Of a stretch of DNA of 64,000 nt, positions 1 through 64,000 are shown in pieces. Under the pieces are notes generated by a model. It was given only the letters and a program-made list of their open reading frames with translations. It made no database searches and was not told where the DNA came from. This stretch comes from Anaeromyxobacter diazotrophicus (GTDB taxonomy: Bacteria > Myxococcota > Myxococcia > Myxococcales > Anaeromyxobacteraceae). The position numbers and the translations under genes are program-made. Numbering within the stretch: position 1 is the stretch's first letter; each line of letters begins with the position of its first letter. The DNA lies in NCBI RefSeq assembly GCF_013340205.1, contig NZ_BJTG01000003.1:248001-312000 (forward strand). The letters are read 5' to 3'.

Positions 1-318
1 CGCCACAAGGACGTGCGGACGACGACGATGATCTACGGGCACCTCGACGTGGAGGACCTGCGGAGCGCGGTGAACCAGCTCATGCCGGGCTGGGAGGCGC
101 CCGTCTTCGAGCAGCGCCCGGTTGTTGAGGTCGACGCTCAGTCCGGATCAGGGGGCCTTGTTACAACCTTGTTACAGGAGGGGTCCGGAGGGCATGAGAA
201 GGCCGGGACCCCCGACGAGAAACCCGTGGAAATCCCGGCCTCTGTGCTGGCGCGCCCTAGAGGATTTGAACCTCTGGCCTTCGGATTCGTAGTCCGACGC
301 TCTATCCAACTGAGCTAA
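1..318 (+). CDS. Tyrosine recombinase (integrase), C-terminal end, partial
   Basis: Only the last ~105 codons are in the window; the start lies to the left. The first residues carry the end of the tyrosine-recombinase catalytic domain (RHKDVRTTTMIYGHL), with a His and, nine residues later, the Tyr that attacks DNA. The family catalyses site-specific integration and excision of phages and integrative elements. The reading frame continues past the catalytic core and through the antisense of the tRNA-Arg gene, so its last residues (from about ARPRGFEPLAF) are tRNA sequence read as protein, a common signature of integrases whose attachment site is a tRNA 3' end. Gene and tRNA converge. The rest of the element therefore lies to the left of this window. 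The family call is firm; specificity and activity cannot be judged from a fragment. Confidence 0.85.
   Translation, partial: RHKDVRTTTMIYGHLDVEDLRSAVNQLMPGWEAPVFEQRPVVEVDAQSGSGGLVTTLLQEGSGGHEKAGTPDEKPVEIPASVLARPRGFEPLAFGFVVRRSIQLS
156..176. repeat. Tandem 11-bp direct repeat near the attachment site
   Basis: The decamer CCTTGTTACA occurs at 156-165 and again at 167-176, with an 11-bp period, inside the integrase tail and about 70 bp from the tRNA-Arg 3' end. Short direct repeats beside an att site can be integrase arm-binding sites. That role is inference only. Confidence 0.4.
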
Positions 319-324
319 GGGCGC
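248..324 (-). tRNA. tRNA-Arg(ACG)
   Basis: On the minus strand the acceptor stem GCGCCCT pairs with AGGGCGC. The D-arm (AGCTCAGTTGGATAGAGC), an anticodon arm with loop centre ACG, and a T-arm (AGAGGTTCAAATCCTCT) are all present, followed by discriminator G and an encoded CCA (248-250). Length is 77 nt with CCA. The ACG anticodon is normally converted to ICG by TadA to read CGN codons. The 3' half is the probable integration target of the element to the left. Confidence 0.95.
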
Positions 325-354
325 AAAGCTATGTGGTGCTGCGTGCTTCCTCTG

Positions 355-380
355 CGGCGGGGGACGAGCCCCGCCCTACG
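355..380. repeat. G/C hairpin repeat, copy 1
   Basis: A 26-bp unit (starting CGGCGGGGGACGAGCCCC and ending CGCCCTACG) forms a stem-loop with GACGAG in the loop. A second copy, longer by one C, sits at 813-839. It lies between the Arg and Ser tRNA genes. Function unknown; it may be a dispersed extragenic repeat. Confidence 0.6.
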
Positions 381-417
381 GCCGGGGAGCTGTGAGGCCT
401 CCCCTCTACCTGCGAAA

Positions 418-509
418 TGGCGGAAAGGGAGGGATTCGAACCCTCGAACCAGGTTACCCCAGTTACTGGTTTAGCAAACCAGCGCCTTCGGCCTCTCGGC
501 CACCTTTCC
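418..509 (-). tRNA. tRNA-Ser(GCT)
   Basis: Minus-strand class II tRNA of 92 nt including encoded CCA (418-420). The acceptor GGAAAGG pairs with CCTTTCC, and the anticodon loop TTTGCTAAA gives GCU, which reads AGC/AGU. A long variable arm follows, then the T-arm GAGGGTTCGAATCCCTC. It sits in tandem with the tRNA-Ser(TGA) gene upstream of it and the tRNA-Arg gene downstream, so the three may share a transcript. Confidence 0.95.
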
Positions 510-533
510 AAGCAACCTTGGTCTTCTTCCACC

Positions 534-623
534 TGGCGGAGGAGGAAGGATTCGAACCTTCGGAGGGCGTGAACCCTCTGCGGTTTTCAAGACCGCCGCC
601 TTAAACCGCTCGGCCACTCCTCC
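534..623 (-). tRNA. tRNA-Ser(TGA)
   Basis: Minus-strand class II tRNA of 90 nt including encoded CCA (534-536). The acceptor GGAGGAG pairs with CTCCTCC, and the anticodon loop TCTTGAAAA gives UGA for UCN codons. A long variable arm is followed by T-arm GAAGGTTCGAATCCTTC. It is the first gene of the three-tRNA array in the transcribed direction. Confidence 0.95.
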
Positions 624-973
624 GAACCCGTCGAATCCGTGCCTCAGCCAGAACTTCGAGACGCGTCGATATACGGGAGAAGGGCAGAAGGATCAAGGGG
701 GTATTCCGGTGGGGTGGAGGGGCGGGGATCGGTGAGGTGCGCGGGGGGCGGCCCCCGCTCTCTGGCCCTCTCCCGGTGGGGGGCAGGGATCCGGGAACAC
801 GAGGCGGTCCGCCGGCGGGGGACGAGCCCCCGCCCTACGTAGCCGTCGCAGGGCGGGAGGCGACGTGTCTGCCGTCGCAAGGCGGCGACGAGGGGTCGCA
901 AGTCCCTGTTGGGACTACGTTCCAGGGCATTTTGCCGCACGCCTGGAGGGTAGGCGCTGGCTAGGTTCGGGGC
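624..973. other. Intergenic region upstream of the tRNA array and the czc-like operon
   Basis: No supported gene. It should hold the divergent promoters for the tRNA array (minus) and the metal-efflux operon (plus), but I see no consensus boxes I would commit to. It contains copy 2 of the hairpin repeat at 813-839 and G/C-rich half-palindromes near 762-790. Confidence 0.6.
813..839. repeat. G/C hairpin repeat, copy 2
   Basis: This is a near-exact copy of the 355-380 unit: CGGCGGGGGACGAG followed by five rather than four C, then GCCCTACG. It folds as a stem around GACGAG. Two copies within 500 bp flanking the tRNA array suggest a dispersed repeat rather than a terminator specific to one gene. 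Confidence 0.6.
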
Positions 974-2209
974 GTGCCCGCCATCGGCTCGGTTCTCTTC
1001 GCGGCCGCGCTCGCGGCCTCGGCGGACGCGCTCACCTTCGACGAGGCGCTGGGGCTGGCGGAACGGGCCCCCTCGGTCGAGGCTGCGCGCGCCGCCACGT
1101 CCGCGCAGCGCGACCTCGCGTCGCGCATCTCCTCCCAGACCTCGAACCCGCTCCTCACGGTCGAGCCTGGCTACCGGATCTCGTCGAGCCCCACCTCGAC
1201 CACCCGCTTCGAGGGCACCGCCACCCTCAGCCAGTCCTGGAACCTGGCGGGCCTCGCCTCCCGCCGGCGCGAGGCGGCGCGGGGGGAGGGCGACCAGCTC
1301 GACGCGGAGGCGCGGGCGACCGCGCTCGCCCGGCGGCTCTCGGCGGCGCAGGCGTGGGTGGACCTCTGGGCGGCGCAGGCGGCGCTGGCCGACGCGCGGC
1401 AGGAGGCGGAGCTCGCGGCCGACCTGGCGGCGCGCACGGGCCGGGCGGCCGAGCAGGCGCTCCTCACCCGCGCCGACGCGGCCGACGCGGTCACCTACCG
1501 CGCGGAGGCGCGGCTCCTGGCGCTCTCGGTCGAGGGCGAGACCACCGACCTGGGCTTCCGGCTGGCGCGCGAGACGGCGCGGCCGCCGGCGGCGCTGGCG
1601 ACCGCGGGCGAGCTCCCGTCGCCCACCTTGCCGCCGCCGGGCGAGTGGGCGGGGCTCGTCGCGCGGGCGGGCGCGCTGCCGGAGGTGGCGGCGCGGCGGC
1701 TCACCGCGCGCGCGGAGTCGGCCCGGGCGGCGGAGGCGCGGGCGGCGCGCGGCACGGCGCTCACCCTGGGTGCGGCGGTGCAGCGCGACAACCTGGGCGA
1801 GTACGTCGTCTTCGGGCAGGTGGGCGTCTCGCTGCCGCTCTTCGACCGCGGCGAGCGCGAGGCTGCGCCCTTCGCGGCGGCGGCGGCGCGGGCGCAGGGC
1901 GAGGCGGAGGAGGCGGGGCGCGCGGCGGCGGCGGAGCTGGCGCGGGCCTTTCACGAGGTGGAGCACACGGGCGAGGTGCTCCACGAGCTGGAGCAGGGCT
2001 TCCTCCCGGCCTCGGCCGAGGCGGCGCGGCTGCGCGAGGTCACGTTCCGCGCGGGCGACGCGACGGTGCTGGAGGTCCTGGTGTCGAGGCGGAGCGCGGC
2101 GGCGGCGCGGGCGAGGCTCAACCGCGCGCGGGCGGCGCACGCGTGGGCGCAGGTGAAGGTGTGGCTGGAGCTCGCGGAGGTGGCGCGGGCGGAGGGTAGA
2201 GCGTCATGA
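974..2209 (+). CDS. TolC-family outer membrane efflux protein (CzcC-like)
   Basis: A 411-residue protein with a GTG start, followed by a short N-terminal signal (MPAIGSVLFAAALAASADA). It then shows the Ala/Glu/Arg-rich helical repeats typical of OEP proteins: two repeated helical halves and the strand segments TVEPGYRISS and FGQVGVSLPLFDRGERE, the latter resembling the GLxxPLFDRG motif of the family. Such proteins form the outer-membrane exit duct of tripartite RND pumps. Its TGA overlaps the adaptor's ATG by 4 bp and an HME-type RND permease follows, so it is the CzcC/CusC-type subunit of a heavy-metal pump. The metal cannot be read from sequence. The start is chosen because it gives a signal peptide directly. 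Confidence 0.85.
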   Translation: MPAIGSVLFAAALAASADALTFDEALGLAERAPSVEAARAATSAQRDLASRISSQTSNPLLTVEPGYRISSSPTSTTRFEGTATLSQSWNLAGLASRRREAARGEGDQLDAEARATALARRLSAAQAWVDLWAAQAALADARQEAELAADLAARTGRAAEQALLTRADAADAVTYRAEARLLALSVEGETTDLGFRLARETARPPAALATAGELPSPTLPPPGEWAGLVARAGALPEVAARRLTARAESARAAEARAARGTALTLGAAVQRDNLGEYVVFGQVGVSLPLFDRGEREAAPFAAAAARAQGEAEEAGRAAAAELARAFHEVEHTGEVLHELEQGFLPASAEAARLREVTFRAGDATVLEVLVSRRSAAAARARLNRARAAHAWAQVKVWLELAEVARAEGRAS

Positions 2210-3396
2210 ACCGAGTCCGCGAACCCCTTTCCCCGCTACGCGGGGCGAGGGGGACGATCTTCCTCGTCACGCTGCTGGCCCTCGCCGCCTGCAGCCAGAA
2301 GCCCGCCGCTCCTCGCGCCGACGAGGACGGCGGCACCTCGGGCGTCCCCGCCGCGACCGCCGCCTCGGTGAAGACCCCCTGGGTGAAGGCCAAGAACGCC
2401 GAGGACGTCGCCATGCTGGAGGCGCCGGCCACCGTGCTCGCCACCCCGGAGTCGAACGCGGGCGTCTCCCCTCCGTTCCGGGCGCGCATCGTGCGGGTGC
2501 GGGTGAAGCCGGGCGAGCAGGTGCACCGGGGCGACGTCGTCGCCGACGTGGTCATGCCGGAGGTGGTGCAGGCGGCCGGCACCTACGCCTCGGCGGCCAC
2601 CCGCGTCGGCGCCTACGAGCGCCGCGCGGCGCAGCTCGAGTCGCTCAAGCAGGAGGGCATGGTCCGGCTCTCCGAGCTGCTCGACGTCCAGACCAAGCTC
2701 GCCGAGGCGCGCGCCGACCAGCAGAGCGCGCTCGCCATGCTGCGGGTGGCGGGCCTCGCCGCCGACGACGCGCAGCGGCTCCTCGCCTCGAAGGGCGGTG
2801 AGGTCGCGCTCCGCAGCCCCATCGACGGCGTCGTCACGCAGGTGAAGGCGGCCATCGGCGAGAACCGCGACGCGGCGGGCGAGCCGCTCGTCCGCGTGGC
2901 CGGTGAGAGCGAGCCCCGGGTCGAGGCGCGCTGCGCGCGGGTCATGCCGCGCCGGGCCGAGTACGAGCTGTGGCTCGCGACGGGCGAGCGCCACCCGCTC
3001 AGGCTCGTGGGGCGCGCGCCGCAGGTCGATCCGCGCGACGGCACCACGCTCGTGTGGCTCGCGCCGGTGGCGGGCACGCGGCTCGTGCAGGGGCAGACCG
3101 GCAAGGTGAAGATCCGGCTCGAGGAGGAGGAGGGCGCGGTGGCGGTGCCGGCGCGCGCGGTGGGCCTCGGGCCCAAGGGCCCGTTCGTGGTGGCGAACCG
3201 CGCCGGCACGCCGCAGCGCCTCGACGTGGAGGTGGTGGCGGCGAGCGGCGCCGAGGCGCTGGTGCGCGGCAACGCGCTCGTCATCGGCGCCGAGGTGGCG
3301 GCCGACGCGGCGCAGACGGACGAGGGCGCCCAGGCCGAGGCGGCCCGGCCGCCGCCGGCCGACCAGGACGCGAAGCGCGAGGGGGACGGCACGTGA
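2206..3396 (+). CDS. RND periplasmic adaptor lipoprotein (CzcB/CusB-like)
   Basis: A 396-residue membrane-fusion protein. A lipoprotein signal (TIFLVTLLALAACSQKP, lipobox LAAC) is preceded by an unusual N-terminal peptide, REPLSPLRGARG, encoded by a G/C palindrome. The body has the biotinyl-lipoyl half (RIVRVRVKPGEQVHRGDVVADV), a helical hairpin around residues 125-190, the second lipoyl half (LRSPIDGVVTQVKAAIGE) and a C-terminal beta-barrel. It bridges the inner-membrane RND permease and the outer-membrane duct. It overlaps the genes on both sides by 4 bp (ATGA and GTGA), so the three are translationally coupled. No His-rich N-terminal metal site is visible. Confidence 0.88.
   Translation: MNRVREPLSPLRGARGTIFLVTLLALAACSQKPAAPRADEDGGTSGVPAATAASVKTPWVKAKNAEDVAMLEAPATVLATPESNAGVSPPFRARIVRVRVKPGEQVHRGDVVADVVMPEVVQAAGTYASAATRVGAYERRAAQLESLKQEGMVRLSELLDVQTKLAEARADQQSALAMLRVAGLAADDAQRLLASKGGEVALRSPIDGVVTQVKAAIGENRDAAGEPLVRVAGESEPRVEARCARVMPRRAEYELWLATGERHPLRLVGRAPQVDPRDGTTLVWLAPVAGTRLVQGQTGKVKIRLEEEEGAVAVPARAVGLGPKGPFVVANRAGTPQRLDVEVVAASGAEALVRGNALVIGAEVAADAAQTDEGAQAEAARPPPADQDAKREGDGT
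2225..2255. repeat. Intragenic G/C palindrome (copy in czcB-like gene)
   Basis: A 31-bp segment centred on CCCCGCTACGCGGGG. It matches 32488-32518, inside the PomX gene, with only three differences, yet is read in a different frame there (PLSPLRGARG here, LPAARGEGD there). It lies between the start codon and the hydrophobic signal segment. It belongs to the palindrome family described in the findings. Confidence 0.7.
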
Positions 3397-6300
3397 TCGG
3401 CCGCGTCGTCGCCTGGTCGGTGGCGCACCGCCTCTTCATCGTCTGCGCCACCCTCCTCCTCATGATCGCCGGCACCGTCGTCGGCGCCCGGCTCAAGTTC
3501 GACGCGCTGCCCGACACCACCAACAACCAGGTGCTGGTGCTGACGCGCGCGCCGGGCCTCACCCCGGAGGAGGTGGAGCGCCTCGTCACGCGCCCCATCG
3601 AGGCGGCGCTGGGCGGCATGCCGGGGCTCGAGGAGGAGCGCTCCATCTCGCGCTACGGCATCTCGTCCGTCACCGCCGTCTTCGCCGACGAGGTGGACAC
3701 CTATCTGGCGCGGCAGATCGTGAAGGAGCGCCTCGACGGGCTCACCGGCTCCTTCCCGCCGGGCGTCACCGCGCCCGAGCTCGGGCCGGTGACGGGCGGG
3801 CTGGGCGAGATCTTCCACTTCACGGTGAGCTCGCACCGCCGCACCGCCGCCGAGCTGCTCGACCTCGCCACCCTCCGCATCGCGCCGCTGCTGCGCGCCG
3901 TGCCGGGCGTGGTGGAGGTGAACACCTGGGGCGGTCAGCAGCGCACCATCGACGTGAAGGCCGACCCGCTCCGCATGGCGCAGCGCGGCCTCACGCTGGA
4001 GGACCTGCGCGTCGGCCTGCAGGACGCGACCGGCACCGCCGCCGGGGCGAGCCTCGCGGCCGGCTCGGCGCAGACGCTGCTGCGCGCCGTCGCGCTGCCG
4101 AAGGACGCGTCCGAGCTGGGCCACGCGCTCGTCTTCCGCCGCGGCGACCCGAGCCCGGTGCGGCTCGCCGAGGTGGCGGACCTGGCGCAGGGCGAGCTAC
4201 CGCGCATCGGCGCCGCCACCTCCGGCGGCCGGGGCGAGACCGTCTACCTCATGGCGCAGATGCTCCGGGGCGACAACGCGCTCGAGGTGATGAAGCGCGT
4301 GCACGACCGCATGGACGCGGTCCGGCGCGCGCTGCCGGAGGACGTGCGCATCGAGGTGGTCTACGACCGCTCGCACCTCGTGAACGCCACCCTCCACACC
4401 GTCTTCAAGAACCTGGCCGAGGGCGGGCTCCTCGTGGTGGCGGTGCTCTTCTTCATGCTCGGCTCGTTCCGCGCCGGGCTGCTCGTCGCCTCCGCCATCC
4501 CGCTCTCCATGCTGGGCGCCACCGCCGCCATGGTGGCGCTGGGCGTGCCGGGCAACCTCATGAGCCTCGGCGCGCTCGACTTCGGCCTCCTCGTGGACGG
4601 CGCGGTGGTGATGGTGGAGAGCGTCTTCCACGGGCTCGCCCCGGCCGGCTTCGCGGGCCTGTCGGCGAGCGCCGCGCGCGAGAAGATGCGGGCGCACGTG
4701 GCGCGCGTCACGCAGGGCGCCGCGCAGCCGGTCTTCTTCTCGGTGCTCGTCATCCTGCTCGTCTACGTGCCGGTGCTGTCGCTCACCGGGGTGGACGGCA
4801 AGATGTTCCGGCCCATGGCGCTCACGGTGGTCTTCGCGCTGGTGGGCGCGCTCGTCCTCACGCTCACCTTCGTGCCGGCGGCGGCGAGCCTGGTGCTCCG
4901 GCCGAAGGACGTGCCGGAGCGCGAGCCGTGGCTCGTGCGCGCCATCCACCGCGGCTACGAGCCGCTCCTCGCCGCCACCGTGAGGCGGCCGCGGGCGGTG
5001 GCGGCGGGCTCGCTCGCGCTCATCGCGGTGGCGCTCGTGCTCTTCGTCCGCGCCGGCAGCGAATTCGTGCCGCAGCTCGACGAGGGCGACCTGGTGGTGC
5101 AGACGACGCGCGCGGCCGACATCTCGCTCGAGTCGGCGGTGCGCGACGCGGGGCGGCTCGAGGCGGCGGTGGTGGCCGCGGTGCCGGAGGTGAAGCAGGT
5201 GGTGTCGCGGGTGGGGAGCCCGGCGGTCGCGACCGACATCATGGGCATCGAGCAGGCGGACGTCTTCGTGACCCTGAAGCCGCGCGATCAGTGGCGGCCG
5301 GGGCTCACCAAGGAGCAGCTCGTGGCCGAGGTGGACCGGGCCATCGCGTCGCACGCGCCGGGCGGCGAGCCCTCCTTCACCCAGCCCATCCAGATGCGCT
5401 TCAACGAGCTCCTCGGCGGCTCGGTGGCCGACGTGACGGTGAGCGTCTACGGCGAGGACCTCCTCGAGCTGCGCCGGGTGGCGGAGCAGGTGGCGGAGGT
5501 GGTGGGGAAGCAGGCGGGCGCGGAGGACGCGCGCGTCATCGCGCCCCTGGCGGTGTCGCTGCTCGAGGTGCGGCCGCGGCCGCTCGACGCGTCGCGGGCG
5601 GGCTTCACGGTGCGCGAGGTGCTCGACGCGGTGCAGGCGGTGCGCACCGGCATCGAGGTGGGCGCCACGTACGACGGGCCGCTGCGCATCCCCATCCAGC
5701 TCCGGCTGGGCGATCCGCCGTCGGCCTTCACCCTCGCCGACCTCTCCATCCCCGCCCCGTCGGGCGGCCTCGTGCCGCTCTCGCGCGTGGCGGAGGTGGT
5801 GCGGACGAGCGCGCCGTCGCTCGTGTCGCGGCAGGGCGGCGAGCGGCGGCTGGTGGTGGGGTTCAACGTCCGCGGCGCCGACCTCGGGTCGGTGGTGAAG
5901 AGCGCCGAGGCGGCGGTGAACGCGGCGGTGCAGCTCCCGCGCGGCTACCGGCTGGAGTGGGGCGGGCAGTACGAGACCTTGCAGGCGGCGAAGCGGCGGC
6001 TCCTCGTGGTCATCCCGGCGGTGCTGGCGCTCATCGTGGGCGTGCTGCTCTTCGCGTTCCGGAAGGTCCGGCCGGCGGCCATCATCTTCCTCAACGTGCC
6101 CTTCGCGACCGTGGGCGGGATGATCGCGCTCGGGCTCCGCGGGATGCCGGTGTCCATCTCGTCCGCGGTGGGCTTCATCGCGCTCTCCGGCGTCGCGGTG
6201 CTGAACGGCGTGGTGCTCATGTCGCGGCTGCTGGAGCTGGAGCGGGAGGGGCGCTCGCCGTCGGAGGCCGCGGTGGAGGCGGCGCGCGAGCGGGCGCGGC

Positions 6301-6509
6301 CGGTGCTCATGACGGCGCTGGTGGCGGCGCTCGGGTTCCTGCCCATGGCGGTCGCGACCGGCGTCGGCGCCGAGGTGCAGCGCCCGCTCGCCACGGTGGT
6401 GTGCGGGGGGCTCGTGACCTCGACGGTGCTGACGCTCCTCATCCTGCCCACGCTCTACCCGTGGGTGGCGCAGGCGAGGGTGGGGCGAAAGGAGCAGCTT
6501 GCGGCTTGA
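3393..6509 (+). CDS. Heavy-metal efflux RND permease (CzcA/CusA family)
   Basis: A 1038-residue inner-membrane proton/metal antiporter, the usual length for the HME-RND family. The first transmembrane helix (AHRLFIVCATLLLMIAGTVVG) is followed by the porter domain FDALPDTTNNQVLV...GLTPEEVERLVTRPIE, typical of CzcA. The TM4 proton-relay segment reads ALDFGLLVDGAVVMVES, which is HME-type. The second half repeats the layout and ends in a TM bundle (ILPTLYPWVAQARVG). The GTG at 3393 overlaps the adaptor stop as GTGA and starts just before TM1; the open frame reaching further upstream runs inside the adaptor gene and is rejected. Metal specificity is unresolved. The gene ends 9 bp from the convergent serS stop. 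Confidence 0.92.
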   Translation: MIGRVVAWSVAHRLFIVCATLLLMIAGTVVGARLKFDALPDTTNNQVLVLTRAPGLTPEEVERLVTRPIEAALGGMPGLEEERSISRYGISSVTAVFADEVDTYLARQIVKERLDGLTGSFPPGVTAPELGPVTGGLGEIFHFTVSSHRRTAAELLDLATLRIAPLLRAVPGVVEVNTWGGQQRTIDVKADPLRMAQRGLTLEDLRVGLQDATGTAAGASLAAGSAQTLLRAVALPKDASELGHALVFRRGDPSPVRLAEVADLAQGELPRIGAATSGGRGETVYLMAQMLRGDNALEVMKRVHDRMDAVRRALPEDVRIEVVYDRSHLVNATLHTVFKNLAEGGLLVVAVLFFMLGSFRAGLLVASAIPLSMLGATAAMVALGVPGNLMSLGALDFGLLVDGAVVMVESVFHGLAPAGFAGLSASAAREKMRAHVARVTQGAAQPVFFSVLVILLVYVPVLSLTGVDGKMFRPMALTVVFALVGALVLTLTFVPAAASLVLRPKDVPEREPWLVRAIHRGYEPLLAATVRRPRAVAAGSLALIAVALVLFVRAGSEFVPQLDEGDLVVQTTRAADISLESAVRDAGRLEAAVVAAVPEVKQVVSRVGSPAVATDIMGIEQADVFVTLKPRDQWRPGLTKEQLVAEVDRAIASHAPGGEPSFTQPIQMRFNELLGGSVADVTVSVYGEDLLELRRVAEQVAEVVGKQAGAEDARVIAPLAVSLLEVRPRPLDASRAGFTVREVLDAVQAVRTGIEVGATYDGPLRIPIQLRLGDPPSAFTLADLSIPAPSGGLVPLSRVAEVVRTSAPSLVSRQGGERRLVVGFNVRGADLGSVVKSAEAAVNAAVQLPRGYRLEWGGQYETLQAAKRRLLVVIPAVLALIVGVLLFAFRKVRPAAIIFLNVPFATVGGMIALGLRGMPVSISSAVGFIALSGVAVLNGVVLMSRLLELEREGRSPSEAAVEAARERARPVLMTALVAALGFLPMAVATGVGAEVQRPLATVVCGGLVTSTVLTLLILPTLYPWVAQARVGRKEQLAA

Positions 6510-6518
6510 GGCCGCTCT

Positions 6519-8688
<2,170 letters not shown>

Positions 8689-8748
8689 GTCCCGGGCTCC
8701 ACTCCACCCGGGCGCCCCCGCCGCCCCGCGCGCAAGGTAGAAGACAGC

Positions 8749-9564
8749 ATGGTCCGTCGAACGAGACAGGTGCGCGGCGCGGGCCCGAGCGGGCGCGCCG
8801 GCGGGTTGCCGGCCGTCTACGAGGGCCCCGAGGAGCTCTCGGCCCTCCTCGCGCGCGCGGGCTCGCCCCACGACGCGGACGCGGTGGCCGAGCGCTTTCG
8901 CGAGGCGCAGCGGCTCGGGCACGAGCGCGCCGACGTCATCCCGGGGCTCTTCGAGGACGAGCCGCGCTTCGCCTCGCCCGAGGACGCGCGGCGCCTCTAC
9001 GGCAACCTGTTCGCGCTGTGGGACCGGCTCGCGCGCGGGCTCTCCATCTCGCGCGAGGAGCCCGAGGCGCCGCCGCCCCTCGCCCCGCCCGCCGCGGCGC
9101 TCCCGGAGCGCGGCGCGTCGCCGGGCACGGTCCTCCCGCCCGCGCTCGTGGACGCCGTATGGAAGCACCTCGACGCGCTCACCGACCGCGAGCGGCAGCG
9201 GCTGCGCGACCGCTTCGACGGCGCGCAGCCCAACGTCACCGCCTGGCTCGACGCCCTCACCCTGCCCGAGGCGGCGGCGCTGGCGGTGCACGACCTCGCC
9301 TTCGAGGCGTGGGCCATGTTCGACGTGGCGTTCGGCGACCGGGTGGACACGGTGCCGTTCCAGACCCTGCGCGCGACGCACCCCGAACCGGCGACCCTCG
9401 AGACCACCCAGCCGGCGCTGGCGGCCTACGTGTCCGAGGCGCTCGACCTCGTGGCGGAGGAGGACGCGAGCTTCGGCGCCGCGACGCGCGCCGAAGCCGA
9501 GCGCGTGCTGGCCACGGTGGCGGCGGCGCTGACCGAGGCCGTCGCGGCCGAAGAGGACGCGTGA
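8749..9564 (+). CDS. Conserved hypothetical protein
   Basis: A 271-residue cytoplasmic-looking protein with no signal peptide, membrane segment or motif I recognise. An N-terminal region (VYEGPEELSALLARAGSPHDADAVAERFREAQRLG) looks helical. After a Pro/Ala linker near residue 105 comes a second helical domain (LPPALVDAVWKHLDALTDRERQRL through TAWLDALTLPEAAALAVHDLAFE). The acidic C-terminus ends AEEDA. It stands 60 bp behind the Spy-like gene on the same strand and may share its transcript. Function unknown. Confidence 0.75.
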   Translation: MVRRTRQVRGAGPSGRAGGLPAVYEGPEELSALLARAGSPHDADAVAERFREAQRLGHERADVIPGLFEDEPRFASPEDARRLYGNLFALWDRLARGLSISREEPEAPPPLAPPAAALPERGASPGTVLPPALVDAVWKHLDALTDRERQRLRDRFDGAQPNVTAWLDALTLPEAAALAVHDLAFEAWAMFDVAFGDRVDTVPFQTLRATHPEPATLETTQPALAAYVSEALDLVAEEDASFGAATRAEAERVLATVAAALTEAVAAEEDA

Positions 9565-9633
9565 GGGGCCGCCCTACCGCGCCGCGGTAGGCGCATCCGC
9601 GCTTCCCGCGCCGGAGGTGGCGGGGCGACGGCC

Positions 9634-10509
9634 TCAGCCGTGGTGCCCGTGGCCGTCGTCGCCCTGGCCGCCGTCTCCGTGCGGGTCGTCACCCTGGCCG
9701 TGGTCACCGTGCCCGCCGTCGCCGTGCGGGTCGCCGCCCTGGCCGTGCTCTCCGTGTCCGCCATCCCCGTGCTGGTGGTCGCCCTGGTCGCCGCCGTGGC
9801 CGCCGTCCGCGTGGTCGCCGTCCCCGCCGCCGTCGTGGCCCGGCGAGGCGTTGCAGATCCACTGAGTGGAGTCGACCACCTCGTCGCCGTCGAGCTTGCC
9901 GTCGCCGTTCACGTCGAGGAAGCTCTGGAGCTCCACGCCGCCGTGCTCGCAGCCGTCCGGCGGGGTGCCGCCGGAGGGCGCGGCGGTGGCGAGGTAGACG
10001 CGGCTCGGCTGGAAGCAGGTGGTCGTCACCGACCGCGGCTCTTCGCCGTTCCAGACGCCGTTCCCGTCGAGGTCGGTGAAGGCGGTGATCTCGAGGCCGC
10101 CGGCGGGGCAGCTCTCCGAGCCGGGCGGCAGCGTGACCACGGAGATGATCGCGTTCGCTCCCGCGGGGCCCTGCGCGCCCGTCGCCCCGGTGGCGCCGGT
10201 CGGCCCAGTTTCCCCCGTCGCCCCGGTCGCTCCCGTCGCTCCCGTCGCCCCCGTGACCGTCTGCGCGCCCACCGTCCCGCCGGGGGCGCCGTTGCAGACG
10301 TAGGTGGTGGCGGTGACCTCGGAGGCGTCGAGCACGCCGTTCCCGTTCCGGTCCACGCCGGTCGACACCGCCGTGCCGCCGTACGTACAGTGAACCCCCG
10401 CCGCCTCGGGCGAGGTCGAGACGAGCGCGCTCGCCCCTCGGTCTCCCTTGTCCCCGCAAGCGATCACGCACGTCGCCAGGGCCAGGCTCCACCACCGCTG
10501 CGTCAGCAC
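9634..10509 (-). CDS. Lipoprotein with collagen-like, Ca-loop (DUF7151-like) and His/Gly/Asp repeats
   Basis: A 291-residue lipoprotein. GTG at 10509 is preceded by AAAGGTGG and leads straight into a lipoprotein signal with lipobox VIAC. Three Asp-rich loops of the EF-hand kind (DRNGNGVLDASE, DLDGNGVWNGEE, DVNGDGKLDGDE) sit beside paired Cys and resemble the DUF7151 repeat. Between loops 1 and 2 lies a collagen-like stretch of Gly-X-Thr triplets (about 30 residues). The last ~55 residues are an imperfect 15-residue repeat built from GDHGQGDDPHGDGG-like units, very rich in His, Asp and Gly, a plausible metal-binding tail. The repeat is also visible in the DNA at 9660-9790. Probable role: surface Ca- or transition-metal-binding protein (inference). 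Confidence 0.8.
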   Translation of the reverse strand: MLTQRWWSLALATCVIACGDKGDRGASALVSTSPEAAGVHCTYGGTAVSTGVDRNGNGVLDASEVTATTYVCNGAPGGTVGAQTVTGATGATGATGATGETGPTGATGATGAQGPAGANAIISVVTLPPGSESCPAGGLEITAFTDLDGNGVWNGEEPRSVTTTCFQPSRVYLATAAPSGGTPPDGCEHGGVELQSFLDVNGDGKLDGDEVVDSTQWICNASPGHDGGGDGDHADGGHGGDQGDHQHGDGGHGEHGQGGDPHGDGGHGDHGQGDDPHGDGGQGDDGHGHHG

Positions 10510-10910
10510 GAGCGCCACCTTTCGCGGCGCCGGTGAACGGGGCGCCGCCTCAACGGCCCGCGCGGGAGAGCGGAGGCCCGCGTCGCTCACCGGCGTGGGA
10601 CCGCTCGTCCGCGGCGGGACGAGTCGACTGTGTGGAGGGAGCCCACAGCAACCGCCGCGCCGCTCGGCTGGCCCACGACCGCGTGACGCGCGGGCGCGGG
10701 GAGGCGTCCTCCCCGAGAGACGCGCCCCGCCGGCGGGGCGCGCGGGCGTGGCCGCGCGCAACGCGCAGGCAGGACGCGGAGAAATGCGCCGCGCCGGCCC
10801 GCGCGCCGGCGCGAGCCGAGACCAGCGCACCGCCGCGCGGGACGGCGCGAGGGCGCCCGCCCGCTTGTCGGAATTACAGGCGCCGATCGGTAAGGCTTAC
10901 CGCCGCGAGG
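10510..10910. other. Gene-poor 400-bp region between two minus-strand genes
   Basis: No credible gene; open frames here lack start context and family resemblance. The DNA is extremely G/C-rich with many short self-complementary runs (GCGCGCC types). It must hold the promoter of the DUF7151-like lipoprotein. A precise palindrome lies at 10888-10902. Confidence 0.5.
10888..10902. promoter_or_regulatory. Perfect 15-bp palindrome CGGTAAGGCTTACCG
   Basis: Arms CGGTAAG and CTTACCG flank one central base. It lies 9 bp beyond the stop of the minus-strand hydrolase, inside a locally AT-richer patch. The single-base centre suits a dimeric DNA-binding protein better than an RNA hairpin, but a short terminator-like stem is possible. 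No partner identified. Confidence 0.4.
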
Positions 10911-11708
10911 TCAGGCCTCGGGCGGCAGCGCTGCGAAGAACCCCGACAGCGCCGCGCTGAAGGCGGTCGGGTTCTCGAGGTTGACGAGGTGCCCGGTGGC
11001 GGGGATGCGCAGGAGCCGCGCCCCCGGCACGTGCGTCGCCATCCGCTGCGCCTCGCCGAACGGGATCACCTGATCCTCCTCGCCCGCGATGACCAGGGTG
11101 GGGCAGGTGATGAGCGGCAGGGTCGGCACCGAGTCCTGCCGCAGCGCCAGCCCGCGCGCCGCCGCCGCCACCCCCTCGGGCGTGCCGCCCTGGATGAGCC
11201 CCTTCACCCTGGCCAGCAGCGCCGGGTCCGGGTCGGGCCGCAGCAGCTTCGGCCCGAAGTCGTCCGCGACCCAGCCGAGCCCCTTCGCGAGCGCGTTCCG
11301 AGCGTACTGCTCGCGCGCGTCCTTCTGCGCCTGGGTGTCGGGCGTCGCCTTGGTGGCGCACAGCGCGAGCGCGCGGAAGATGCCCGGCGCCTGGCGGTAG
11401 AGCTCGAGCGCGGCGTAGCCGCCCATCGACAGCCCGGCCACCGCCACCTTGCGGATCCCGAGCTGCCGGAGCAGCGCCAGCGCGTCCTGCGCGATGCGCG
11501 CCATGGTGGTCGGCCCCGCCGCGCCGCCGCTCCGGCCGAGGCCGCGGTCGTCGAACGCGAGCACGCGGAAGCGCGCCGCCAGCGCCGCCAGCTGCGGCTC
11601 CCACATCCTGGAGTGGAGCGGGAAGGCGTGGAGGAGCAGCACGACGTCGTTCCCGGAGCCCGCCTCGCGGTAGTGGAGGGTGGCGTCGCCGACGTGGAAG
11701 TTGGGCAT
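10911..11708 (-). CDS. Alpha/beta hydrolase
   Basis: A 265-residue alpha/beta-hydrolase fold protein. It has an oxyanion-loop segment LLLHAFPLHSRMW, the nucleophile elbow GLSMGG with Ser94, an acid in the segment IAGEEDQVIPF and a catalytic His in ATGHLVNLE. This layout is shared with 3-oxoadipate enol-lactonase (PcaD), haloperoxidase-type and BioH-type enzymes; PcaD-like is closest by eye, but no aromatic catabolism genes are nearby. No signal peptide, so cytoplasmic. It is divergent from tldD with 63 bp between starts. Substrate unknown. Confidence 0.85.
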   Translation of the reverse strand: MPNFHVGDATLHYREAGSGNDVVLLLHAFPLHSRMWEPQLAALAARFRVLAFDDRGLGRSGGAAGPTTMARIAQDALALLRQLGIRKVAVAGLSMGGYAALELYRQAPGIFRALALCATKATPDTQAQKDAREQYARNALAKGLGWVADDFGPKLLRPDPDPALLARVKGLIQGGTPEGVAAAARGLALRQDSVPTLPLITCPTLVIAGEEDQVIPFGEAQRMATHVPGARLLRIPATGHLVNLENPTAFSAALSGFFAALPPEA

Positions 11709-11771
11709 GGGCGGGAGCTTAGCAGCCGCGGAGCGGCGCGTCCGCGCCGGCCGTGTTACCTCCTCCGGGAC

Positions 11772-13199
11772 ATGAGCTCGATCCGTTACTTCGCCCGCTT
11801 CGGGGTGACCGAGGCGCTGGTCGCCGACGCGCTCTCGGCGGCGCTGTCCCGCGGCGGCGACTTCGCCGACGTCTTCTTCCAGCACCGCGTCTCGAACGAC
11901 CTGGCGCTCGAGGACGGGGCGGTGAACCGCGCCTACACCACCGTCGAGCTGGGCGTCGGCGTGCGGGTGGTGAAGGGCGACCAGACCGGCTACGGCTACA
12001 CCGAGGACCTCTCGCCCGCGGCGCTCCGCGCCTGCGCCGAAACCGCGGCCGCCATCGCCAGCGGCCCGGCCCGCCCGGCGCCGCAGCGCTTCCACGTCCC
12101 GTCGCGCCTGCCGGACCGCTACCGCCTGCAGACGCCCTGGGAGGAGGTGCGGCCCGAGGCGAAGCTGCCGCTCCTCGAGGGGGTGAACGCGCGCGTCTTC
12201 GCCGCCGACCCGCGGGTGAAGAAGGTGAGCGTCCACTTCCGCGACGAGGCGGGCGCGGTGCTGGTCGCCACCAGCGACGGGCGGCTCGTCGAGGACCTGC
12301 AGCCCATGACGCTGCTCTACGTCTCGTGCCTGGCGGAGCAGGGCGGGCGGCGCGAGCAGGGCGGCTACAACGTGGCCGGCCGGGCCGGCTTCGACTTCTA
12401 CGCGCCCGACCGGGTGGACCGGGTGGTGCGCGAGGCGGTGGCGCGCACCGCCATCCTGTTCGAGGCGGGGCCGGCGCCGGCCGGCGAGCTGCCGGTGGTG
12501 CTCGCCGCCGGCTCCTCGGGCATCCTGCTCCACGAGGCGATCGGCCACGGCATGGAGGCCGACTTCAACCGCAAGAACGTCTCCATCTACGCGGACAAGA
12601 TCGGCAAGGCCATCGCGAAGCCGTTCGTGAACATCGTCGACGACGCCGCCAACGAGGGCGCCCGCGGCGCCATCAACGTGGACGACGAGGGGAACGCGGC
12701 GGGGACCACCCGGCTCGTCGAGGACGGCGTGCTCGCCACCTACCTCCACGACGCGATCAGCGCCAAGCACTACGGCGTCGCCCCCACCGGCAACGGCCGC
12801 CGCCAGGGCTACGCCTATCCGCCCTTGCCCCGCATGCGCTCGACCTACATGCTGCCCGGCCCGCACAAGCGGGAGGAGATCATCCAGAGCGTGAAGAAGG
12901 GCATCTACTGCGAGAACTTCACCAATGGGCAAGTGAACATCGGGGCCGGCGACTTCACCTTCTACGTGAAGAACGGCTGGCTCATCGAGGACGGCAAGCT
13001 GACGCGGCCGATCAAGGACGTGAACATCATCGGCAACGGCCCCAAGGTGCTGGAGCAGGTGGACATGGTCTCGGACGACCTCGCCATCGACGAGGGCGGC
13101 TGGACCTGCGGCAAGGACGGGCAGAGCGTGCCGGTCTCGCAGGGGCTGCCGACGGTGCGGGTGGCCTCGCTCACCGTGGGGGGGCGCGGGAATGGCTAG
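11772..13199 (+). CDS. tldD: TldD metalloprotease subunit
   Basis: A 475-residue TldD. The zinc site is the HExxxH segment LLHEAIGHGMEAD (H254, E255, H259) in the C-terminal domain. The N-terminal domain carries the usual GVGVRVVKGDQTGYGYT region. With TldE it forms a heterodimeric protease that trims modified peptides and other unfolded substrates (microcin B17 maturation and CcdA degradation in E. coli). Its end overlaps the tldE start by 8 bp, so the two are translationally coupled. Length matches the family. The start ATG lies 10 bp after a TTACCT box, so the leader is short at most. Confidence 0.95.
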   Translation: MSSIRYFARFGVTEALVADALSAALSRGGDFADVFFQHRVSNDLALEDGAVNRAYTTVELGVGVRVVKGDQTGYGYTEDLSPAALRACAETAAAIASGPARPAPQRFHVPSRLPDRYRLQTPWEEVRPEAKLPLLEGVNARVFAADPRVKKVSVHFRDEAGAVLVATSDGRLVEDLQPMTLLYVSCLAEQGGRREQGGYNVAGRAGFDFYAPDRVDRVVREAVARTAILFEAGPAPAGELPVVLAAGSSGILLHEAIGHGMEADFNRKNVSIYADKIGKAIAKPFVNIVDDAANEGARGAINVDDEGNAAGTTRLVEDGVLATYLHDAISAKHYGVAPTGNGRRQGYAYPPLPRMRSTYMLPGPHKREEIIQSVKKGIYCENFTNGQVNIGAGDFTFYVKNGWLIEDGKLTRPIKDVNIIGNGPKVLEQVDMVSDDLAIDEGGWTCGKDGQSVPVSQGLPTVRVASLTVGGRGNG

Positions 13200-14517
13200 C
13201 GACCTCCTGAAGGTGGCCGAGGAGACGGTGGCGCTGGCGCTCCGGAAGGGCGCGCGCGAGGCGGCCGGCGGCGCCTACCGCGTGCGCTCGGTCGAGGTGC
13301 AGTGGCGCGACGGGCAGCTCGAGAAGGTGACCGAGGCCACCACCCGCGGGCTCGGCCTCGAGCTGTACGTGGACGGCCGCTACAGCGCGGTCTCCACCGC
13401 GGACCTCCGGCCGGAGGCGGTGGAGCAGTTCGTCGCGGACGCGATCGCGCTCACCCGCACGCTCACCCCCGACCCCTACCGCGCGCTGCCGGATCCCCGG
13501 CTGTACGAGGGCCGCTCGACGCTGGCGCTCGACCTCGAGGACCCGCGCTACGGCGAGCTCGACGCCGCGCGCCGGGTGGACCTGGCGCGGGCGCTGGAGG
13601 AGTCGGCGCGGGCGGTGAAGGGCGCCGAGGCCATCCTCTCCGTCACCACCGGCTTCGGCGACACGCTGGGCGAGAGCGCGCGCGTCCACTCCAACGGCTT
13701 CAGCGGCGCGCGGCGCGTGACCGACTTCGGCCTCTCGGCGCAGGTCTCGGTGAAGGACCCCGACGGCCGCCGCCCGGAGGACTGGGACGCCGCCGGCGGT
13801 CGCCACTTCCGCGCGCTGCCGGCGCCGGAGCGGGTGGGCCGCGCCGCCGCGGAGCGCGCGCTCGCGCGCATCGGCTCCCGCAAGGGCGAGTCGGGTCGCT
13901 TCACCGTGGCGGTCGAGAACCGCTCCGCGGCGCGGCTGCTCGGCTTCCTGCTCGGGCCCATGACCGCGGCGGCGCTGCAGCAGAAGCGCAGCTTCCTCGA
14001 CGGAAAGCTCGGCGCGCAGATCGGGAGCGCCCGGCTCGAGCTCGCCGACGATCCGCTCGTGCCGCGCGGGCTCGGCTCGCGCCTGTGGGACTCGGAGGGG
14101 ATCGCCGCCCGCCGCTTCCCGCTCTTCGAGGCGGGCGCGCTCCGGAGCTACTTCGTCGACAACTACTACGGCCGGAAGCTCGGGATGGCGCCCACCAGCC
14201 GCGGCATGTCGAACCTGGCGTGGAAGCTGGGCGAGCACGGTCAGGACCGGCTCCTCGCCGAGCTGGGCGAGGGGCTCCTCGTCACCGGCTTCCTCGGCGG
14301 GAACTCGAACTCCACCACCGGTGACTTCTCGCTCGGCGCGCAGGGCTTCCGCGTCCGCGGCGGCCAGCTGGCCGAGCCGGTGGGCGAGATGAACCTCTCC
14401 GGCAACCACCTCGAGCTCTGGCCGCACCTCGCGGGAGTCGGAAACGACCCCTACCCCTGGTCCGCCGCGCGGACCCCCACCCTCGTCTTCGAGGGCGTGC
14501 AGGTCGCCGGCACCTGA
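13192..14517 (+). CDS. pmbA: TldE/PmbA, partner of TldD
   Basis: A 441-residue partner subunit that shares the TldD fold but lacks the HExxxH zinc motif; the equivalent region reads ENRSAARLLGFLLGPMTAAAL, as expected for TldE. The conserved C-terminal segment GNSNSTTGDFSLGAQGFRV is present. It scaffolds the TldD active site and forms the substrate tunnel. Translational overlap with tldD ensures equal synthesis. A hairpin (14546-14565) follows 28 bp after the stop. Confidence 0.93.
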   Translation: MASDLLKVAEETVALALRKGAREAAGGAYRVRSVEVQWRDGQLEKVTEATTRGLGLELYVDGRYSAVSTADLRPEAVEQFVADAIALTRTLTPDPYRALPDPRLYEGRSTLALDLEDPRYGELDAARRVDLARALEESARAVKGAEAILSVTTGFGDTLGESARVHSNGFSGARRVTDFGLSAQVSVKDPDGRRPEDWDAAGGRHFRALPAPERVGRAAAERALARIGSRKGESGRFTVAVENRSAARLLGFLLGPMTAAALQQKRSFLDGKLGAQIGSARLELADDPLVPRGLGSRLWDSEGIAARRFPLFEAGALRSYFVDNYYGRKLGMAPTSRGMSNLAWKLGEHGQDRLLAELGEGLLVTGFLGGNSNSTTGDFSLGAQGFRVRGGQLAEPVGEMNLSGNHLELWPHLAGVGNDPYPWSAARTPTLVFEGVQVAGT

Positions 14518-14545
14518 CCGCCGCCCGCGCTCCGGCTGTCCGCCT

Positions 14546-14565
14546 CCGTCGGCGCTCGCCGACGG
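14546..14565 (+). terminator. Hairpin downstream of tldD-pmbA
   Basis: Perfect 8-bp arms CCGTCGGC and GCCGACGG around a GCTC tetraloop, 28 bp after the pmbA stop. There is no T-tract, so this is a candidate terminator or 3'-end stabiliser rather than a textbook intrinsic terminator. A second weaker stem (CCCCCT/AGGGGG) lies at 14598-14616. Confidence 0.5.
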
Positions 14566-14959
14566 CGTCGCGACGCGCTGCGTAAACGGAAGTTCTACCC
14601 CCTCGAAGGGAGGGGGCCGTCACGGTCCGTCAGGGATCAAAAGGGGCGTAAATGACTGGTTAACTCCACGACCAGTCTTTGACCACGGTCAACCGTAAGC
14701 GCTAGCCCCGCGTCCCGAAAGGTAGTTTCTCCCGTCCGGGAGGCAGATTCCCCTGGAATTTGCCCGCCTGTACGTTGAGAGCGGGACATGCGCCTACCGT
14801 CCCCTACCCAAAATATTCCCCAACACACGCCCCCTTGCCCTGCCGCCGAGGTGAGCCTCGAGGTAGCGCAAGTTCGTACGTGTGGGTGCCCAAATGGGTC
14901 TATCGAGACCCTGGGCGAGGGAATGGCGCGGCTCGAACGCAGTCCACGGGGACGCAGAC
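14566..14959. other. Long regulatory/leader region before the multicopper oxidase
   Basis: About 390 bp without a supported gene, and clearly less G/C-rich than its surroundings. It holds two inverted repeats (14654-14692), an AT patch near 14806-14828, and two hairpins close to the gene: CGAGG-TGAG-CCTCG near 14850 and GGGTCT-ATCG-AGACCC at 14896-14911. It is probably promoter plus a structured 5' leader. I could not match it to a known riboswitch class. Confidence 0.5.
14654..14692. promoter_or_regulatory. Two adjacent inverted repeats upstream of the multicopper oxidase
   Basis: GACTGGT (14654-14660) is inverted as ACCAGTC (14671-14677). Directly after it lies the near-continuous palindrome TTGACC-AC-GGTCAA (14679-14692), whose left arm could double as a -35 box. 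Two regulator-type sites side by side ~270 bp before the start suggest regulated expression. The regulator is not identified. Confidence 0.45.
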
Positions 14960-17900
14960 ATGTTCAACCGGCTCGGAATCCACTGGAAGGGCCTCGCGGC
15001 GCTGCTGGCCGCGGGGTGCGTCGCTCTCCCGCTGACCGCGAGGGCGCAGGCGTCCTCGGCGCAGCCCTCGGTGGTCCCCTCGCCCAAGGGCGACGGCTCG
15101 ACCATGACGCTCATGCGCCGGACGACGCAGGCCGACCGCGCCGGCGCCGCGCTGCGCGCGCTGCAGCGCAAGAAGGCGAACGCGGCCGTCGCGCCCGCGG
15201 CGGCGCCGAAGCTCGCCCCGAAGGCCGCGCCCAAGGCCGGCGCCTCCCGCCTGCGGGCGGCGGGCACGGCGAGCCGGGCGGCGACCCTGGCTCCCGCGCT
15301 CCCGCCCTACGACCTCTACGCCTCGCCCAACTACGCGACCAGCAAGTACCCGACCGCCACGTGCTCCAACTCGCCGGGCGTGACCTGCCAGAAGGACGCG
15401 GACTGCCCGGGCTACCAGCCGCCTTTCCTCATCGGGCCGAACCTCTTCCCGTCCGCCGAGACCTGCACCGGGCCCGTCGTGCCCGGCACCGGCATCCAGA
15501 AGTTCGTCGACACGCTGCCGGGCTTCTGCAGCGTGACCGGGCCGAACGACCTCGGCAACTGCCTGCCGATCGCGATGCCTGACACCAGCACCTTCCCCGG
15601 CGCCGACTACTACGAGATCGGCCTCCAGGACTACCGGTACCAGTTCCACCGCGACCTGCCGAACAAGACCAAGGTCCGCGGCTACTACCAGAAGAACACC
15701 AGCGATCCCTACGCCAGCAAGAACTTCTACCTGGGCCCGTTCATCGTGGCCCGGACGGACCGCCCGGTGCGCGTGAAGTTCACGAACGAGCTCGGCGTCG
15801 GCGCGGCGGGCGACTTCTTCATCCCGGTGGACAAGACGCTCTCCGGCACCGACCTCGGGCCGGACGGGACGCCCTACACGCAGAACCGCGCCACCGTCCA
15901 CCTGCACGGCGGCAACTCCCCGTGGATCAGCGACGGCACGCAGCACCAGTGGACGACGCCGGTGGGCGAGAACACCACCACCCACAAGCGCGGCGTCAAC
16001 GTGGAGTTCGTGCCGGACATGTGGTTCGACGTGAACGGCAATCCGCTCGCCGCCTGCTCCGGCCAGGTCTCCTGCGCCGTCCCTGGCGCCACCAACGACC
16101 CGGGCGACGGCCGGCTCACCTTCTACTGGACGAACCAGCAGAGCGGCCGGCTCATGTTCTTCCACGACCACGCGTACGGCATCACCCGGCTCGGCGTCTA
16201 CGCCGGCGAGGCGGCGGGTTACCTGCTCGTGAAGCCGGACGACGAGGACCGGCTGGCGGCGGCCACCGTGCCGGGCACCCTGGGCACCAAGTTCTTCGAC
16301 CCGGCGTCCGCGGTGACGACGGCGACCTCGCCCGACCTCGACCACGTCATCCCGCTCGTCCTCCAGGACAAGACCTTCGTCCCGCCCGCCGCGCAGCTCG
16401 CGCAGCAGGACCCGACCTGGGACCCGGCGCTGTGGAGCGGCGAGGACGGCCTCTGGTACCCGCACGTCTACACGCCGAACCAGTGGCCGGGGAACCCCGA
16501 CCTCTCCAGCACGAACCCCATGGGACGCTGGGACTACGGCCCGTGGTTCTGGCCCATGCAGACCTCCCTCACCGGCGTCACCTGGGATGGCCAGGTCGTG
16601 AACCGGCCGCTCACCATCCCGTGCCGCAGCGCGCTGGCGGTGGACCCGCTCACGAACCCGAACGGCGACACCGAGTGCCCGAGCACGCCCTCGCCCTCGA
16701 TGGTGCCCGAGTCGTTCCTCGACACGCCGGTGGTGAACGGCACCGCCTACCCGACGCTCACCGTCGACCCGGCCGCCTACCGCTTCCAGATCCTGAACGC
16801 CGCCAACGAGCGCAACTTCAACCTCAGCCTGTTCGTCGCCGACGCGAGCGGCACCGAGGTGAAGATGGTGGACGCGGTGCCGCACTCGTCCAGCAGCGTG
16901 CCGCCGCTCTGCAGCGGAAGCGCGCCGCTCAGCGACGTGACCGGCTCGCCCAACGGCCCGGACCTCGGCCCCGCCACCTGCTGGCCGCGCGACTGGCCGG
17001 TCGACGCCCGCCAGGGCGGCGTGCCGGACCCGGCCACCGTCGGCCCGAAGTGGATCCAGATCGGCAGCGAGGCGGGGCTGCTCCCGGCGCCGGCCGTCAT
17101 CCCGCCGCTGCCCGTCAACTACGAGCTCAACAAGCGCAACATCGTGGTGCTGAACGTCTCGACCAAGGCGCTCTTCATGGGCCCGGCCGAGCGCGCCGAC
17201 GTGGTGGTGGACTTCTCCGCCTACGCCGGGAAGACGCTCATCCTCTACAACGACTCGCCCGCGCCGGTGCCGGCCGGTGACCCGCGCCAGGACCTGTACA
17301 CGGGCGCGCCCGACCAGACCACCGTCGGCGGCGCGCCGAGCCCGCTCCCCGGCTACGGCCCGAACAACCGCACCGTCATGCAGATCAAGGTGCGCGCCGC
17401 CGCCTCCGCCTCGCAGCCGCCGGTCGATCTGGCGGCCATCACGACGGCGCTCAACCAGGCCTTCGCCGGCTCGCAGCCGCCGCCCATCGTGCCGGAGGCG
17501 GTCTACAACCAGGTCTACAACCCGGCGACGCCGTTCGCGAACACCTACCTGCCCATCCAGGCGCTGAGCCTCACCTTCACGCCCATCGGGCAGTCGCAGC
17601 CGGTCACCATCCCGTTCGCGAACAAGGCGCTGCACGAGCTCTTCACGACCGACCAGGGCCGGATGAACTCGCTCCTCGGCGTGGAGATCCCGAACACGAA
17701 CTGGCTCAACCAGACCACCATCCCGTTCGCGAACTTCGACCCGACGACCGAGTTCCTCACCGACGGCGTGCCGCAGATCTGGAAGATCACGCACAACGGC
17801 GTCGACACCCACACCATCCACTTCCACCTCTTCAACGCGCAGGTCCTGAACCGCGTCGGCTGGGACGGCCAGATCCGCGCCCCGGACGCGAACGAGCTCG

Positions 17901-20755
17901 GGTGGAAGGAGGTCGTCCGCATGAACCCGCTCGAGGACGTCCTCATCGCCCTCAAGCCGGTGAAGCAGAACCTGCCCTGGCCGCTGCCCGACAAGATCCG
18001 GCCGCTCGACGTCGATCGCCCGCTCGGCACCGCGTCGCAGTTCACGGGCGTGGACGTGAACAACAACCCCATCCAGATCACGAACCAGCTCGTGAACTTC
18101 GGCCAGGAGTACATCTGGCACTGCCACCTCCTCGGGCACGAGGAGGAGGACATGATGCGCTCCGAGGTGCTGGTGACCGCGCCCGAGGTGCCGTCGAGCC
18201 TGGTCGTGTCGCAGCCGCTGCCGACCGACCAGCCGGTGCTCGTCTGGCGGGACGAGTCGAAGAGCGCGATGACGTTCACCGTCCAGCGCTCGACCGACCC
18301 GACCTTCGCGAACGACCTGGTGACCTTCTCGGCGGCGGCGCCGACCGTGCAGCCCGGTCCCGCCAGCGCGACCGACGCCAACGCCCTGGTGGGCGGGCAG
18401 GTCTACTACTACCGCGTGCGGGGTGAGAAGGTGCTGACGAGCCCGGCGCTGCCGGGGCAGACCTTCCCGGCCACCTCCAACTGGTCCAACGTCGCCCAGC
18501 TCGGGACGGTGGCGCTGGTCACGGTCAGCCCCGACGCCGTCGCGTTCGGCGACCAGCGGGTCGGCACCGCCAGCGCGGCGCGCAGCGTGACGCTCACCGC
18601 CGGCGGCATCACCTCGCTCGCCATCTCGGTGGTGGGCGCCCAGGCCGCCGACTTCGCCATCGCGTCGACGAGCACGTGCGGCCCGAGCCTCGGCGCCGGC
18701 GCCAGCTGCACGGTCGACCTGGTCTTCAAGCCGGCCGCGCTCGGCGCGCGCGCCGCCACCCTCGAGATCCTGACCTCGGCGAGCGTCGTCCCGCTGTCGG
18801 TGGCGCTCACCGGCAACGGCGTCGCCCCGGTGGCGAGCGTCTCGCCGCTGACGCTCTCCTTCGGCAACCAGCTCGTGAACGTGACCAGCGCCGCCCAGGC
18901 CGTCACGCTCACCAACACCGGCACCCTGCCGCTCACCGTGACCGGCCTGGCGCTCGCCGGCACGAACCCGGGCGACTTCGCGCAGACCAGCACCTGCCCG
19001 GTGGCGCCCGCCACCCTCGCCGCCGGCGCGGCCTGCACCGTCAGCGTGACCTTCAGGCCGTCGGCCCTCGCGGCGCGGGGGGCCCGCCTCACGGTGAGCA
19101 CGGACGACCCCATCACGCCGGTGGTCACGGTGACCCTCGACGGCACGGGCATCGCCCCGCTCCTCACGGTGAACCCGAACGCGCTCGCCTTCGTGAACCA
19201 GCTCGTGACGAACCCGCCGGCGGCCGGCGCGGCGCAGACGGTGACGCTCACGAACGGCGGGACGGCCCCGGTGGCGTCCCTGGCCGCCGGCCTCTCCGGC
19301 GGCAACGCGGCCGAGTTCCAGGTGGTGAGCAGCAGCTGCGGCACCACCCTCGCCGCCGGCGGAAGCTGCACCGTCGCCGTGGCGTTCGCCCCGGCCACGT
19401 CCGGCGCGAAGGCGGCCTCCCTGGTCATCACCGGCACGGACGGGGTGAACCCCATCCCCGCCCAGGCGGTGGCCCTCACCGGCACGGACGTCGCGCCGGT
19501 GGCCGGGCTGGCGCCGAACCCGCTCACGTTCGCCGCCCAGACCCTGAACACGCCCAGCGCGCCCCAGACGCTCACGCTGTCCAACACCGGCACGGCCCCG
19601 CTCACGGTGAGCGGCATCACCGCCAGCGGTGACTTCAGCCAGACGAGCAGCTGCGCCACCGTGGCGGCCGGCGCGAGCTGCGCCATCACCGTCACCTTCA
19701 CGCCCACCGCGACCGGCACCCGGTCCGGCACCGTGACCGTGACCAGCTCCGACCCGGTGAACCCGACCCTCACCGCCGCGGTGAACGGCATGGGCACCGC
19801 CATCAGCCTCTCCCCGTCGGTGCTCGCCTTCGGCACCCAGCTCGTCGGCACGACCAGCGCCTCGCGCTCGGTGACGCTCATCAACACCGGCACGACCGCG
19901 CTGGCCATCACCAGCGTCGGGGTCAGCGGGGCGAACGCCGCCGACTACGCGGTGACGAACAACTGCGCGGCGAGCCTGTCGGCCGGCCGCTCCTGCACCC
20001 TCGGCGTGCGCTTCACGCCGGCGGCGGTCGGGCCCTCCACGGCCACGCTCTCGGTGGTCACCTCCGACCCGGCCGGCCCGGCGACCGTGGCGCTGAGCGG
20101 GACGGGCGGCGTCCCGGTCGCCGCGGTGGCGCCCACCTCGCTCGCCTTCACGAGCGCGATGAACGTCACCTCGGCCGCGCAGACGGTCACGGTCACGAAC
20201 ACCGGCACCTCGCCGCTCACCCTGAACGGCACGGCGCTCGGCGGGACCGACCCGAGCCAGTTCGCCCGGACCAGCACCTGCGGCCCGAGCCTGGCGGCCG
20301 GGGCGAGCTGCACCATCGACGTGACGTTCACGCCCACCACCTACGGCGGCGTGCTCACCAAGTCGGCGACGCTCACCGTCAACGTGGCCGCCCCGGCGAC
20401 CTCGCAGACGGTCAGCCTGACCGGCACCATCCTGGTCCCGACCTACACCCTCACCCCGACGGCCCTCACCTTCGCCAAGCAGACGGTGGGGACGACCAGC
20501 GCGGCGCAGACGGTGACCCTGGCCAACACCGGCACGGCGCCGCTCGGCATCCGCGGCATCACGCTCGGCGGCAACAACCCCGGCAGCTTCGCCCAGACGA
20601 ACAGCTGCGGGACGAGCGTGGCCGCCGGCGCGAGCTGCACCATCTCGGTCACGTTCACGCCGACGCGCGTCGGCTCGCGGACCGCGACGCTCAACGTGCG
20701 CGTCTCGGCGCCGGCGGTTTCGCAGTCGGTGACGCTGACGGGGTCCGGGCAGTAG
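14960..20755 (+). CDS. Giant multicopper oxidase fused to seven ASH/HYDIN-type domains
   Basis: A 1931-residue secreted protein. After a signal peptide (LAALLAAGCVALPLTARAQA) and an Ala-rich linker comes a CotA-like multicopper oxidase. Copper ligands are visible in order: HLHGG at 314, HDH at 402-404, HTIHFH at 951-956 and HCHLLGHEEEDMM around T1 Cys1055 with axial Met. All four copper-binding motifs are intact. Residues ~1070-1186 look FN3-like. From ~1187 to the end are seven repeats of about 106 residues with a paired-Cys pattern (SSC...GASC) and the FTPT...G motif of choice-of-anchor D/ASH (HYDIN) domains. MCOs couple one-electron oxidation (metal ions, phenols, bilirubin) to O2 reduction; Cu(I) or Mn(II) oxidation are plausible here. 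The following lipoprotein is probably co-transcribed. Confidence 0.9.
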   Translation: MFNRLGIHWKGLAALLAAGCVALPLTARAQASSAQPSVVPSPKGDGSTMTLMRRTTQADRAGAALRALQRKKANAAVAPAAAPKLAPKAAPKAGASRLRAAGTASRAATLAPALPPYDLYASPNYATSKYPTATCSNSPGVTCQKDADCPGYQPPFLIGPNLFPSAETCTGPVVPGTGIQKFVDTLPGFCSVTGPNDLGNCLPIAMPDTSTFPGADYYEIGLQDYRYQFHRDLPNKTKVRGYYQKNTSDPYASKNFYLGPFIVARTDRPVRVKFTNELGVGAAGDFFIPVDKTLSGTDLGPDGTPYTQNRATVHLHGGNSPWISDGTQHQWTTPVGENTTTHKRGVNVEFVPDMWFDVNGNPLAACSGQVSCAVPGATNDPGDGRLTFYWTNQQSGRLMFFHDHAYGITRLGVYAGEAAGYLLVKPDDEDRLAAATVPGTLGTKFFDPASAVTTATSPDLDHVIPLVLQDKTFVPPAAQLAQQDPTWDPALWSGEDGLWYPHVYTPNQWPGNPDLSSTNPMGRWDYGPWFWPMQTSLTGVTWDGQVVNRPLTIPCRSALAVDPLTNPNGDTECPSTPSPSMVPESFLDTPVVNGTAYPTLTVDPAAYRFQILNAANERNFNLSLFVADASGTEVKMVDAVPHSSSSVPPLCSGSAPLSDVTGSPNGPDLGPATCWPRDWPVDARQGGVPDPATVGPKWIQIGSEAGLLPAPAVIPPLPVNYELNKRNIVVLNVSTKALFMGPAERADVVVDFSAYAGKTLILYNDSPAPVPAGDPRQDLYTGAPDQTTVGGAPSPLPGYGPNNRTVMQIKVRAAASASQPPVDLAAITTALNQAFAGSQPPPIVPEAVYNQVYNPATPFANTYLPIQALSLTFTPIGQSQPVTIPFANKALHELFTTDQGRMNSLLGVEIPNTNWLNQTTIPFANFDPTTEFLTDGVPQIWKITHNGVDTHTIHFHLFNAQVLNRVGWDGQIRAPDANELGWKEVVRMNPLEDVLIALKPVKQNLPWPLPDKIRPLDVDRPLGTASQFTGVDVNNNPIQITNQLVNFGQEYIWHCHLLGHEEEDMMRSEVLVTAPEVPSSLVVSQPLPTDQPVLVWRDESKSAMTFTVQRSTDPTFANDLVTFSAAAPTVQPGPASATDANALVGGQVYYYRVRGEKVLTSPALPGQTFPATSNWSNVAQLGTVALVTVSPDAVAFGDQRVGTASAARSVTLTAGGITSLAISVVGAQAADFAIASTSTCGPSLGAGASCTVDLVFKPAALGARAATLEILTSASVVPLSVALTGNGVAPVASVSPLTLSFGNQLVNVTSAAQAVTLTNTGTLPLTVTGLALAGTNPGDFAQTSTCPVAPATLAAGAACTVSVTFRPSALAARGARLTVSTDDPITPVVTVTLDGTGIAPLLTVNPNALAFVNQLVTNPPAAGAAQTVTLTNGGTAPVASLAAGLSGGNAAEFQVVSSSCGTTLAAGGSCTVAVAFAPATSGAKAASLVITGTDGVNPIPAQAVALTGTDVAPVAGLAPNPLTFAAQTLNTPSAPQTLTLSNTGTAPLTVSGITASGDFSQTSSCATVAAGASCAITVTFTPTATGTRSGTVTVTSSDPVNPTLTAAVNGMGTAISLSPSVLAFGTQLVGTTSASRSVTLINTGTTALAITSVGVSGANAADYAVTNNCAASLSAGRSCTLGVRFTPAAVGPSTATLSVVTSDPAGPATVALSGTGGVPVAAVAPTSLAFTSAMNVTSAAQTVTVTNTGTSPLTLNGTALGGTDPSQFARTSTCGPSLAAGASCTIDVTFTPTTYGGVLTKSATLTVNVAAPATSQTVSLTGTILVPTYTLTPTALTFAKQTVGTTSAAQTVTLANTGTAPLGIRGITLGGNNPGSFAQTNSCGTSVAAGASCTISVTFTPTRVGSRTATLNVRVSAPAVSQSVTLTGSGQ

Positions 20756-20775
20756 GCGGCAGCCCCGGCGAGGAC

Positions 20776-20808
20776 GCTGCTGCCCGCAGCAGGTGCGCGG
20801 GCAGCAGC
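20776..20808 (+). terminator. Strong hairpin between the oxidase and lipoprotein genes
   Basis: Perfect 12-bp arms GCTGCTGCCCGC and GCGGGCAGCAGC with a 9-nt loop, 20 bp after the oxidase stop and 32 bp before the next start. No T-tract follows, so it may act as a partial terminator or mRNA stabiliser that lowers expression of the downstream lipoprotein. Confidence 0.6.
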
Positions 20809-20840
20809 GCGGCCGGGCCACAGGTCTTCGAGGAGAGCAC

Positions 20841-21857
20841 ATGACCACCCGAATCGACGAGATCGCCGTGAAGACGAAGGGTCGCCGCGCCGCGCTGGGC
20901 CTCGCGCTCATCCTGGCGGCGGGCTGCCAGAGCTCCAGCACCCCGAGCGCCAAGCTGCAGTCGCTGGCCCTCGCGCCCGGCCCCGCCTACCTGGCGGTGG
21001 GCGGCTCCCAGCAGCTCACCGCCACCGGCCGCTACTCGGACGGGCGCGTCGCCGCCGTCGCGAGCGGCCTCCAGTGGCGGTCGTCCGACGCCGCCATCGC
21101 CACCGTGAGCGACGCCGGCGTCGTGACCGCGGTCGGGAAGGGCAGCGCCACCATCACCGCCACCCACGCGAGCGGGGTCAGCGCGACCGCCGAGCTCGTG
21201 TCGCGGGTGATGACCTCGCTCGCCCTGGGCACCGACCTGCCCCGCACCGGCAGCGTGGACACCACCCGCGCCCTCTACCGGGTGACCGGCCTCACGCCGG
21301 GCGCGTTCTACCTGGCGGCGCTGACGAAGCTCGACGACGACGTGGACCTGGAGGTGTACTCGGACGCGAGCCTCTCCGAGGGCGCCCTGGCGTGCGCGTC
21401 CCAGACCGCGGGCACCGTCCCCGAGTCCTGCACCGCGCCGGCGAGCGCCGCCGGGGAGCTCTACCTGGCGGTGGACGGCTCCTGGACCGAGGACGGCGCG
21501 AGCTTCCAGGTCGAGACGGGCCCCGCCGCCCCGCTGACGCACGCCGACCTGGCGTTCCCGGCTCAGCTCCCCGCCGCCGGCACCGTGGATCGGGGCGAGA
21601 AGGACTACCGCGTGACCGGGCTCACCCCCGGCGCCTCGTACGTGGTCCGCATCTCGGGGCTCAGCGACGACGCCGACCTCGACGTCTACTCCGACGCGTA
21701 CCACTACACGACCGCGTGCAGCTCCTACGCCTCCGGCAAGGTGGACGACTTCTGCACCGCGGTCGCCACCGCGGCGGGCGAGCTGTTCGTCGAGGTGGAC
21801 GGCGAGAGCACCTCGAGCGGCGCGAGCTTCACGCTCAGCGTGACGGCGGCGCGGTAG
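20841..21857 (+). CDS. Lipoprotein with Big2 (Ig-like) and two PPC-like domains
   Basis: A 338-residue lipoprotein. The signal ends in ALILAAGCQSS (lipobox AAGC), and a good ribosome site (AGGAG) precedes the ATG. Residues ~45-125 form a Big2 bacterial Ig-like domain (VGGSQQLTATGRYSDG ... ATVSDAGVVTAVGKGSATIT). Two similar ~95-residue domains follow, each with YRVTGLTPGA.Y and DADLDVYSDA-like segments that resemble pre-peptidase C-terminal (PPC) domains; both carry paired Cys. No enzymatic domain is seen. It is probably a surface-anchored binding or assembly partner of the upstream secreted oxidase. Confidence 0.8.
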   Translation: MTTRIDEIAVKTKGRRAALGLALILAAGCQSSSTPSAKLQSLALAPGPAYLAVGGSQQLTATGRYSDGRVAAVASGLQWRSSDAAIATVSDAGVVTAVGKGSATITATHASGVSATAELVSRVMTSLALGTDLPRTGSVDTTRALYRVTGLTPGAFYLAALTKLDDDVDLEVYSDASLSEGALACASQTAGTVPESCTAPASAAGELYLAVDGSWTEDGASFQVETGPAAPLTHADLAFPAQLPAAGTVDRGEKDYRVTGLTPGASYVVRISGLSDDADLDVYSDAYHYTTACSSYASGKVDDFCTAVATAAGELFVEVDGESTSSGASFTLSVTAAR

Positions 21858-21881
21858 CCACCGCCTCGCCTCGCGGTGCGG

Positions 21882-21910
21882 CCCCCTCTCCCTCGGTGGG
21901 GGAGAGGGGG
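21882..21910. repeat. Intergenic G/C palindrome / bidirectional terminator-like hairpin
   Basis: CCCCCTCTCCC and its inverted partner GGGGGAGAGGGGG around CTCGGT, in the 94-bp gap between two convergent genes. It is the same sequence family as the palindromes inside pomX, pomY and dapE. The position fits a bidirectional terminator; the family resemblance fits a dispersed repeat. Confidence 0.65.
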
Positions 21911-21951
21911 GGGCGTCTTCGAGAGGGCTGCCGCCCTCGCCCCGCCGCCCT

Positions 21952-22428
21952 TCAGCTGACGGTGTCGTCCTCGCCGTGCCGCGACGGCGGCGGGGCGACG
22001 CTCGAGAAGACGAGCGCCGTCACGATCGCCTCCGGCGCCGCGCCCGGCTTCCAGAGCTCCCGCAGGCCGAGGCGGCAGCCGCCGACCGCGTCGAGCAGCC
22101 ACCCGCTCACCTCCGGCGCCGCGTTCACCGACTCGCAGGTGGCGGCGAGCACCTGCTCCACCAGCACCCACTCCGCGTCGAGCTCCGCGGCGTCCACCGT
22201 CGTGGGCCAGCGCACCACGCCGCCGAGCCCGCGCCACACCTCCGCCGCCGGCGCGCCGCGCGCCAGGAGCTCGCCGGCGCGCGCGAAGAACTCCGCCACC
22301 ACCCCGTCGAGGAGGCCCGGGAACACCTCCGGCCGCGCCGTGGCGCGGGCGAGCCGCCAGATGCGGACCAGCTCCTCGCCCTGCTGCGCGAGGAAGAGCG
22401 CCACCTGCGCCGGACCGAGCTGGGTCAC
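21952..22428 (-). CDS. Conserved hypothetical protein (small helical)
   Basis: A 158-residue, mostly helical protein with no signal peptide or known motif. GTG at 22428 overlaps the stop of the upstream hydrolase as GTGA, which fixes the start. It contains EVFPGLLDGVVAEFFARAGELLARG and an acidic C-terminus (HGEDDTVS). It is translationally coupled to the hydrolase and so probably belongs to the same purS-purQ transcript. Function unknown. Confidence 0.75.
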   Translation of the reverse strand: MTQLGPAQVALFLAQQGEELVRIWRLARATARPEVFPGLLDGVVAEFFARAGELLARGAPAAEVWRGLGGVVRWPTTVDAAELDAEWVLVEQVLAATCESVNAAPEVSGWLLDAVGGCRLGLRELWKPGAAPEAIVTALVFSSVAPPPSRHGEDDTVS

Positions 22429-23057
22429 GGCGCCGCCTCCAGGAGCCACGCCATCGCCTCGCCCGCGGCGCGCTCCAGCGCCGGGAGCGCCTCGGTGAAG
22501 AGGTGGGTCGCGCCCTCCACCACCGTGAGCCGGCGCGGGGCGGCCGCGCCCTCCAGGGCGCGCTCGACCTCGGCCGGGAGCGCGAACTCGTCGCGCTCGG
22601 CCTGCACCACCGCCACCGGCTTCGCGCAGCCCCGGGCGCGCTCGGCGACCCCCTCGCGCAGCGAGAGCGCGAGGCCTAGGCACAGCACGCCCGGCACCGC
22701 CGGGACGGCGCAGCCCGCCTCGAGCGCCATCCAGGCGCCGAACGAGAAGCCGGCCGCCCAGCGGGGCAGCCCGGGGTGCTCCGCCGCGAGCCACGCCAGC
22801 GCGGCGCGCACGTCGTCCGCCTCGCCGCGGCCCTGGTCGTACTGACCGGCGGAGCGGCCGACGCCGCGGAAGTTGAAGCGCAGCGTGGCGCCGCCCTGCT
22901 CGCGCACGGCGCGCGCCAGCCGGTAGGTGGCGTGGTTGTGGAGGGTGCCGCCGTGGCGCGGGTGCGGGTGGCAGACCACCGCCGCGAAGCGCGGGGCCGC
23001 GGGCGCCTCGTACAGCGCCTCCAGCCGCCCGGCGGGTCCGAGGAGGTCGACCTGCAC
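22425..23057 (-). CDS. Alpha/beta hydrolase of the CHPHP...GG type
   Basis: A 210-residue single-domain alpha/beta hydrolase. Segments typical of this small subfamily are present: VVCHPHPRHGGTLHNH, LRFNFRGVGRSAG and a nucleophile elbow AAGFSFGAW (Ser in GFSFG). A His close to the end (GATHLFTEAL) completes the likely triad. No signal peptide. The GTG start lies 7 bp after the purQ stop, so the gene is in one operon with purS-purQ, although no purine role is known for the family. Substrate unknown. Confidence 0.82.
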   Translation of the reverse strand: MQVDLLGPAGRLEALYEAPAAPRFAAVVCHPHPRHGGTLHNHATYRLARAVREQGGATLRFNFRGVGRSAGQYDQGRGEADDVRAALAWLAAEHPGLPRWAAGFSFGAWMALEAGCAVPAVPGVLCLGLALSLREGVAERARGCAKPVAVVQAERDEFALPAEVERALEGAAAPRRLTVVEGATHLFTEALPALERAAGEAMAWLLEAAP

Positions 23058-23064
23058 CGGCGCG

Positions 23065-23730
23065 CTACCCCGCCGCGCCGAGGAGGCTCTCGAAGAGCTT
23101 CTTGCCGTCGGCGCTGCCCAGGATGGCCTCGCTCGCGCGCTCGGGGTGGGGCATGAGCCCGACCACGTTCATGCGCGGGCCGGCCGCGACCCCGGCGATG
23201 TCGCGGGCGGAGCCGTTGGGCGCGCCGCCCACGTAGCGGAACACCACCTGGCCCTCGCCCTCCAGCCGGTCGAGGGTGGCGTCGTCCGCGAAGAAGTTGC
23301 CGTCGCCGTGCGCGACCGGCACGCGCAGCCGCTCGCCGCGCAGGCCGGCGGTGAAGGGCGTCTCGGCGCCCTGCACCTCGATGAGCACGTCCTGGCAGAC
23401 GAAGTGGAGCGAGGCGTTGCGGAGCAGCGCCCCGGGGAGGAGGCCGGCCTCGCACAGGATCTGGAAGCCGTTGCAGATGCCCACCACCGGGCCGCCGCCC
23501 CGGGCGTAGCCGACGACGTCCTCCATGACCGGCGAGAAGCGCGCCAGCGCGCCGCAGCGCAGGTAGTCGCCGTAGCTGAAGCCGCCCGGGAGCATGACCG
23601 CGTCGAGCCCGGCCGGCAGCCGGTCCTTGTGCCACACGTACTGCGCGTCGGCCCCGCAGACGTGCTTCACCACGTGGTACAGGTCGTGGTCGCAGTTCGA
23701 GCCGGGGAAGCTGACGACGCCGATCTTCAT
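23065..23730 (-). CDS. purQ: Phosphoribosylformylglycinamidine synthase subunit PurQ
   Basis: A 221-residue class I glutamine amidotransferase subunit. It has the nucleophile elbow GICNGFQIL (Cys86) and a C-terminal His/Glu pair (MPHPERASE). In the three-part FGAM synthase it supplies ammonia from glutamine to PurL in the fourth step of purine synthesis. The ATG overlaps the purS stop by 4 bp. purL is not in the window. Confidence 0.96.
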
Positions 23731-23990
23731 GCCTTCACCGCCGGCGCGTCGTCGAAGCGGTAGTCCTCGATGACGGTGTTGGCGAGCAGCCGCCGGCACA
23801 TCTCGTCGAGCCGCTTCCGCCCGCCGGCGTCGCTCTCGCCGTCCGCCAGCTCGAGCTCGATGTACTTGCCGAGGCGCACGCCCTGCACCTCGCCGTAGCC
23901 GAGCGTCCTGAGCGCCCGCCCGACCGCCGAACCCTGCGGATCGAGCACGCCCCGCTTCAGCGTCACGTAGACCCGGACCGTCTTCGCCAT
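23727..23990 (-). CDS. purS: Phosphoribosylformylglycinamidine synthase subunit PurS
   Basis: An 87-residue PurS with the family's signatures [17 protein letters not shown] and VRLGKYIEL. It bridges PurL and PurQ in the FGAM synthase complex. It is the first gene of a purS-purQ-hydrolase-unknown operon. On the minus strand a TATATA box (23998-24003) stands 7 bp before the ATG, so the transcript may be leaderless. Confidence 0.95.
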
Positions 23991-23997
23991 GGCCGGC

Positions 23998-24003
23998 TAT
24001 ATA
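23998..24003 (-). promoter_or_regulatory. -10 box for the purS operon
   Basis: TATATA on the minus strand, 7 bp before the purS ATG, in an otherwise very G/C-rich surrounding. The position would put the transcript start at or next to the start codon. No clear -35 box. Confidence 0.45.
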
Positions 24004-24032
24004 ACAGATCGTCCCGGCGCGAGCCGCTGCCC

Positions 24033-25313
24033 TCAGCGCATGGCGGCCACGGCCTCGCGCAGCGCCGCGCCCAGCCGCAGCTGGCGGCCGTGGCGCGCCA
24101 CCTCGGCCACCGCCAGCGCCACGTAGGCCCAGGCCACGAGCAGGTGCGACTCGATGGGCGGCAGGTCGAAGCCCCCGTGCGCCGGCCCGAGGTGCGGCAC
24201 GTCGATGGGCCCCTCGTAGAAGAACTGCAGCGCGAAGAGCGCCAGCATGATGACCGCGTTCACCCGCGTGAAGTAGAGCTTCGCGAGGCAGGCCACGCCG
24301 TAGAGGGTGGTGGCGAACGACAGGAAGATCTCGGTCCGGTGGAGCGGGTCCATGGGGATGGCGGCCGGCGCCCCCACCGACAGGGAGTAGGCGATGGGGA
24401 TCATGGCCACCAGCGCCGTGTACTGGTTCACCGTCGAGCTCACCATGTTGAGGAGCGCCATGGGCGCGAGCTTGACCGTGCGCGACCAGTAGACCGCCGT
24501 CACCTTCTCCGGGAACTCGGTCAGGAAGGGCGCCACCCACTGCACGAAGGCGAACTGGGAGACGCCCAGCGCCACCGCCACCTCCTTCATGGACTCGAGG
24601 AAGGGGTGGGCCACCCCCCACATCACCACCCCGCCCAGCGCGAACAGCCCGAGCAGCGCCGCGCCGCGGAGCAGCCGCGGGCGCAGCTCGACCAGCAGCC
24701 GGGGCGGGGCGAGCAGCTCCTCCTTCTCCTCCTCCTCCTCGGACGGCATCCGGGAGAGCACGAACAGGTAGAGGACGAAGGCGCCGCCCAGCACCGCCGA
24801 GTCGAGCAGGGTGAGGTGCCCGCGCCACAGCACGACCAGGTACCAGCTCGAGGCGGCGAGGAGCGCCACCACCTCGATCACGTGCTCGGGCCGGAGCCGC
24901 AGCGCGTCGAGCGGCCGCCCGTGCTTGCGGCGGTGGAAGAAGTCGGTGACGAAGAAGATGAGCGGCCAGCCGAAGCCGGTGAGGAGGCGGTTCGAGCCCG
25001 AGGCGTTCGCGAAGACCAGGTCGACCCGCCCGTCGCGCCCCGCCTGCCAGGCGATGACCGCCTCCACCATGAACTCCGGCACCACCTGCAGGAGCGCGAT
25101 GAACGCCACCGCCAGCCCCTGCGAGACGAAGAACTGCGCCGCCTCGGCGCCCCAGGAGATGAGGAGCGCCGCCGCGATCACGGCCCCGAAGCAGAGCGCC
25201 GCGGTGGGGGTGGGCGTGAGCGGGAAGACGCGGACGAGCCAGGTGGCGGCCGCCGCGAAGATCGCGAGCCCGGCGAGGAGGGACCCGGTGGAGGCGCGCG
25301 GGGAGGGGGCCAT
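24033..25313 (-). CDS. CaCA-family cation exchanger (Na+/Ca2+ exchanger-like)
   Basis: A 426-residue integral membrane protein with about 10-12 hydrophobic segments. Two inverted alpha-repeat-like segments are visible: [13 protein letters not shown]...VVPEFMVEA near residue 55-85 and [21 protein letters not shown] near residue 265-285. Each has the acidic residues (E after P or TE.PE) that coordinate the cation in this superfamily. A charged cytoplasmic loop with a poly-Glu run ([12 protein letters not shown]) separates the halves, as in NCX-like proteins. Ion specificity is uncertain. It is divergent from the CNNM/CBS gene, another cation-transport-type protein, with an 86-bp gap. Confidence 0.75.
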
Positions 25314-25399
25314 CGCGGCGGCGTAGCACGCGCGCCGCGGCCCGGCAACGGCGCCGCGCGCGCCGGACGATCGGGCGCCGCCGTGCTAGCCTCGCCGCG

Positions 25400-26704
25400 A
25401 TGGCACCGGAGCAGGATCTCGCCCTGGCCGCGGCGGCCGCCCTCGCGCTGCTCCTCGCGCGGGCGGTGGCGGCCGCGCTCGAGGCGGCGCTGGTGGCGGT
25501 GGGCCTCCCCCGCGCGCAGGCGCTGGCGCAGGAGGGGGGCGGCTCGCGGCGGGCGCGCGCCCTGGCGGCGCTGCTCGAGGACCGCGAGGCCACCGCGGCG
25601 CTCGTCCGCGCGGTCGACGCCCTCCTCGCGCTCGCCGCCGGCGCCGCGGCCGCGCTCGCCGGGTGGCGGGCGGTGCCGCCGGCGCCCGCGGCCGGGGCGG
25701 CGCTGGCGCTCGCCCTGGGCGCGTTCCTCTCCATCGTCTTCTCCGCCGCGGCGCGAGCGGTCGGCGCCGCGCACGGCGAGGCGGTGGGGCTCGGGCTGGC
25801 GCGGCCGGCGCGGGCGCTGGTCCGCGCCGTCTCGCCGCTCGCCCGCGGCGCGCGCGCCCTGGCCCGCCCGCTGGCGGGGCGGCCCGGCGCCTTCGCCCTG
25901 CCGCAGCCGCCGCTGGAGGAGATGGAGCGGGTGCTCTCGGAGTGGGCGCGCTCGCGCGGCACGCCTTCCGACCAGGCGACGAGCGAGCTCATCCAGGCGG
26001 TGTTCGAGTTCCGCGACAAGGTCGCGCGCGACGTGATGGTGCCGCGCACCGAGGTGGTGGCCCTCGACGTCGAGACGCCGGTGAAGGAGCTCCTGCGCCT
26101 GCTCGCCGAGGAGGGCCACTCGCGCCTGCCGGTCTACCGCGAGAGCCTCGACCAGATCGTCGGCACGCTGCACGCGCGCGACCTGGTCCCGCTCATGGAG
26201 CACCCGGAGCTCATCGTGCTGCGCGACCTGGTGCGGCCGCCGCACTTCGTGCCCTGGTCGAAGCCGGTGGACCAGCTCCTGCGCGAGATGCAGAAGCGCC
26301 ACATCCACATGGCGGTGGTGGTGGACGAGTACGGCGGGGTGATGGGCATCTGCACGCTCGAGGACGTGCTCGAGGAGATCGTCGGGGAGATCGGCGACGA
26401 GTTCGAGGTGGAGCAGGGCAAGGGCGTCGAGGCGCACGCCGACGGCACCTACACCGTGCGCGGCGACGTGCCGGTCTCGGAGTTCAACCGCCTGGCCGGC
26501 GGCGCGCTCCCCGAGGACGCCCAGTACGAGACGGTGGCCGGGTTCCTGAATGCGCTGGCGGGCGCCATCCCCACCGCCGGCGACCGCTTCTTCCAGCGCG
26601 GGTGGCTGTTCACGGTGAGCGAGGCCACCCCCCGGCGCGTGCTCAAGGTGCGCGCCGCGCGCGTGAAGCGGCAGGGCGAGCCGGCGCCCGCGCGGTCGCG
26701 CTGA
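25400..26704 (+). CDS. CNNM/CBS-domain membrane protein (HlyC/CorC family)
   Basis: A 434-residue protein. The N-terminal membrane (CNNM/DUF21-type) domain, residues ~1-165, is very Ala/Leu-rich. Two CBS domains follow ([20 protein letters not shown], then [20 protein letters not shown]) and a C-terminal CorC/HlyC domain ([13 protein letters not shown]). Such proteins are linked to Mg2+/Co2+ homeostasis; the name haemolysin is historical. A TAGCCT -10 box 7 bp before the ATG suggests a leaderless mRNA. Confidence 0.88.
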
Positions 26705-26768
26705 CGCCGGGCGCGGGGTCTCCATCCGCGCCGGGCGGCCGCGCGCGCGCGGCCCTATCGTCACGCGC

Positions 26769-27125
26769 ATGGACGAGCGGGTGAAGGTCGGGATGACCGT
26801 CGTGGACGAGGACGGCCAGCGGCTCGGGAAGGTCACGCGCCGCGACCCCTGGGGCATCGAGGTCGTGCGCGGCTTCTGGAGCCCGTCGGAGTGGGTGATC
26901 CGCTGGGACGAGGTGCTCGAGGTGGAGCGCGGCCGGGTGCGGGTCGCGCGGAGCGAGCGAGCGCTCTTCGAGCTGGCGGAGGGCGGGATGCCGGAGAGCT
27001 GGTCCCGCAGGACGCCGCCGCTGGTGGCGCCCTCGCCGCGTCCGCCGGGCGGCTACGCGCCCGCGGGAGCCCCGGCGCCGGGCCTCGGATACGCCTACGC
27101 CGGGCAGGGTGAGCCGCAGGGCTAG
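26769..27125 (+). CDS. PRC-barrel/DUF2171-like small protein
   Basis: A 118-residue protein. The N-terminal ~65 residues (VKVGMTVVDEDGQRLGKVTRR) have the beta-rich pattern of PRC-barrel/DUF2171 domains. The remainder is a Pro/Gly/Ala-rich tail. The next gene begins with the same type of domain (IREGMTVHSAEGDKLGKVI), so the two are probably related. A TATCGT box lies 7 bp before the ATG. PRC-barrel proteins often occur in stress or RNA-related settings; the role here is unknown. Confidence 0.7.
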   Translation: MDERVKVGMTVVDEDGQRLGKVTRRDPWGIEVVRGFWSPSEWVIRWDEVLEVERGRVRVARSERALFELAEGGMPESWSRRTPPLVAPSPRPPGGYAPAGAPAPGLGYAYAGQGEPQG

Positions 27126-27199
27126 TCGGCCGGCCAGCGACGCGCGCGCCGGGCCTTCCCGGGTGGACTCCCTATCGTTTCACCCCAGGGAGGTCACAC

Positions 27200-28012
27200 A
27201 TGATCGAGAGAGGGCTGATCCGCGAAGGGATGACGGTGCACAGCGCCGAGGGCGACAAGCTCGGCAAGGTGATCGCGTGCGACGCGAGCACGTTCGTCAT
27301 CGAGAAGGGGTTCTTCTTCCCGAAGGACTACGTGGCGCGCTTCGAGGACGTGGCGGACGTGCAGGGCGACGACATCCACCTGCTGCGCGGGCGCGAGGCG
27401 CTCGGGGAGGCCGGGACGGCGCGGCGGGAGGGGACCTTCTCCGAGGGGTCCAGCGTGATGGGGCCGGGCGGAGGGATCGAGACCTCCGCGGCGGAGCCCG
27501 GGATCCCGGCGGAGCGCGCGCGGTCCACGGCCGGGCGCCAGGAGGAGCTGCGGGTGCCGATCGCGGAGGAGGAGCTCGACGTCGCGAAGCGGGTGAAGGA
27601 CGCGGGCGAGGTCCGCCTGCGCAAGGACGTCGTCACGGAGACGAAGCACGTGGACGTGCCCGTGACGCGCGAGGAGGTCCACGTCGAGCGCGTGCCCACC
27701 GGGGAGGCGCGGGCCGTCGGCCCGGGCGAGGCGTCGTTCCAGGAGCAGACGGTCTCCATGCCCATCCGCGAGGAGGAGCTCGAGGTCCGCAAGCGCCCGG
27801 TGGTGAAGGAGGAGGTGCGGCTCCGCAAGGACCGCGTGGTGGAGCAGCGCGCCGCCGACGCCGAGGTGCGGCGCGAGGAGGTGCGGGTGGAGGGCGAGGG
27901 CGCGCGAGGCGAGGACGTCCGAAAGCACCTCGACGTCGAGGAGGGCTCGCCCGCCAGCTTCGGCGAGGACTCGGGCGCGCTCGAGCCGACCCGCCGCGAG
28001 CCGGAGGAGTAG
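27200..28012 (+). CDS. PRC-barrel + DUF2382 (YsnF/AvaK-type) stress protein
   Basis: A 270-residue hydrophilic protein. An N-terminal DUF2171/PRC-barrel-like domain (residues 1-70) is followed, after a Gly/Ser linker, by a DUF2382 region (~115-240). This shows repeating charged strands such as EELRVPIAEEELDVAKR, GEVRLRKDVV and RVVEQRAADAEVRREEV, characteristic of YsnF/AvaK-type stress-associated proteins. It has a strong ribosome site (AGGGAGG) 9 bp before the ATG and a TATCGT -10 candidate at 27173-27178. Precise function is not established for the family. Confidence 0.82.
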   Translation: MIERGLIREGMTVHSAEGDKLGKVIACDASTFVIEKGFFFPKDYVARFEDVADVQGDDIHLLRGREALGEAGTARREGTFSEGSSVMGPGGGIETSAAEPGIPAERARSTAGRQEELRVPIAEEELDVAKRVKDAGEVRLRKDVVTETKHVDVPVTREEVHVERVPTGEARAVGPGEASFQEQTVSMPIREEELEVRKRPVVKEEVRLRKDRVVEQRAADAEVRREEVRVEGEGARGEDVRKHLDVEEGSPASFGEDSGALEPTRREPEE

Positions 28013-28163
28013 CCGGGCCGACGCCGGGGCCCCTGGCTTCCGCAGAGGGAGGGGAGCGCAGGGGCCGAGCGGCGAGAAGGAGCGCGAGGGAGGGAACGCG
28101 CGGCGGACGTAGCCGCAGCGGGAGGCCGGGCCTGGCCCCGGCCTCTGCTATCGTGCGCCCCTC

Positions 28164-29465
28164 ATGACCGACGCCCCCACGCCCGCCTCGCCGGGCCGCG
28201 GCTACCGCTGGCTCGTGCTGCTCGCCTGCAGCGGCGCGATGTTCGGCAACTACTACGTCTTCGACGCGCTCTACCCGGTCACCCCGCTCCTCGAGCAGGC
28301 GTTCGGGTTCACCGGCGAGCAGGTGGGGCTCCTCGACACCTCCTACAACGTGGCGGCGCTCCTCACGCTCATCGCCGGGGGCGTCCTCGTGGACCGGCTC
28401 GGCACCGCCCGCTCGGCGGTGCTCTTCGGCGCCGTCGGCGCGGCCGGCAGCGCGCTCATCGCCTTCCTGCCGGCGCTCGCCCCCGGGCACGCCGCGCTCG
28501 GGATGATGGCGGGCCGCTTCGTGCTCGGCGTCGGCTCGGAGTGCTTCATCGTCGCGGCCACCACCGTGGTCGGCCGCTGGTTCAAGGGGCGCGAGATCTC
28601 CTTCGCGCTCGCCCTTCAGCTCCTCATCGCGCGCCTCGGCTCCTACGCCGCCGACTGGTCTCCCAACCTGCGCGCGCTCTTCACCTCCTGGCAGCCGCCG
28701 CTCCTCCTCGCGGCGGCGCTCGGGGGCGTCTGGCTCGCCCTGGCGATCGTCTACGCGGCGCTCGAGCTCCACGCGGCGCGCCGCTACGGCACCGCGCGCG
28801 CGGGCGCGACCGACAAGCTCGTCCTCGCCGACCTGGTCCGCTTCGACCGCGCGTACTGGTGGGTGGTCGGCCTGTGCGTCGCGTTCTACGCCACCATCTT
28901 CCCGTTCCGCACCTTCGCGAACCTGTTCCTCACCGACTACCACGGCGTCTCGAACGAGACCGCCGGCAGCCTGAAGAGCGTCCTGCCGCTGCTCTCCATG
29001 ATCGGCATGCCCATCTTCGGCTTCGTCGCCGACCGGATCGGGAAGCGCGCGCTGCTCATGGCGGTCGGGTCGGCGCTGCTCGTGCCGCCCTTCCTGCTCA
29101 TGGCCTACACGCACCTCCCGCTCCAGCTCTCGATGGCGCTGCTCGGGCTGGCCTTCGCGCTGGTGCCGGCGGTGCTGTGGCCGGCCGTGACCTACCTCGT
29201 CCCGGACGCGCGGCTCGGCTCGGCCTACGCGCTCATGACCTTCTGCCAGCAGGTGGGCTGGGCGGCCATGAGCTGGGGGCTGGGCCGGGTGAAGGACGCC
29301 GGCGGCGCGAGCGCGGCTCACCCGGCGGGCTGGCTGCCGGTGATGTGGATGCTGGCGGCGCTCGCCTGCGCCGGGTTCGCCTTCTCCTTCCTGCTCTGGC
29401 GCTCCGAGCGCGGCGGCCGCGGGCACGGCCTCGAGCGCGCGCAGGTGCGCCCCGAAGCGGCCTGA
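28164..29465 (+). CDS. MFS transporter
   Basis: A 433-residue, 12-helix major facilitator. The N-half loop 2-3 motif reads GGVLVDRLGTARS, and the C-half counterpart FGFVADRIGKRALL. The overall pattern, with FDALYPVTPLLEQAFGFTGEQVGLLDTSYN cut by aromatic residues at the start of helix 1-2, is reminiscent of MFSD1-like members, but no substrate can be named. The TATCGT box at 28149-28154, 9 bp before the ATG, again suggests a very short or no leader. The C-terminus is cytoplasmic. Confidence 0.85.
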   Translation: MTDAPTPASPGRGYRWLVLLACSGAMFGNYYVFDALYPVTPLLEQAFGFTGEQVGLLDTSYNVAALLTLIAGGVLVDRLGTARSAVLFGAVGAAGSALIAFLPALAPGHAALGMMAGRFVLGVGSECFIVAATTVVGRWFKGREISFALALQLLIARLGSYAADWSPNLRALFTSWQPPLLLAAALGGVWLALAIVYAALELHAARRYGTARAGATDKLVLADLVRFDRAYWWVVGLCVAFYATIFPFRTFANLFLTDYHGVSNETAGSLKSVLPLLSMIGMPIFGFVADRIGKRALLMAVGSALLVPPFLLMAYTHLPLQLSMALLGLAFALVPAVLWPAVTYLVPDARLGSAYALMTFCQQVGWAAMSWGLGRVKDAGGASAAHPAGWLPVMWMLAALACAGFAFSFLLWRSERGGRGHGLERAQVRPEAA

Positions 29466-29503
29466 GGGGCAGGCGCCCGTCGCCCGGGCCCTCCCGCGGG
29501 CGT

Positions 29504-29532
29504 TTGCCTTTTCGATCCCGCTTCCGTATGCT
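29504..29532 (+). promoter_or_regulatory. Sigma-70-type promoter of the pomYZX operon
   Basis: TTGCCT (29504-29509), 17-bp spacer, TATGCT (29527-29532); four of six matches in each box. It is the best promoter match in the 155-bp gap after the MFS gene and leads to a leader of roughly 80 nt. Confidence 0.5.
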
Positions 29533-29553
29533 GCCGATATCTCAGGCAAGATC

Positions 29554-29574
29554 TCGGGATCATTCGGCGATCCC
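29554..29574. promoter_or_regulatory. Inverted repeat in the pomY leader
   Basis: CGGGATC (29554-29560) and GATCCCG (29568-29574) around a 7-nt centre, ~20 bp downstream of the predicted promoter. It could be an operator or a leader hairpin. Confidence 0.4.
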
Positions 29575-29620
29575 GGACGAGGCGCAGGGTCGTGGCGGGG
29601 CGTGGGCGCAGGGAGGTCGG

Positions 29621-31390
29621 GTGAGCGGGAGTCCCGAGGAGCTGCTCAGGAGCGCGCTCGAGAAGGTCATCTTCTTCGAGTGCCGGGTGGCGAGCCTCGA
29701 GCATGAGCTCGAGTCGGCGCGCGCCGCGGCGGCGCGCGCCCGGGACGAGGCCGGCGCGGCGCGGCGGCGCGAGGGCGAGCTGGAGGCGCAGCTCGCGCAG
29801 CTCAAGGGCGCGCAGGCGGCGGGCGCGGCGCAGAGCGGCGAGCTGGCCGAGCGCGTGCGGCTGCTCGAGGCGGAGCGCGAGCGGTTCCTCTCCGGCATGG
29901 TCGAGAGCGCGCGGGTCGCGGGCGCGCCCGCCGGCGAGGACGACGACGCCGGCAGCGCCTCCGAGCTGGCCGGCTTCATCGCGGAGCTGCGGGCGGAGAT
30001 CGAGGCCCTGCGCGCGTGGAAGCGCGAGGCGGAGGCGCGGGGGTACGCGCCGGGCGAGGCCGCGAGCGCGGATTCGAACGCGACCGCGACCTCGACCTCG
30101 ACCTCGACCTCGACCTCGACCTCGACCGCGAACGCGAACGCGAACGCGAACGCGGCGCCGCGGACCGGGCAGCCTTCGCCGGCCGGCGCGGGGGCGGGGC
30201 GCGGCGCCGTGGCCCTCCCAGCGATGGCGACCGCGTTCGAGCAGTCCGGCCGCATCACCGTCTCCGCCGCCGACGCGCGCGCGCTGCCGCGCTTCTCCAC
30301 CCGCTCCGAGCGCGCGCTCTACGAGTCCTGCCTCGACGACCTCGGCTCGCGCGAGCCGGGGACCCGCCGCCGCGCCGCGGACGGCCTGCGCGCGCTCGGC
30401 TCGCGGGGCGCCGCGCCGCTGGTGGCCGCCGCGCTCGGGCGCGAGGCCGACGCCGAGGTGAAGGCCTCGCTCCTGGCCGCGCTCGGCGCCCTGGCCGAGG
30501 CGAGCGCCTCGGACCTCGCGGTCCGCGAGCTCGCCGACCCGCGCCCGGCGGTGCGGGCGGCCGCCCTCGACGCGGTGAGCGCGCTCGCCGGTCCGCAGGC
30601 GGTCCCGGCGCTCTCCGGCGCGCTCGCCGACGCGAGCCCGCTCGTGCGGCGCCGCGCGGTGGTGCTGCTCGGCTTCGCGCGCGGCGAGCCGGCCGACGAC
30701 GCGCTCGCCGGCGCGCTCGCCGACCGCGACGCCGGCGTCGCCCGCGCCGCCGCCTCGGCGCTGGCGGGCCGCCCCAGCGCCCGGGCCCAGGGCGCGCTCG
30801 CCCGCGCGCTCGAGCACCGGGAGCCCGCGGTGCGCCGCGCGGCGGCCCTCGCCACCGGCCGCTGGTCGGGCGAGGCGGTCGACCCCGCCGCCCCCGAGGC
30901 GGAGCGCCGCCGCGCAGCCCGGCGCATCAGCGAGAAGCTGCTCGAGGTGGACGGCGAGGCGCTGCGGAGCGCGGTGACGAAGGTCGCCGCGGCTGTGGCC
31001 CACGCTCCCCGTCCCGCTCCCCCGGTGGGGGAGAGGGAGCCGATCCTCGCTGCGCCGGCTGCCCGCCGCGGTCCGCGCGCTCCATCCGCCTCTCCCGCGC
31101 AGGGAGAGCCTCGCGTCCCTGCTCGCGCACCCTCGCAGGGAGAGGGCGTGCGCCATGCGCTCGCCGCGGCGGCCGCGATGAAGTCGGCGGTGGCCGTCGC
31201 CGCGCCGGAGGAGCGCGCGCCGCTCGCCGCGGCCGCGCTGGCCGAGGTGCGCGCGGCGCTGCGGGGCCGGACCGCCGAGGAGCTGTCGGCCGCGCTCGGC
31301 GCGGAGCGCCTCACGATCGAATCCACCCTGCGCGCGCTCGTGACGCAAGGGCGGCTGGTGGCGCGCGGGCCGCGCTTCTTCATGAGCTAG
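29621..31390 (+). CDS. pomY: PomY-like division-site positioning protein (coiled coil + HEAT repeats)
   Basis: A 589-residue protein. GTG at 29621 has an excellent ribosome site (GGGAGG). The order is N-terminal coiled coil (~5-145), a low-complexity TS/NA-repeat linker (~157-180), HEAT repeats (~225-430, segments such as DPRPAVRAAALDAVSALAG and DASPLVRRRAVVLLGFARG), a Pro/Ala linker (~460-510) built from G/C palindromes, and a C-terminal winged-helix-like segment (EELSAALGAERL...ALVTQGRLVARG). M. xanthus PomY is known to combine coiled coil, HEAT repeats and a Pro-rich region, and in M. xanthus it acts with PomX and PomZ to place the FtsZ ring at midcell. Adjacent pomZ- and pomX-like genes support the call. 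The C-terminal winged-helix-like part is not something I recall from PomY. Confidence 0.75.
   Translation: MSGSPEELLRSALEKVIFFECRVASLEHELESARAAAARARDEAGAARRREGELEAQLAQLKGAQAAGAAQSGELAERVRLLEAERERFLSGMVESARVAGAPAGEDDDAGSASELAGFIAELRAEIEALRAWKREAEARGYAPGEAASADSNATATSTSTSTSTSTSTANANANANAAPRTGQPSPAGAGAGRGAVALPAMATAFEQSGRITVSAADARALPRFSTRSERALYESCLDDLGSREPGTRRRAADGLRALGSRGAAPLVAAALGREADAEVKASLLAALGALAEASASDLAVRELADPRPAVRAAALDAVSALAGPQAVPALSGALADASPLVRRRAVVLLGFARGEPADDALAGALADRDAGVARAAASALAGRPSARAQGALARALEHREPAVRRAAALATGRWSGEAVDPAAPEAERRRAARRISEKLLEVDGEALRSAVTKVAAAVAHAPRPAPPVGEREPILAAPAARRGPRAPSASPAQGEPRVPARAPSQGEGVRHALAAAAAMKSAVAVAAPEERAPLAAAALAEVRAALRGRTAEELSAALGAERLTIESTLRALVTQGRLVARGPRFFMS
30091..30150. 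repeat. Hexanucleotide microsatellite in the pomY-like gene
   Basis: Six perfect copies of CTCGAC (30091-30126) followed directly by four copies of CGCGAA (30127-30150). They encode Ser-Thr and Asn-Ala dipeptide runs in the linker between coiled coil and HEAT repeats. Because the unit is two codons, copy-number change would alter linker length without shifting the frame. Confidence 0.9.
31017..31108. repeat. Two intragenic palindromes in the pomY-like gene
   Basis: CTCCCCC-GGT-GGGGGAG (31017-31033) and CTCTCCC-GCGCA-GGGAGAG (31090-31108); a third half-site (CGCAGGGAGAGGGCG) ends near 31148. All lie in frame in the Pro/Ala linker and match the palindrome family seen elsewhere in the window. 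Confidence 0.75.
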
Positions 31391-31400
31391 GAGAGGCGCC

Positions 31401-32354
31401 ATGGAGAACATCCGCTACTCGCAGAAGCGCCTCGCCGAGATCCTCGGCGTCCCCGCCAAGCAGGTCGCCGAGGCGCTCGGCAAGCGCGACGGCTACGGCC
31501 CCGCCGAGCTGGCCGACGCGCGGCAGAAGCTCCGCCGCGTCCCGGCCCCCCGCGCGCGCCGGGTCCAGCTCTTCCTCAACTTCAAGGGCGGCACCGGCAA
31601 GACCAGCCTCTCCTCCTCCTACGCCTACCGCCTGGCCGAGCGCGGCCACCGCGTGCTCATGATCGACCTCGACAGCCAGGGGCACGCCACGAAGTGCCTC
31701 GGCAAGGAGGGGGCGAGCTTCCCGCGCACGCTGCACGACGTGCTCATCCGCAAGGCGCCGGTGGACGAGGTGACCATCGCCACCGGGATGCCCGGGCTCT
31801 CGCTCGTCCCGTCGAACCTCGCCATGAGCACCATCGACCTCGCGCTCATGCCGCTCGCCGGGCGCGAGTTCCGGCTGCGCAAGGCGCTGGAGGAGGTGCA
31901 GGCGAAGTACGACTTCGTGGTGATGGACGCGCCGCCGTCGTTCGGGCTCCTCAACCTGAACGCGCTCATGGCGGCCGACGACCTCGTCATCCCGGTGCTG
32001 GCCGACTTCCTCTCCTACGACGGGCTCCGGCTGCTCTTCGAGACCGTGCAGGGGCTGGAGGACGACCTCTCGCACCAGCTCGAGCACATCTTCATCGTGG
32101 TGAACGCCTTCAACCAGACCTTCAAGATCGCGCGCGAGGCGCTCGGCGCGCTCCGCGAGCACTACGCCGACTACGTGCTCGAGAGCGTGGTGCGCCAGTG
32201 CACCAAGTTCGCGCAGGCGTCGAGCGAGGGCTGCCCCATCTTCGCCTTCGACGCGGAGTCGAAGGGGGCGACCGACCTGGAGGCGGTCCTGGACGAGATC
32301 CAGGCCCGGGTGAGCGCGACGGCCAAGGCCGGCGCGGCGGGAGCGAGCCGATGA
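31401..32354 (+). CDS. pomZ: PomZ-like ParA/MinD-family ATPase
   Basis: A 317-residue ParA-type ATPase. An N-terminal extension (~1-50) with a helix-turn-helix-like segment (YSQKRLAEILGVPAKQVAEALG) precedes the deviant Walker A KGGTGKT (62-68), the switch segment MIDLDSQGHAT and a Walker B-like FVVMDAPPSFG. M. xanthus PomZ binds the nucleoid as an ATP dimer, and its ATPase is stimulated by PomX, PomY and DNA to translocate the cluster to midcell. Plasmid-type ParA is a possible alternative. No parB or parS-like repeats follow, and the flanking pomY- and pomX-like genes favour PomZ. The stop overlaps the next ATG (ATGA). Confidence 0.82.
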   Translation: MENIRYSQKRLAEILGVPAKQVAEALGKRDGYGPAELADARQKLRRVPAPRARRVQLFLNFKGGTGKTSLSSSYAYRLAERGHRVLMIDLDSQGHATKCLGKEGASFPRTLHDVLIRKAPVDEVTIATGMPGLSLVPSNLAMSTIDLALMPLAGREFRLRKALEEVQAKYDFVVMDAPPSFGLLNLNALMAADDLVIPVLADFLSYDGLRLLFETVQGLEDDLSHQLEHIFIVVNAFNQTFKIAREALGALREHYADYVLESVVRQCTKFAQASSEGCPIFAFDAESKGATDLEAVLDEIQARVSATAKAGAAGASR

Positions 32355-33370
32355 GGAAGGCCTTCGACGCGAACGTCCCCAAGTTCCGGCCGCGGCTCAA
32401 GACCGCGGTCGCGCCCGCGGGCGAGGCGGGGACCGCGGCCGAGACCGCGGCGCCGGCGGCGGAGGTGACCGCGGCCCCTCTCCCCGGCCCTCTCCCCGCT
32501 GCGCGGGGCGAGGGAGACCTCGGCGAGGTCGCTCACCCTTCCTCCACCCGCAAGGGCGAGGGAGACCTCAGCCCTGAAGACCGCACCCCTGAGAATCCCC
32601 CCTCTCCCCCCGCGGGGGAGAGGGCCGGGAGAGGGGGCAGCACCACGCGTGAACCCGCGCCCCCCGCGCAACCGGCGCTCGCCTTCTCGGAGCCCCCCGA
32701 CGTCGAGTCGCGCCGCGAGCGGCTCCTCGCCGTGAAGCGCAAGGTGGCGGCGGCGGTCCGGCCGGCGCCCCCCATGCCGGCGCTGCCGGAGACCCCGGCC
32801 CGCGCCGGGGAGAGCGCGCTCCTGCTGGTGAAGGACTTCGAGGCGCAGCTCACCCGCGCCCGCGAGGTGGAGACGGCCCTGCGCGCCGACCTCGACGACG
32901 CCCGCGCCGAGCTGGCGCGGGGCGCCAGCGAGGGGCGCCGCGCGGTGGAGCGGCTGGCCGCGGTCGAGCAGCAGCTCGAGGAGAAGCGCTCCGTCCTCGC
33001 GGAGATGCTGGACGAGCTGAGCGCGCTGGAGGAGGAGCGCGACGGCGCGGTGGCCCGGGCGCAGGCGCTCTCGGCGCTCGACGAGGAGCGGCAGGCGCTG
33101 CTCGACGCCGTCACCGCCCGCGCCGAGCAGGCGGAGCGGGCGCGCGCCGAGGGCGAGGCCGAGCTCGGCCGGCTCGGGGCGGAGCTCGACGAGCGCGCCG
33201 CCGACCTGGCGCGCCTGCGCGCGGCGCTGGCGCAGGTGACGCGCGAGCGGGACGACCTCTCGCGCGAGCTGGGCGAGGCGCGCCGCGAGCGCGACGAGCT
33301 CGCCGAGGCGCGGCGCGCGCTGGAGCAGGTGCACGAGGCGCTCGCCACCGCGCGGGCGCGGCTGGGGTAG
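32351..33370 (+). CDS. pomX: PomX-like scaffold protein (PomZ-activating N-terminal peptide + coiled coil)
   Basis: A 339-residue protein with three parts. First, an N-terminal peptide MRKAFDANVPKFRPRLKT; as I remember the M. xanthus PomX N-terminus, it has the same MxKAFxxNVxxxxPRL layout, where K13 and R15 are reported to activate the PomZ ATPase. Here the positions are R13 and R15. Second, an Ala/Pro/Glu-rich linker (~20-150) containing G/C palindromes read in frame (LPGPLPAARGEGD and PSPPAGERAGRGG). Third, a long Glu/Arg/Leu coiled coil (~160-339). In M. xanthus PomX polymerises through the coiled coil and recruits PomY. The order pomY-pomZ-pomX and the overlap with pomZ support the assignment. 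Confidence 0.8.
   Translation: MRKAFDANVPKFRPRLKTAVAPAGEAGTAAETAAPAAEVTAAPLPGPLPAARGEGDLGEVAHPSSTRKGEGDLSPEDRTPENPPSPPAGERAGRGGSTTREPAPPAQPALAFSEPPDVESRRERLLAVKRKVAAAVRPAPPMPALPETPARAGESALLLVKDFEAQLTRAREVETALRADLDDARAELARGASEGRRAVERLAAVEQQLEEKRSVLAEMLDELSALEEERDGAVARAQALSALDEERQALLDAVTARAEQAERARAEGEAELGRLGAELDERAADLARLRAALAQVTRERDDLSRELGEARRERDELAEARRALEQVHEALATARARLG
32488..32518. repeat. Intragenic G/C palindrome, pomX-like gene copy A
   Basis: 31 bp centred on CCCCGCTGCGCGGGG. Three differences from 2225-2255 in the czcB-like gene, but read in a different frame. Confidence 0.75.
32600..32624. repeat. Intragenic G/C palindrome, pomX-like gene copy B
   Basis: Perfect 11-bp arms CCCTCTCCCCC and GGGGGAGAGGG around CGC. 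With the following CCGGGAGAGGGGG half-site it nearly duplicates 42886-42927 in dapE. It is translated as PSPPAGERAGRGG. Confidence 0.8.
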
Positions 33371-33614
33371 CGTCCACCCGGCAGCGACCTGGATGGCTGA
33401 AATTCCGGGCGGTTGAGCGGGGTGCCGCGCCACCCGCCGCGCGCGGGGCGCCGGGCGCTGGATACACTGTAGGTCATCACCGTGCATTGACACTTTGTCG
33501 CACGCCTCTCTACGCTGCGTGGAGAGGTTCGCGCATGCGCCAAGTTGCGACGAGGGGACCGACGTACCGCCGCCGACCTGGGTCGGCGCGACCTGCGGCG
33601 GAACGGCGCGCCTC
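33371..33614. other. Promoter region of the roadblock/kinase operon
   Basis: No gene supported in this 244-bp gap. TTGACA (33487-33492) with an 18-bp spacer and TACGCT (33511-33516) is a reasonable sigma-70-type promoter. It makes the ATG at 33615 the first usable start; the open frame upstream overlaps the promoter. Confidence 0.55.
33487..33516 (+). promoter_or_regulatory. Sigma-70-type promoter of the signalling operon
   Basis: Consensus TTGACA at 33487-33492, 18-bp spacer, TACGCT at 33511-33516 (T, A and final T match). Predicted leader about 95 nt. Confidence 0.5.
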
Positions 33615-35555
33615 ATGAGCCGCGCCCCGCTCTTCGAAGGCCTGACCGAGGTGCGGGGCACGCTCGGCGCGGATCTGCGCGGGCAGCTCACCGCGCCGAT
33701 CACCGGCGACGCCGGGCTGACCCGGGAGCACGCGGGCGCCATGGCCATCGCCCTCGCCGAGCTGGGGGCGCTGGGCGAGACCGCGGGCCTCGGCCAGCTC
33801 GAGCTCGTCGTCGCCGGGGCGCCCACGCGGCAGCTCGTGGCGGCGCCCCGCGCCGGCGCGTTCCTGATGGTGGCGGTCGATCCCGCCAAGCCCACCTCGC
33901 GGGTGGAGAAGGCGCTGCGGGACGGGTCGCCCGCGCCGGCCTCCGGCCCGGCCTCCTCCGCGCCGCCGCCGCTCCCGGTCGCGCCCGCGCAGCGCGATCC
34001 CTGGGCCGCCCTGCGCCTCGCCCTCGCGCGCGGGCAGCTCGCCGAGGCGGCCGCCTGCCAGCGCGACCTGGGCCAGGCGCCGCCGGGGGCCGGCGCCGAG
34101 CCGCTCGAGCCGGCCGAGCGCGAGCGCGCGCTGGCCACCCTCCTCGACGCAGTCGCGACCGCCCAGGCGGGCGACGTGGTCGGCTGCGCGCGCAAGCTGC
34201 AGGATCTGGCGCGCCCGGCGCAGGCGAACCTCTCCTTGCGCTGGGCCGCCCACCACTGGACCGGGCGCGCCGCGCTGCAGGGCGGCAGCCTCGACGCCGC
34301 CCGGACCCACGCCAAGGAGGCGCTGACGCTGTCGCGCCAGCTCGACGGCGCCGCCAAGGCGGTGAGCCAGTGGTTCGCCGGGGAGCTGCTGTCGCGGAGC
34401 GCCGACGCGAGCCAGGGGCTGCGCTGGCTGGCCGAGGCGCGGGCCGCGTTCGCGCGGCTGGGCGAGGGCTGGGCCGTCGCGCGCACCTGGCTGGCCGAGG
34501 CGCGCATCCACGCCGCGGGCCACGACGAGGCGAGCGCGGCCGGGGCGGCGCGGCGCGCGCTCGAGGCGGACGCCACCTTCGAGGAGCCGGCGCTGTTCCT
34601 CGCGCGCCGCGCCCTCGCCCGGGGAGACCTGGCCGCTGCCGAGCTGGAGCTCCCGCCGCAGGGGAGCGTGGCGGCCGGCTGCGCCCGCGCGCTCCTCGAC
34701 GTCGTGCGCGCGGGCCAGGTCACGCAGGCCGAGGTGACCGAGCTCGTCCACCAGGAGGAGCTCCCGCCTTCGGCCGCCACCCTGCACGCGCTGGAGCGGC
34801 TCGCCAACGCAGCCCCCACCTTCGCCCAGGCGCGCGCGGCGCTCGGGTGGGCGCTCCTGCGCAGGGGGAAGTACGCCGAGGCGAGCGTGGTGCTCCGGGT
34901 GCTCCTCGGTCAGCAGCTCGCGCCGGCGGTGCGCGCCTCGGTGGAGGCGGCCCTCGCCTGCGCCACCCGCGCCCTGCCCGCCCCCGAGGGCGTGCCGGTG
35001 CTGGCGCGGAGCGCCCCGGCCACTCCCGCGCCGGCCCCCACCCCGCGGCCGGGGGCGGTCTTCTCCGGCCAGCTCAGCGTCTTCGCGCTCCCCGACCTGC
35101 TCGAGTTCCTCCGCGCCGGGAAGCGCACCGGGCTCCTCACCTTCAGCGGCGCGGCCGGGCTGGGCTCCTTGCGCTTCAACGCCGGCCGGATCACCGGGGC
35201 GAGCTCGCCCGCGGCGCCCGGGCTGGGGCAGCTCCTCGTGCAGGAGCGGAAGGTCACCCCGCTCACGCTCCGCGCGGCCGCCTCCGCGCAGGACGACTCC
35301 GACGAGGCGCTCGGCGCGCGGCTGGTGCGCGACGGCGCGGTGCCCGTCGCCGCGGTCGAGGACGCGCTCCGGCGCGGCGTCGAGCTCGCGGTGCGCGAGC
35401 TGGTCGGGTGGAAGGAGGGCGAGTTCGCCTTCGAGGAGACCGCGCCCGCGCCGCCGGCGCGGCCCGGCGTCGAGCTGGATCCCCAGGGCGTGCTCCTCAA
35501 CATCTTCAAGGAGCTGGACGAGTCGAGCCGGCCCGCCGCCGCTCGCCAGCCCTGA
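33615..35555 (+). CDS. Roadblock-like / TPR-like / DUF4388 (PATAN) signalling protein
   Basis: A 646-residue cytoplasmic protein. Residues ~1-110 (EGLTEVRGTLGADL ... LELVVAGAPTRQLVAAPRAG) have the roadblock/LC7 layout also seen in the next two genes. Residues ~125-455 are Ala/Leu-rich paired helices resembling TPRs (segments GRAALQGGSLDAARTHAKEA and LGWALLRRGKYAEASVV). After a Pro linker, ~480-640 is a DUF4388/PATAN domain (GQLSVFALPDLLEFLRAGKR then TGLLTFSGAAGLGSLRFNAG), common in delta-proteobacterial and cyanobacterial signalling. It is the first gene of the operon, 9 bp before the kinase gene, and probably acts in the same pathway. Start chosen for position behind the promoter; the ribosome site is weak. 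Confidence 0.8.
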   Translation: MSRAPLFEGLTEVRGTLGADLRGQLTAPITGDAGLTREHAGAMAIALAELGALGETAGLGQLELVVAGAPTRQLVAAPRAGAFLMVAVDPAKPTSRVEKALRDGSPAPASGPASSAPPPLPVAPAQRDPWAALRLALARGQLAEAAACQRDLGQAPPGAGAEPLEPAERERALATLLDAVATAQAGDVVGCARKLQDLARPAQANLSLRWAAHHWTGRAALQGGSLDAARTHAKEALTLSRQLDGAAKAVSQWFAGELLSRSADASQGLRWLAEARAAFARLGEGWAVARTWLAEARIHAAGHDEASAAGAARRALEADATFEEPALFLARRALARGDLAAAELELPPQGSVAAGCARALLDVVRAGQVTQAEVTELVHQEELPPSAATLHALERLANAAPTFAQARAALGWALLRRGKYAEASVVLRVLLGQQLAPAVRASVEAALACATRALPAPEGVPVLARSAPATPAPAPTPRPGAVFSGQLSVFALPDLLEFLRAGKRTGLLTFSGAAGLGSLRFNAGRITGASSPAAPGLGQLLVQERKVTPLTLRAAASAQDDSDEALGARLVRDGAVPVAAVEDALRRGVELAVRELVGWKEGEFAFEETAPAPPARPGVELDPQGVLLNIFKELDESSRPAAARQP

Positions 35556-35564
35556 CCGCGACCG

Positions 35565-36896
35565 ATGCCCGACGCCAACGCCCGCGAGCCCTCGGACCTC
35601 GCCAAGCTGGTCGGCACCCGGCTCGGGAACTACCGGCTGGAGCGCCTGGTCGGGCGCGGGCGCATGGGCGCGGTGTACCTCGCGCAGGACGAGGCGCTCC
35701 TGCGGCCCACCGCCGTGAAGGTCCTCGCCTGGAGCGCCGCCGAGGCGCGCGGCCACGATCCGGTGAAGTGGTTCCTGGCCGAGGCGCGGCTGGTGGCCCG
35801 CATCAACCACCCGCGCGTGGTGCAGATCTACGGCGCGGCCCGGCAGGGCGACCGCTGCTACATCGCGATGGAGTACGTCGCCGGCGCCTCCGCGGAGGCG
35901 CTGGTGGCCGAGTGCGGGGCGCTCCCGCCCGCCCGCGCGACCGACCTCCTCGTCCAGGCGGCGGCGGCGCTGGAGGCGGCCCACCGCTGCGGCGTGGTCC
36001 ACCGCGACGTGAAGCCGGCCAACCTCCTCATCGGCCCCGAGGGGTCGGTGAAGCTGGGCGACTTCGGGATGGCGCTCGGCTCGGCCGGCATCCGCACCGC
36101 GCACGCGCACCTCAGGGTCGGGACGCCGTACTACACCGCGCCCGAGATCTGGCGGGGCGAGGCGGCCACGCCCGCGTCGGACCTCTACTCGCTCGGCGCG
36201 ACCTACTTCCAGCTCCTCACCGGCCGGCCGCCGTACCCCGCCCACGACGTGGCGGCGGTGGAGCAGGCGCACCTCGGCGCGGCGGTGCCGGATCCGCGCG
36301 AGCTCGTCCCGGGCCTGCCCGCCGCGTGCGCCGCGCTCGCGATGCGCGCCCTGGCCAAGTCGCCGCGCGAGCGCCCGGCGTCGGCCGAGGCGCTCGGCAA
36401 GGAGGCGCGGCGGGTGCTGCGGGAGCTCGCGGCCGCGCCGCCCCCGCCGCCCGAGCCGGCGCGGGCCGCCGCGCCGCCGCGGGCCACGGCCGCGCCGGTC
36501 CGGACGGCTCCCAGACCTGCCGCGGGGGCGGCCACCGGCCGGACCGGAGGAAGAGGGGAAGGCGTCATGACGCTGCTCGCGACCATCTCGAGCCTGCCGG
36601 AGGTGAAGGGCGCCGTGCTCGGCACCTCGGCCGGCGCGTTCGTGGACACCGCCGGGGAGGCGGACGGGGAGGCGGTGGCGGCGGTGATGGGGTTCATGTG
36701 GACGGCGCTGAGCGAGGCCGGCGAGCAGCTCGGGCTCGGGGCGCTCGGCCGCATCTCGCTGTCGGGCGCCACCGGCGCCTGCGTGGCCACCGCCGAGCCG
36801 GACGGCACCGTGCTGTCCGCGCTGGTCGAGCCGGCCGGGTCGCTCGTCGCCGTCGAGAAGGTCCTCGACGACGCCCTCTCGCGGAACGGAGCGTGA
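35565..36896 (+). CDS. Ser/Thr protein kinase fused to a roadblock/LC7 domain
   Basis: A 443-residue Hanks-type kinase. It has the Gly loop GRGRMGAVYLA, catalytic Lys52 (AVKV), Glu73, the catalytic loop HRDVKPANLL (146-155), DFG (166-168) and APE (192-194), all intact. The HRD Arg suggests activation-loop control. There is no transmembrane helix. A Pro/Ala linker (~285-330) leads to a roadblock/LC7 domain (335-443). An internal ATG at 36567 (codon 335) follows GGAGGAAGAGGGGAAGG, a strong ribosome site, and starts exactly at the roadblock domain. The gene may therefore make both the fusion and a free roadblock protein. It is followed by a separate roadblock gene after 1 bp. Confidence 0.9.
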   Translation: MPDANAREPSDLAKLVGTRLGNYRLERLVGRGRMGAVYLAQDEALLRPTAVKVLAWSAAEARGHDPVKWFLAEARLVARINHPRVVQIYGAARQGDRCYIAMEYVAGASAEALVAECGALPPARATDLLVQAAAALEAAHRCGVVHRDVKPANLLIGPEGSVKLGDFGMALGSAGIRTAHAHLRVGTPYYTAPEIWRGEAATPASDLYSLGATYFQLLTGRPPYPAHDVAAVEQAHLGAAVPDPRELVPGLPAACAALAMRALAKSPRERPASAEALGKEARRVLRELAAAPPPPPEPARAAAPPRATAAPVRTAPRPAAGAATGRTGGRGEGVMTLLATISSLPEVKGAVLGTSAGAFVDTAGEADGEAVAAVMGFMWTALSEAGEQLGLGALGRISLSGATGACVATAEPDGTVLSALVEPAGSLVAVEKVLDDALSRNGA

Positions 36897-36897
36897 C

Positions 36898-37638
36898 ATG
36901 GAGACGATCCTCCAGGGCCTGTTGGAGCTGCAGGGCGTGAGCGCGGCGCTGGTCCTCGACGCGGGGGGCCGGGTGACCGCCCACCGCGGCGGGGCCATGC
37001 ACGACCGCGCGCTGTGCGAGCAGGTGAGCGGCAACCTGATGAAGGCCGTCGAGACCGTCCAGCTCCAGCAGGCGGACTGGGACGCGATCGGGGCGCAGTT
37101 CACCGACGGCCGGCTGCTCCTGCGCAACCTCGGGGAGGGCGTGGAGGGCGGGCACGTCCTCGCGGTCATCGCCGACGCGCGGCTCAACGCCTCCTTCGCG
37201 ACCGTCGCGCTGCGCGTGGCGGCGAACAAGCTGCGCCGGGTGCTGGCGGGCGGGGCGCCGGCGTCGTCCGCCTCCTCGGCGGTGGCCTCGTCGGTCGCGG
37301 CGCCGCTCTCCGGCTCGCAGGTCTCGCCGGCCGACTCGAAGGTGCTCTCGAGCGCCACCGGGCTCAGCTGGTCGCGGTCGGGCTCCTCGAGCGCCGCCGT
37401 CTCGCGCGTGGCGGCCGCGGACCCCGCCTCGATGGCGTTCCTCACCCGCTGCTCCAAGGAGCTGGCGCGGCACGTGGGGCCGATCGCGAAGGTCTTCGTG
37501 CAGGAGGCGGTTCAGCGCGTCTGCCCGGAGGCGCCCTTCTCCCTGCCCCGCGCCGGCGCGCTGGTCGACGACCTGGCGAGCCAGGTCGAGGACCCCGACG
37601 ACCGGTCGAAGTTCCGCGCCGCGCTCGCCAAGCGCTAG
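36898..37638 (+). CDS. Roadblock/LC7 domain protein with C-terminal helical domain
   Basis: A 246-residue protein. Residues 1-115 are a roadblock domain (LLELQGVSAALVLDAGGRVT ... LLLRNLGEGVEGGHVLAVI). A Ser/Ala-rich linker (~118-170) is followed by a ~65-residue domain (FLTRCSKELARHVGPIAKVF...DDRSKFRAAL) like the small LARxxGPIA domains found behind kinases and cyclases. Roadblock proteins usually regulate small Ras-like GTPases (MglB with MglA), but no GTPase gene is in this operon. It follows the kinase stop by 1 bp. Partners are inferred from context only. Confidence 0.82.
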   Translation: METILQGLLELQGVSAALVLDAGGRVTAHRGGAMHDRALCEQVSGNLMKAVETVQLQQADWDAIGAQFTDGRLLLRNLGEGVEGGHVLAVIADARLNASFATVALRVAANKLRRVLAGGAPASSASSAVASSVAAPLSGSQVSPADSKVLSSATGLSWSRSGSSSAAVSRVAAADPASMAFLTRCSKELARHVGPIAKVFVQEAVQRVCPEAPFSLPRAGALVDDLASQVEDPDDRSKFRAALAKR

Positions 37639-37665
37639 CCCGTCCTACCCCAGAGAGGATCGCCC

Positions 37666-38583
37666 ATGTCCATCGCCCACGCCGTGAGGAGCAGCCTCGG
37701 CGCCAAGATGTCGCTGAAGCTGGCCGCGCTGCTGCTGGTGCTGACCACCGTGGCGGCGCTCGTCATCACCTTCCGCCAGACGCGGCAGCTGGAGGAGCTG
37801 ACGCTGGAGAAGGCGCGCCTGGCCGCGGCGCTCGGCGCCCGCCAGTACGGCGAGGTCCTGGAGGCCGCCGTCGACGACGGGACGCTCACCGTCAGCGACG
37901 CGTTCGACCGGAACTACGTCGAGATCAAGGGGTACGACTGGGGGCAGCACCGCAAGTACCACACCCGCTACGACGCGGTGCTCGACCGCGCGGTGCTCGT
38001 GTTCCAGGACCGCATGCTCGACCAGGACGACTTCGTGTTCGCGATCGGCGTGGACGAGAACGGCTACCTCCCGGTCCACAACAGCCGGTTCCAGCGCCCG
38101 ATCACCGGCGACCCGGAGAAGGACCTGGCGGGCAACCGGTCGAAGCGCATCTTCGACGACCCGGTCGGCCTGGCGGCGGCGCGCAACCTCGAGCCGACCC
38201 TGGTGCAGGTCTACCGGCGCGACACCGGCGAGACGATGTGGGACGTCTCGGCGCCGGTCCTGGTGAAGGGGAAGCACTGGGGCGCCTTCCGCGTGGCGGT
38301 GTCGATGGCCCGCATCGCCGCCCGCCAGCGCGAGCTGTTCTTCACGCTGCTGGCCGGCTTCGCCCTGTTCGCCGTGGTCACCAGCGGCGCCATGTACCTC
38401 CTCGTCGGGCAGGCCATGAAGCCGGTCGTCGCGCTCACCGCGACCGCCGACCAGATCAGCCTGGGCGAGGAGCTCGACACGCCCATCAAGTCCGACGCCG
38501 TCGACGAGATCGGGCAGCTCACGAAGACCATCGACCGGCTCCGCGTCAGCATGAAGGGCGCGATGAGCCGCCTCGGGCAGTGA
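37666..38583 (+). CDS. Membrane sensor: periplasmic Cache-like domain + HAMP, no output domain
   Basis: A 305-residue protein. Helix 1 (~15-37) anchors a periplasmic domain (~40-225) with the Cache-like signature DENGYLPVHNSRFQRPITGD...NRSKRIFDDPVGLAAARN and RRDTGETMWDVSAPVLVKGKHWG, as in some chemoreceptors. Helix 2 (~228-250) is followed by a HAMP domain (MKPVVALTATADQISLGEELDTPI). The protein then ends, so it has no methyl-accepting, kinase or cyclase module. It must signal through partners, plausibly the kinase and roadblock proteins encoded just upstream. Ligand unknown. Confidence 0.85.
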   Translation: MSIAHAVRSSLGAKMSLKLAALLLVLTTVAALVITFRQTRQLEELTLEKARLAAALGARQYGEVLEAAVDDGTLTVSDAFDRNYVEIKGYDWGQHRKYHTRYDAVLDRAVLVFQDRMLDQDDFVFAIGVDENGYLPVHNSRFQRPITGDPEKDLAGNRSKRIFDDPVGLAAARNLEPTLVQVYRRDTGETMWDVSAPVLVKGKHWGAFRVAVSMARIAARQRELFFTLLAGFALFAVVTSGAMYLLVGQAMKPVVALTATADQISLGEELDTPIKSDAVDEIGQLTKTIDRLRVSMKGAMSRLGQ

Positions 38584-38596
38584 AAGGAGCGACGTC

Positions 38597-39229
38597 ATGA
38601 AGACCACGATCCGCGGGTACGCCCTCCTGCTGCTCCTCGCCGCCGGCGCCGCGCTCCCCGGGCCGGCCGCCGCGCAGGCGCGGCCGGGCACCTCGGCCGA
38701 GCTCCTGACCGCGCAGGACCGGGAGATGCTGGCGCTGGCGAACGAGTTCGCGCGCCGCTGCGGCGAGGTGCTCGAGCGGTGGATCGCGAAGGGCGAGGTG
38801 AGCGAGGAGCGGCTCTTCGCCTCGCTCTACTACCCGATCCCGAAGACCGACCCGCCCAAGTTCAGCACCGACTGGGACAAGCTGTCGGACCGCGACGTCC
38901 TCCCCATCGAGGAGGCGATCCTCGCCCGGTCGCCGGCCATCTTCTTCACGGTCATGGTCGACCGCCACGGCTACCTGCCCACCCACGACCAGCGCTACTC
39001 GCTGCCGCTCACCGGCAACCCGGCGAGCGACCTCGTCAACAACCGGACCAAGCGCATCTTCAACGACCGCACCGGGCTCGCGGCCGCCCGCAACGAGGCG
39101 CCCTTCCTCGTCCAGCGCTACCAGCGCGACACCGGCGAGTCGATGGTGGACCTCTCGGTGCCGCTCAACCTCCGCGGCCGCCACTGGGGCGCGGTGCGGA
39201 TCGGCTACCGGTCGGTGGACGGGCGCTGA
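38597..39229 (+). CDS. Secreted Cache-like domain protein, paralogue of the upstream sensor
   Basis: A 210-residue protein. A signal peptide (YALLLLLAAGAALPGPAAA) leads to one periplasmic domain with the same signature as the upstream sensor: DRHGYLPTHDQRYSLPLTGN, NRTKRIFNDRTGLAAARN and QRDTGESMVDLSVPLNLRGR. There are no membrane anchors after the signal and no HAMP. It could be a soluble ligand-binding or competing partner of the membrane sensor. The gene is 13 bp behind the sensor with a ribosome site (AAAGGAGCG) and ends 2 bp from the convergent sthA-like stop. Confidence 0.8.
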   Translation: MKTTIRGYALLLLLAAGAALPGPAAAQARPGTSAELLTAQDREMLALANEFARRCGEVLERWIAKGEVSEERLFASLYYPIPKTDPPKFSTDWDKLSDRDVLPIEEAILARSPAIFFTVMVDRHGYLPTHDQRYSLPLTGNPASDLVNNRTKRIFNDRTGLAAARNEAPFLVQRYQRDTGESMVDLSVPLNLRGRHWGAVRIGYRSVDGR

Positions 39230-39231
39230 GG

Positions 39232-40680
39232 TCAGGCGGTCTTCGGCACCGCGCTCACCGCCGGCGGCTGGAGCTGCGCGCCGGGCAGGCCCAGCCGCTT
39301 CATCTCGGCGCGCGCGTCGTACGCCGCATACTTGTACGCCTCGCCCAGCGTCGGGTAGTTGAACACCGCCTGGGTGAAGTAGTGGATGGTGCCGCCGAGC
39401 GCCATCACCGCGCTGCCGAGGTGCACCAGCTCCGAGGCGTGCGGGCCGATGCAGTGCACCCCGAGCAGCTCGCCGTCCTGCGGCGAGGCGACGAGCTTCA
39501 GGAACCCCACCGCCTCGCCGATGAGGTTGGCGCGGGCGTTCTCGGTGAGCGGCGTCTTGCCCACCACGTAGGGGATGCCCTTCTGCTTGAGCGCCTCCTC
39601 GGTGGCGCCCACCGACGACACCTCGGGGATGGTGTAGATGCCCACCGGCAGGAGCTCGGCCACCTTCTGCTGGTACTTCTTCCCCAGCGCGTGGGTCATC
39701 GCGACGCGCCCCTGCTCCATGGAGGTGGAGGCGAGGCCCGGGAAGCCGATGAGGTCGCCCGCCGCGTAGATGTGCGGCACCTTCGTCCGGTAGTGCTCGT
39801 CCACCTCGAGGTAGCCCTTGTCGGTGGCGGAGAGCCCGGCCGCGGCCAGGTCGAGCGACTCGACGTTGCCTTGCCGCCCGGCCGCCACCAGCACCTTCTC
39901 GGCCACCAGCCGCGAGCCGTCCGAGAGCGTGACGAGCACGTCGCGGTCGCCCACCTCGAGCCGCTGGGCGCGGCGCTCCTGGTGCATGTCGATGCCTGCC
40001 AGCGCGAACAGGTCCTGCATGGCGATCGACAGCTCGGCGTCGAGCCAGGGCAGGAGGCGCGGCTTCGAGTCGATGATGGAGACGTGGACGCCCAGCGCCG
40101 CGAACATCGAGGCGTACTCGCAGCCCGCCACGCCGCCGCCCAGGATGGCGAGCGAGCGCGGGACGGTGTCGAGCATCAGGATCGAGTCCGAGTCGTAGAC
40201 GTGCTGGTGGTCGAACGTGTACTGCGGCGGGTGCGAGGGCCGGGTGCCGGTGGCGAGCAGCACCACCTCGGCCTGGATGTCCTGGAAGCTGCCGTCGGCC
40301 AGCGTGATGCGGACGGTGTGCGCGTCGGCGAAGCTCGCCACCCCGCGGAACTGCTCCACCCCGGCGGCGTTGAGCCGGTTGCGGATGCGCGAGTGCTCGC
40401 GGGCGGTGACGAGCCCGCGGCGGCCCATGAGCTCGGGGATGGTCACCGTCTCGGAGACGCTGAACTCGATGCCGTGCGCGTCGCGCGACCGCGCCTGCTG
40501 GATGGCGAGGGCCGTCTCGCGCAGGGCCTTGGAGGGGATGGTGCCGGTGTTGGCGGAGGCGCCGCCGGGCACCGCCTCCTTCTCGATCAGGGCGACCTTC
40601 TTCCCGTAGGAGGCCGCCTGCACGGCGCCGTGCTCGCCGGCCGGGCCCGATCCGATGACGACCACGTCGTAGTGGAGCAT
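39232..40680 (-). CDS. sthA: SthA-like pyridine nucleotide transhydrogenase (flavoprotein)
   Basis: A 482-residue flavoprotein of the lipoamide-dehydrogenase superfamily. It has the FAD motif GSGPAG (10-15), second nucleotide motif LGGGVAGCEYASMF with Asp after the second strand (IIDSKPR), AAGDL and a dimerisation domain. The redox region reads GGASANTGTIPSKALRE, so both positions of the redox-active Cys pair are absent. E. coli SthA has GGGCTHWGTIPSK, lacking only the second. It should therefore move hydride between NAD(H) and NADP(H) without disulfide chemistry. The acidic residue hints at NAD binding at this site, but direction is unknown. It is divergent from the dap operon. Confidence 0.85.
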   Translation of the reverse strand: MLHYDVVVIGSGPAGEHGAVQAASYGKKVALIEKEAVPGGASANTGTIPSKALRETALAIQQARSRDAHGIEFSVSETVTIPELMGRRGLVTAREHSRIRNRLNAAGVEQFRGVASFADAHTVRITLADGSFQDIQAEVVLLATGTRPSHPPQYTFDHQHVYDSDSILMLDTVPRSLAILGGGVAGCEYASMFAALGVHVSIIDSKPRLLPWLDAELSIAMQDLFALAGIDMHQERRAQRLEVGDRDVLVTLSDGSRLVAEKVLVAAGRQGNVESLDLAAAGLSATDKGYLEVDEHYRTKVPHIYAAGDLIGFPGLASTSMEQGRVAMTHALGKKYQQKVAELLPVGIYTIPEVSSVGATEEALKQKGIPYVVGKTPLTENARANLIGEAVGFLKLVASPQDGELLGVHCIGPHASELVHLGSAVMALGGTIHYFTQAVFNYPTLGEAYKYAAYDARAEMKRLGLPGAQLQPPAVSAVPKTA

Positions 40681-40688
40681 GCGCCGCT

Positions 40689-40721
40689 TATAATGTGTTT
40701 TTCCCCGCTGGACGATATTCT
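40689..40721 (+). promoter_or_regulatory. Promoter region of the dap operon
   Basis: An AT-rich island in the 50-bp divergent gap. It has a perfect TATAAT at 40689-40694 and a second -10-like TATTCT at 40716-40721, 9 bp before the GTG start. The second would give a nearly leaderless transcript. Neither has a clear -35 box. Confidence 0.5.
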
Positions 40722-40730
40722 GCGCGACCC

Positions 40731-41885
40731 GTGAAGAACGCCCCCCACAACCCCGTCCTCGACGCCCTCCAGAAGAACCTCATGGTGGCGCTCGACGAGC
40801 GCAAGCAGGCGCTCCGGGCGCAGGGGAAGCGCCTCTTCGACTTCGGGCTCGGTGACCCGAAGGAGCCGACGCCGCCCTTCCTGCGCGAGGCGCTCCGCGC
40901 CGCGGTGCCCGAGGTGTCGCAGTACCCGAGCGCCGCCGGCACGCCCGCGCTGCGCCGCGCCTGCGCCGGCTGGGTCCGCCGCCGCTTCGGGGTGGAGCTC
41001 GACCCGGACCGCCAGATCGTGCCCGCCACCGGCGCCAAGGAGACCATCTTCCACCTGCCGCTCGCCTTCGCCGGCGGCGACCCGCGCCGGACGAAGGTCG
41101 TCATGCCCGACCCCGGCTACCCCACCTACGAGGTGGGCGCGCGCTTCGCCGGGCTCGAGCCGCTCAAGGTGCCGCTCACCCGCGAGAACCGCTTCCTCGT
41201 CGAGCCCGCGGCGCTCGGCCCCGAGGTCCTCTCGCGCACGCTCGTCTTCTGGGTCAGCTACCCGCACAACCCCACCGGCGCGCTCGCGCCGCGCGACTAC
41301 CTGGAGCGGGTGGGGCGGGCGGCGCTCGAGCACGGCTTCATCGTCGCCTCGGACGAGTGCTACGCCGACCTCTACTTCGGCGCGCCGCCGCCCTCGATGC
41401 TCGAGGTGCAGGTGGAGAACGTGGTCGCGATCCACTCGCTCTCCAAGCGGAGCGGCATGACCGGCTACCGCTCCGGCTTCACGGCCGGCGACGCCGACCT
41501 GGTCGCCATCCTGAAGCGCGCCCGCTCGCACCCGGGCGTGGCCTCCCCCGACTTCGTGAACGCCGCCGCCTCCGCCGCCTGGGCCGACGACGCGCACCCC
41601 GCCGAGCGGCGCGAGATCTTCCGCCAGAAGCGCGACCGCTTCCTGGCCTTCTTCCGCGAGCACGGGCTCGCCTGCGACGGCTCGGAGGCGACGCTCTACC
41701 TGTGGGTGCGGGTCCCGGCCGGCCACTCCGCGGCCTCCTACGCGGCGGCGCTGCTGGAGGAGGGGATCGTGGTCGCGCCCGGCACCGCCTTCGGGGCCGG
41801 GGAGGGGTACGTGCGGGTGGCGCTGGTGCCGGCGCTCGCGGAGTGCGACGAGGCCATCGCGGCCTGGCGAAAGGTGAGGACATGA
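40731..41885 (+). CDS. dapC: Class I/II aminotransferase, probable N-succinyldiaminopimelate aminotransferase
   Basis: A 384-residue PLP aminotransferase. The GLGDP N-terminal motif, SYPHNPTGALAP segment, DECYADLYF and the PLP Lys in HSLSKRSGMTGYRSGF are all present. The ATGA overlap with dapD and the following M20 peptidase make DapC, which converts N-succinyl-2-amino-6-oxopimelate to N-succinyl-LL-diaminopimelate, the best reading. Sequence alone would also fit other fold-type I aminotransferases. No ribosome site is obvious before the GTG. Confidence 0.8.
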   Translation: MKNAPHNPVLDALQKNLMVALDERKQALRAQGKRLFDFGLGDPKEPTPPFLREALRAAVPEVSQYPSAAGTPALRRACAGWVRRRFGVELDPDRQIVPATGAKETIFHLPLAFAGGDPRRTKVVMPDPGYPTYEVGARFAGLEPLKVPLTRENRFLVEPAALGPEVLSRTLVFWVSYPHNPTGALAPRDYLERVGRAALEHGFIVASDECYADLYFGAPPPSMLEVQVENVVAIHSLSKRSGMTGYRSGFTAGDADLVAILKRARSHPGVASPDFVNAAASAAWADDAHPAERREIFRQKRDRFLAFFREHGLACDGSEATLYLWVRVPAGHSAASYAAALLEEGIVVAPGTAFGAGEGYVRVALVPALAECDEAIAAWRKVRT

Positions 41886-42706
41886 ACGACTTCTCGCAGC
41901 TCCAGCAGCGCGTCGCGGCGGCCTTCGCCGACCGCGCGCTCTTGTCCCAGGCGGCCACGCGCGAGGCGGTGCTGGCCGCCGTGGAGGCGCTCGACCGCGG
42001 GCAGATCCGCGTGGCCGAGAAGAAGGACGGTCAGTGGGTCGTGAACGCCTGGGTGATGCAGGCGGTGAACCTCTACTTCGGCGTCACCGGCATGGAGGTG
42101 AGCGAGGCCGGCCCCTTCGAGTGGCGCGACAAGATCCCGCTCAAGCAGGGGCTCGAGGCCGCCGGCGTCCGCTCGGTGCCGGGCGCGGTGGCGCGCTACG
42201 GCAGCTACGTGTCGCCCGGCGCGGTGCTCATGCCGAGCTTCGTCAACATCGGCGCCCGCGTCGGCGCCGGGACCATGGTGGACACCTGGGCCACCGTCGG
42301 CTCGTGCGCCCAGGTGGGCGAGAACGTGCACCTCGCCGGCGGCGTGGGCGTGGGCGGCGTGCTCGAGCCGCCCGGCGCGCGCCCCAACATCATCGAGGAC
42401 GGCTGCTTCATCGGCAGCCGCTGCATCATCGTGGAGGGGACGCTGGTCGAGGAGGACTGCGTCCTCGGCGCCAACGTGGTCATCACCGGCTCGACGCCCA
42501 TCATCGACGTCACCGGCCCGACCGAGGTGGTGCACAAGGGCCGCGTCCCGGCGCGCTCGGTGGTGATCCCCGGCACGCGCCCGAAGCAGTATCCGGCCGG
42601 CACCTTCTACATCCCGTGCGCCCTGATCGTCGGGAAGCGCACCGCCTCGACCGACAAGAAGGTCTCGCTCAACCAGGCGCTGCGCGACTTCGAGGTCCAG
42701 GTCTGA
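41882..42706 (+). CDS. dapD: Tetrahydrodipicolinate N-succinyltransferase
   Basis: A 274-residue left-handed beta-helix acyltransferase. Hexapeptide repeats run through VSPGAVLMPSFVNIGARVG, EDGCFIGSRCIIVEG and the following turns. The N-terminal helical domain and the FEWRDKIPLK segment are typical of DapD. It uses succinyl-CoA in the succinylase branch of lysine/meso-DAP synthesis, which supplies peptidoglycan. ATG overlaps the dapC stop; the stop TGA overlaps the probable CTG start of dapE. Confidence 0.94.
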   Translation: MNDFSQLQQRVAAAFADRALLSQAATREAVLAAVEALDRGQIRVAEKKDGQWVVNAWVMQAVNLYFGVTGMEVSEAGPFEWRDKIPLKQGLEAAGVRSVPGAVARYGSYVSPGAVLMPSFVNIGARVGAGTMVDTWATVGSCAQVGENVHLAGGVGVGGVLEPPGARPNIIEDGCFIGSRCIIVEGTLVEEDCVLGANVVITGSTPIIDVTGPTEVVHKGRVPARSVVIPGTRPKQYPAGTFYIPCALIVGKRTASTDKKVSLNQALRDFEVQV

Positions 42707-43854
42707 CCGGCCCGGGCGCGCTCGGCGAGGCGCTGGCGGCGCGGACCGAGGCGCTCTGCGCGGTCCGCTCCGTCATCGGCGAGGAGCGCGCCCTGTGCGA
42801 CGCCCTGGAGCGGGAGGCGCGCGCGCGCTTCCCGGCGGTGGAGCGGGTCAAGAACTCGCTGGTGGTCTGGGTCGATGCTCCACCCCCCTCCTCTCCCCCC
42901 CCGGGGGAGAGGGCCGGGGAGAGGGGGCGCGCCGCCACGGATCGCCCGCTGGTCCTCCTCTGCGGCCACCTCGACACCGTCCCCATCCACGCCGCCGACG
43001 AGGGGCGCTTTCCCCGCCGCGAGGGCGAGCGGCTCGTCGCGCCCGGCGCCTCCGACATGAAGAGCGGGGTGGCGGTGGCGCTCGAGCTCGCGGAGCGCCT
43101 CCCCCGCGCCGGGCGCGACCTCGACCTGGGGCTCGTGCTCTACGCGCGGGAAGAAGGGCCCTTCGAGGAGAACGAGCTCGGCGATCTGCTGCGCGACGTG
43201 CCCGCGCTGCGCGGCGCCGCGCTCGCCGTCTGCCTCGAGCCGACCGACGGCGCGGTCCAGCTCGGCTGCGTCGGCTCCCTGCACGCCACCGTCACCTTCA
43301 CCGGCCGCTCGGCGCACTCGGCCCGGCCCTGGCACGGCGAGAACGCGGTGCACAAGGCGGGGGCGCTCCTCGCGCACCTGGCCGGCCGCGCGCCGCGGGA
43401 GGCGGTGAGCGGCGGCCTCGTCTTCCGCGAGGTGATCTCCGCCACCCGCATCGAGGGCGGCCGGGCCCGCAACGTCGTCCCCGACCGCTGCACGCTCAAC
43501 CTCAACTTCCGCTTCGCCCCCGACAAGAGCCTCGAGGCCGCGGCGGAGGAGCTCCGCGCCCTCGCCCGCGACCACGGCGGGGCTGCGGAGGTCACCGATC
43601 TCTCGCCCGCGTGCCCGCCCTGGGCCGACCACCCCCTGGTGCGCCGCCTCCTCGCGCGCACCGGGGCCGCCGCCGAGCCGAAGCAGGCGTGGACCGACGT
43701 GGCGCGCCTGGCGCAGGCGGGGATCCCGGCCGTGAACTTCGGCCCGGGCGCGACCTCGCAGGCGCACCAGGCCGGCGAGTGGGTGGAGCTCGCCGCGATC
43801 GAGCGGTGCTACCGGGCGCTCGAGGCGTTCCTGCGCGCGACCCCGGCGGCCTGA
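42703..43854 (+). CDS. dapE: Succinyl-diaminopimelate desuccinylase (M20 family)
   Basis: A ~383-residue M20 metallopeptidase. Metal-site segments are GHLDTVPIH, APGASDMKSG and REEGPFEENE. The dimerisation domain and the final GPGATSQAHQ are present. The N-terminus needed by the family begins right after the dapD stop, with no in-frame ATG, GTG or TTG until codon ~46. A CTG overlapping the TGA as CTGA (42703) is therefore the likely start, helped by coupling; this is uncertain. A G/C palindrome adds about 20 residues (PPPSSPPPGERAGERGR) between two conserved strands. It removes succinate from N-succinyl-LL-DAP. The order dapC-dapD-dapE completes the branch. Confidence 0.85.
   Translation: MTGPGALGEALAARTEALCAVRSVIGEERALCDALEREARARFPAVERVKNSLVVWVDAPPPSSPPPGERAGERGRAATDRPLVLLCGHLDTVPIHAADEGRFPRREGERLVAPGASDMKSGVAVALELAERLPRAGRDLDLGLVLYAREEGPFEENELGDLLRDVPALRGAALAVCLEPTDGAVQLGCVGSLHATVTFTGRSAHSARPWHGENAVHKAGALLAHLAGRAPREAVSGGLVFREVISATRIEGGRARNVVPDRCTLNLNFRFAPDKSLEAAAEELRALARDHGGAAEVTDLSPACPPWADHPLVRRLLARTGAAAEPKQAWTDVARLAQAGIPAVNFGPGATSQAHQAGEWVELAAIERCYRALEAFLRATPAA
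42886..42931. repeat. Intragenic G/C palindrome in dapE
   Basis: Core arms CCTCTCCCCC and GGGGGAGAGG (42890-42912) with a CCC loop, plus a trailing CCGGGGAGAGGGGG. It is nearly the same as 32597-32637 in the pomX-like gene. It encodes a hydrophilic loop in the catalytic domain. Confidence 0.8.
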
Positions 43855-43857
43855 GCG

Positions 43858-44370
43858 CTACTCCCCCTCGCCCACCAGCCCCTCGGCGTGCCGCAGCATC
43901 CGGTCCAGCCGCGGGCCGAGCCCGGGGCTGAGGCCGACCTCGACGCCCACCAGCCGCCCGCGCGCGTCGAGGGCGAGGAAGGTGGGGAAGTCCCGCAGGC
44001 CGCGCCGCGCCGCGGCGGCGGGGCCGCCGGGCAAGACGAGCGGCCTGCCGGGCGGCGGCCGCTCGGCGAGGCGCTGCTCGAGCGCGGCGCGGTCCTCGTC
44101 CACCGACACCGCGTAGGCGGCGACGCGGGGGTGGCGCGCCAGCACCGCCCGCGCGCGCTCCGCGGCCGGGCCGCAGGGGGCGCACCAGGTGGCCCACACC
44201 TCGACGAGCCGCGGCGGGCCGGGCCCACCCACCACCACCCGCTCGCCGTCCAGGGTCAGCGCGACGAACGGGAGCTCCGCGCGCGCTGCCCAGGAGGGGG
44301 GCACCGCGCGGTGCGCGCAGGCGCCGGAAGCGGCGAGCGCGGCCAGCGCGAGGAGAGGCCGGGGCACCAC
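43858..44370 (-). CDS. Thioredoxin-fold (TlpA-like) exported protein
   Basis: A 170-residue protein with signal peptide (RPLLALAALAASGACAHR) and a thioredoxin fold carrying WATWCAPCG, the CxxC redox site. The TlpA-type pattern continues with a cis-Pro region FPTFLALDARGRLVG. It would reduce or exchange periplasmic disulfides, as in cytochrome c maturation. The start is taken as GTG 44370 close to the signal; an ATG at 44426 would add an Arg-rich 19-residue N-region. It is divergent from yceI. Confidence 0.75.
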   Translation of the reverse strand: MVPRPLLALAALAASGACAHRAVPPSWAARAELPFVALTLDGERVVVGGPGPPRLVEVWATWCAPCGPAAERARAVLARHPRVAAYAVSVDEDRAALEQRLAERPPPGRPLVLPGGPAAAARRGLRDFPTFLALDARGRLVGVEVGLSPGLGPRLDRMLRHAEGLVGEGE

Positions 44371-44485
44371 CCCTAAGCTCCCCTCTCCGCGGCGGCGGCG
44401 CAAGCGCGGAGGGCACGCCCCCTCCATGGCGTTCACCCGCCGCGCGGCGCCGTTAGACCGAACGTCGAAAGGGAGGACCAAGACC

Positions 44486-45121
44486 ATGAGAAGGACGTTC
44501 GCGCTGGCGCTGGCCGCCGCGCTGCCCCTGGCGGCCGCCGCCGAGACCACCACCTGGAACATCGACCCCGCCCACTCCGACAGCTCGTTCGCGGTGAAGC
44601 ACCTCGTCGTCTCGACGGTGCGCGGGCACTTCGGCAAGACCACCGGCACCCTCCACCTCGACGACAAGGACCTGTCGAAGTCGAGCGCCGAGGCGACGGT
44701 GGACACGACCACCATCGACACCCGGGTGGCCGACCGCGACGCCGACCTCAAGTCGGCCAACTTCTTCGACGTGGCGAAGTACCCGGAGATGACCTTCAAG
44801 TCGACCAAGGTCCAGAAGCAGGGGAAGGGCAAGCTGAAGGTCACGGGCGACCTCACCATCAAGGGCACCACGAAGCCGGTCGTGTTCGACGTCACCTACT
44901 CGCAACCGGTGAAGGGGATGAAGGGCGAGGAGCGGCGCGGCTTCAACGGCACCACCCGCATCAACCGGCGCGACTTCGGCCTCACCTGGTCGAAGACCAT
45001 CGAGGCCGGGCCGGTGGTGGCCGACAACGTCGACATCACCCTCGACCTCGAGGCGGTGAAGGCGCAACCCGCCGAGGAGGCCGCGAAGGCGAAGGCCGCG
45101 AACGCCGAGGAGAAGAAGTAG
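44486..45121 (+). CDS. YceI-family periplasmic lipid-binding protein
   Basis: A 211-residue protein. Signal peptide FALALAAALPLAAAAE is followed by a YceI domain: WNIDPAHSDSSFAVKHLVVSTVRGHF, the central FFDVAKYPEMTFKSTKV and RINRRDFGLTWSK near the end. The domain is a lipocalin-like barrel that binds isoprenoids such as polyprenyl chains. A Lys/Ala-rich tail ends AEEKK. Ribosome site GGGAGG lies 9 bp before the ATG. Role here unknown. Confidence 0.9.
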   Translation: MRRTFALALAAALPLAAAAETTTWNIDPAHSDSSFAVKHLVVSTVRGHFGKTTGTLHLDDKDLSKSSAEATVDTTTIDTRVADRDADLKSANFFDVAKYPEMTFKSTKVQKQGKGKLKVTGDLTIKGTTKPVVFDVTYSQPVKGMKGEERRGFNGTTRINRRDFGLTWSKTIEAGPVVADNVDITLDLEAVKAQPAEEAAKAKAANAEEKK

Positions 45122-45248
45122 GCCGGGCCCGGCGGGGCGCCGTCCGCGCGGCGTACCCGCCGGCTCGCCCCCGTCCGCCTCCGCGGCGCGCACCTCCGCG
45201 AAGGTGCAGCGGCGCCGCGGGGCACGGCGGTTGCTTCACCGCCGCGCC

Positions 45249-45932
45249 ATGACGCGCGACTCCACCGCCGAGGCGGTCCTCCTCGATCTCCCGCGCGAAC
45301 GGCTGCTCGCGGCCGGCGCGCGCGCCCTCTCCGACGCGGAGCTGGTCGCGCTGGTGCTCGGCACCGGGCGGGCCGGCCTCTCGGCCCGCGCCGCCGCGCT
45401 CGGGCTGGTGGAGCGGCAGCCGCTCTCGGCCCTGGCCTGGGCCTCGCCGGAGGAGCTCTCGACGGCCCCGGGGATCGGCCTCGCGCGGGCGGCGGCGCTG
45501 GCGGCGGCGTTCGAGCTGGGCCGCCGCGGCGGCTGGTCGCCGCCCCGGCGCGGCGAGCGCTGCCTCGACCCGGGCCGCGTCCACGAGCTGCTCCGCCACG
45601 CCGCCCACGCCGAGCGCGAAGGCTTCCACGTGGTGCTGCTCGACGTCCGCGGGCGGCTGCTCAAGGCGGTGCAGGTGGCGGAGGGGTCACTCAGCCAGTG
45701 CCCGGTCTCGCCGCGCGACGCGCTCAGGCCGGCGGTGCGGGAGGGGGCGCACGGGGTGGTGTTCGCGCACAACCACCCTTCCGGCGATCCGAGCCCCAGC
45801 TCGGAGGACGTGGAGCTCACGGAGCGCCTGCGCGCCGCCGCCGAGCTGGTGGGGGTGCTGGCGCGCGACCACGTCATCGTGGCGGCGGCGGGCTACTACT
45901 CCTTCGTCGAGGCGGGGCGCTGGCGGCGGTAG
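45249..45932 (+). CDS. radC: RadC/JAB-domain protein
   Basis: A 227-residue RadC-family protein. The N-terminal helix-hairpin-helix-like region (ELSTAPGIGLARAAALAAAFELGRR, with cut at Gly) precedes a JAB1/MPN domain with metal site HNHPSGDPSPSSED. Despite the name, a DNA-repair role is not established for the family; such domains are metallohydrolases. No clear partner in the neighbourhood. Confidence 0.9.
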   Translation: MTRDSTAEAVLLDLPRERLLAAGARALSDAELVALVLGTGRAGLSARAAALGLVERQPLSALAWASPEELSTAPGIGLARAAALAAAFELGRRGGWSPPRRGERCLDPGRVHELLRHAAHAEREGFHVVLLDVRGRLLKAVQVAEGSLSQCPVSPRDALRPAVREGAHGVVFAHNHPSGDPSPSSEDVELTERLRAAAELVGVLARDHVIVAAAGYYSFVEAGRWRR

Positions 45933-45954
45933 GGCCGCCGCCAGCGCGCGACCG

Positions 45955-46680
45955 CTACGCGATCCGGAAGCTCGGGTCCCAGCCCAGGTCGCGGACGGCC
46001 TTCTGGACGTCGACGGCGCCGTCCGCCTCGGCCACGTTGTAGACGCCGGGGCGCGCCCTCGTGAGCGCGACCACCGCGGCCCTGGCAGCGGCGTCCACGT
46101 GCACCGACCCCGGCCCGGCCGGAGCGGCGATGCCCGTCCCCGGCCCGTAGAACATCCCGTAGCGCAGGACGACGCCTTCCAGCGGCGCGTCCAGCACCTG
46201 CCGCTCGAGGCGGAGGACGCCGGTCACCGTCCCGCCGTACAGGGGGTGCGTCTCCGGCAGGAGCGGGTCCTCCTCCCGATGCGGCGTGGGTCCCTCCGCG
46301 TAGATGAACCCGATGCTCTGGGCGACGAGCCGCCGGGCGCCGGCGCCCACGGCGGCCGCGACGAGGTTGCGCGTGCCCTCGTCCCGCAGGCGCGCGTTGC
46401 GCACCAGGGCGTCGGCCATCTTGCTCGCCTCCAGCGCGTAGGGGAGGTCGGTGAGCTGGTGGAGGACGGCCTCGGGCCGGGCGTCGGCCACGGCCCTCCG
46501 CAGCGCGGCGGCGTCGAAGACGTCGACGACCACCGGCTCGACGCCCATCGCGCGCAGGAGCGGGGCCTTGTCGGCGGACCGCGTGGTGCCGACCACGCGC
46601 CAGCCGTCCGCCACGAGCAGGGGCGCGAGGCGCCGCCCGATCGCGCCCGACGCTCCCGCGAGGAAGATGCACTCGTTCAT
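45955..46680 (-). CDS. NAD-dependent epimerase/dehydratase-fold protein
   Basis: A 241-residue extended-SDR-like protein. It starts with the Rossmann motif GASGAIGRR (residues 9-17) and ends in a short lobe with YNVAEADGAV. A catalytic-type YxxxK is not evident; the middle has SIGFIYAEGPTP. It may be an atypical (NmrA- or epimerase-like) member. The ATG has a strong ribosome site (AAGGAG). Downstream of ftsH with 41 bp between, and an inverted repeat at 46701-46715 suggests its own regulated promoter. Confidence 0.75.
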   Translation of the reverse strand: MNECIFLAGASGAIGRRLAPLLVADGWRVVGTTRSADKAPLLRAMGVEPVVVDVFDAAALRRAVADARPEAVLHQLTDLPYALEASKMADALVRNARLRDEGTRNLVAAAVGAGARRLVAQSIGFIYAEGPTPHREEDPLLPETHPLYGGTVTGVLRLERQVLDAPLEGVVLRYGMFYGPGTGIAAPAGPGSVHVDAAARAAVVALTRARPGVYNVAEADGAVDVQKAVRDLGWDPSFRIA

Positions 46681-46700
46681 CGACGTCTCTCCTTGCTGAC

Positions 46701-46715
46701 GTTCACTGCGTGAAC
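46701..46715. promoter_or_regulatory. Operator-like palindrome GTTCACTGCGTGAAC
   Basis: Perfect 6-bp arms GTTCAC and GTGAAC around TGC, 20 bp upstream of the epimerase-type gene's start on the minus strand and 7 bp after the ftsH stop. The layout suits a TetR- or MarR-type dimer. Regulator not identified. Confidence 0.45.
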
Positions 46716-46721
46716 GCGAGG

Positions 46722-48572
<1,851 letters not shown>

Positions 48573-48667
48573 CGGGGCACCCCTCCGGCCGGCGGGCCGT
48601 GCCGATCACCTAAGCCGGGGCCGGCGGAGCTGCCCTCGCCACGCGGGCCGAGCGAGCGCCCTGCGGC

Positions 48668-51427
48668 CTAGCGCCGCGGCTTCTTCTTCGCGCCGAGCCC
48701 CGCCAGCGCGCGGCGCGCCTCGAGGCCCTCGCGCGACTTCCCGAGCAGCGAGACGGCGCGCCCGAGCTGGCGCCGGGCGGTCGCGGCGTCGCCCTGCGCG
48801 GCCGCCGCCTGGCCGTCGGCCAGCGCCGCCGCGCCGCTGCGCGGGTCGAGCTGGACGGCGCGGTCGCCGGCGCGGCGGGCGGCGTCGGCGTGGCCGCTGG
48901 CGAGCTCGGCCTGCGAGAGCGCGACGAGCCCCTCGCGGTGATCGGGCTGCTCGGCGAGCGCCGCGCCGAGCTCGCGCACGGCGCCCGGCGCGTCGCCCAC
49001 CAGGAGGAGCGTCCGGCCCAGCTCGACCCGCGACGGCGCGTGGTGGGGCGAGCGCGCCACCGCCTGCTCGAGGAGCTCGCGCGACTCGGTCAGCCGGTTG
49101 CGGGCGCGCAGCACGCGCCCGAGGTCGCAGCGCGCGTCGGCGAGCTCCGGGTCGCGGTCGAGCGCGGCGCGCAGCCCCTGCTCGGCGGCGGCGAGCCGGC
49201 CCTCCGACAGGTCGAGGCGCGCCCGGGCCAGCAGGGCGACCGGGTGGGGCGACGGCGCCGCCAGCAGCGCGGAGACGATCGCCGCCGCCTGCTTCTGCCG
49301 CCCGCTCGCGAGCTCCGCCAGCGCCATCCAGGCGGCGGCCTCCGGGGTGGTCTTGCCGTCCCGGCGCGTCGCCTCCAGCTCGGTCCGCGCGGCCTCGGGC
49401 TCGCCCAGCGCGAGCCGCGCGCGGCCGCGGTCGAGGCGCAGGGCGCGGGTGGGCGCGTCGGCGGTCGAGGCGAGGAGCTGCCGGTACAGCCCGCGCTCGA
49501 GCTGCAGCCGCGCCAGGAGCTCGCGGTAGGCGAGCTCGCCGGGGGCGAGCCGCGCCGCGCCCTCGGCCGCGCGCAGGGCGCGGTCGAGCTCGCCGGCGCG
49601 CGCCAGCACCTCCGCCTGGGCGGCCGCCACCCGCGGGTCGGCCGGCTCGCGCGCGGCCGCGGCGGTGAGGCGCGTCACGGCGTCGTTGGTGCGCCCCGCC
49701 AGCGCGAGCAGCCGCGCCAGGGCGAGGTCGAACCGCAGCCGGTCGGCGAGCGCGGGCGGGCTGTCGCGGTCCGCCTCCACCGCCTCGAGCGAGGCCAGCG
49801 CGCGCGGCAGCTCGCGGCCCTGGCGCAGCCGCACCTCGGCCACCCCCAGCGCCGCGCGCGGATGCGTGGCGTGGACGCGCAGGACCGCCTCGTACCGGTC
49901 GAGGGCGGCCTCGAGGTCGCCGCGCTGCGCCTCCAGGTCGCCCAGGGCCGCCACCGCCCGCAGCATGGGCGGCTGGGCCAGCGCCGCCTGCTCGAGGAGC
50001 GGCCGCGCCCGGTCCGGCGCGCGGCGCGCGAGGAAGAGCTCGCCCGCCAGCGCGGCCGAGAGCGGCGTCGCGCCCGGCGCCGCGGCGGCCTGCAAGAGCG
50101 CCTCGGCCGCCGCGCGCTCGTCCCCGCGCTCCGCCACCAGGTACCGCACGGCGGCGGTGCTGGCGCCGGCCCGGCCCGCGCCGAGGAGCTGGCCGGCGCG
50201 GGCGCGTGCCTCGGCGTCGCCGAAGTCGTGCGCGAGGAGCCCGTCCACCTCGGCCGCCAGCGCGGCCGCCTCGAGGTCGTCCGGCGCGCGGGTGCGGACG
50301 AGCGCCAGCACGCCGCTCGCGGCGCGCAGCGCGCCGGCCGTGTCGCGCGCCAGCCCCTTGCGTGCGTCGCCGGCCGAGGCGCGCGCCTCGGCGGCGCGGC
50401 GGTGCGCCCGCACGGTGAGGTAGGTGGCGGCGCCGGCCCCCGCCATGACCGCCAGCGCCGCCGCCACCAGCGCCAGCGCGTGGCGCCGCCAGAAGGAAGG
50501 GCGCGCGGCCTGCTCGGCGAGGAGCTTGGCGCGCAGCTCGTGCTCGTAGGTCTGCGCCGCCTCCTCCGCCTCGCGCGCGGCGGCCTCCTCCTGCGCGCTG
50601 GACCGGCTGGGCAGGGTGAAGGTGCCCGGCAGGGTGAACGTGCCGGACCGGGTGTCGTCGAGGCGCGGCGCGGGGAGCGGGACGGGCGCGGGGCTCGCCT
50701 CCGGCCTGGGCGCCGCGCCCGGCAGGTCGGGGATGAGGGAGAGGAGGGTGCTCGGCTCGGGGGGAGGAGGAGCGCGGCGGAGCGCGGGCGGGCGCGGAGG
50801 CGGCACCCGCGGCGGCGGGGTGGCGGCGGTTGCGGGCGGCGCCGGCGTGAGCACCGGCGGGGATCGCGGGCGCTCGCCGGCGCGCGGGCCCGGCTCCGGC
50901 TCTGCGGGCTGCGCCGCGCGCTCCGGCTCCACGGCGGGCTCCGCCGCCGGGGCGGGGGTCGGGGCGGTGGGGGGCTCGGGCTCGGCGGGGTGGGGGGTGA
51001 AGACCTCCTCGGCCTCGGCGGCGGCGCGCGCCTCCTCGAACCAGCGCCGCAGGCGGGCGTCGCCCGGGTGCAGGGCCGTGGCGCGGTCGAGGAGCGGCAG
51101 GGCGCGCGCGCCGAGCCCGGCCTGCACCAGCGCCTCGCCGGCCAGGTCGTACGGGTACGGGCTCGCGGGGTCGGCCGCGACCGCCTGCTCGAAGCGCTCC
51201 AGCGCCTCGTCGCCGCGGCCGAGCGCGAGCAGCGCCTTGGCGGCGACCACCCGCGCCTGGACCGAGTCGGGGTGGTGCTCGAGCCCGCGCTCGCACACCT
51301 CCAGCGCGCGCCCGGCCTCACCCGCGTCGAGCAGCGCCCGGGCCAGCTCGACGAAGATGCGCGAGCGCGGATCGGCCTGGAGGATGCGCTGGTACTTCTC
51401 GATGGCGGGAGGAAGTTCGGAGGCCAT
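48668..51427 (-). CDS. Large TPR-repeat protein with a single membrane helix
   Basis: A 919-residue protein. N-terminal TPRs (~1-115, for example AKALLALGRGDEALERFEQA) are followed by a Pro/Glu-rich linker (~120-290) containing a repeated SGTFTLPGTFTLPS. One transmembrane helix (ALALVAAALAVMAGAGAATYL, ~320-340, broken here by no charged residue) separates this from at least 12 further TPR-like repeats to the end (AARKKKPRR-like basic C-terminus). The topology puts the N-part in the cytoplasm and the C-part in the periplasm, or the reverse. TPRs scaffold protein complexes; partner unknown. It precedes ftsH on the same strand with 95 bp between. Confidence 0.8.
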   Translation of the reverse strand: MASELPPAIEKYQRILQADPRSRIFVELARALLDAGEAGRALEVCERGLEHHPDSVQARVVAAKALLALGRGDEALERFEQAVAADPASPYPYDLAGEALVQAGLGARALPLLDRATALHPGDARLRRWFEEARAAAEAEEVFTPHPAEPEPPTAPTPAPAAEPAVEPERAAQPAEPEPGPRAGERPRSPPVLTPAPPATAATPPPRVPPPRPPALRRAPPPPEPSTLLSLIPDLPGAAPRPEASPAPVPLPAPRLDDTRSGTFTLPGTFTLPSRSSAQEEAAAREAEEAAQTYEHELRAKLLAEQAARPSFWRRHALALVAAALAVMAGAGAATYLTVRAHRRAAEARASAGDARKGLARDTAGALRAASGVLALVRTRAPDDLEAAALAAEVDGLLAHDFGDAEARARAGQLLGAGRAGASTAAVRYLVAERGDERAAAEALLQAAAAPGATPLSAALAGELFLARRAPDRARPLLEQAALAQPPMLRAVAALGDLEAQRGDLEAALDRYEAVLRVHATHPRAALGVAEVRLRQGRELPRALASLEAVEADRDSPPALADRLRFDLALARLLALAGRTNDAVTRLTAAAAREPADPRVAAAQAEVLARAGELDRALRAAEGAARLAPGELAYRELLARLQLERGLYRQLLASTADAPTRALRLDRGRARLALGEPEAARTELEATRRDGKTTPEAAAWMALAELASGRQKQAAAIVSALLAAPSPHPVALLARARLDLSEGRLAAAEQGLRAALDRDPELADARCDLGRVLRARNRLTESRELLEQAVARSPHHAPSRVELGRTLLLVGDAPGAVRELGAALAEQPDHREGLVALSQAELASGHADAARRAGDRAVQLDPRSGAAALADGQAAAAQGDAATARRQLGRAVSLLGKSREGLEARRALAGLGAKKKPRR

Positions 51428-51551
51428 GCCGCGGCCGGCGAGCCTATCACGCCGATCCCGGCGTCACCCCCCGATCATGGCACGGCGCCCATGTGCGACG
51501 GCGGCGCACGGCTGCAGGGCGCGAAGCTCCTGCTCCCCGAGCCAAACGCCA

Positions 51552-52598
51552 TCACTTGAAGCGGCTCGGCACGCGACCGTCGGGGTCGACGGGGTAGCTG
51601 GCGTCACGCCAAGCCTTCCACCGGTCCGCGGCCGGCAGATCGTACCCAGCCTGGGACCAGCGATAGAACTGGTCGAAGTCGTACATCGCCACGGCGTGAC
51701 AGCGGGTGAGCGCGGCCTCGACGAGCTCGCCGGAGAGACCCTGCCGCACGCCCACGTTGGCGAGCGCGAGGGAGGTCTTCGCGACCGGGGGCCGATCCGG
51801 CCTGTTCACGTCCAGTCCCCACGCCCAGGTCAGGTCGGCGTTCCACAGGGTCGCGCCGCAGAGGTCGACGTCCTGCAGGTTCGCGCCTCGGAGATCGGCG
51901 CCGTACAGGGCGACGCCCCTGAGATCGAACCCGCGCAGGTTTGCATCGCGCAGGCACTGCTTGCCCGAATGCACCGCTTCGCGCACCGCGTCGATCTGCT
52001 GTTCGAGGACCTGATCCGGACGGCCCAGGGTCGCGAAGAGCGGCTGGTGAGGCCGAGCGGCGAGCCGCGCACGGCAGGCTCGCACGGCCGCGTCGGGATC
52101 GTCTCCGGTGAGGCAGCCGAAATCTGCGGCAGGCAGAGGCTTCTGCCGGGTCGAATCGCCCAGCATGTGCGCCACGCGCGTCACCACGCCCCAATCGCCT
52201 CCCTTTCCGAAGAGGAGCGAGGAGATGTCCGGGTCGCAGCGGTGTCCGTGCCGACGCCAGGCCGTCGAGGCTCCGATGGCGCTGGCGGCTCCGTTCCGGA
52301 CCGGCTCGGAGTCGCTCAGGAGCAGCGAGGAGACGAGCTCGGCGATGACGTGGTCGTCGCGCGTGGAGTTCTTCCACATCGCGCTGACCGCGGCGATGCC
52401 GGTCACCTGCCTGGATGGATTCGAGTCGCTGGCGAGCGTGATGAACTGCTGGAACTGGTCGTTCCACTTCTGACGCTCGTCGGACCAGTAGGCGCCGAGC
52501 TCCCGGATCGCCGTGACGAGCGTGACGAGCAGCGCGACGACCGCCGTCGTCCGCGGCCAAGATCTCGACCAAAACGCGCTGTCCTGTTCCGCCGGCAC
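51552..52598 (-). CDS. Membrane-anchored pentapeptide-repeat protein
   Basis: A 348-residue protein starting GTG. An N-terminal membrane helix (TAVVALLVTLVTAI, ~18-32) is followed by a helical region with HEAT-like character (~45-135). A short run of pentapeptide repeats (LRDANLRGFDLRGVALYGAD and onward, ~215-260) shows the A(D/N)LxG pattern. A C-terminal domain ends GRVPSRFK. Base composition is slightly less G/C-rich than its neighbours, so it may be a later acquisition. Function unknown. Confidence 0.75.
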   Translation of the reverse strand: MPAEQDSAFWSRSWPRTTAVVALLVTLVTAIRELGAYWSDERQKWNDQFQQFITLASDSNPSRQVTGIAAVSAMWKNSTRDDHVIAELVSSLLLSDSEPVRNGAASAIGASTAWRRHGHRCDPDISSLLFGKGGDWGVVTRVAHMLGDSTRQKPLPAADFGCLTGDDPDAAVRACRARLAARPHQPLFATLGRPDQVLEQQIDAVREAVHSGKQCLRDANLRGFDLRGVALYGADLRGANLQDVDLCGATLWNADLTWAWGLDVNRPDRPPVAKTSLALANVGVRQGLSGELVEAALTRCHAVAMYDFDQFYRWSQAGYDLPAADRWKAWRDASYPVDPDGRVPSRFK

Positions 52599-52681
52599 GG
52601 CTTCGCCGACAGTCTACTCAGGGTGGAACGGGCGTCGCGTGCTCCCGGAGGGCCTCCGCCAGGCAGGGGATCCCAGGAACG

Positions 52682-52719
52682 ACAGGACGACCGAGAGGGA
52701 GGTCTCTCGGCCGTCCTGT
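52682..52719 (-). terminator. Long hairpin downstream of ssb
   Basis: A 16-bp stem, ACAGGACGACCGAGAG with CTCTCGGCCGTCCTGT (one mismatch), and 6-nt loop, 80 bp beyond the ssb stop and ahead of the pentapeptide gene. No T-tract. It probably ends or stabilises the ssb transcript. Confidence 0.55.
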
Positions 52720-52798
52720 GGGCGTCTGCAGTCCGAGCGCCCCGCTCGCCGGCCCTCTCGGCTGGAGCCGGGCGAGGATCGGGGACGGCGAGGCGCCG

Positions 52799-53263
52799 CT
52801 AGAACGGGATGTCGTCCCCGCCGCCGTGGCCGCCACCGCCGCCGTGCGGGCCGGAGTCGGCCGGCTCCTCGAAGCCGGGGGGCGGGCCGCCGACGTCCTC
52901 GGAGGGCGCGCGCGACGGGCGACCGGCGCCGCCGCCACCGCCGAGGAACCGCACCGTGTCCGCGACCACCTTCACCTTGGAGCGCTCCTGGCCCGAGGTC
53001 TTGTCCTGCCACTTGTCGGTCTTGAGGCGGCCCTCGACGTAGACCTGGCGGCCCTTCGCCAGGTACTCGCCGCACTGCTCGGCCTGCTTGCCCCACACCT
53101 CGACGTCGTGCCACTCCGTCTCTTCCTTGCGCTGGCCCGACGCCTTGTCGGTCCAGCTGCGGGAGGTGGCGATGCGCAGGCTCGCGACCGCTTGCCCGCC
53201 CGAGGTGTACCGGACCTCGGGATCCTTCCCGAGGTTTCCGACCAGGATGACCTTGTTGACCAC
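52799..53263 (-). CDS. ssb: Single-stranded DNA-binding protein
   Basis: A 154-residue SSB. The OB fold (residues 1-105) includes [18 protein letters not shown] and [20 protein letters not shown] Gly/Pro-rich linker leads to the acidic tip DDIPF that docks replication and repair partners. The GTG start has an AAAGGGG ribosome site. The GGG-rich linker contains short G tracts. Confidence 0.96.
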
Positions 53264-53350
53264 GGCGATGCCCCTTTCGTTCGTTTCGCCTGGATCTCTG
53301 CGTTCTGGCGACGAACGGGAAGGTAGCAGCCGGGTCCGACAGCGCGCTCG

Positions 53351-53998
53351 CTAGCGCGGCTGTGGACCGTAGGCGCGGAGGAACGTGCGCACGGCGCCGC
53401 GGACCGCCTCCTGGATGCGCTCCGCGGGCGGGTCGCGCACCATCCCGAACTCCACCGGCAGGTAGAGGTCGCCCTGGCAGAGGAGGATGAACTGGTAGGC
53501 GGCGAGCTGCGCGTCCTCGAGCCGGAGCGCGCCCGCGCCGGCTTGCGCCTGGAGATAGGCGGCGAGGCGGTGCCGCAGCGCGATCGGGCCCTCCTCGAAC
53601 AGCACCCGGCCCAGCTCGGGGAACCGGGAGATGTCGGCGAGGATGATGCGCCGGAGCGCGAGCCCATCGCGCGTGGTGAGGAAGCCCATCAGCGTCTCGC
53701 CGAAGCGCTGCAGGTCCTGCTCGACGTCGCCGGAGGGGGATCCCAGGAGCGCGGCCAGCGCCTCGTGCTTCACCCGCGTGTGCTCGCGGATGCAGGCGAG
53801 GAAGAGCTCCTTCTTGTCGTGGAAGTGGTTGTAGATGGTGGCCTTCGACACCTCGGCGCGCGCCGCGATGTGGTCCATGCAGGCGCGCTCGAACCCCACG
53901 TCCAGGAAGACCTGCCGGGCGCCGTCCAGGATCTGCCGTTGCTTGGCTGGCGGGAGGGGCCCCGAAGGGGCGAGCGTTTTCGCAGACTTATCGGTCAC
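53351..53998 (-). CDS. TetR-family transcriptional regulator
   Basis: A 215-residue regulator. The N-terminal helix-turn-helix (ARAEVSKATIYNHFHDKKEL) is typical TetR/AcrR, and the C-terminal ligand domain is helical. It is divergent from the TolC/adaptor/RND operon with three palindromic elements between. By family behaviour it should repress both itself and the pump and be released by a pump substrate. Ligand unknown. Confidence 0.9.
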   Translation of the reverse strand: MTDKSAKTLAPSGPLPPAKQRQILDGARQVFLDVGFERACMDHIAARAEVSKATIYNHFHDKKELFLACIREHTRVKHEALAALLGSPSGDVEQDLQRFGETLMGFLTTRDGLALRRIILADISRFPELGRVLFEEGPIALRHRLAAYLQAQAGAGALRLEDAQLAAYQFILLCQGDLYLPVEFGMVRDPPAERIQEAVRGAVRTFLRAYGPQPR

Positions 53999-54008
53999 CG
54001 CCCATCAT

Positions 54009-54069
54009 ACTGAACGGTTCAGTCTTGACCGTCAAGCCCGATGGCGTCTATGAACTGTACCGTCTAGTT
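54009..54069. promoter_or_regulatory. Operators and promoter between tetR-type gene and RND operon
   Basis: Perfect palindrome ACTGAAC-G-GTTCAGT (54009-54023), then TTGAC-C-GTCAA (54025-54035), which overlaps the -35 box TTGACC (54025-54030). An 18-bp spacer leads to -10 TATGAA (54049-54054). AACTGTACCGTCTAGTT (54053-54069), an imperfect repeat, covers the start region. A repressor bound here would block the pump promoter and the divergent regulator gene. Confidence 0.65.
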
Positions 54070-54128
54070 TTGGTTCCCCTCCGGCCCGCCCACCCTCGGG
54101 CCGGCCGCGCAACAAGGACAGGTCGCAC

Positions 54129-55415
54129 ATGGTCTCGAGCCGTTCGGCGCTCCGCGCCGGCGCCCTGGCGGCGGCGCTCCTGGCAGCTCCGCGCGCCCAG
54201 GCGCTGCAGCCTCTGGCGGAGTTCCTCCAGAGCGCCCGCACCGCCTCCCCGGACAACCGCGAGGCGCGCGCGTCGACCGAGGTGTCGCGCGCCCAGGCCT
54301 CGGCGGCCACGAGCCGGCTGCTCCCCGGGATCTCGCTGCGCGGGACCTACGCCCGGAACCAGTACGAGGTCTCGGAGCCCGCCGGCGGCGGGACGCTCAC
54401 GCTCGCGCCGGCGAACCAGCTCGACGCCTACGCCGTCCTCACCGTGCCGCTCTTCGACGCGGCGAGCTTCGTCCGCGCCCGCGCGGCGAGCGGGAGCGCC
54501 CGGGCGGCCGAGGCGTCGCAGCAGGACGCCGCGCTCCAGGTCGAAGGGGCGGTGGCGCAGGCCTACTACCAGGTGATCGCCGACCTCGGCCTGGTGGACT
54601 CCTCGCGCCGCGCGCTCGAGGTGGCGCGCGCGAACCTCACCCTCACCGAGCACCAGCGCGCGAGCGGCGCGGTGGCGGGGCTGGACGTCGACCGCGCCCG
54701 CGCCGAGGTGGAGCGGCAGGTCCAGCAGCTGGCCTCGGCGGAGCTGGGGCTGCGCCTCGACGCCCGCGCGCTCACCTCGCGGACCGGCCTCGCCCCGGAC
54801 CTCGCCGCCGCGCCGGCGCTCGAGGACGACCTGCACGAGGAGGCGCCGCTCGAGGCGTTCGTGCCCCCGGACACCGAGCTGCCCGCGCTGGCGGCCGCCG
54901 CCGAGGCGCGCCGGGCGCAGGAGCAGCAGGCCAGGGCGCAGCGGCTCACGCTCGTCCCGGCGCTCACAGGCAGCCTCGCCGAGCACGGCACCAACGCCCC
55001 CGGCCTCGTCCCCGGGCACACCTGGAGCTACCAGGGGGTGCTCGCGCTGACCTGGTCGTTCGACGGCTCCACCCTGGCCGGCATCCGGGCCGAGGACGCG
55101 CGCCTGGCGGTCGCCAGCGCCCGCGAGGAGCGGACCCGCCTCGCGGTCCACGACGCCATCCACCGCGCGTGGAGCACCGTCCAGACCGACCTCGCCCGCA
55201 GCCGCTCGGCACGCGCGCAGGCCGAGGTGAGCGCCCGCGCCGCGGGGCTCGCCCGCGACCGCTACCGCGTGGGCGCCAGCACGCAGCTCGACCTCCTGCA
55301 GGCGCAGCGCGACGCGTTCGCCGCCGACGTGAACCGCATCCAGGCCGACGCCGATCTCGTCAACGGGCGGGCGCAGCTGCGGCTCGCCGCCGGCCGCTCC
55401 CTCCTCGACCGCTGA
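54129..55415 (+). CDS. TolC-family outer membrane efflux protein
   Basis: A 428-residue outer-membrane duct protein. Signal peptide GALAAALLAAPRAQA is followed by two OEP halves, with GLDVDRARAEVERQVQQLASAEL and the C-terminal RYRVGASTQLDLLQAQRD motif of the family. It is the first gene of the operon and the exit channel of the drug-type pump that follows. It is distinct from the CzcC-like protein at 974. Confidence 0.9.
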   Translation: MVSSRSALRAGALAAALLAAPRAQALQPLAEFLQSARTASPDNREARASTEVSRAQASAATSRLLPGISLRGTYARNQYEVSEPAGGGTLTLAPANQLDAYAVLTVPLFDAASFVRARAASGSARAAEASQQDAALQVEGAVAQAYYQVIADLGLVDSSRRALEVARANLTLTEHQRASGAVAGLDVDRARAEVERQVQQLASAELGLRLDARALTSRTGLAPDLAAAPALEDDLHEEAPLEAFVPPDTELPALAAAAEARRAQEQQARAQRLTLVPALTGSLAEHGTNAPGLVPGHTWSYQGVLALTWSFDGSTLAGIRAEDARLAVASAREERTRLAVHDAIHRAWSTVQTDLARSRSARAQAEVSARAAGLARDRYRVGASTQLDLLQAQRDAFAADVNRIQADADLVNGRAQLRLAAGRSLLDR

Positions 55416-55432
55416 GCCCGAAGGAAGATCCC

Positions 55433-56659
55433 ATGCCCGTCCGCTCCAAGCTGTACCTCGCCGTGGCCCTCGCCGGCGTCCTCTCCGTCCTGGGCGGCTG
55501 CCGTGGCCAGAAGGCGCCCCCGCCGCCGCCCGCGCCGGAGGTCACCGTCGCCCCGGTGGCGCGCCGCGACCTGCCCATCTACGTCGACGCGGTGGCGACG
55601 CTCGACGGCTTCGTGAACGCCGAGATCCGCGCCCGCGTGCGCGGCTTCCTCGAGCAGCAGCGCTACCCCGACGGCGCCCCGGTGAAGGAGGGCCAGCTCC
55701 TCTTCACCATCGAGCGCAGCGAGTACGAGGCGGCGGTCGCCACCGCCCGCGCCGCGGTGGCGCGGGCCGAGAGCGCGCGGGCGCACGCGCGCCCGCTGCT
55801 CGCCCGCAAGCGCGAGCTGGCCAAGGTCGACGGGGTCAGCCAGCAGGAGCTGGAGGACGCCCAGGCGCAGGACAGCGACTCCGAGGCGCAGGTGCAGGCG
55901 GCGCGCGCGCAGCTGCGCCAGGCCGAGCTCAACCTCTCCTACACCCAGGTCCGCTCGCCCATCTCAGGCGTGGCCGGGCTGGCGCTGGTGCGCCCGGGCA
56001 ACCTGGTCGGCGCCGACGGGCCGACCCTGCTCACCACCGTCTCGCAGGTGGACCTCATCCGCGTCACCTTCCCGCTCTCCGAGGGCGACTACCTGCGCGC
56101 GCCCGGCCGTCTCCGCCAGCTCCCCGCCCGCGACGCGGCCTGGGTCCGCCAGCAGCTCCCGCGGCTCGACCGCGGCGGCGAGACCGTCGACGGCGACCCG
56201 GGCGTGGAGCTGGTCCTCTCCGACGGCACCGTCTACCGGCACCGCGGCGTGGTGGTGGCGGTGAACCGCCAGATCGACCCCACCACCGGCACGCTCCAGC
56301 TGCAGGCGCTCTTCCCGAACCCCGAGCGGCTGCTCCGGCCGGGCCAGTACGGGCGGGTGCGGCTGCGTCAGGAGGGCGTCGGCCAGGGCGCGCTGGTGGT
56401 CCCCGAGAAGGCGCTCTCGCAGATCCAGGGCCTCTACACGCTGGCGGTGGTCGGCGCGGACGAGAAGGTCCAGCTCCGGCAGGTCAAGGTCGGCCCGGGC
56501 GCGGGCGCGCTGCGCATCGTGCTCGACGGCGTGAAGGAGGGCGAGCGGGTGGTGGTGGACGGCCTGCAGGCGGCCCGCGACGGCGTCCGCGTCACCGCGC
56601 GCGAGGCGCAGACCGCCGCGCTCACCCCGGCCGCGCCCCCCGTCACCGCGGCGCCCTGA
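55433..56659 (+). CDS. RND periplasmic adaptor lipoprotein (AcrA/MexA-like)
   Basis: A 408-residue membrane-fusion lipoprotein. The lipobox is LGGC after a typical signal. The body has a lipoyl half (VRGFLEQQRYPDGAPVKEGQ), a helical hairpin (~105-165), the second lipoyl half (YTQVRSPISGVAGLALVRPG) and barrel domains. It links the HAE1 permease and the duct. AAGGAAG precedes the ATG by 5 bp. Confidence 0.92.
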   Translation: MPVRSKLYLAVALAGVLSVLGGCRGQKAPPPPPAPEVTVAPVARRDLPIYVDAVATLDGFVNAEIRARVRGFLEQQRYPDGAPVKEGQLLFTIERSEYEAAVATARAAVARAESARAHARPLLARKRELAKVDGVSQQELEDAQAQDSDSEAQVQAARAQLRQAELNLSYTQVRSPISGVAGLALVRPGNLVGADGPTLLTTVSQVDLIRVTFPLSEGDYLRAPGRLRQLPARDAAWVRQQLPRLDRGGETVDGDPGVELVLSDGTVYRHRGVVVAVNRQIDPTTGTLQLQALFPNPERLLRPGQYGRVRLRQEGVGQGALVVPEKALSQIQGLYTLAVVGADEKVQLRQVKVGPGAGALRIVLDGVKEGERVVVDGLQAARDGVRVTAREAQTAALTPAAPPVTAAP

Positions 56660-56675
56660 GCGGACGGAGACCGCC

Positions 56676-59600
56676 ATGTCGAGCTTCTTCATCCGCAGGC
56701 CCATCGTCGCCATCGTCATCGCGATCGCCACCGTGCTGGTGGGCGCCATCTCGATGCTCGGGCTGCCGATCTCGCAGTTCCCGCAGATCCTCCCGCCGCA
56801 GGTGAACCTCTCCGCCGTCTACACCGGCGCGGACGCGCTCACCGTGGAGCAGTCGGTCGCGACGCCCATCGAGCAGCAGATGAACGGCGTGGACCAGATG
56901 CTCTACATCAAGTCCACCAATGCCAACGACGGGACGATGCAGCAGCAGGTGACGTTCGACGTCGGCACCAACATCGACATCGACAACGTCCTCGTCCAGA
57001 ACCGCTTCTCGCAGGCGCAGCCGTTCCTGCCGCAGGACGTGAAGAACTACGGCGTCACCATCAAGAAGTCGCTCAACTTCCCGCTCATGGTGGTGGCGCT
57101 CTACTCGCCCGACGGGCGGTACGACGCCAAGTTCCTCGGCAACTACTCGGTCATCAACCTGAACGACGCCCTCCTCCGCGTGAAGGGCGTGGGCGACATC
57201 CGGAACCTCGGCGCCGGCGACTACGCCATGCGCGTGTGGCTCAAGCCCGACGTCCTGGCGCGGCTCGGCCTGACCGTGGCCGACGTGCAGAACGCGCTCC
57301 GGTCGCAGAACGTGGTGAACCCGGCCGGCCAGGTGGGCGCGGAGCCGGCGCCGCCGGGGCAGCAGTTCTCCTTCACGGTGCGCGCCCAGGGGCGCCTCGA
57401 CACCCCGGAGCAGTTCGGCGAGGTGGTCGTCCGCCAGAACCCGGACGGCTCGGCCGTGCGCGTCCGCGACGTGGCGCGGGTGGAGCTCGGGACCGCCACC
57501 TACTCCATGATGGGCGCGCTCAACGGGAAGCCGGCCGCCATCATCGCCGCCTTCCAGGCGCCGGGCTCGAACGCCCTCGACGTGGCGGCCGGCATCCGCG
57601 CCACCATGGAGGAGCTCAAGGGGCGCTTCCCGCCGGGCCTGGCCTACGAGGTCTCGCTCGACACCACCGCCCCGGTGAAGGCCGGCATCCACGAGATCCT
57701 GATCACGCTCCTCGAGGCGGTGCTGCTGGTGGTGCTGGTGGTGTTCGTCTTCCTGCAGAGCTGGCGCGCCACCCTCATCCCGCTCCTCACCGTCCCGGTC
57801 TCGCTCATCGGCGCGTTCGCCGTGTTCCCGCTGCTCGGGTTCTCCATCAACACCCTCTCGCTCTTCGGCCTGGTGCTCGCCATCGGCCTGGTCGTCGACG
57901 ACGCCATCGTGGTGGTGGAGGCGGTCGAGCACCACATCGAGCAGGGGATGAAGCCGCGCGAGGCGACGCAGCAGGCCATGCGCGAGGTGCAGGGCCCGGT
58001 CGTCGGCATCGCGCTCATCCTGGCGGCGGTGTTCGTCCCGGTCGCCTTCATGAGCGGCATCACCGGTCGGCTCTACCAGCAGTTCGCGCTCACCATCGCC
58101 ATCTCGGTCCTCATCTCGGCGTTCAACGCGCTGACGCTGAGCCCGGCCCTGGCGGCGCTGCTGCTCAAGCCGAAGAAGGCGCACGCCGGGCCGCTCGGCC
58201 GGGCGGGGGCCGCCTTCAACCGCTGGTTCGAGCGGGTCACGCACCGCTACGTGGCCATCAACGCCCGCCTGGTCCGCAAGGTGGCGATCCCGCTCGTGCT
58301 GCTCGCCGGCGTGGCGGGGCTCTCCGCCTTCGTCGGCGGGCGGCTGCCGACCGGCTTCGTCCCGCAGGAGGACAACGGCTACGCGGTCGTCGCGATGCAG
58401 CTCCCCGACGCCTCCTCGCTGCAGCGCACGGAGGAGGCGTTCAAGAAGGTCGAGGCGGTGCTGGCGAAGACGCCCGGGGTGCAGTTCTACACCACCATCG
58501 CCGGCTACTACTCGCTGTCCGGGGCGAGCGCGAGCTACTTCGGGACGGCCTTCCTCGGCTTCGCGCCCTGGGAGGAGCGCTCCACCCCCGAGCTCCAGGC
58601 GGGCGCCATCCTGAAGCGCGTCAACGCCGAGCTGTCGAAGATCCCGGACGCGCGCGCCTTCGCCATCGCGCCGTCCGCCATCCCCGGCCTCAGCTCGTCG
58701 GGCGGCCTCAGCATCATGCTGCAGGACCGCAGCGGCGGGCCGGTGGAGCTGCTCGCGAAGAACGTGCAGCGGTACCTGGCCGAGGCGCGCAAGCGCCCCG
58801 AGCTGCAGAACGTCGTCCCGAACTTCTCCCCGTCGGTGCCGCAGCTCTTCGCCGCGGTCGACAAGGAGAAGGCCATGAAGCAGGGGGTGCCCATCGCCGA
58901 CGTCTACGCGGCGCTGCAGGCGTTCCTGGGCGGCTCGTACGTGAACGACTTCACCCGCTTCGGGCGGCAGTGGAAGGTGTACGTCCAGGCGGACTCCGAG
59001 TACCGGCGCACGCCCGAGGACCTCAAGTCCTTCTACGTGCGGAACGCCGGCGGCCAGATGGTCCCGCTCTCCTCCTTCGTGAACGTCCGCGACACGACCG
59101 GGCCGGAGTACACCGTCCGCTTCAACCTGTTCCGCGCCGCCGAGGTGATCGCCTCGCCCGCGCCCGGCTACAGCTCGGGCCAGGCGCTCAAGGCGATGGA
59201 GGAGGTGGCGAAGGGGCTGCCGCCGGAGATGGGGTACGCCTGGTACGGGCTCTCCTACCAGGAGAAGACCGCCGAGGGCGGCACCGCCACCGTGCTCGGG
59301 CTCTCGCTGGTGTTCGTCTTCCTCATCCTGGCCGCGCTCTACGAGAGCTGGTCGCTGCCGTTCAGCGTGCTGCTCGGCACGCCGATCGCGGTGCTGGGCG
59401 CCTACCTCGGCCTCTTCTCCCGGCGCTTCGACAACAACGTCTACGCGCAGATCGGCCTCGTCATGCTGGTCGGGCTCACCGCCAAGAACGCCATCCTGAT
59501 CGTCGAGTTCGCCAAGGCCGAGCTCGACAAGGGGCGGCCCCTCCTCGAGGCGGCGCTCACCGGGGCGCGCCTCAGGCTCCGGCCCATCCTGATGACCTCC

Positions 59601-59867
59601 TTCGCCTTCATCTTCGGCTGCCTCCCGCTGTGGGTGGCCGAGGGCGCCGGCGCCGCCTCGCGGCAGGTGATGGGGACGGTGGTGGTGGCGGGCATGCTGG
59701 CGGCGACGCTGTTCGGCGTCTTCACCATCCCGTCGCTGTTCGTCTTCGTGGAGCGGCTGTTCGGGGGGAAGAAGCACGCCGCGGCCGTGGAGGAGCTCCA
59801 CCGGCCGCCCGGCGAGGCGGTCAACGACGCCGTGCCGCCGCGCGCCGCCGGGGATCGCGAGCCGTGA
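56676..59867 (+). CDS. HAE1-family RND efflux permease (AcrB/MexB-like)
   Basis: A 1063-residue inner-membrane multidrug pump. TM1 is RRPIVAIVIAIATVLVGAIS. The porter domain has the FPQILPPQVNLSAVYTGADA and QNRFSQAQPFLP segments, and TM4 carries the proton-relay pair LVVDDAIVVVE (two Asp). The second half ends with a TM bundle at IPSLFVFVERLFGGKK. The two Asp and the overall length fit hydrophobic/amphiphilic drug export rather than metal export. GTGA overlap with the next uspA-type gene. Confidence 0.95.
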   Translation: MSSFFIRRPIVAIVIAIATVLVGAISMLGLPISQFPQILPPQVNLSAVYTGADALTVEQSVATPIEQQMNGVDQMLYIKSTNANDGTMQQQVTFDVGTNIDIDNVLVQNRFSQAQPFLPQDVKNYGVTIKKSLNFPLMVVALYSPDGRYDAKFLGNYSVINLNDALLRVKGVGDIRNLGAGDYAMRVWLKPDVLARLGLTVADVQNALRSQNVVNPAGQVGAEPAPPGQQFSFTVRAQGRLDTPEQFGEVVVRQNPDGSAVRVRDVARVELGTATYSMMGALNGKPAAIIAAFQAPGSNALDVAAGIRATMEELKGRFPPGLAYEVSLDTTAPVKAGIHEILITLLEAVLLVVLVVFVFLQSWRATLIPLLTVPVSLIGAFAVFPLLGFSINTLSLFGLVLAIGLVVDDAIVVVEAVEHHIEQGMKPREATQQAMREVQGPVVGIALILAAVFVPVAFMSGITGRLYQQFALTIAISVLISAFNALTLSPALAALLLKPKKAHAGPLGRAGAAFNRWFERVTHRYVAINARLVRKVAIPLVLLAGVAGLSAFVGGRLPTGFVPQEDNGYAVVAMQLPDASSLQRTEEAFKKVEAVLAKTPGVQFYTTIAGYYSLSGASASYFGTAFLGFAPWEERSTPELQAGAILKRVNAELSKIPDARAFAIAPSAIPGLSSSGGLSIMLQDRSGGPVELLAKNVQRYLAEARKRPELQNVVPNFSPSVPQLFAAVDKEKAMKQGVPIADVYAALQAFLGGSYVNDFTRFGRQWKVYVQADSEYRRTPEDLKSFYVRNAGGQMVPLSSFVNVRDTTGPEYTVRFNLFRAAEVIASPAPGYSSGQALKAMEEVAKGLPPEMGYAWYGLSYQEKTAEGGTATVLGLSLVFVFLILAALYESWSLPFSVLLGTPIAVLGAYLGLFSRRFDNNVYAQIGLVMLVGLTAKNAILIVEFAKAELDKGRPLLEAALTGARLRLRPILMTSFAFIFGCLPLWVAEGAGAASRQVMGTVVVAGMLAATLFGVFTIPSLFVFVERLFGGKKHAAAVEELHRPPGEAVNDAVPPRAAGDREP

Positions 59868-60325
59868 GCGAGGCCCCGGCCGACCCGCGGGTCTTCCGCC
59901 GCATCCTCGTCGCCACCGACTTCTCTCCGGCCTCGGCGCCCGCCTTCGAGCGGGCGCTGGGGCTGGCGCGGGCGATGGGGGCGCGCCTCGACGTGCTGCA
60001 CGCTTACCAGGAGCGGGCCCTGGCGGAGCTCGGCTACGCGCCGGTAGGGAGCTTCGACGCCTGGGATCGCGAGGTGCGCGCGCAGGCGGCGGCCCGGCTC
60101 GAGCCGCTGGTGGCGCGGGCGCGCGCGGCCGGGGTCGAGGCCGAGCCGCTCCTCGTGACCGGCTTCCCCGACGAGGCCATCGTCGAGGCGGCGCGGCAGC
60201 GCCGGGCCGACCTCGTCGTGGTCGGGACGCACGGCCGGCGCGGCGCCGCCCGCGTCATGCTGGGGAGCGTGGCGGCCCGGGTGGTGGCGAACGCCGGCTG
60301 CCCGGTGCTCACCGAGCGCGGCTGA
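59864..60325 (+). CDS. Universal stress protein (UspA family)
   Basis: A 153-residue UspA domain. It starts ILVATDFSPASAPAF and has the ATP-type motif GTHGRRGAARVMLGSVA near the end, as in ATP-binding Usps. GTG overlaps the permease stop (GTGA), so it is the last gene of the pump operon and under the same TetR control. A Usp inside an RND operon may link pump expression to stress signalling. Confidence 0.9.
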   Translation: MSEAPADPRVFRRILVATDFSPASAPAFERALGLARAMGARLDVLHAYQERALAELGYAPVGSFDAWDREVRAQAAARLEPLVARARAAGVEAEPLLVTGFPDEAIVEAARQRRADLVVVGTHGRRGAARVMLGSVAARVVANAGCPVLTERG

Positions 60326-60346
60326 CGCGGCGGGCGCACCGCCCGG

Positions 60347-61477
60347 TCAGGCGCGCGGCGCGAGGAGCGGCGCCGCCTCCTCGATGAAGGGCCGCGCCGC
60401 CCCGTGGTAGCGCGCCCGGCGCGCCCGGAGCTCCTCCACCAGCTCGAGCGCGCTGCGGTCGCAGGGGGGCAGCTCCGCGCCCGAGGTCTCGAGCGGCGCC
60501 GTGCGGTCGCCCCAGCGCACGACGTGGGCGCACCAGGTGAGCCCGGCGCCGAAGGCGGGCAGGAGCAGCGTGGCGCCCGGCGCGACGCGCCCCTGCTCCA
60601 GCGCCTCGACCAGCGCCACCGGGACGGTCGCGGCCGACATGTTGCCGTAGCGGTCCACGTTCACGAAGACCCGCTCGGCGGGGAGCCCGGCCCGCTTCGC
60701 CACCGCGTCGATGATGCGCCGGTTCGCCTGGTGCGGCACGCACAGGTCCACGTCGCCGGCGCCGAGGCCGCAGCGCGCCAGCGCCTCGCCGCTCGCCTGC
60801 GCCATGCCCACCACCGCCCGCCGGAAGATCTCCTGGCCGTCGAACGCCCAGCGGGTGTACCCGAGCGGCAGGCCGCGGTTGGCGAAGCGGCCGCCGACCC
60901 CGCGGATGTCGAGGGTGTCGCGGGCGTCCGCGTAGCAGCCGAGCCGCTCCGCCAGCACCCCCTCCTCGCGCGGGCTCGCCTGCAGCACCACCGCCCCGCA
61001 GCCGTCGCCGAACAGCACGGCGGTGTTGCGGTCCTCCCAGTCGAGGAACGCCGTCGGCACCTCGGCCCCGATGACGAGCGCGGTGCGCGCCACGCCGGTG
61101 CGGAGGAGCGCGGTGGCGGTGGACAGGCCGTAGAGGAAGCTCGTGCAGGCGGTGTTGAGGTCCATGCAGCCGGCGTTCGCCGCGCCGAGCTGCCGCGCCA
61201 CGCCCGAGGCGGTGTTCGGCGCCAGCTGGTCGGGCAGCGTGCTGCCGAGCACCACCAGGTCGAGCTCGGCCGCCGGGAGCCCGGCGCAGGCGAGCGCGCG
61301 CGCGCCCGCCACCGCGGCCAGGTCGCCGAGCGGCACGTGCGAGACGCGCCGCTCGCGGATGCCGGTCCGGCTCACGATCCACTCGTCGGTGGTGTCGAGG
61401 AAGGTGGCGAGGTCGGCGTTGGTGAGGACGGCGGGGGGAAGGCACTTCCCCCAGCCGGTGATGGCGGCATGCGTCAT
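60347..61477 (-). CDS. Beta-ketoacyl-ACP synthase III family enzyme (FabH-like)
   Basis: A 376-residue thiolase-fold enzyme. The active-site triad is intact: Cys111 (LNTACTSFLYG), His249 (VPHQANRRI) and Asn279 (DRYGNMSAA). It condenses an acyl-CoA with malonyl-ACP. The protein is about 50 residues longer than housekeeping FabH (~320), with a C-terminal extension after the catalytic core. It may be a specialised KAS III (branched-chain or secondary lipid). It follows dacB by 27 bp on the same strand, so is probably co-transcribed. No acpP or fabD nearby. Confidence 0.85.
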   Translation of the reverse strand: MTHAAITGWGKCLPPAVLTNADLATFLDTTDEWIVSRTGIRERRVSHVPLGDLAAVAGARALACAGLPAAELDLVVLGSTLPDQLAPNTASGVARQLGAANAGCMDLNTACTSFLYGLSTATALLRTGVARTALVIGAEVPTAFLDWEDRNTAVLFGDGCGAVVLQASPREEGVLAERLGCYADARDTLDIRGVGGRFANRGLPLGYTRWAFDGQEIFRRAVVGMAQASGEALARCGLGAGDVDLCVPHQANRRIIDAVAKRAGLPAERVFVNVDRYGNMSAATVPVALVEALEQGRVAPGATLLLPAFGAGLTWCAHVVRWGDRTAPLETSGAELPPCDRSALELVEELRARRARYHGAARPFIEEAAPLLAPRA

Positions 61478-61504
61478 GCGACCTCCAGCGGTGGTGACCG
61501 GTCC

Positions 61505-63766
61505 CTACCCGTCGTCTCGCCCCGGCGCCGGCGCCGGCGGCGGCGCCGGGGTGCCGGGCTTCGCCGCCGGCCCCATGACCGGGGCCGGGCCGGCCTGGAG
61601 CACGGCGCGCGCCGCGGCGAGCTGCTCGTCGAGGCGGGGGCCGAGCGCCCGCGCGTAGGCGGCCACCGCGGGGTCGGGATCCGCCTGCGCCCGCCGGATC
61701 GCGTCCGGCAGGGGGTGCTGCGCCTCCTGCGCGCGCGCGACGCCGCGGGCGATGGCGGCGAGCGAGGCGCCGGCGGCGGGGTCGGGCGCGGCCTGGAGCG
61801 CGCGCACCACCTCGTCCGGCGCGTTGCGGGCCACGTCCTCCCACAGCTCGCCCATGCGGTCCGAGAGCGCCGGGTCGGCGGCGGCCGCGGGCGTGAGCTC
61901 GACCAGCCGCGCCAGCGCCTCCTTCTCGCCCTCCGCCGCCAGGTCCGCCAGGGAGCCCAGCACCGGCGCCGGCGACTCGAGCTCGGCGCCGAGCGCGCGC
62001 AGGCGCTCGAAGCTGGCGGCGCCCTCGGCGGCCACGCCGTCGAGGAAGGCGCGCCGGCCCGACTCGGAGTCCGGCTCGGAGAGGTAGACCGCCTCGGCGG
62101 CTGCGACGCGCAGCGCCGGGTCGCCCTCGGTCTCGAGGGCGGTGCGCAGGAAGGCGACGTTGCGCGGGTCGCCGGAGCGGCCGAGCTGGTAGTAGGTGGC
62201 GAGGTGCGCCTTCACGTCGGCGGCGGCCTCGTCGCGCGGGGCCGCGCTGCGCGGGGTGGCCGAGGCGACCGCGGCGCCGAGGTCGGCGGGCTGGCCGCCG
62301 GCGGCGGCGAGCGCGCTCCCCACCGCGTCGATGGCGCGGATGGTCAGGTGGGCGCGGCCGGGGAAGTCGTTCACCAGGATCGAGAAGACGAGCCGCTCGC
62401 GCGCAGCCGTCTCGACGAAGCCGGAGAGGCTGGTCACGTTCTCGAGCGTGCCGGTCTTGGCCCGCAGCCGGCCGTCGGTCGACTCCATGCGCCAGCGGGT
62501 GGTGCCGTCCTTGCCGGCCACCGGCAGCGCCGCCAGGAAGTCGGCCATGATGGGGAAGCGCCGCCACACCTCGCGCAGCAGCGTCACCGTCTGGCGCGCG
62601 CTGAAGCGGTTCGAGTCGTTGAGGCCCGAGCCGTTCTTCATGACGTAGCTGCCGCGCGGCAGGCCGGCTTCGGCCAGGAAGTCCTCGACCGCCTCGACGC
62701 CCTTGGGCCAGGTGCCGGGGAGGCCCTTCTTCTCCGCGCCCAGCGTCTTGAGGAGCTGCTCCGCCACGAAGTTGTTGGAGGTCTTGTCGAGCTTGCGGAC
62801 CACCTCGCCGAGCGCCTCCGACTGCGCCACCAGGAGCAGCCGCGCCGAGGGGGGCACGGGCGCGCGCCGCACCTGGCCGGTCACCCGCACCCCTCGCAGC
62901 TCGAGCAGCCGCTTGAGGGTGTGGCCGAAGTAGAGCGGCGGGTCGTCGATCTTCCGGTAGAAGACCTGGTCGCGGCTTCCGGCCGGCAGCCGAGCGTCCA
63001 CGACGATGCGCTGGCGCCCGCTGGGGAGGCGCACCGAGGACGGCGTCACCCGCCGCCGGCCGTTCGAGCGCACCGTCCGCGTGCGGTTCTCGACCTCGAG
63101 GTAGTCGCTGGCCGGCTCCAGCTCGACCCGGCCGCGGTCGCCCGCGCGCGCGCCCGGCGCGACGTGGATCGCGACCACGTTGAAGTTGAGCGAGAGCGCG
63201 CCCACCGGCGCCAGGTAGGAGCGGTCGCCCCGCTCCTGGTCGTAGCCCGGCCCCTCGCGCTGCCCGTCGAAGAAGGCGTCGTCGACGAGGAGGTCGCCCC
63301 GCACCACCTTCACGCCGCGGTGGGCGATGTCGCCGGCGAGCGCCCACAGCCGCTCGGTCACGAAGGTCGGGTCGCCCTTGCCCTTCACCCACAGCGCCTT
63401 CACCGCGCCGCCGGACGGCGCGCCGTCGGCGTAGACCTCGGTGTCGAAGCGGTACTCGGGGCCGAGGCGCGCCAGCGCGGCCGCGCTCGTGAAGAGCTTC
63501 ACGTTCGAGGCGGGGTTGAGCAGCGCGTCCGGGTCGCGCGCGTAGAGCACCTCGCCCGAGTCGAGCGAGGCGACCACGATGCTGGCGCGGGCGGCGCGCA
63601 GCGGGGTGCGGGCGACGATCTCGTCGATGGCCTGGTCGAGCGCGCGCTTGCGATCGGCGGGGGCGGCGGCGTGCTCCGGCTCGGCCGGGGCGGGGTGGAC
63701 CGGCAGGGGCGCGAGCGCGAGGGCGAGCGCCGCCGTGGCGGCGCGGAGAGAGAGCGGGGTGGTCAT
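61505..63766 (-). CDS. dacB: D-alanyl-D-alanine carboxypeptidase/endopeptidase (PBP4, DacB) with long C-terminal extension
   Basis: A 753-residue class C penicillin-binding protein. After a signal peptide come the three active-site motifs: SNVK (Ser87, Lys90), SNN (330-332) and KTGT (437-440), with the domain inserted between the first two as in PBP4. It trims or cleaves peptidoglycan stem peptides in the periplasm. The enzyme normally ends near residue 480-500; here about 260 more residues of Ala/Glu-rich helices (HEAT-like, e.g. DPALRVAAAEAVYLSEPD) and a Pro tail follow. ATG 63766 is chosen because it directly precedes the signal. Confidence 0.88.
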   Translation of the reverse strand: MTTPLSLRAATAALALALAPLPVHPAPAEPEHAAAPADRKRALDQAIDEIVARTPLRAARASIVVASLDSGEVLYARDPDALLNPASNVKLFTSAAALARLGPEYRFDTEVYADGAPSGGAVKALWVKGKGDPTFVTERLWALAGDIAHRGVKVVRGDLLVDDAFFDGQREGPGYDQERGDRSYLAPVGALSLNFNVVAIHVAPGARAGDRGRVELEPASDYLEVENRTRTVRSNGRRRVTPSSVRLPSGRQRIVVDARLPAGSRDQVFYRKIDDPPLYFGHTLKRLLELRGVRVTGQVRRAPVPPSARLLLVAQSEALGEVVRKLDKTSNNFVAEQLLKTLGAEKKGLPGTWPKGVEAVEDFLAEAGLPRGSYVMKNGSGLNDSNRFSARQTVTLLREVWRRFPIMADFLAALPVAGKDGTTRWRMESTDGRLRAKTGTLENVTSLSGFVETAARERLVFSILVNDFPGRAHLTIRAIDAVGSALAAAGGQPADLGAAVASATPRSAAPRDEAAADVKAHLATYYQLGRSGDPRNVAFLRTALETEGDPALRVAAAEAVYLSEPDSESGRRAFLDGVAAEGAASFERLRALGAELESPAPVLGSLADLAAEGEKEALARLVELTPAAAADPALSDRMGELWEDVARNAPDEVVRALQAAPDPAAGASLAAIARGVARAQEAQHPLPDAIRRAQADPDPAVAAYARALGPRLDEQLAAARAVLQAGPAPVMGPAAKPGTPAPPPAPAPGRDDG

Positions 63767-63851
63767 GAGCGGGGAGCCTGGCGGCCCCGAGTTTAGGGGC
63801 AGGGCGGCCACCCGCGAAAACCTCTGCCGCTCCGGCCCTATTTCAGCGGCT

Positions 63852-63880
63852 TTGACAATCCGCCGGCGGCCGGGTAGCGT
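63852..63880 (+). promoter_or_regulatory. Sigma-70-type promoter for the last gene
   Basis: Consensus TTGACA (63852-63857), 17-bp spacer, TAGCGT (63875-63880), then 9 bp to the ATG. The leader would be very short or absent. Confidence 0.55.
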
Positions 63881-63883
63881 CTG

Positions 63884-63900
63884 CTGAGAATGAGTCTCAG
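63884..63900. promoter_or_regulatory. Inverted repeat across the start codon of the last gene
   Basis: CTGAGA-ATGAG-TCTCAG, 6-bp perfect arms with the ATG in the centre. It could be an operator or a translation-control hairpin. Confidence 0.35.
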
Positions 63901-64000
63901 TCTCGATAAGAACGGCGCCGCTCCGGCCGACGCGAGCGGACAGGAGCCGCTGCTCGCGGCGGCGCTCGGCCGCTTCGAGGGCCTGCTGGCCGCCCGCGGC
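63890..64000 (+). CDS. Start of an unidentified gene (partial)
   Basis: ATG followed by 36 codons to the end of the window. The visible part (MSLSLDKNGAAPADASGQEP, then a helical LLAAALGRFEGLLAARG) has no recognisable motif or signal peptide. It stands behind a good promoter. Product unknown. Confidence 0.6.
   Translation, partial: MSLSLDKNGAAPADASGQEPLLAAALGRFEGLLAARG

Follow-up and report, generated by a model that had tools for sequence, protein, structure and literature searches.

The closest relative of known structure of the protein described here is CotA, a laccase of the Bacillus spore coat (PDB 1gsk), found by phmmer against solved structures (3.7e-31); for CotA of B. pumilus, Mn-oxidase activity is described in the available part of PMC3618234. 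OmpB of Geobacter sulfurreducens (GSU1394) and MofA of Leptothrix are, according to the excerpt of PMC5566968, large exported multicopper oxidases of the laccase family, extracellular and containing FN3 domains. A different arrangement, in which a haem peroxidase is joined to RTX repeats, is described for MopA-type Mn oxidases (PMC6247904, in excerpt). Fe(III) reducers, Anaeromyxobacter and Geobacter among them, are reported to change the expression of their multicopper oxidases with the oxygenation rate in soil (available part of PMC6199725).

Long surface oxidases are candidate players in the cycling of Mn and Fe by bacteria, and how Gram-negative bacteria hold such enzymes outside the cell is poorly known. 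Choice-of-anchor D domains, also called ASH (ASPM-SPD-2-Hydin) domains, take the former name from a C-terminal anchor following the domain, which is not required by the NCBIfam model NF012200. A literature search joining choice-of-anchor D with multicopper oxidase found no paper.

The gene analysed here belongs to the soil bacterium Anaeromyxobacter diazotrophicus, whose genome (G000) comprises 4.83 Mb in 17 contigs and is 100% complete; the window, i.e. the whole stretch of DNA analysed, is 64,000 nucleotides long. Labels of the form G0xx indicate genomes of the Anaeromyxobacter family, and those of the form L0xx, L1xx or L2xx the loci compared. The open reading frame extends from 14882 to 20755 on the plus strand and opens at a GTG, while the ATG at 14960 gives a protein of 1931 aa with a signal peptide, and the gene is taken as 14960-20755 (+). 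Codon-position analysis gave a GC3 of 0.98-1.00 over the full length, which shows the gene to be real throughout. In a scan for promoters and terminators, nothing promoter-like appeared, and terminator-like sites were as frequent as expected by chance. The protein consists, in order, of a signal peptide, a spacer, an oxidase core, an FN3-like linker and seven ASH domains; profile matches and the CotA alignment confirm the initial annotation, which had proposed a 1931-residue multicopper oxidase with seven ASH/HYDIN-type domains. The features are the following, each with the evidence used to define it:

14960..15046, +, signal peptide, residues 1-29 (sequence; Sec type, cleavage site judged by eye)
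15047..15598, +, Ala/Pro/Lys-rich spacer, then a Cys-containing stretch, residues 30-213 (sequence)
15599..18187, +, CotA-like multicopper oxidase core, residues 214-1076 (CotA alignment, ligand columns, model)
18188..18517, +, FN3-like linker, residues 1077-1186 (profile of homologous linkers)
18518..18832, +, ASH domain 1, Cys 1240/1250 (NF012200, 54.6 bits)
18833..19165, +, ASH domain 2, Cys 1346/1359 (NF012200, 93.9 bits)
19166..19501, +, ASH domain 3, Cys 1460/1470 (NF012200, 65.0 bits)
19502..19801, +, ASH domain 4, Cys 1565/1574 (NF012200, 84.3 bits)
19802..20122, +, ASH domain 5, Cys 1669/1679 (NF012200, 80.5 bits)
20123..20446, +, ASH domain 6, Cys 1774/1784 (NF012200, 68.0 bits; 74% identical to L031 domain 6)
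20447..20755, +, ASH domain 7, Cys 1883/1893, and stop codon (NF012200, 93.0 bits; 70% identical to L031 domain 7)
20841..21857, +, small predicted lipoprotein with one Big_2 domain and two similar domains, one matching PPC (Pfam Big_2, PPC)

A hydrophobic N-terminal segment of similar kind is found in most homologues, and residues 30-213 are 46-53% identical to the corresponding parts of the family homologues L031, L027, L028 and L030.

All twelve copper ligands of the head (H314, H316, H402, H404, H951, H954, H956, H1054, C1055, H1056, H1060 and M1065) align with those of CotA. In the CotA numbering that we assume, the acidic residues D325 and E1061 align with D116 and E498. All 13 family-genome cores compared have the same residue in each of the twelve ligand columns; a 40-row alignment of this core with 39 named homologues, taken from 68 eligible ones, shows no change at any of the ten His or at the Cys, and conservation of at least 90% at the axial Met. 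By alignment, then, the ligand set for type 1, 2 and 3 copper is complete. A model of residues 200-1190 (mean pLDDT 79, with several loops below 50) superimposes on CotA with Z 28.6 and an rmsd of 2.3 over 459 residues, and Foldseek agrees, so that the predicted fold of the head is that of a three-cupredoxin oxidase. The intact CotA-like copper oxidase of the initial annotation, which had made its reading depend on the placing of the copper ligands, is borne out on both counts; the size of the core is corrected to about 855 residues, against 513 in CotA, because of insertions. The protein thus shares with CotA the twelve ligands, both acidic residues and the fold, and differs from it in the longer core, the signal peptide, the FN3-like linker and the seven ASH domains, and in not being a spore protein.

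The linker is below detection with Pfam fn3 alone, but a profile of 87 homologous linkers matches residues 1077-1186 with 57 bits (E 1e-19), in agreement with the FN3-like linker of the initial annotation. Downstream of it, NCBIfam choice_anch_D (NF012200) matches seven stretches with an overall E of 3.6e-138; scored singly, all seven repeats exceed the curated cut-off of 45 bits (54.6-93.9 bits), and the Pfam ASH, Cep192_D4 and HYDIN models also match the tail. Recovery of the repeats by HMMs as ASH/choice-of-anchor D, on which their identification had been staked, was therefore obtained for each of them, and the seven domains of about 106 residues described earlier, each with a Cys pair, are found at 100-112 residues with one pair apiece. 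Of each pair, the first Cys is in a loop and the second on the predicted strand that follows it, a layout compatible with a disulfide in each domain. The tail model is all beta (pLDDT 82) and has a low pTM (0.35), as would be expected for a string of beads; in Foldseek it matches chains of the ciliary central pair (central apparatus) best. These domains resemble known ASH domains in exceeding the cut-off and in their ciliary structural matches, and are unlike the others in being bacterial, probably part of an extracellular stalk, provided with a Cys pair each, fused to an enzyme and devoid of a C-terminal anchor.

We consider it fairly probable that the protein is an exported, catalytically complete CotA-type oxidase, held at the outer surface by the chain of seven Ig-like ASH domains, in each of which a disulfide is probable; display by such a stalk is likely. 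A periplasmic laccase for copper tolerance or scavenging, of the CueO/CotA kind, with Cu(I) or phenols as substrates of the head and an ASH chain that does no more than space or stabilise it, appears unlikely. It would agree with a head closest to CotA and other laccases, with weak CueO matches in NCBIfam, all below the cut-off, and with the lack of a visible outer-membrane sorting signal, since the protein ends at ASH7 and NCBIfam gave no sorting-domain match after it. The genes with a Pfam match around the oxidase encode TldD, PmbA, the Big_2 lipoprotein, an alpha/beta hydrolase, a Na/Ca exchanger, a CorC-type protein, DUF2382 and an MFS protein; unlike in mof/omp clusters, none of the neighbours scanned encodes a cytochrome, SCO1/SenC or a prolyl isomerase and, contrary to what a copper-tolerance role would suggest, no copper-resistance gene was seen among them either. 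Further points against a periplasmic laccase come from the homologues.

Core relatives were found in 15 of the 24 family genomes, and a scan of the collection judged 510 of 593 candidate stretches to be relatives. The best 80 of these 510 loci were examined and include records of Acidobacteria, Geobacter, Geomonas, Geothrix, Chloroflexi, Bacillus, Micromonospora, methanogens and others; the oxidase belongs to a widespread group of long CotA-like oxidases. Tail length in the homologues ranges from almost none to over 1200 residues. Ninety homologue tails were computed, and 87 of them were aligned with the tail studied here, the three others (L039, L040 and the second oxidase of L122) being near-copies or second copies. 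Within this set of 88 tails, Pfam fn3 is found in 39, Pfam ASH in 13, choice_anch_D in 14 and CWB2 in two, one from a Coriobacteriaceae and one from an Actinobacteria record, with three CWB2 stretches each. These wall-binding modules of cell-wall bacteria, standing where ASH stands here, are the best indirect sign that the tail serves surface placement, and they speak against a periplasmic enzyme. On a tree of 94 cores, from which duplicate loci (L044, L045 and L123; L027 equals L044 and L030 equals L045) and incomplete or weak cores had been dropped, the ASH label, carried by 14 rows, needs 7 changes, either gains or losses, at least 5 of which are forced by starred branches, compared to 13.4 for shuffled labels. 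Across the relatives the head is thus kept while the tail changes, heads and chains of this kind having been combined anew more than once.

Two tail-less relatives, in L033 (1081-4317, +; L033_0) and L042 (6033-8084, +), have RR-type (Tat-like) N-termini, which the long forms, judged by eye, mostly lack. The long type therefore looks separately routed, which suggests distinct export routes for tailed and tail-less forms and is again unfavourable to a periplasmic laccase. The idea, put forward in the initial annotation, of a long arm presenting the enzyme outside the cell is thus supported indirectly, by the signal peptide, by the surface modules (CWB2) in the tails of homologues and by the co-occurrence of the tail with a lipoprotein, described below.

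With OmpB and MofA, compared by description only, the protein has in common that it is a large exported laccase-family oxidase with an FN3 domain from metal-cycling bacteria. It is set apart, again by description, by the seven-domain ASH tail, by the absence from its 1931 residues, in a pattern scan, of EXXE, the Fe(III)-binding motif reported for OmpB, and by the absence of a mofB/mofC/SCO1 cluster among the neighbours scanned. Lacking both EXXE and mof-type neighbours, it was not filed with OmpB/MofA; it may work like them. An OmpB-like accessory role in electron transfer during respiration of Fe(III)/Mn(IV) oxides, with the copper centres or the stalk contacting minerals, is quite improbable in our judgement: homologues do occur in Geobacter, Geomonas and Geothrix records among the best 80 of the 510 loci, and the family includes Fe(III)-reducing Anaeromyxobacter, but the motif of OmpB is missing, and an intact site for O2 reduction favours an oxidase. 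Nor is mineral respiration the general role of the group, which has members in Micromonospora, Bacillus and methanogen records too.

Despite the Geobacter and Geomonas records, G. sulfurreducens is not found among the best 80 of the 510 loci. In the genus of one Geobacter genome, three of four genomes have a P0001-like oxidase together with a weaker one about 5 kb away, a pair that is not identifiable as either OmpB or OmpC. In L091 (Geobacter sp. H2geo, 7608-16556) a pair of genes for FKBP-type prolyl isomerases is enclosed by two multicopper oxidase genes, an order that recalls mofA-mofB, and the tails of both oxidases are made of similar WYLDLNGNGAWDGTP-type repeats.

The distribution of ASH arrays was also followed outside the oxidases. 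In G000, choice-of-anchor D is present genome-wide in only two proteins, the oxidase, with seven stretches, and a 3255-codon frame on contig 9 (L141, 1857-11621, +), with two. This frame has a probable lipoprotein start inside it, is 67% identical to L140 (G023) and contains cupredoxin-like, cadherin-like, beta-helix and two ASH domains; together with L138, L140 and L189 it forms a set of giant cupredoxin-like proteins with ASH. As copper oxidases these giants were rejected, since L138, L140 and L141 have no HCH motif, and HxH is confined to the part of L141 beyond the aligned region. ASH arrays are also found on exported CxxCH proteins, encoded in L139 (G003), L142 (G013), and L143 and L191 (G009), that of L142 ending in a MYXO-CTERM sorting domain over the cut-off. 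Other ASH carriers are L187 and L188, predicted lipoproteins with N-terminal ASH, L192, and L190, which we take from its motif to be a PIG-L-like deacetylase.

Four domains closely similar to ASH2, 5, 6 and 7 of the oxidase lie at L136 (G010, same genus; 7824-12351, -), across N runs, downstream of a deacetylase-like lipoprotein frame, either fused to it or in separate genes. L137 (G017:C26, 3392-9799, +), from another genus of the family, encodes a MopA-like animal haem peroxidase (An_peroxidase, 2.9e-61) with RTX repeats and four C-terminal ASH domains, one of which is 61-62% identical to ASH6; its enzyme fold is unrelated, and only the type of tail is shared with the oxidase, which makes it a second type of metal oxidase with such a tail.

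Since ASH is also found on proteins with no redox head, the notion that these tails mark redox enzymes was rejected; the stalk is rather a general surface module in the family, indicative of the surface and not of metal. The last two ASH domains have strong matches (E <1e-70) in 6 of the 24 genomes; a role as universal C-terminal signal was discarded, as other oxidase tails end in other domains. The presence of ASH chains on several other exported family proteins, together with the spore-coat location of CotA, would also fit a protein of cell-cell adhesion or of the surface matrix that works through its ASH chain, its oxidase serving to cross-link polymers, a role that CotA may have in the spore coat. 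Conservation resides in the head and not in the tail, and nothing found is specific to an adhesin, so that we regard this as highly implausible.

Head and tail were also compared separately. The nearest core is that of L027 (G023), with 66-78% identity in five core segments, while across ASH1-6 its tail has only 20-42% identity to the one studied here. Closest in the tail is L031 (G011): ASH domains 2-7 have their best foreign match in the same-numbered L031 domain (57, 49, 62, 63, 74 and 70% identity), ASH6 and ASH7 being the best conserved part, and ASH domain 1 fits L031 domain 5 best. Conversely, all seven L031 domains match this oxidase best, domains 1 and 3 at another number. The L031 core, instead, is sister to the acidobacterial L068 core (support 97/94), and forcing it into the core clade of the oxidase studied here was rejected by an AU test (p = 0.0001), performed on a tree of 26 of the 94 cores with a group named after the first tree was seen. 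By these comparisons the seven-domain tail is collinear with that of an oxidase whose core belongs to another lineage, a new finding. Tail and core disagree, so that one or the other has been exchanged.

The predicted lipoprotein gene starts 86 bp downstream of the oxidase gene, and its signal ends AAGC-QSSS. Its only other full-length match in the 24 family genomes, again a new observation, is in G011 (51%, E 1e-86), directly downstream of the L031 oxidase and on the same strand; the next match (5e-16) covers the Big_2 part only. The lipobox region GC(Q/K)SSS is conserved between the two lipoproteins. The lipoprotein is thus found together with the tail in precisely those two genomes that have the seven-domain form, and the two pairs occupy different sites in the chromosome: pmbA of G011 lies about 0.7 Mb from the G011 oxidase. 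Being based on two genomes, the pairing is a lead, and the lipoprotein is proposed as a membrane partner of the tail. It is conceivable, if doubtful, that the seven-ASH tail and the lipoprotein form a two-part outer-membrane docking cassette, in which the lipoprotein would hold the end of the stalk and oxidase heads would be swapped by recombination.

Flanking the oxidase-lipoprotein gene pair are pmbA and a hydrolase gene of opposite orientation, with 7.9 kb between them (interval 14517-22428). A pmbA match was found in 24 genomes; G008, G018 and G023 were left out of the site comparison, which covered 20 stretches downstream of pmbA from 19 other genomes, plus L036 of G017, for a total of 21. 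Both pmbA and the hydrolase gene are present on 16 of these stretches. The hydrolase gene is absent from five, three of which end near pmbA, while L193 and L205 do not. Fifteen of the 16 two-gene stretches have no oxidase; the gap is about 1 kb or less on 14 of these 15 and 3.5 kb in G011. The two genes studied here are thus recognized as an insert of about 8 kb at the pmbA-hydrolase site, likewise a new observation. L036 carries an oxidase at the same site, with a core of another lineage (43-50% identical) and a different FN3-type tail. The two oxidases found there are unlike, which suggests either two separate arrivals at the site or the replacement of one oxidase.

In the mechanism proposed for the surface oxidase, the protein would cross the outer membrane, probably by type II secretion, by analogy with what is reported for Geobacter OmpB, and the end of the tail would be anchored at that membrane, possibly through the lipoprotein whose gene starts 86 bp downstream. 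At its type 1 copper the head would accept electrons from a donor outside the cell, and it would reduce O2 to water. Likely donors would be Mn(II) or Fe(II) at the cell-mineral interface, with phenolic or humic reductants next in line. In this scheme the choice of substrate is the least secure part: Mn(II), the example given in the initial annotation, is one possible option, and the oxidase contains no sequence feature separating Mn(II) from Fe(II), Cu(I) or phenols.

Three results deserve following: the disagreement between core and tail, the association of the tail with the lipoprotein, and the insertion site. If the tail and the lipoprotein are a mount, two genes would be enough to test surface display, the natural head swaps would provide matched variants for asking what the head oxidises, and a cilium-type domain would gain a concrete bacterial job. 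Should the docking cassette be real, Anaeromyxobacteraceae would possess a surface mount on which extracellular enzymes can be exchanged, serving copper oxidases and possibly, via related ASH tails, MopA-like peroxidases and cytochromes.

Follow-up and report, generated by a model that had tools for sequence, protein, structure and literature searches.

The 64,000-nucleotide stretch of Anaeromyxobacter diazotrophicus DNA analysed here (the window) contains three coupled open reading frames that form a single operon-like run in the order pomY-pomZ-pomX, which is also the order at the Myxococcus xanthus locus (L080, strain AM003). The positions and bounds assigned to them in the first-pass annotation, which was made from the sequence alone, were correct, and the GTG start of pomY agrees with the conserved N-terminus of its orthologues (window VSGSPEELLRSALEKV, M. 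xanthus VSDERPDALLKSALEKI). The features of the locus are collected in Table 1. An MFS gene lies upstream of pomY, as at the other Anaeromyxobacter Pom loci where the flank could be compared. Downstream of pomX, a DUF4388 protein and a protein kinase are encoded; neither is a conserved pom neighbour in the loci compared.

Table 1. Features of the pom locus and of its surroundings. Positions are counted from the first letter of the window.
Feature	Position	Strand	Residues	Remark
pomY	29621-31390	+		GTG start at 29621
PomY coiled-coil helices			5-139	
PomY low-complexity linker				between coiled coil and HEAT repeats
Simple-repeat DNA in pomY	30089-30154			encodes (ST)n, then (NA)n, in the PomY linker
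PomY HEAT repeats			about 199-461	
PomY disordered linker			470-529	
KSAVAVA, copy of the pre-gD motif	31181-31201	+	521-527	sequence comparison
gD winged-helix domain of PomY	31208-31387	+	530-589	model; 39% identity to M. xanthus gD
pomZ	31401-32354	+		ATG start at 31401, 10 nt past the pomY stop
PomZ N-terminal HTH-like region			1-45	predicted structure; small domain
pomX	32351-33370	+		ATG start at 32351, 4 nt overlap with the pomZ stop
PomX N-peptide core MRKAFDANVPKFRPRL	32351-32398	+		R13, R15; PomZ-activating peptide
PomX disordered region				Ala/Pro-rich
REP-like palindromic DNA	32471-32641	+		arms 32471-32514 and 32598-32641; read in frame in the PomX disordered region
PomX coiled coil				C-terminal
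DUF4388 protein and protein kinase	33594-36893			downstream of pomX
Second in-frame REP-like copy	42875-42940			DapE-like gene

Across 146 Myxococcota genomes, the PomZ orthologues matched at E<=1e-107 while no other ParA did better than 4e-48, and the gap between these two groups of sequence scores is far beyond chance. The window PomZ is a ParA/MinD ATPase of the orthologous group, distinct from the other ParAs, and is 62% identical to M. xanthus PomZ, without a close rival in this one-way comparison. The Walker residues G63, K67 and D91 are kept, as is the position of K268. In the PomZ tree the protein clusters with that of Anaeromyxobacter sp. RBG_16_69_14 (85% identity), the two lying in an Anaeromyxobacter-type clade of 16 rows with full support. 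PomY gave reciprocal best hits with its M. xanthus counterpart (E=3e-24 and 4e-27). PomX of the window had a single match in the M. xanthus genome, at the pomX locus (E=2e-14), and M. xanthus PomX had a single match in the whole genome of the window's host, at the window locus (E=1e-13). PomX and PomY are both only about 36-37% identical to their M. xanthus counterparts over the alignable residues. Reciprocal best hits thus bear out the naming of the genes as pomY, pomZ and pomX, together with the domain architecture, the conservation of the PomX N-terminal peptide and the linkage of the three genes in the order of the PomXYZ division-site system.

The same searches bear on the reading that the locus encodes an unrelated ParA partition or cargo-positioning system of the plasmid ParABS type, Pom-like in appearance only. 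The best solved structural matches of PomZ are ParA folds, among them type Ia ParA, which has an N-terminal HTH; this speaks for that reading, but all curated NCBIfam partition models fell below their cut-offs for PomZ and all three proteins have the M. xanthus Pom locus as best match. In place of an ATPase passing a ParA/RepA/SopA model and paired with ParB, the locus holds a PomZ linked to PomX and PomY, and it is chromosomal, lying on a 580-kb contig of a 4.83 Mb genome. The plasmid ParA reading was therefore rejected on the sub-cut-off partition models and the best matches to M. xanthus Pom, and its probability is negligible. A MinCDE system would have both MinC and MinE in the genome; no match to PF03775 or PF03776 was found in this genome, which is rated 100% complete and in which control families were detected.

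An HTH-like extension at the N-terminus of PomZ had been listed as an oddity of this locus. M. xanthus PomZ has the same region, as do all the other PomZ rows that were aligned. When the predicted PomZ structure was compared with solved structures, type Ia ParAs aligned from PomZ residue 1 (P1 ParA, 3ez2: Z 26.8, rmsd 3.3 over 305 residues; Vibrio cholerae ParA2, 7npe: Z 28.6, rmsd 2.7 over 301 residues), whereas Soj-type ParAs aligned only from about residue 51. The type Ia proteins share with PomZ the ATPase fold and the N-terminal HTH region, but they are 17% identical to it and have ParB as partner, where PomZ has PomX and PomY. A Pfam scan of the isolated PomZ N-terminus returned sub-threshold HTH matches only, and the term HTH is not applied to PomZ in PMC13170346. 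All PomZ proteins may have this N-terminal HTH without its having been remarked on, and it is not special to the window locus.

PomX of the window consists of an N-terminal peptide with positive residues at positions 13 and 15, a disordered region and a C-terminal coiled coil. Its N-terminus had been read correctly, with R13 and R15, and had been described as an altered PomZ-activating peptide. In M. xanthus the positive charge of K13 and R15 is essential, as demonstrated by alanine changes (PMC7993993); in the window both charges are kept. Among 76 PomX N-termini, F5, N8 and P14 are kept in 75 of the 76 Pom loci. In 75 of these loci position 13 is lysine in 46 and arginine in 29, and position 15 is arginine in 71 and lysine in 4. 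The remaining N-terminus (L102, and L144, which is probably the same record) reads MAKWGFDENVSRVKPHLK; it is one residue longer at the N-terminus, and K and H stand where K13 and R15 would be.

A functionally altered peptide would mean that R13 shifts the strength or specificity of PomZ activation and that PomZ has co-adapted. The difference from M. xanthus K13 speaks for this, as do differences at two PomZ residues modelled to contact the peptide, F205 (Tyr) and E248 (Gly). Of the 13 PomZ residues modelled in contact with the N-peptide (PMC13170346), 7 are identical in the window, 5 are conservatively replaced and 1, E248, is clearly different. R13 is, however, shared by 29 of the 75 loci, and the PomZ tree shows at least 12 switches between K and R at this position. 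Both residues occur inside the genus Anaeromyxobacter (A. oryzae K, A. soli R), and the charge is kept. Tyrosine at F205 is found in 16 of 80 PomZ rows, a number equal to that of the rows in the Anaeromyxobacter-type clade, where K13 and R13 both occur. Because K13 and R13 interchange commonly across Pom loci, even within Anaeromyxobacter, the peptide is not meaningfully altered: as judged from its sequence, it carries no alteration of a kind that would predict changed function. Altered activation was accordingly rejected on the frequency and repeated origin of R13, and we consider it very improbable.

The REP-like palindromic DNA within pomX has a 19-base core that was found in 18 copies in the genome by pattern search, against 0 for a reversed control. 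This DNA was probably inserted into pomX; the disordered regions of relatives do not align there, and those of PomX from other Anaeromyxobacter do not align to the window's. A codon-position test of the REP copies inside genes did not cleanly separate coding from non-coding copies. The second in-frame copy in the window falls in a loop of the DapE-like protein that immediately precedes its conserved LCGHLDTVP motif.

PomY of the window has the coiled coil, HEAT repeats, disordered linker and C-terminal globular domain (gD) of a PomY protein. The HEAT repeats were detected with Pfam PF13646 (E=5e-13) and are also seen in the predicted structure, as a HEAT fold match. The gD segment is predicted to fold as H-H-H-E-E with pLDDT 90-97. 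The first-pass annotation had taken this winged helix for a departure from M. xanthus, but M. xanthus PomY has been reported to end in gD, a winged-helix fold that did not bind DNA in the authors' assay (PMC13170346, 2026). The idea of an addition to PomY was thereby rejected: M. xanthus has the domain too, and most orthologues end in it. The simple-repeat DNA of pomY is a separate observation. Comparable ST/PT runs are present in the PomY linkers of L039 and L041, which suggests that these linkers grow by microsatellites.

The linker of M. xanthus PomY contains alpha5, a nine-residue helix modelled to contact PomZ and described in nine orthologues (PMC13170346). In our comparison, only one clade had the alpha5 sequence VQ[AE]ALVAM; it comprises Myxococcus, Corallococcus, Pyxidicoccus, Citreicoccus and a single related MAG. 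The exact M. xanthus sequence (VQAALVAM) is absent from the PomY linker of the window, which holds a loose VRHALAAAAAM (residues 510-520) followed by KSAVAVA; alpha5 is not universal in Pom systems. Since the window PomY is without the exact alpha5, its contact with PomZ may differ from that in M. xanthus.

A second motif, R-x(0-2)-VAV-(A)V-[LV]E, was found 4-14 residues before gD in 25 of 50 PomY proteins without alpha5 and, at that place, in 0 of 19 with alpha5. It is carried by the window, L039-L043, L046-L048, L051, L053, L061, L064, L071, L074 and L077, and further by L085, L089, L090, L094-L096, L098, L099 and L109. Within Anaeromyxobacteraceae 10 of 14 loci carry it, compared with 0.1 expected from shuffled segments (maximum 2 in 2000 shuffles), and among the other loci without alpha5 the figure is 15 of 36, compared with 0.4 expected (maximum 3 in 2000 shuffles); these counts are not fully blind, as the pattern was shaped on sequences already inspected, some of them outside Anaeromyxobacteraceae. 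Nor are the counts independent, related sequences sharing ancestry; the surrounding linker, however, is not conserved. Elsewhere in the same linkers the pattern has a single occurrence (10,324 residues), and the PomX disordered regions likewise contain one (12,779 residues). Three alpha5-bearing PomY proteins, including that of M. xanthus, have a similar string further upstream. The idea that the motif is a strand of the gD fold found no support: no strand is predicted there, and pLDDT is under 50 or borders on it.

On the PomZ side, the alpha5-cleft residues L139, L146, F180, L182, L185, L210 and D221 are identical in 80 of 80 PomZ rows, whose partner PomY proteins are with or without alpha5; A147 of the cleft is variable among the same rows. 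Tentatively, the pre-gD motif might replace alpha5 in PomZ binding. The PomY linker could then have two alternative PomZ-contacting motifs, alpha5 in the Myxococcus/Corallococcus clade and RVAVAV[LV]E in Anaeromyxobacteraceae and several other Myxococcaceae lineages, a model suggested by sequence comparison that we hold to be possible and rather unlikely. Another reading is that the cleft residues of PomZ are kept for structure and that the pre-gD motif binds something else. As a lead from comparison, the motif looks new.

The window locus and the M. xanthus locus have in common the gene order, three orthologous proteins, the N-peptide, the coiled coils, the HEAT repeats, gD and the PomZ HTH. 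The window locus differs in having R13 instead of K13, shorter PomX and PomY proteins, no exact alpha5, a VAV motif directly before gD and REP-like DNA in pomX. Pom loci of other Anaeromyxobacter species (A. oryzae, A. soli, A. terrae and A. oryzisoli; L040, L042-L044) encode the same three proteins as the window. L040, L042 and L043 have the pre-gD motif as in the window, and A. oryzisoli gave no match to the pattern used; A. oryzae has K13 where the window has R13.

These comparisons show directly that the locus is orthologous to that of M. xanthus, with the same gene order and domain architecture, and that the peptide is conserved together with most of its modelled contact residues. The preferred reading, to which we give a probability of about 96%, is that an Anaeromyxobacter relative here carries its pomYZX operon, an orthologue of M. 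xanthus PomXYZ that most likely works by the mechanism described for M. xanthus. The low identity of PomX and PomY to their M. xanthus counterparts and the missing exact alpha5 count against this reading. The identity proposed in the first-pass annotation thus stood, and the differences claimed for the locus (the altered peptide, the extra PomY winged helix and the PomZ HTH oddity) did not. The locus is an Anaeromyxobacter-type version of the known PomX/PomY/PomZ system, and is itself ordinary because the supposed peptide alteration is a common, conservative Lys/Arg swap.

By analogy with M. xanthus, PomX filaments would build a scaffold via the coiled coil, on which PomY would condense. ATP-bound PomZ dimers would tether the PomX/Y cluster to the nucleoid, and their ATP hydrolysis would be stimulated by the C-terminal region of PomY as well as by the PomX N-peptide, here with R13 and R15, so that the cluster would move over the nucleoid to midcell. 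There, PomY would promote formation of the FtsZ ring. ATPase stimulation, condensation and midcell positioning are thus expected in the window organism from the M. xanthus model; a literature search found no experimental work on Pom in the genus Anaeromyxobacter.

Some Pom loci outside this genus depart further from M. xanthus. Three genomes outside the window's class, G020 (L140), G026 (L141) and G012 (L142), encode a PomZ orthologue and a PomX-like peptide. The peptide of G020, MKNAFDQNVPRLRPLGG, has R13 and a leucine at position 15. In G026 and G012, and likewise in L056, L058, L067 and L082, which are soil MAGs belonging to the Myxococcus order, no gD can be recognised at the end of the PomY encoded upstream of PomZ; all of these are draft assemblies, in which assembly error is possible. 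In M. xanthus, gD is necessary for the activation of PomZ by PomY (PMC13170346).

As a locus, the pom operon of the window only adds one further genome to a known system. The comparison shows lysine and arginine replacing each other freely at position 13, an essential residue of the PomX peptide. PomY proteins apparently without gD, and a PomX without the second essential positive residue, offer natural tests of the M. xanthus dual-activator model. If the proposed replacement of alpha5 were true, the second activator of PomZ would have acquired a different contact peptide against an unchanged PomZ surface, and the pre-gD motif provides a testable candidate for the PomY-PomZ contact in lineages without alpha5.

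Follow-up and report, generated by a model that had tools for sequence, protein, structure and literature searches.

Five consecutive genes of Anaeromyxobacter diazotrophicus probably (at roughly 0.6) encode a transmembrane signalling system split into two pieces, in which the HAMP domain of a receptor devoid of an output domain would signal in trans to a STAC-like four-helix domain and thence to a kinase/roadblock complex. At the genome level, STAC-like domains are strongly associated with HAMP receptors that have no output domain. The parts of the block are ordinary; what appears to stand out is the pairing of an output-less HAMP receptor with a STAC-like adaptor on varied outputs, of which the literature searched contains no description in connection with Ser/Thr kinases or with roadblock proteins. 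Nothing relevant was retrieved on DUF4388/PATAN combined with roadblock or on roadblock kinases in Anaeromyxobacter.

Layout, domains and conservation of the block

The block locates in a stretch of 64,000 nucleotides (in the following termed the window; G000:C3:248001-312000) from a host genome of 4.83 Mb, the named relatives of which are Anaeromyxobacter species and MAGs. A preceding sequence-only reading of the window had claimed five consecutive genes; these were confirmed, all on the forward strand and separated by 9, 1, 27 and 13 bp (Table 1).

Table 1. Genes, predicted domains and further features of the block (positions in the window)
Feature	Position	Strand	Description or basis
Gene 1	33615-35555	+	Roadblock-like N-terminus, helical/TPR-like middle, C-terminal DUF4388
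Gene 1, roadblock-like domain	33615-33935	+	hhalign, not Pfam
Gene 1, DUF4388	about 35064-35525	+	Pfam E 4e-22
Gene 2	35565-36896	+	Predicted Hanks-type Ser/Thr kinase, linker, roadblock
Gene 2, Ser/Thr kinase	about 35631-36398	+	Pfam Pkinase E 1e-46
Gene 2, fusion point	36399-36566	+	In relatives: extra ~330 residues (AAA_22-like), stop codon, start of separate roadblock gene
Gene 2, putative remnant start	36545-36569	+	Purine-rich GGAGGAAGAGGGGAAGG, then in-frame ATG at 36567
Gene 2, roadblock	36567-36893	+	Pfam E 4e-4 as separate piece
Gene 3	36898-37638	+	Roadblock, low-complexity linker, STAC-like four-helix domain
Gene 3, roadblock	about 36898-37245	+	AF2 topology, Foldseek/VIA to MglB
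Gene 3, STAC-like four-helix domain	about 37420-37635	+	AF2; VGPIA motif
Gene 3, VGPIA	37474-37488	+	Helix 1/helix 2 turn, residues 193-197
Gene 4	37666-38583	+	TM1, periplasmic single Cache, TM2, HAMP, no output domain
Gene 4, Cache	about 37774-38343	+	AF2 and structural matches
Gene 4, HAMP	38401-38547	+	Pfam E 5e-7
Gene 5	38597-39229	+	Signal peptide, soluble periplasmic Cache domain
Convergent gene	39232-40680		Pyridine nucleotide transhydrogenase-like flavoprotein (named by inspection); 2 bp past the end of gene 5

Gene 1 had been described as a roadblock/TPR/DUF4388 protein. DUF4388 was recovered, and the N-terminal roadblock was recovered by comparison with the gene 2 roadblock family (hhalign probability 98 %, E 2e-13) as its sole support, Pfam yielding no roadblock match at this N-terminus; the TPR match stayed below the threshold (Pfam E 0.018).

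Gene 3, taken by the same reading for a stand-alone roadblock protein, was found to carry an overlooked C-terminal domain. As a whole it has no significant match in Pfam, NCBIfam or, by phmmer, in the PDB; the Pfam E-value for roadblock is 0.03 (1.5e-6 in the best relative), and the predicted N-terminus matches MglB (Foldseek E 1.3e-4; VIA Z 9.5 over 90 residues). The AlphaFold2 (AF2) model is composed of the roadblock N-terminus (moderate confidence), a linker without order and a C-terminus in which four helices are confidently predicted over ~70 residues (helices 176-193, 197-208, 216-227 and 233-244; pLDDT about 88-97). This predicted C-terminus agrees with STAC domains, which span 60-90 residues with four helices in two hairpins and carry LGPx(x)A between helices 1 and 2, represented here by VGPIA. 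All 12 aligned sequences possess the motif as (L/V)GP(I/M/F)(A/S), most of them with V at the first position; the gene 3 relatives in the genome contigs were found with an alignment, a single-sequence scan having given none. The top PDB profile match is AF1502, significant neither with whole gene 3 (E 0.67) nor with the domain alone (E 0.05), and a broader STAC-like profile did not recover AF1502 from the PDB. This match is noteworthy because AF1502 shares an operon with AF1503, which belongs to a receptor family without effector whose sole cytosolic part is HAMP (PMC4834066), and because Af1502 is itself not linked to other STACs by BLAST, HMMER or HHblits, its homology having been argued on the basis of its place in the genome, the pattern of its helices and the common LGPx(x)A motif (PMC4834066). 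The gene 3 C-terminus, which resembles STAC by motif, length, helix count and context, is therefore termed STAC-like.

The claim that gene 4 encodes a Cache-HAMP sensor without an output domain was borne out. Its structural model has a single-Cache fold (as WalK, DcuS and CitA) and matches the sensors WalK, DcuS, CitA and DctB (Z 9.7-10.8), and its architecture (TM1-sensor-TM2-HAMP, nothing after) is of the Af1503 type. In each of the 12 orthologues the protein ends 24-26 residues past the beginning of its HAMP DExG motif, so that the missing output does not reflect a truncation. Output-less HAMP proteins are rare in the window genome, as gene 4 is the only HAMP protein (HAMP found at E 0.01) encoded in an open frame of <450 codons. 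Gene 5 proved to be the secreted paralogue it had been read as, with 44 % identity across the gene 4 sensor; its Cache fold is assigned by this identity alone. Elsewhere in the genome, ~12 consecutive HAMP domains are encoded by a single open frame of 1857 codons (G000:C11:39991-43188).

Full-length relatives of gene 3 were detected in 12 of 24 family genomes, the window genome counted. The order gene 1, kinase, roadblock, gene 3, gene 4, gene 5 is retained on one strand on all six sufficiently long family contigs (G022, G013, G020, G007, G010 and G005; those of G020 and G007 start within gene 1), and shorter family contigs contain the 3' part of the block (roadblock and genes 3 to 5). The genes are thus not scattered in relatives, as had been considered, and the conservation looked for was found: order and strand are kept in the 12 genomes, the flanks are not. 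None of the window's flanking genes is conserved at the blocks of relatives, and a 38 % ParA match in L029 sits elsewhere. Absence of the block from several closed family genomes indicates an accessory cassette. In a same-genus MAG (G001:C72; L033, 13271-19360), genes 4 and 5 of the block are present as a tandem of two pairs, and gene 3 is followed by an inserted DUF6976 gene.

The most distant block (G093; same phylum, different order) consists of genes for DUF4388, roadblock, roadblock-STAC, Cache-HAMP (54 %) and secreted Cache (57 %), the kinase being absent. Two other distant blocks, G076 (roadblock / roadblock-STAC / kinase / heme-Cache-HAMP) and G094 (DUF4388-roadblock / roadblock-STAC / PilJ-HAMP), retain the same pieces and differ in their sensors. 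A promoter and terminator scan was empty, which is uninformative at the G+C of this DNA. At ~30020-30150, inside the open frame 28541-31390, the window contains a short-period repeat of alternating Ser/Thr and Ala/Asn codons.

STAC-like domains and receptors ending in HAMP

A STAC-like profile search yielded matches in 17 of 156 Myxococcota genomes and in 7 of about 396 Pseudomonadota genomes. The loci, all outside the family five-gene block, were picked by the STAC-like domain or the gene 3 profile, not by HAMP; proteins were classed as HAMP-only when HAMP ended within 45 residues of the C-terminus, the model having been trained on ordinary HAMP proteins of the window genome. The genomic coupling to effector-less HAMP receptors that marks STAC domains was found here as well: a HAMP-only protein is encoded nearby at 20 of 22 STAC-like loci versus none of 34 random 13-kb regions (nominal Fisher P 3e-13, which overstates independence because many loci are interrelated, e.g., the kinase-STAC genes within the Anaeromyxobacter family, and because in four the HAMP gene, though near, is on the opposite strand). 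For the G009 and G022 loci, the HAMP-only genes were revealed by profile search. The remaining two of the 22 loci have no HAMP protein in the region scanned, and a 23rd (G057), which starts at a contig end and in which the scan found neither part, was excluded. Among the loci scanned, the six Pseudomonadota loci found last, which were located without reference to HAMP, all possess a HAMP-only protein. Pfam confirmed HAMP in 13 of 13 distant receptors (E 1e-3 to 1e-12, one under the cut-off), whose sensors are mostly Tll0287-like heme-Cache, otherwise PilJ, Cache_3-Cache_2 or window-type Cache. On the output side, the partners to which the STAC-like domain is attached are Ser/Thr kinases, TIR (G566), cyclase-like (by inspection) and DUF4388-like (G550, by inspection) proteins as well as roadblocks; kinase-STAC fusions beside output-less heme-Cache-HAMP proteins occur in G183, G047, G055, G195, G322, G386 and G384.

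Two of the proteins encountered deserve separate mention. In G566 (C16, ~122-124 kb; L198, 5070-6620), a TIR protein with a C-terminal STAC-like domain is encoded directly after an output-less heme-Cache-HAMP protein and is possibly under transmembrane control. In G076 (C148; L129, 1762-2604), a STAC-like domain forms the C-terminus of a small membrane protein with several passes, which on inspection looks DoxX-like; a HAMP gene is absent from its vicinity. Fusions of SLC5, STAC and kinase were not found in 67 Myxococcota genomes, the long frames inspected being without LGPx(x)A.

For the window block, the following scheme is proposed. Binding of a small ligand in the periplasm by the gene 4 Cache dimer would shift the protein-terminal HAMP, which would contact the STAC-like domain of gene 3 in trans. 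The roadblock domains of genes 1, 2 and 3 would assemble into a scaffold, through which the signal would reach the gene 2 kinase and alter its activity or substrate access, with the roadblock-DUF4388 product of gene 1 serving as adaptor or target. The secreted gene 5 product, also a Cache protein, perhaps binds the same ligand, as soluble co-receptor or competitor of gene 4. No GTPase would be required. Each of these steps, i.e., HAMP-STAC contact, roadblock assembly and kinase control, is one that we infer. The sequence-only reading had let the HAMP sensor signal through the kinase/roadblock complex; trans signalling to the neighbouring gene products is likely on comparative grounds, but the STAC-like domain of gene 3 is a likelier receiver than the roadblock or kinase domain itself.

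A possible, though rather unlikely, alternative is that the gene 4 HAMP signals to a roadblock or DUF4388 platform, the STAC-like domain having a different job and the kinase being an optional client. This would suit the kinase-free G093 block and two operons of the window genome (C3, ~77-80 kb, L026 8028-10741; C4, ~314-317 kb, L028 8411-10921), each encoding DUF4388-roadblock, roadblock and output-less dCache-HAMP proteins (in the C4 operon, Pfam detects dCache, not HAMP) and neither a GTPase, a kinase nor an evident STAC-like domain. As the latter is not evident there, roadblock or DUF4388 could receive the signal in these two operons. Most STAC-like proteins beside HAMP-only receptors, however, are kinase-STAC, TIR-STAC or cyclase-like-STAC proteins without roadblocks, which leaves STAC-like domain and HAMP as the common denominator. 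Signalling from HAMP to the STAC-like domain remains the preferred reading for the block. The kinase-free block and the STAC-free operons show that neither kinase nor STAC-like part is always required.

The chances are about even that the block exemplifies a bacteria-wide class of split receptors, in which a HAMP-ended sensor addresses a STAC-like plug-in adaptor in trans and thereby varied outputs (kinase, TIR, cyclase-like, DUF4388-like, roadblock). If so, the window block would represent the roadblock-scaffolded form of the class, and Ser/Thr kinases that are otherwise soluble would receive transmembrane input with neither a histidine kinase nor a GTPase involved. How receptors that end in HAMP pass on their signal has been a question ever since Af1503, which serves as the structural model of HAMP; the association found here points to a candidate domain as receiver, whose interface is small, and connects such receptors with Ser/Thr kinases as well as with TIR and roadblock proteins. 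From it, NO-binding heme-Cache-HAMP proteins are also predicted to have a partner, specifically a STAC-like gene beside the heme-Cache-HAMP gene of Pseudomonas azotoformans, the product of which has HAMP as cytoplasmic part (PMC12889525); the available preprint text mentions neither roadblock nor operon partners.

Roadblock proteins without a GTPase and comparison with known systems

In line with the earlier claim that the five genes include no GTPase, a phmmer search with the genome's MglA detected no Ras-like GTPase, neither anywhere in the window nor in those related blocks, from two phyla, that were examined. The genome encodes one MglA (195 aa; C3, ~518.4 kb), ~230 kb from the block and adjoined by an MglB-like roadblock. 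The presence of this module, together with the classical function of roadblock proteins as regulators of NTPases (PMC4316618), could suggest that the block's roadblocks act MglB-like on the distant MglA, with kinase and sensor tuning that GTPase module. This is improbable, however, given that MglA is already adjoined by its own MglB, that the related blocks of two phyla are free of GTPases, that the window roadblocks are divergent and score under the Pfam cut-off, and that 328 of 749 MglB homologues in a 2014 survey are likewise uncoupled from MglA, none of them characterised (PMC4316618). A GTPase-independent role is possible for many such uncoupled roadblock proteins.

Several known systems share parts with the block. 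The archaeal pair Af1503/Af1502 (Archaeoglobus fulgidus) likewise combines a transmembrane sensor ending in HAMP with a close partner gene for a four-helix domain containing LGPx(x)A, so that the pathway, previously suggested to be possibly undescribed, is not wholly so in principle. Af1502, however, is a stand-alone STAC, whereas the STAC-like domain of the block is fused to roadblock (at other loci the fusion partner is a kinase, a TIR or a cyclase-like domain); moreover, the block is bacterial, uses a Cache sensor and has no transporter seen in it. In SLC5-STAC histidine kinases (CbrA, CrbS), STAC is similarly positioned between membrane part and signalling output, but transporter and histidine kinase form a single polypeptide, while the block keeps its receptor apart from the output and has a kinase predicted to be Hanks-type. 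The actinobacterial conservon (CvnABCD) also unites a HAMP membrane sensor and an MglB-type roadblock in one operon; its histidine kinase-like sensor CvnA, CvnC and the Ras-like GTPase CvnD have no counterparts in the block, where neither an adjacent CvnD-type GTPase nor a CvnA-like sensor was found. With the MglA/MglB/MglC polarity module, the block shares the roadblock fold (the predicted gene 3 N-terminus matching MglB), but no MglA-type GTPase adjoins its roadblock genes, and the domains with which the roadblocks are combined are kinase, DUF4388 and STAC-like ones. The sCache_heme (DUF3365/Tll0287) TM-HAMP proteins (PMC12889525) resemble gene 4 in having HAMP as sole cytoplasmic part; sCache_heme is the commonest sensor at the distant STAC-like loci, whereas the window sensor is a heme-less Cache.

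Origin of the kinase-roadblock fusion

Gene 2 qualifies by its sequence as a Hanks-type Ser/Thr kinase, all catalytic motifs (GRGRMG, K52, HRDVKPAN, DFG and APE) being found. Its roadblock gives a Pfam E-value of 0.013 within the whole protein and, as a separate piece, still scores under the cut-off; the relatives' genes match. The kinase-roadblock fusion noted earlier holds for the window, but not as a design of the family: relatives possess a kinase gene of ~640 codons with an AAA_22-like domain C-terminal to the kinase (Pfam E 8.5e-13 and 3.5e-10) and, directly after it, a separate roadblock gene of 107 codons. The fusion is limited to the window lineage and is to be regarded as a recent loss of the intervening AAA domain and the gene boundary, not as an ancestral design.

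The Walker A lysine is substituted in all five relatives checked (GSGRST, GSGRSV, ESGRTT, HSGCGA), so that the lost AAA domain, apparently degenerate, was probably already inactive as ATPase; a search of the window genome (without positive control) did not find the domain elsewhere. Regulation of the ancestral kinase's AAA domain by the roadblocks, with the window version as a degraded remnant, might be implied by the position of AAA_22 between kinase and roadblock gene in relatives; it is very improbable in view of the probably inactive ATPase and of the intact and conserved window kinase and remaining genes.

The ATG at 36567 aligns with the start codons of the relatives' separate roadblock genes and, together with the purine-rich stretch preceding it, is probably the leftover start of the formerly separate gene, which is perhaps still in use.
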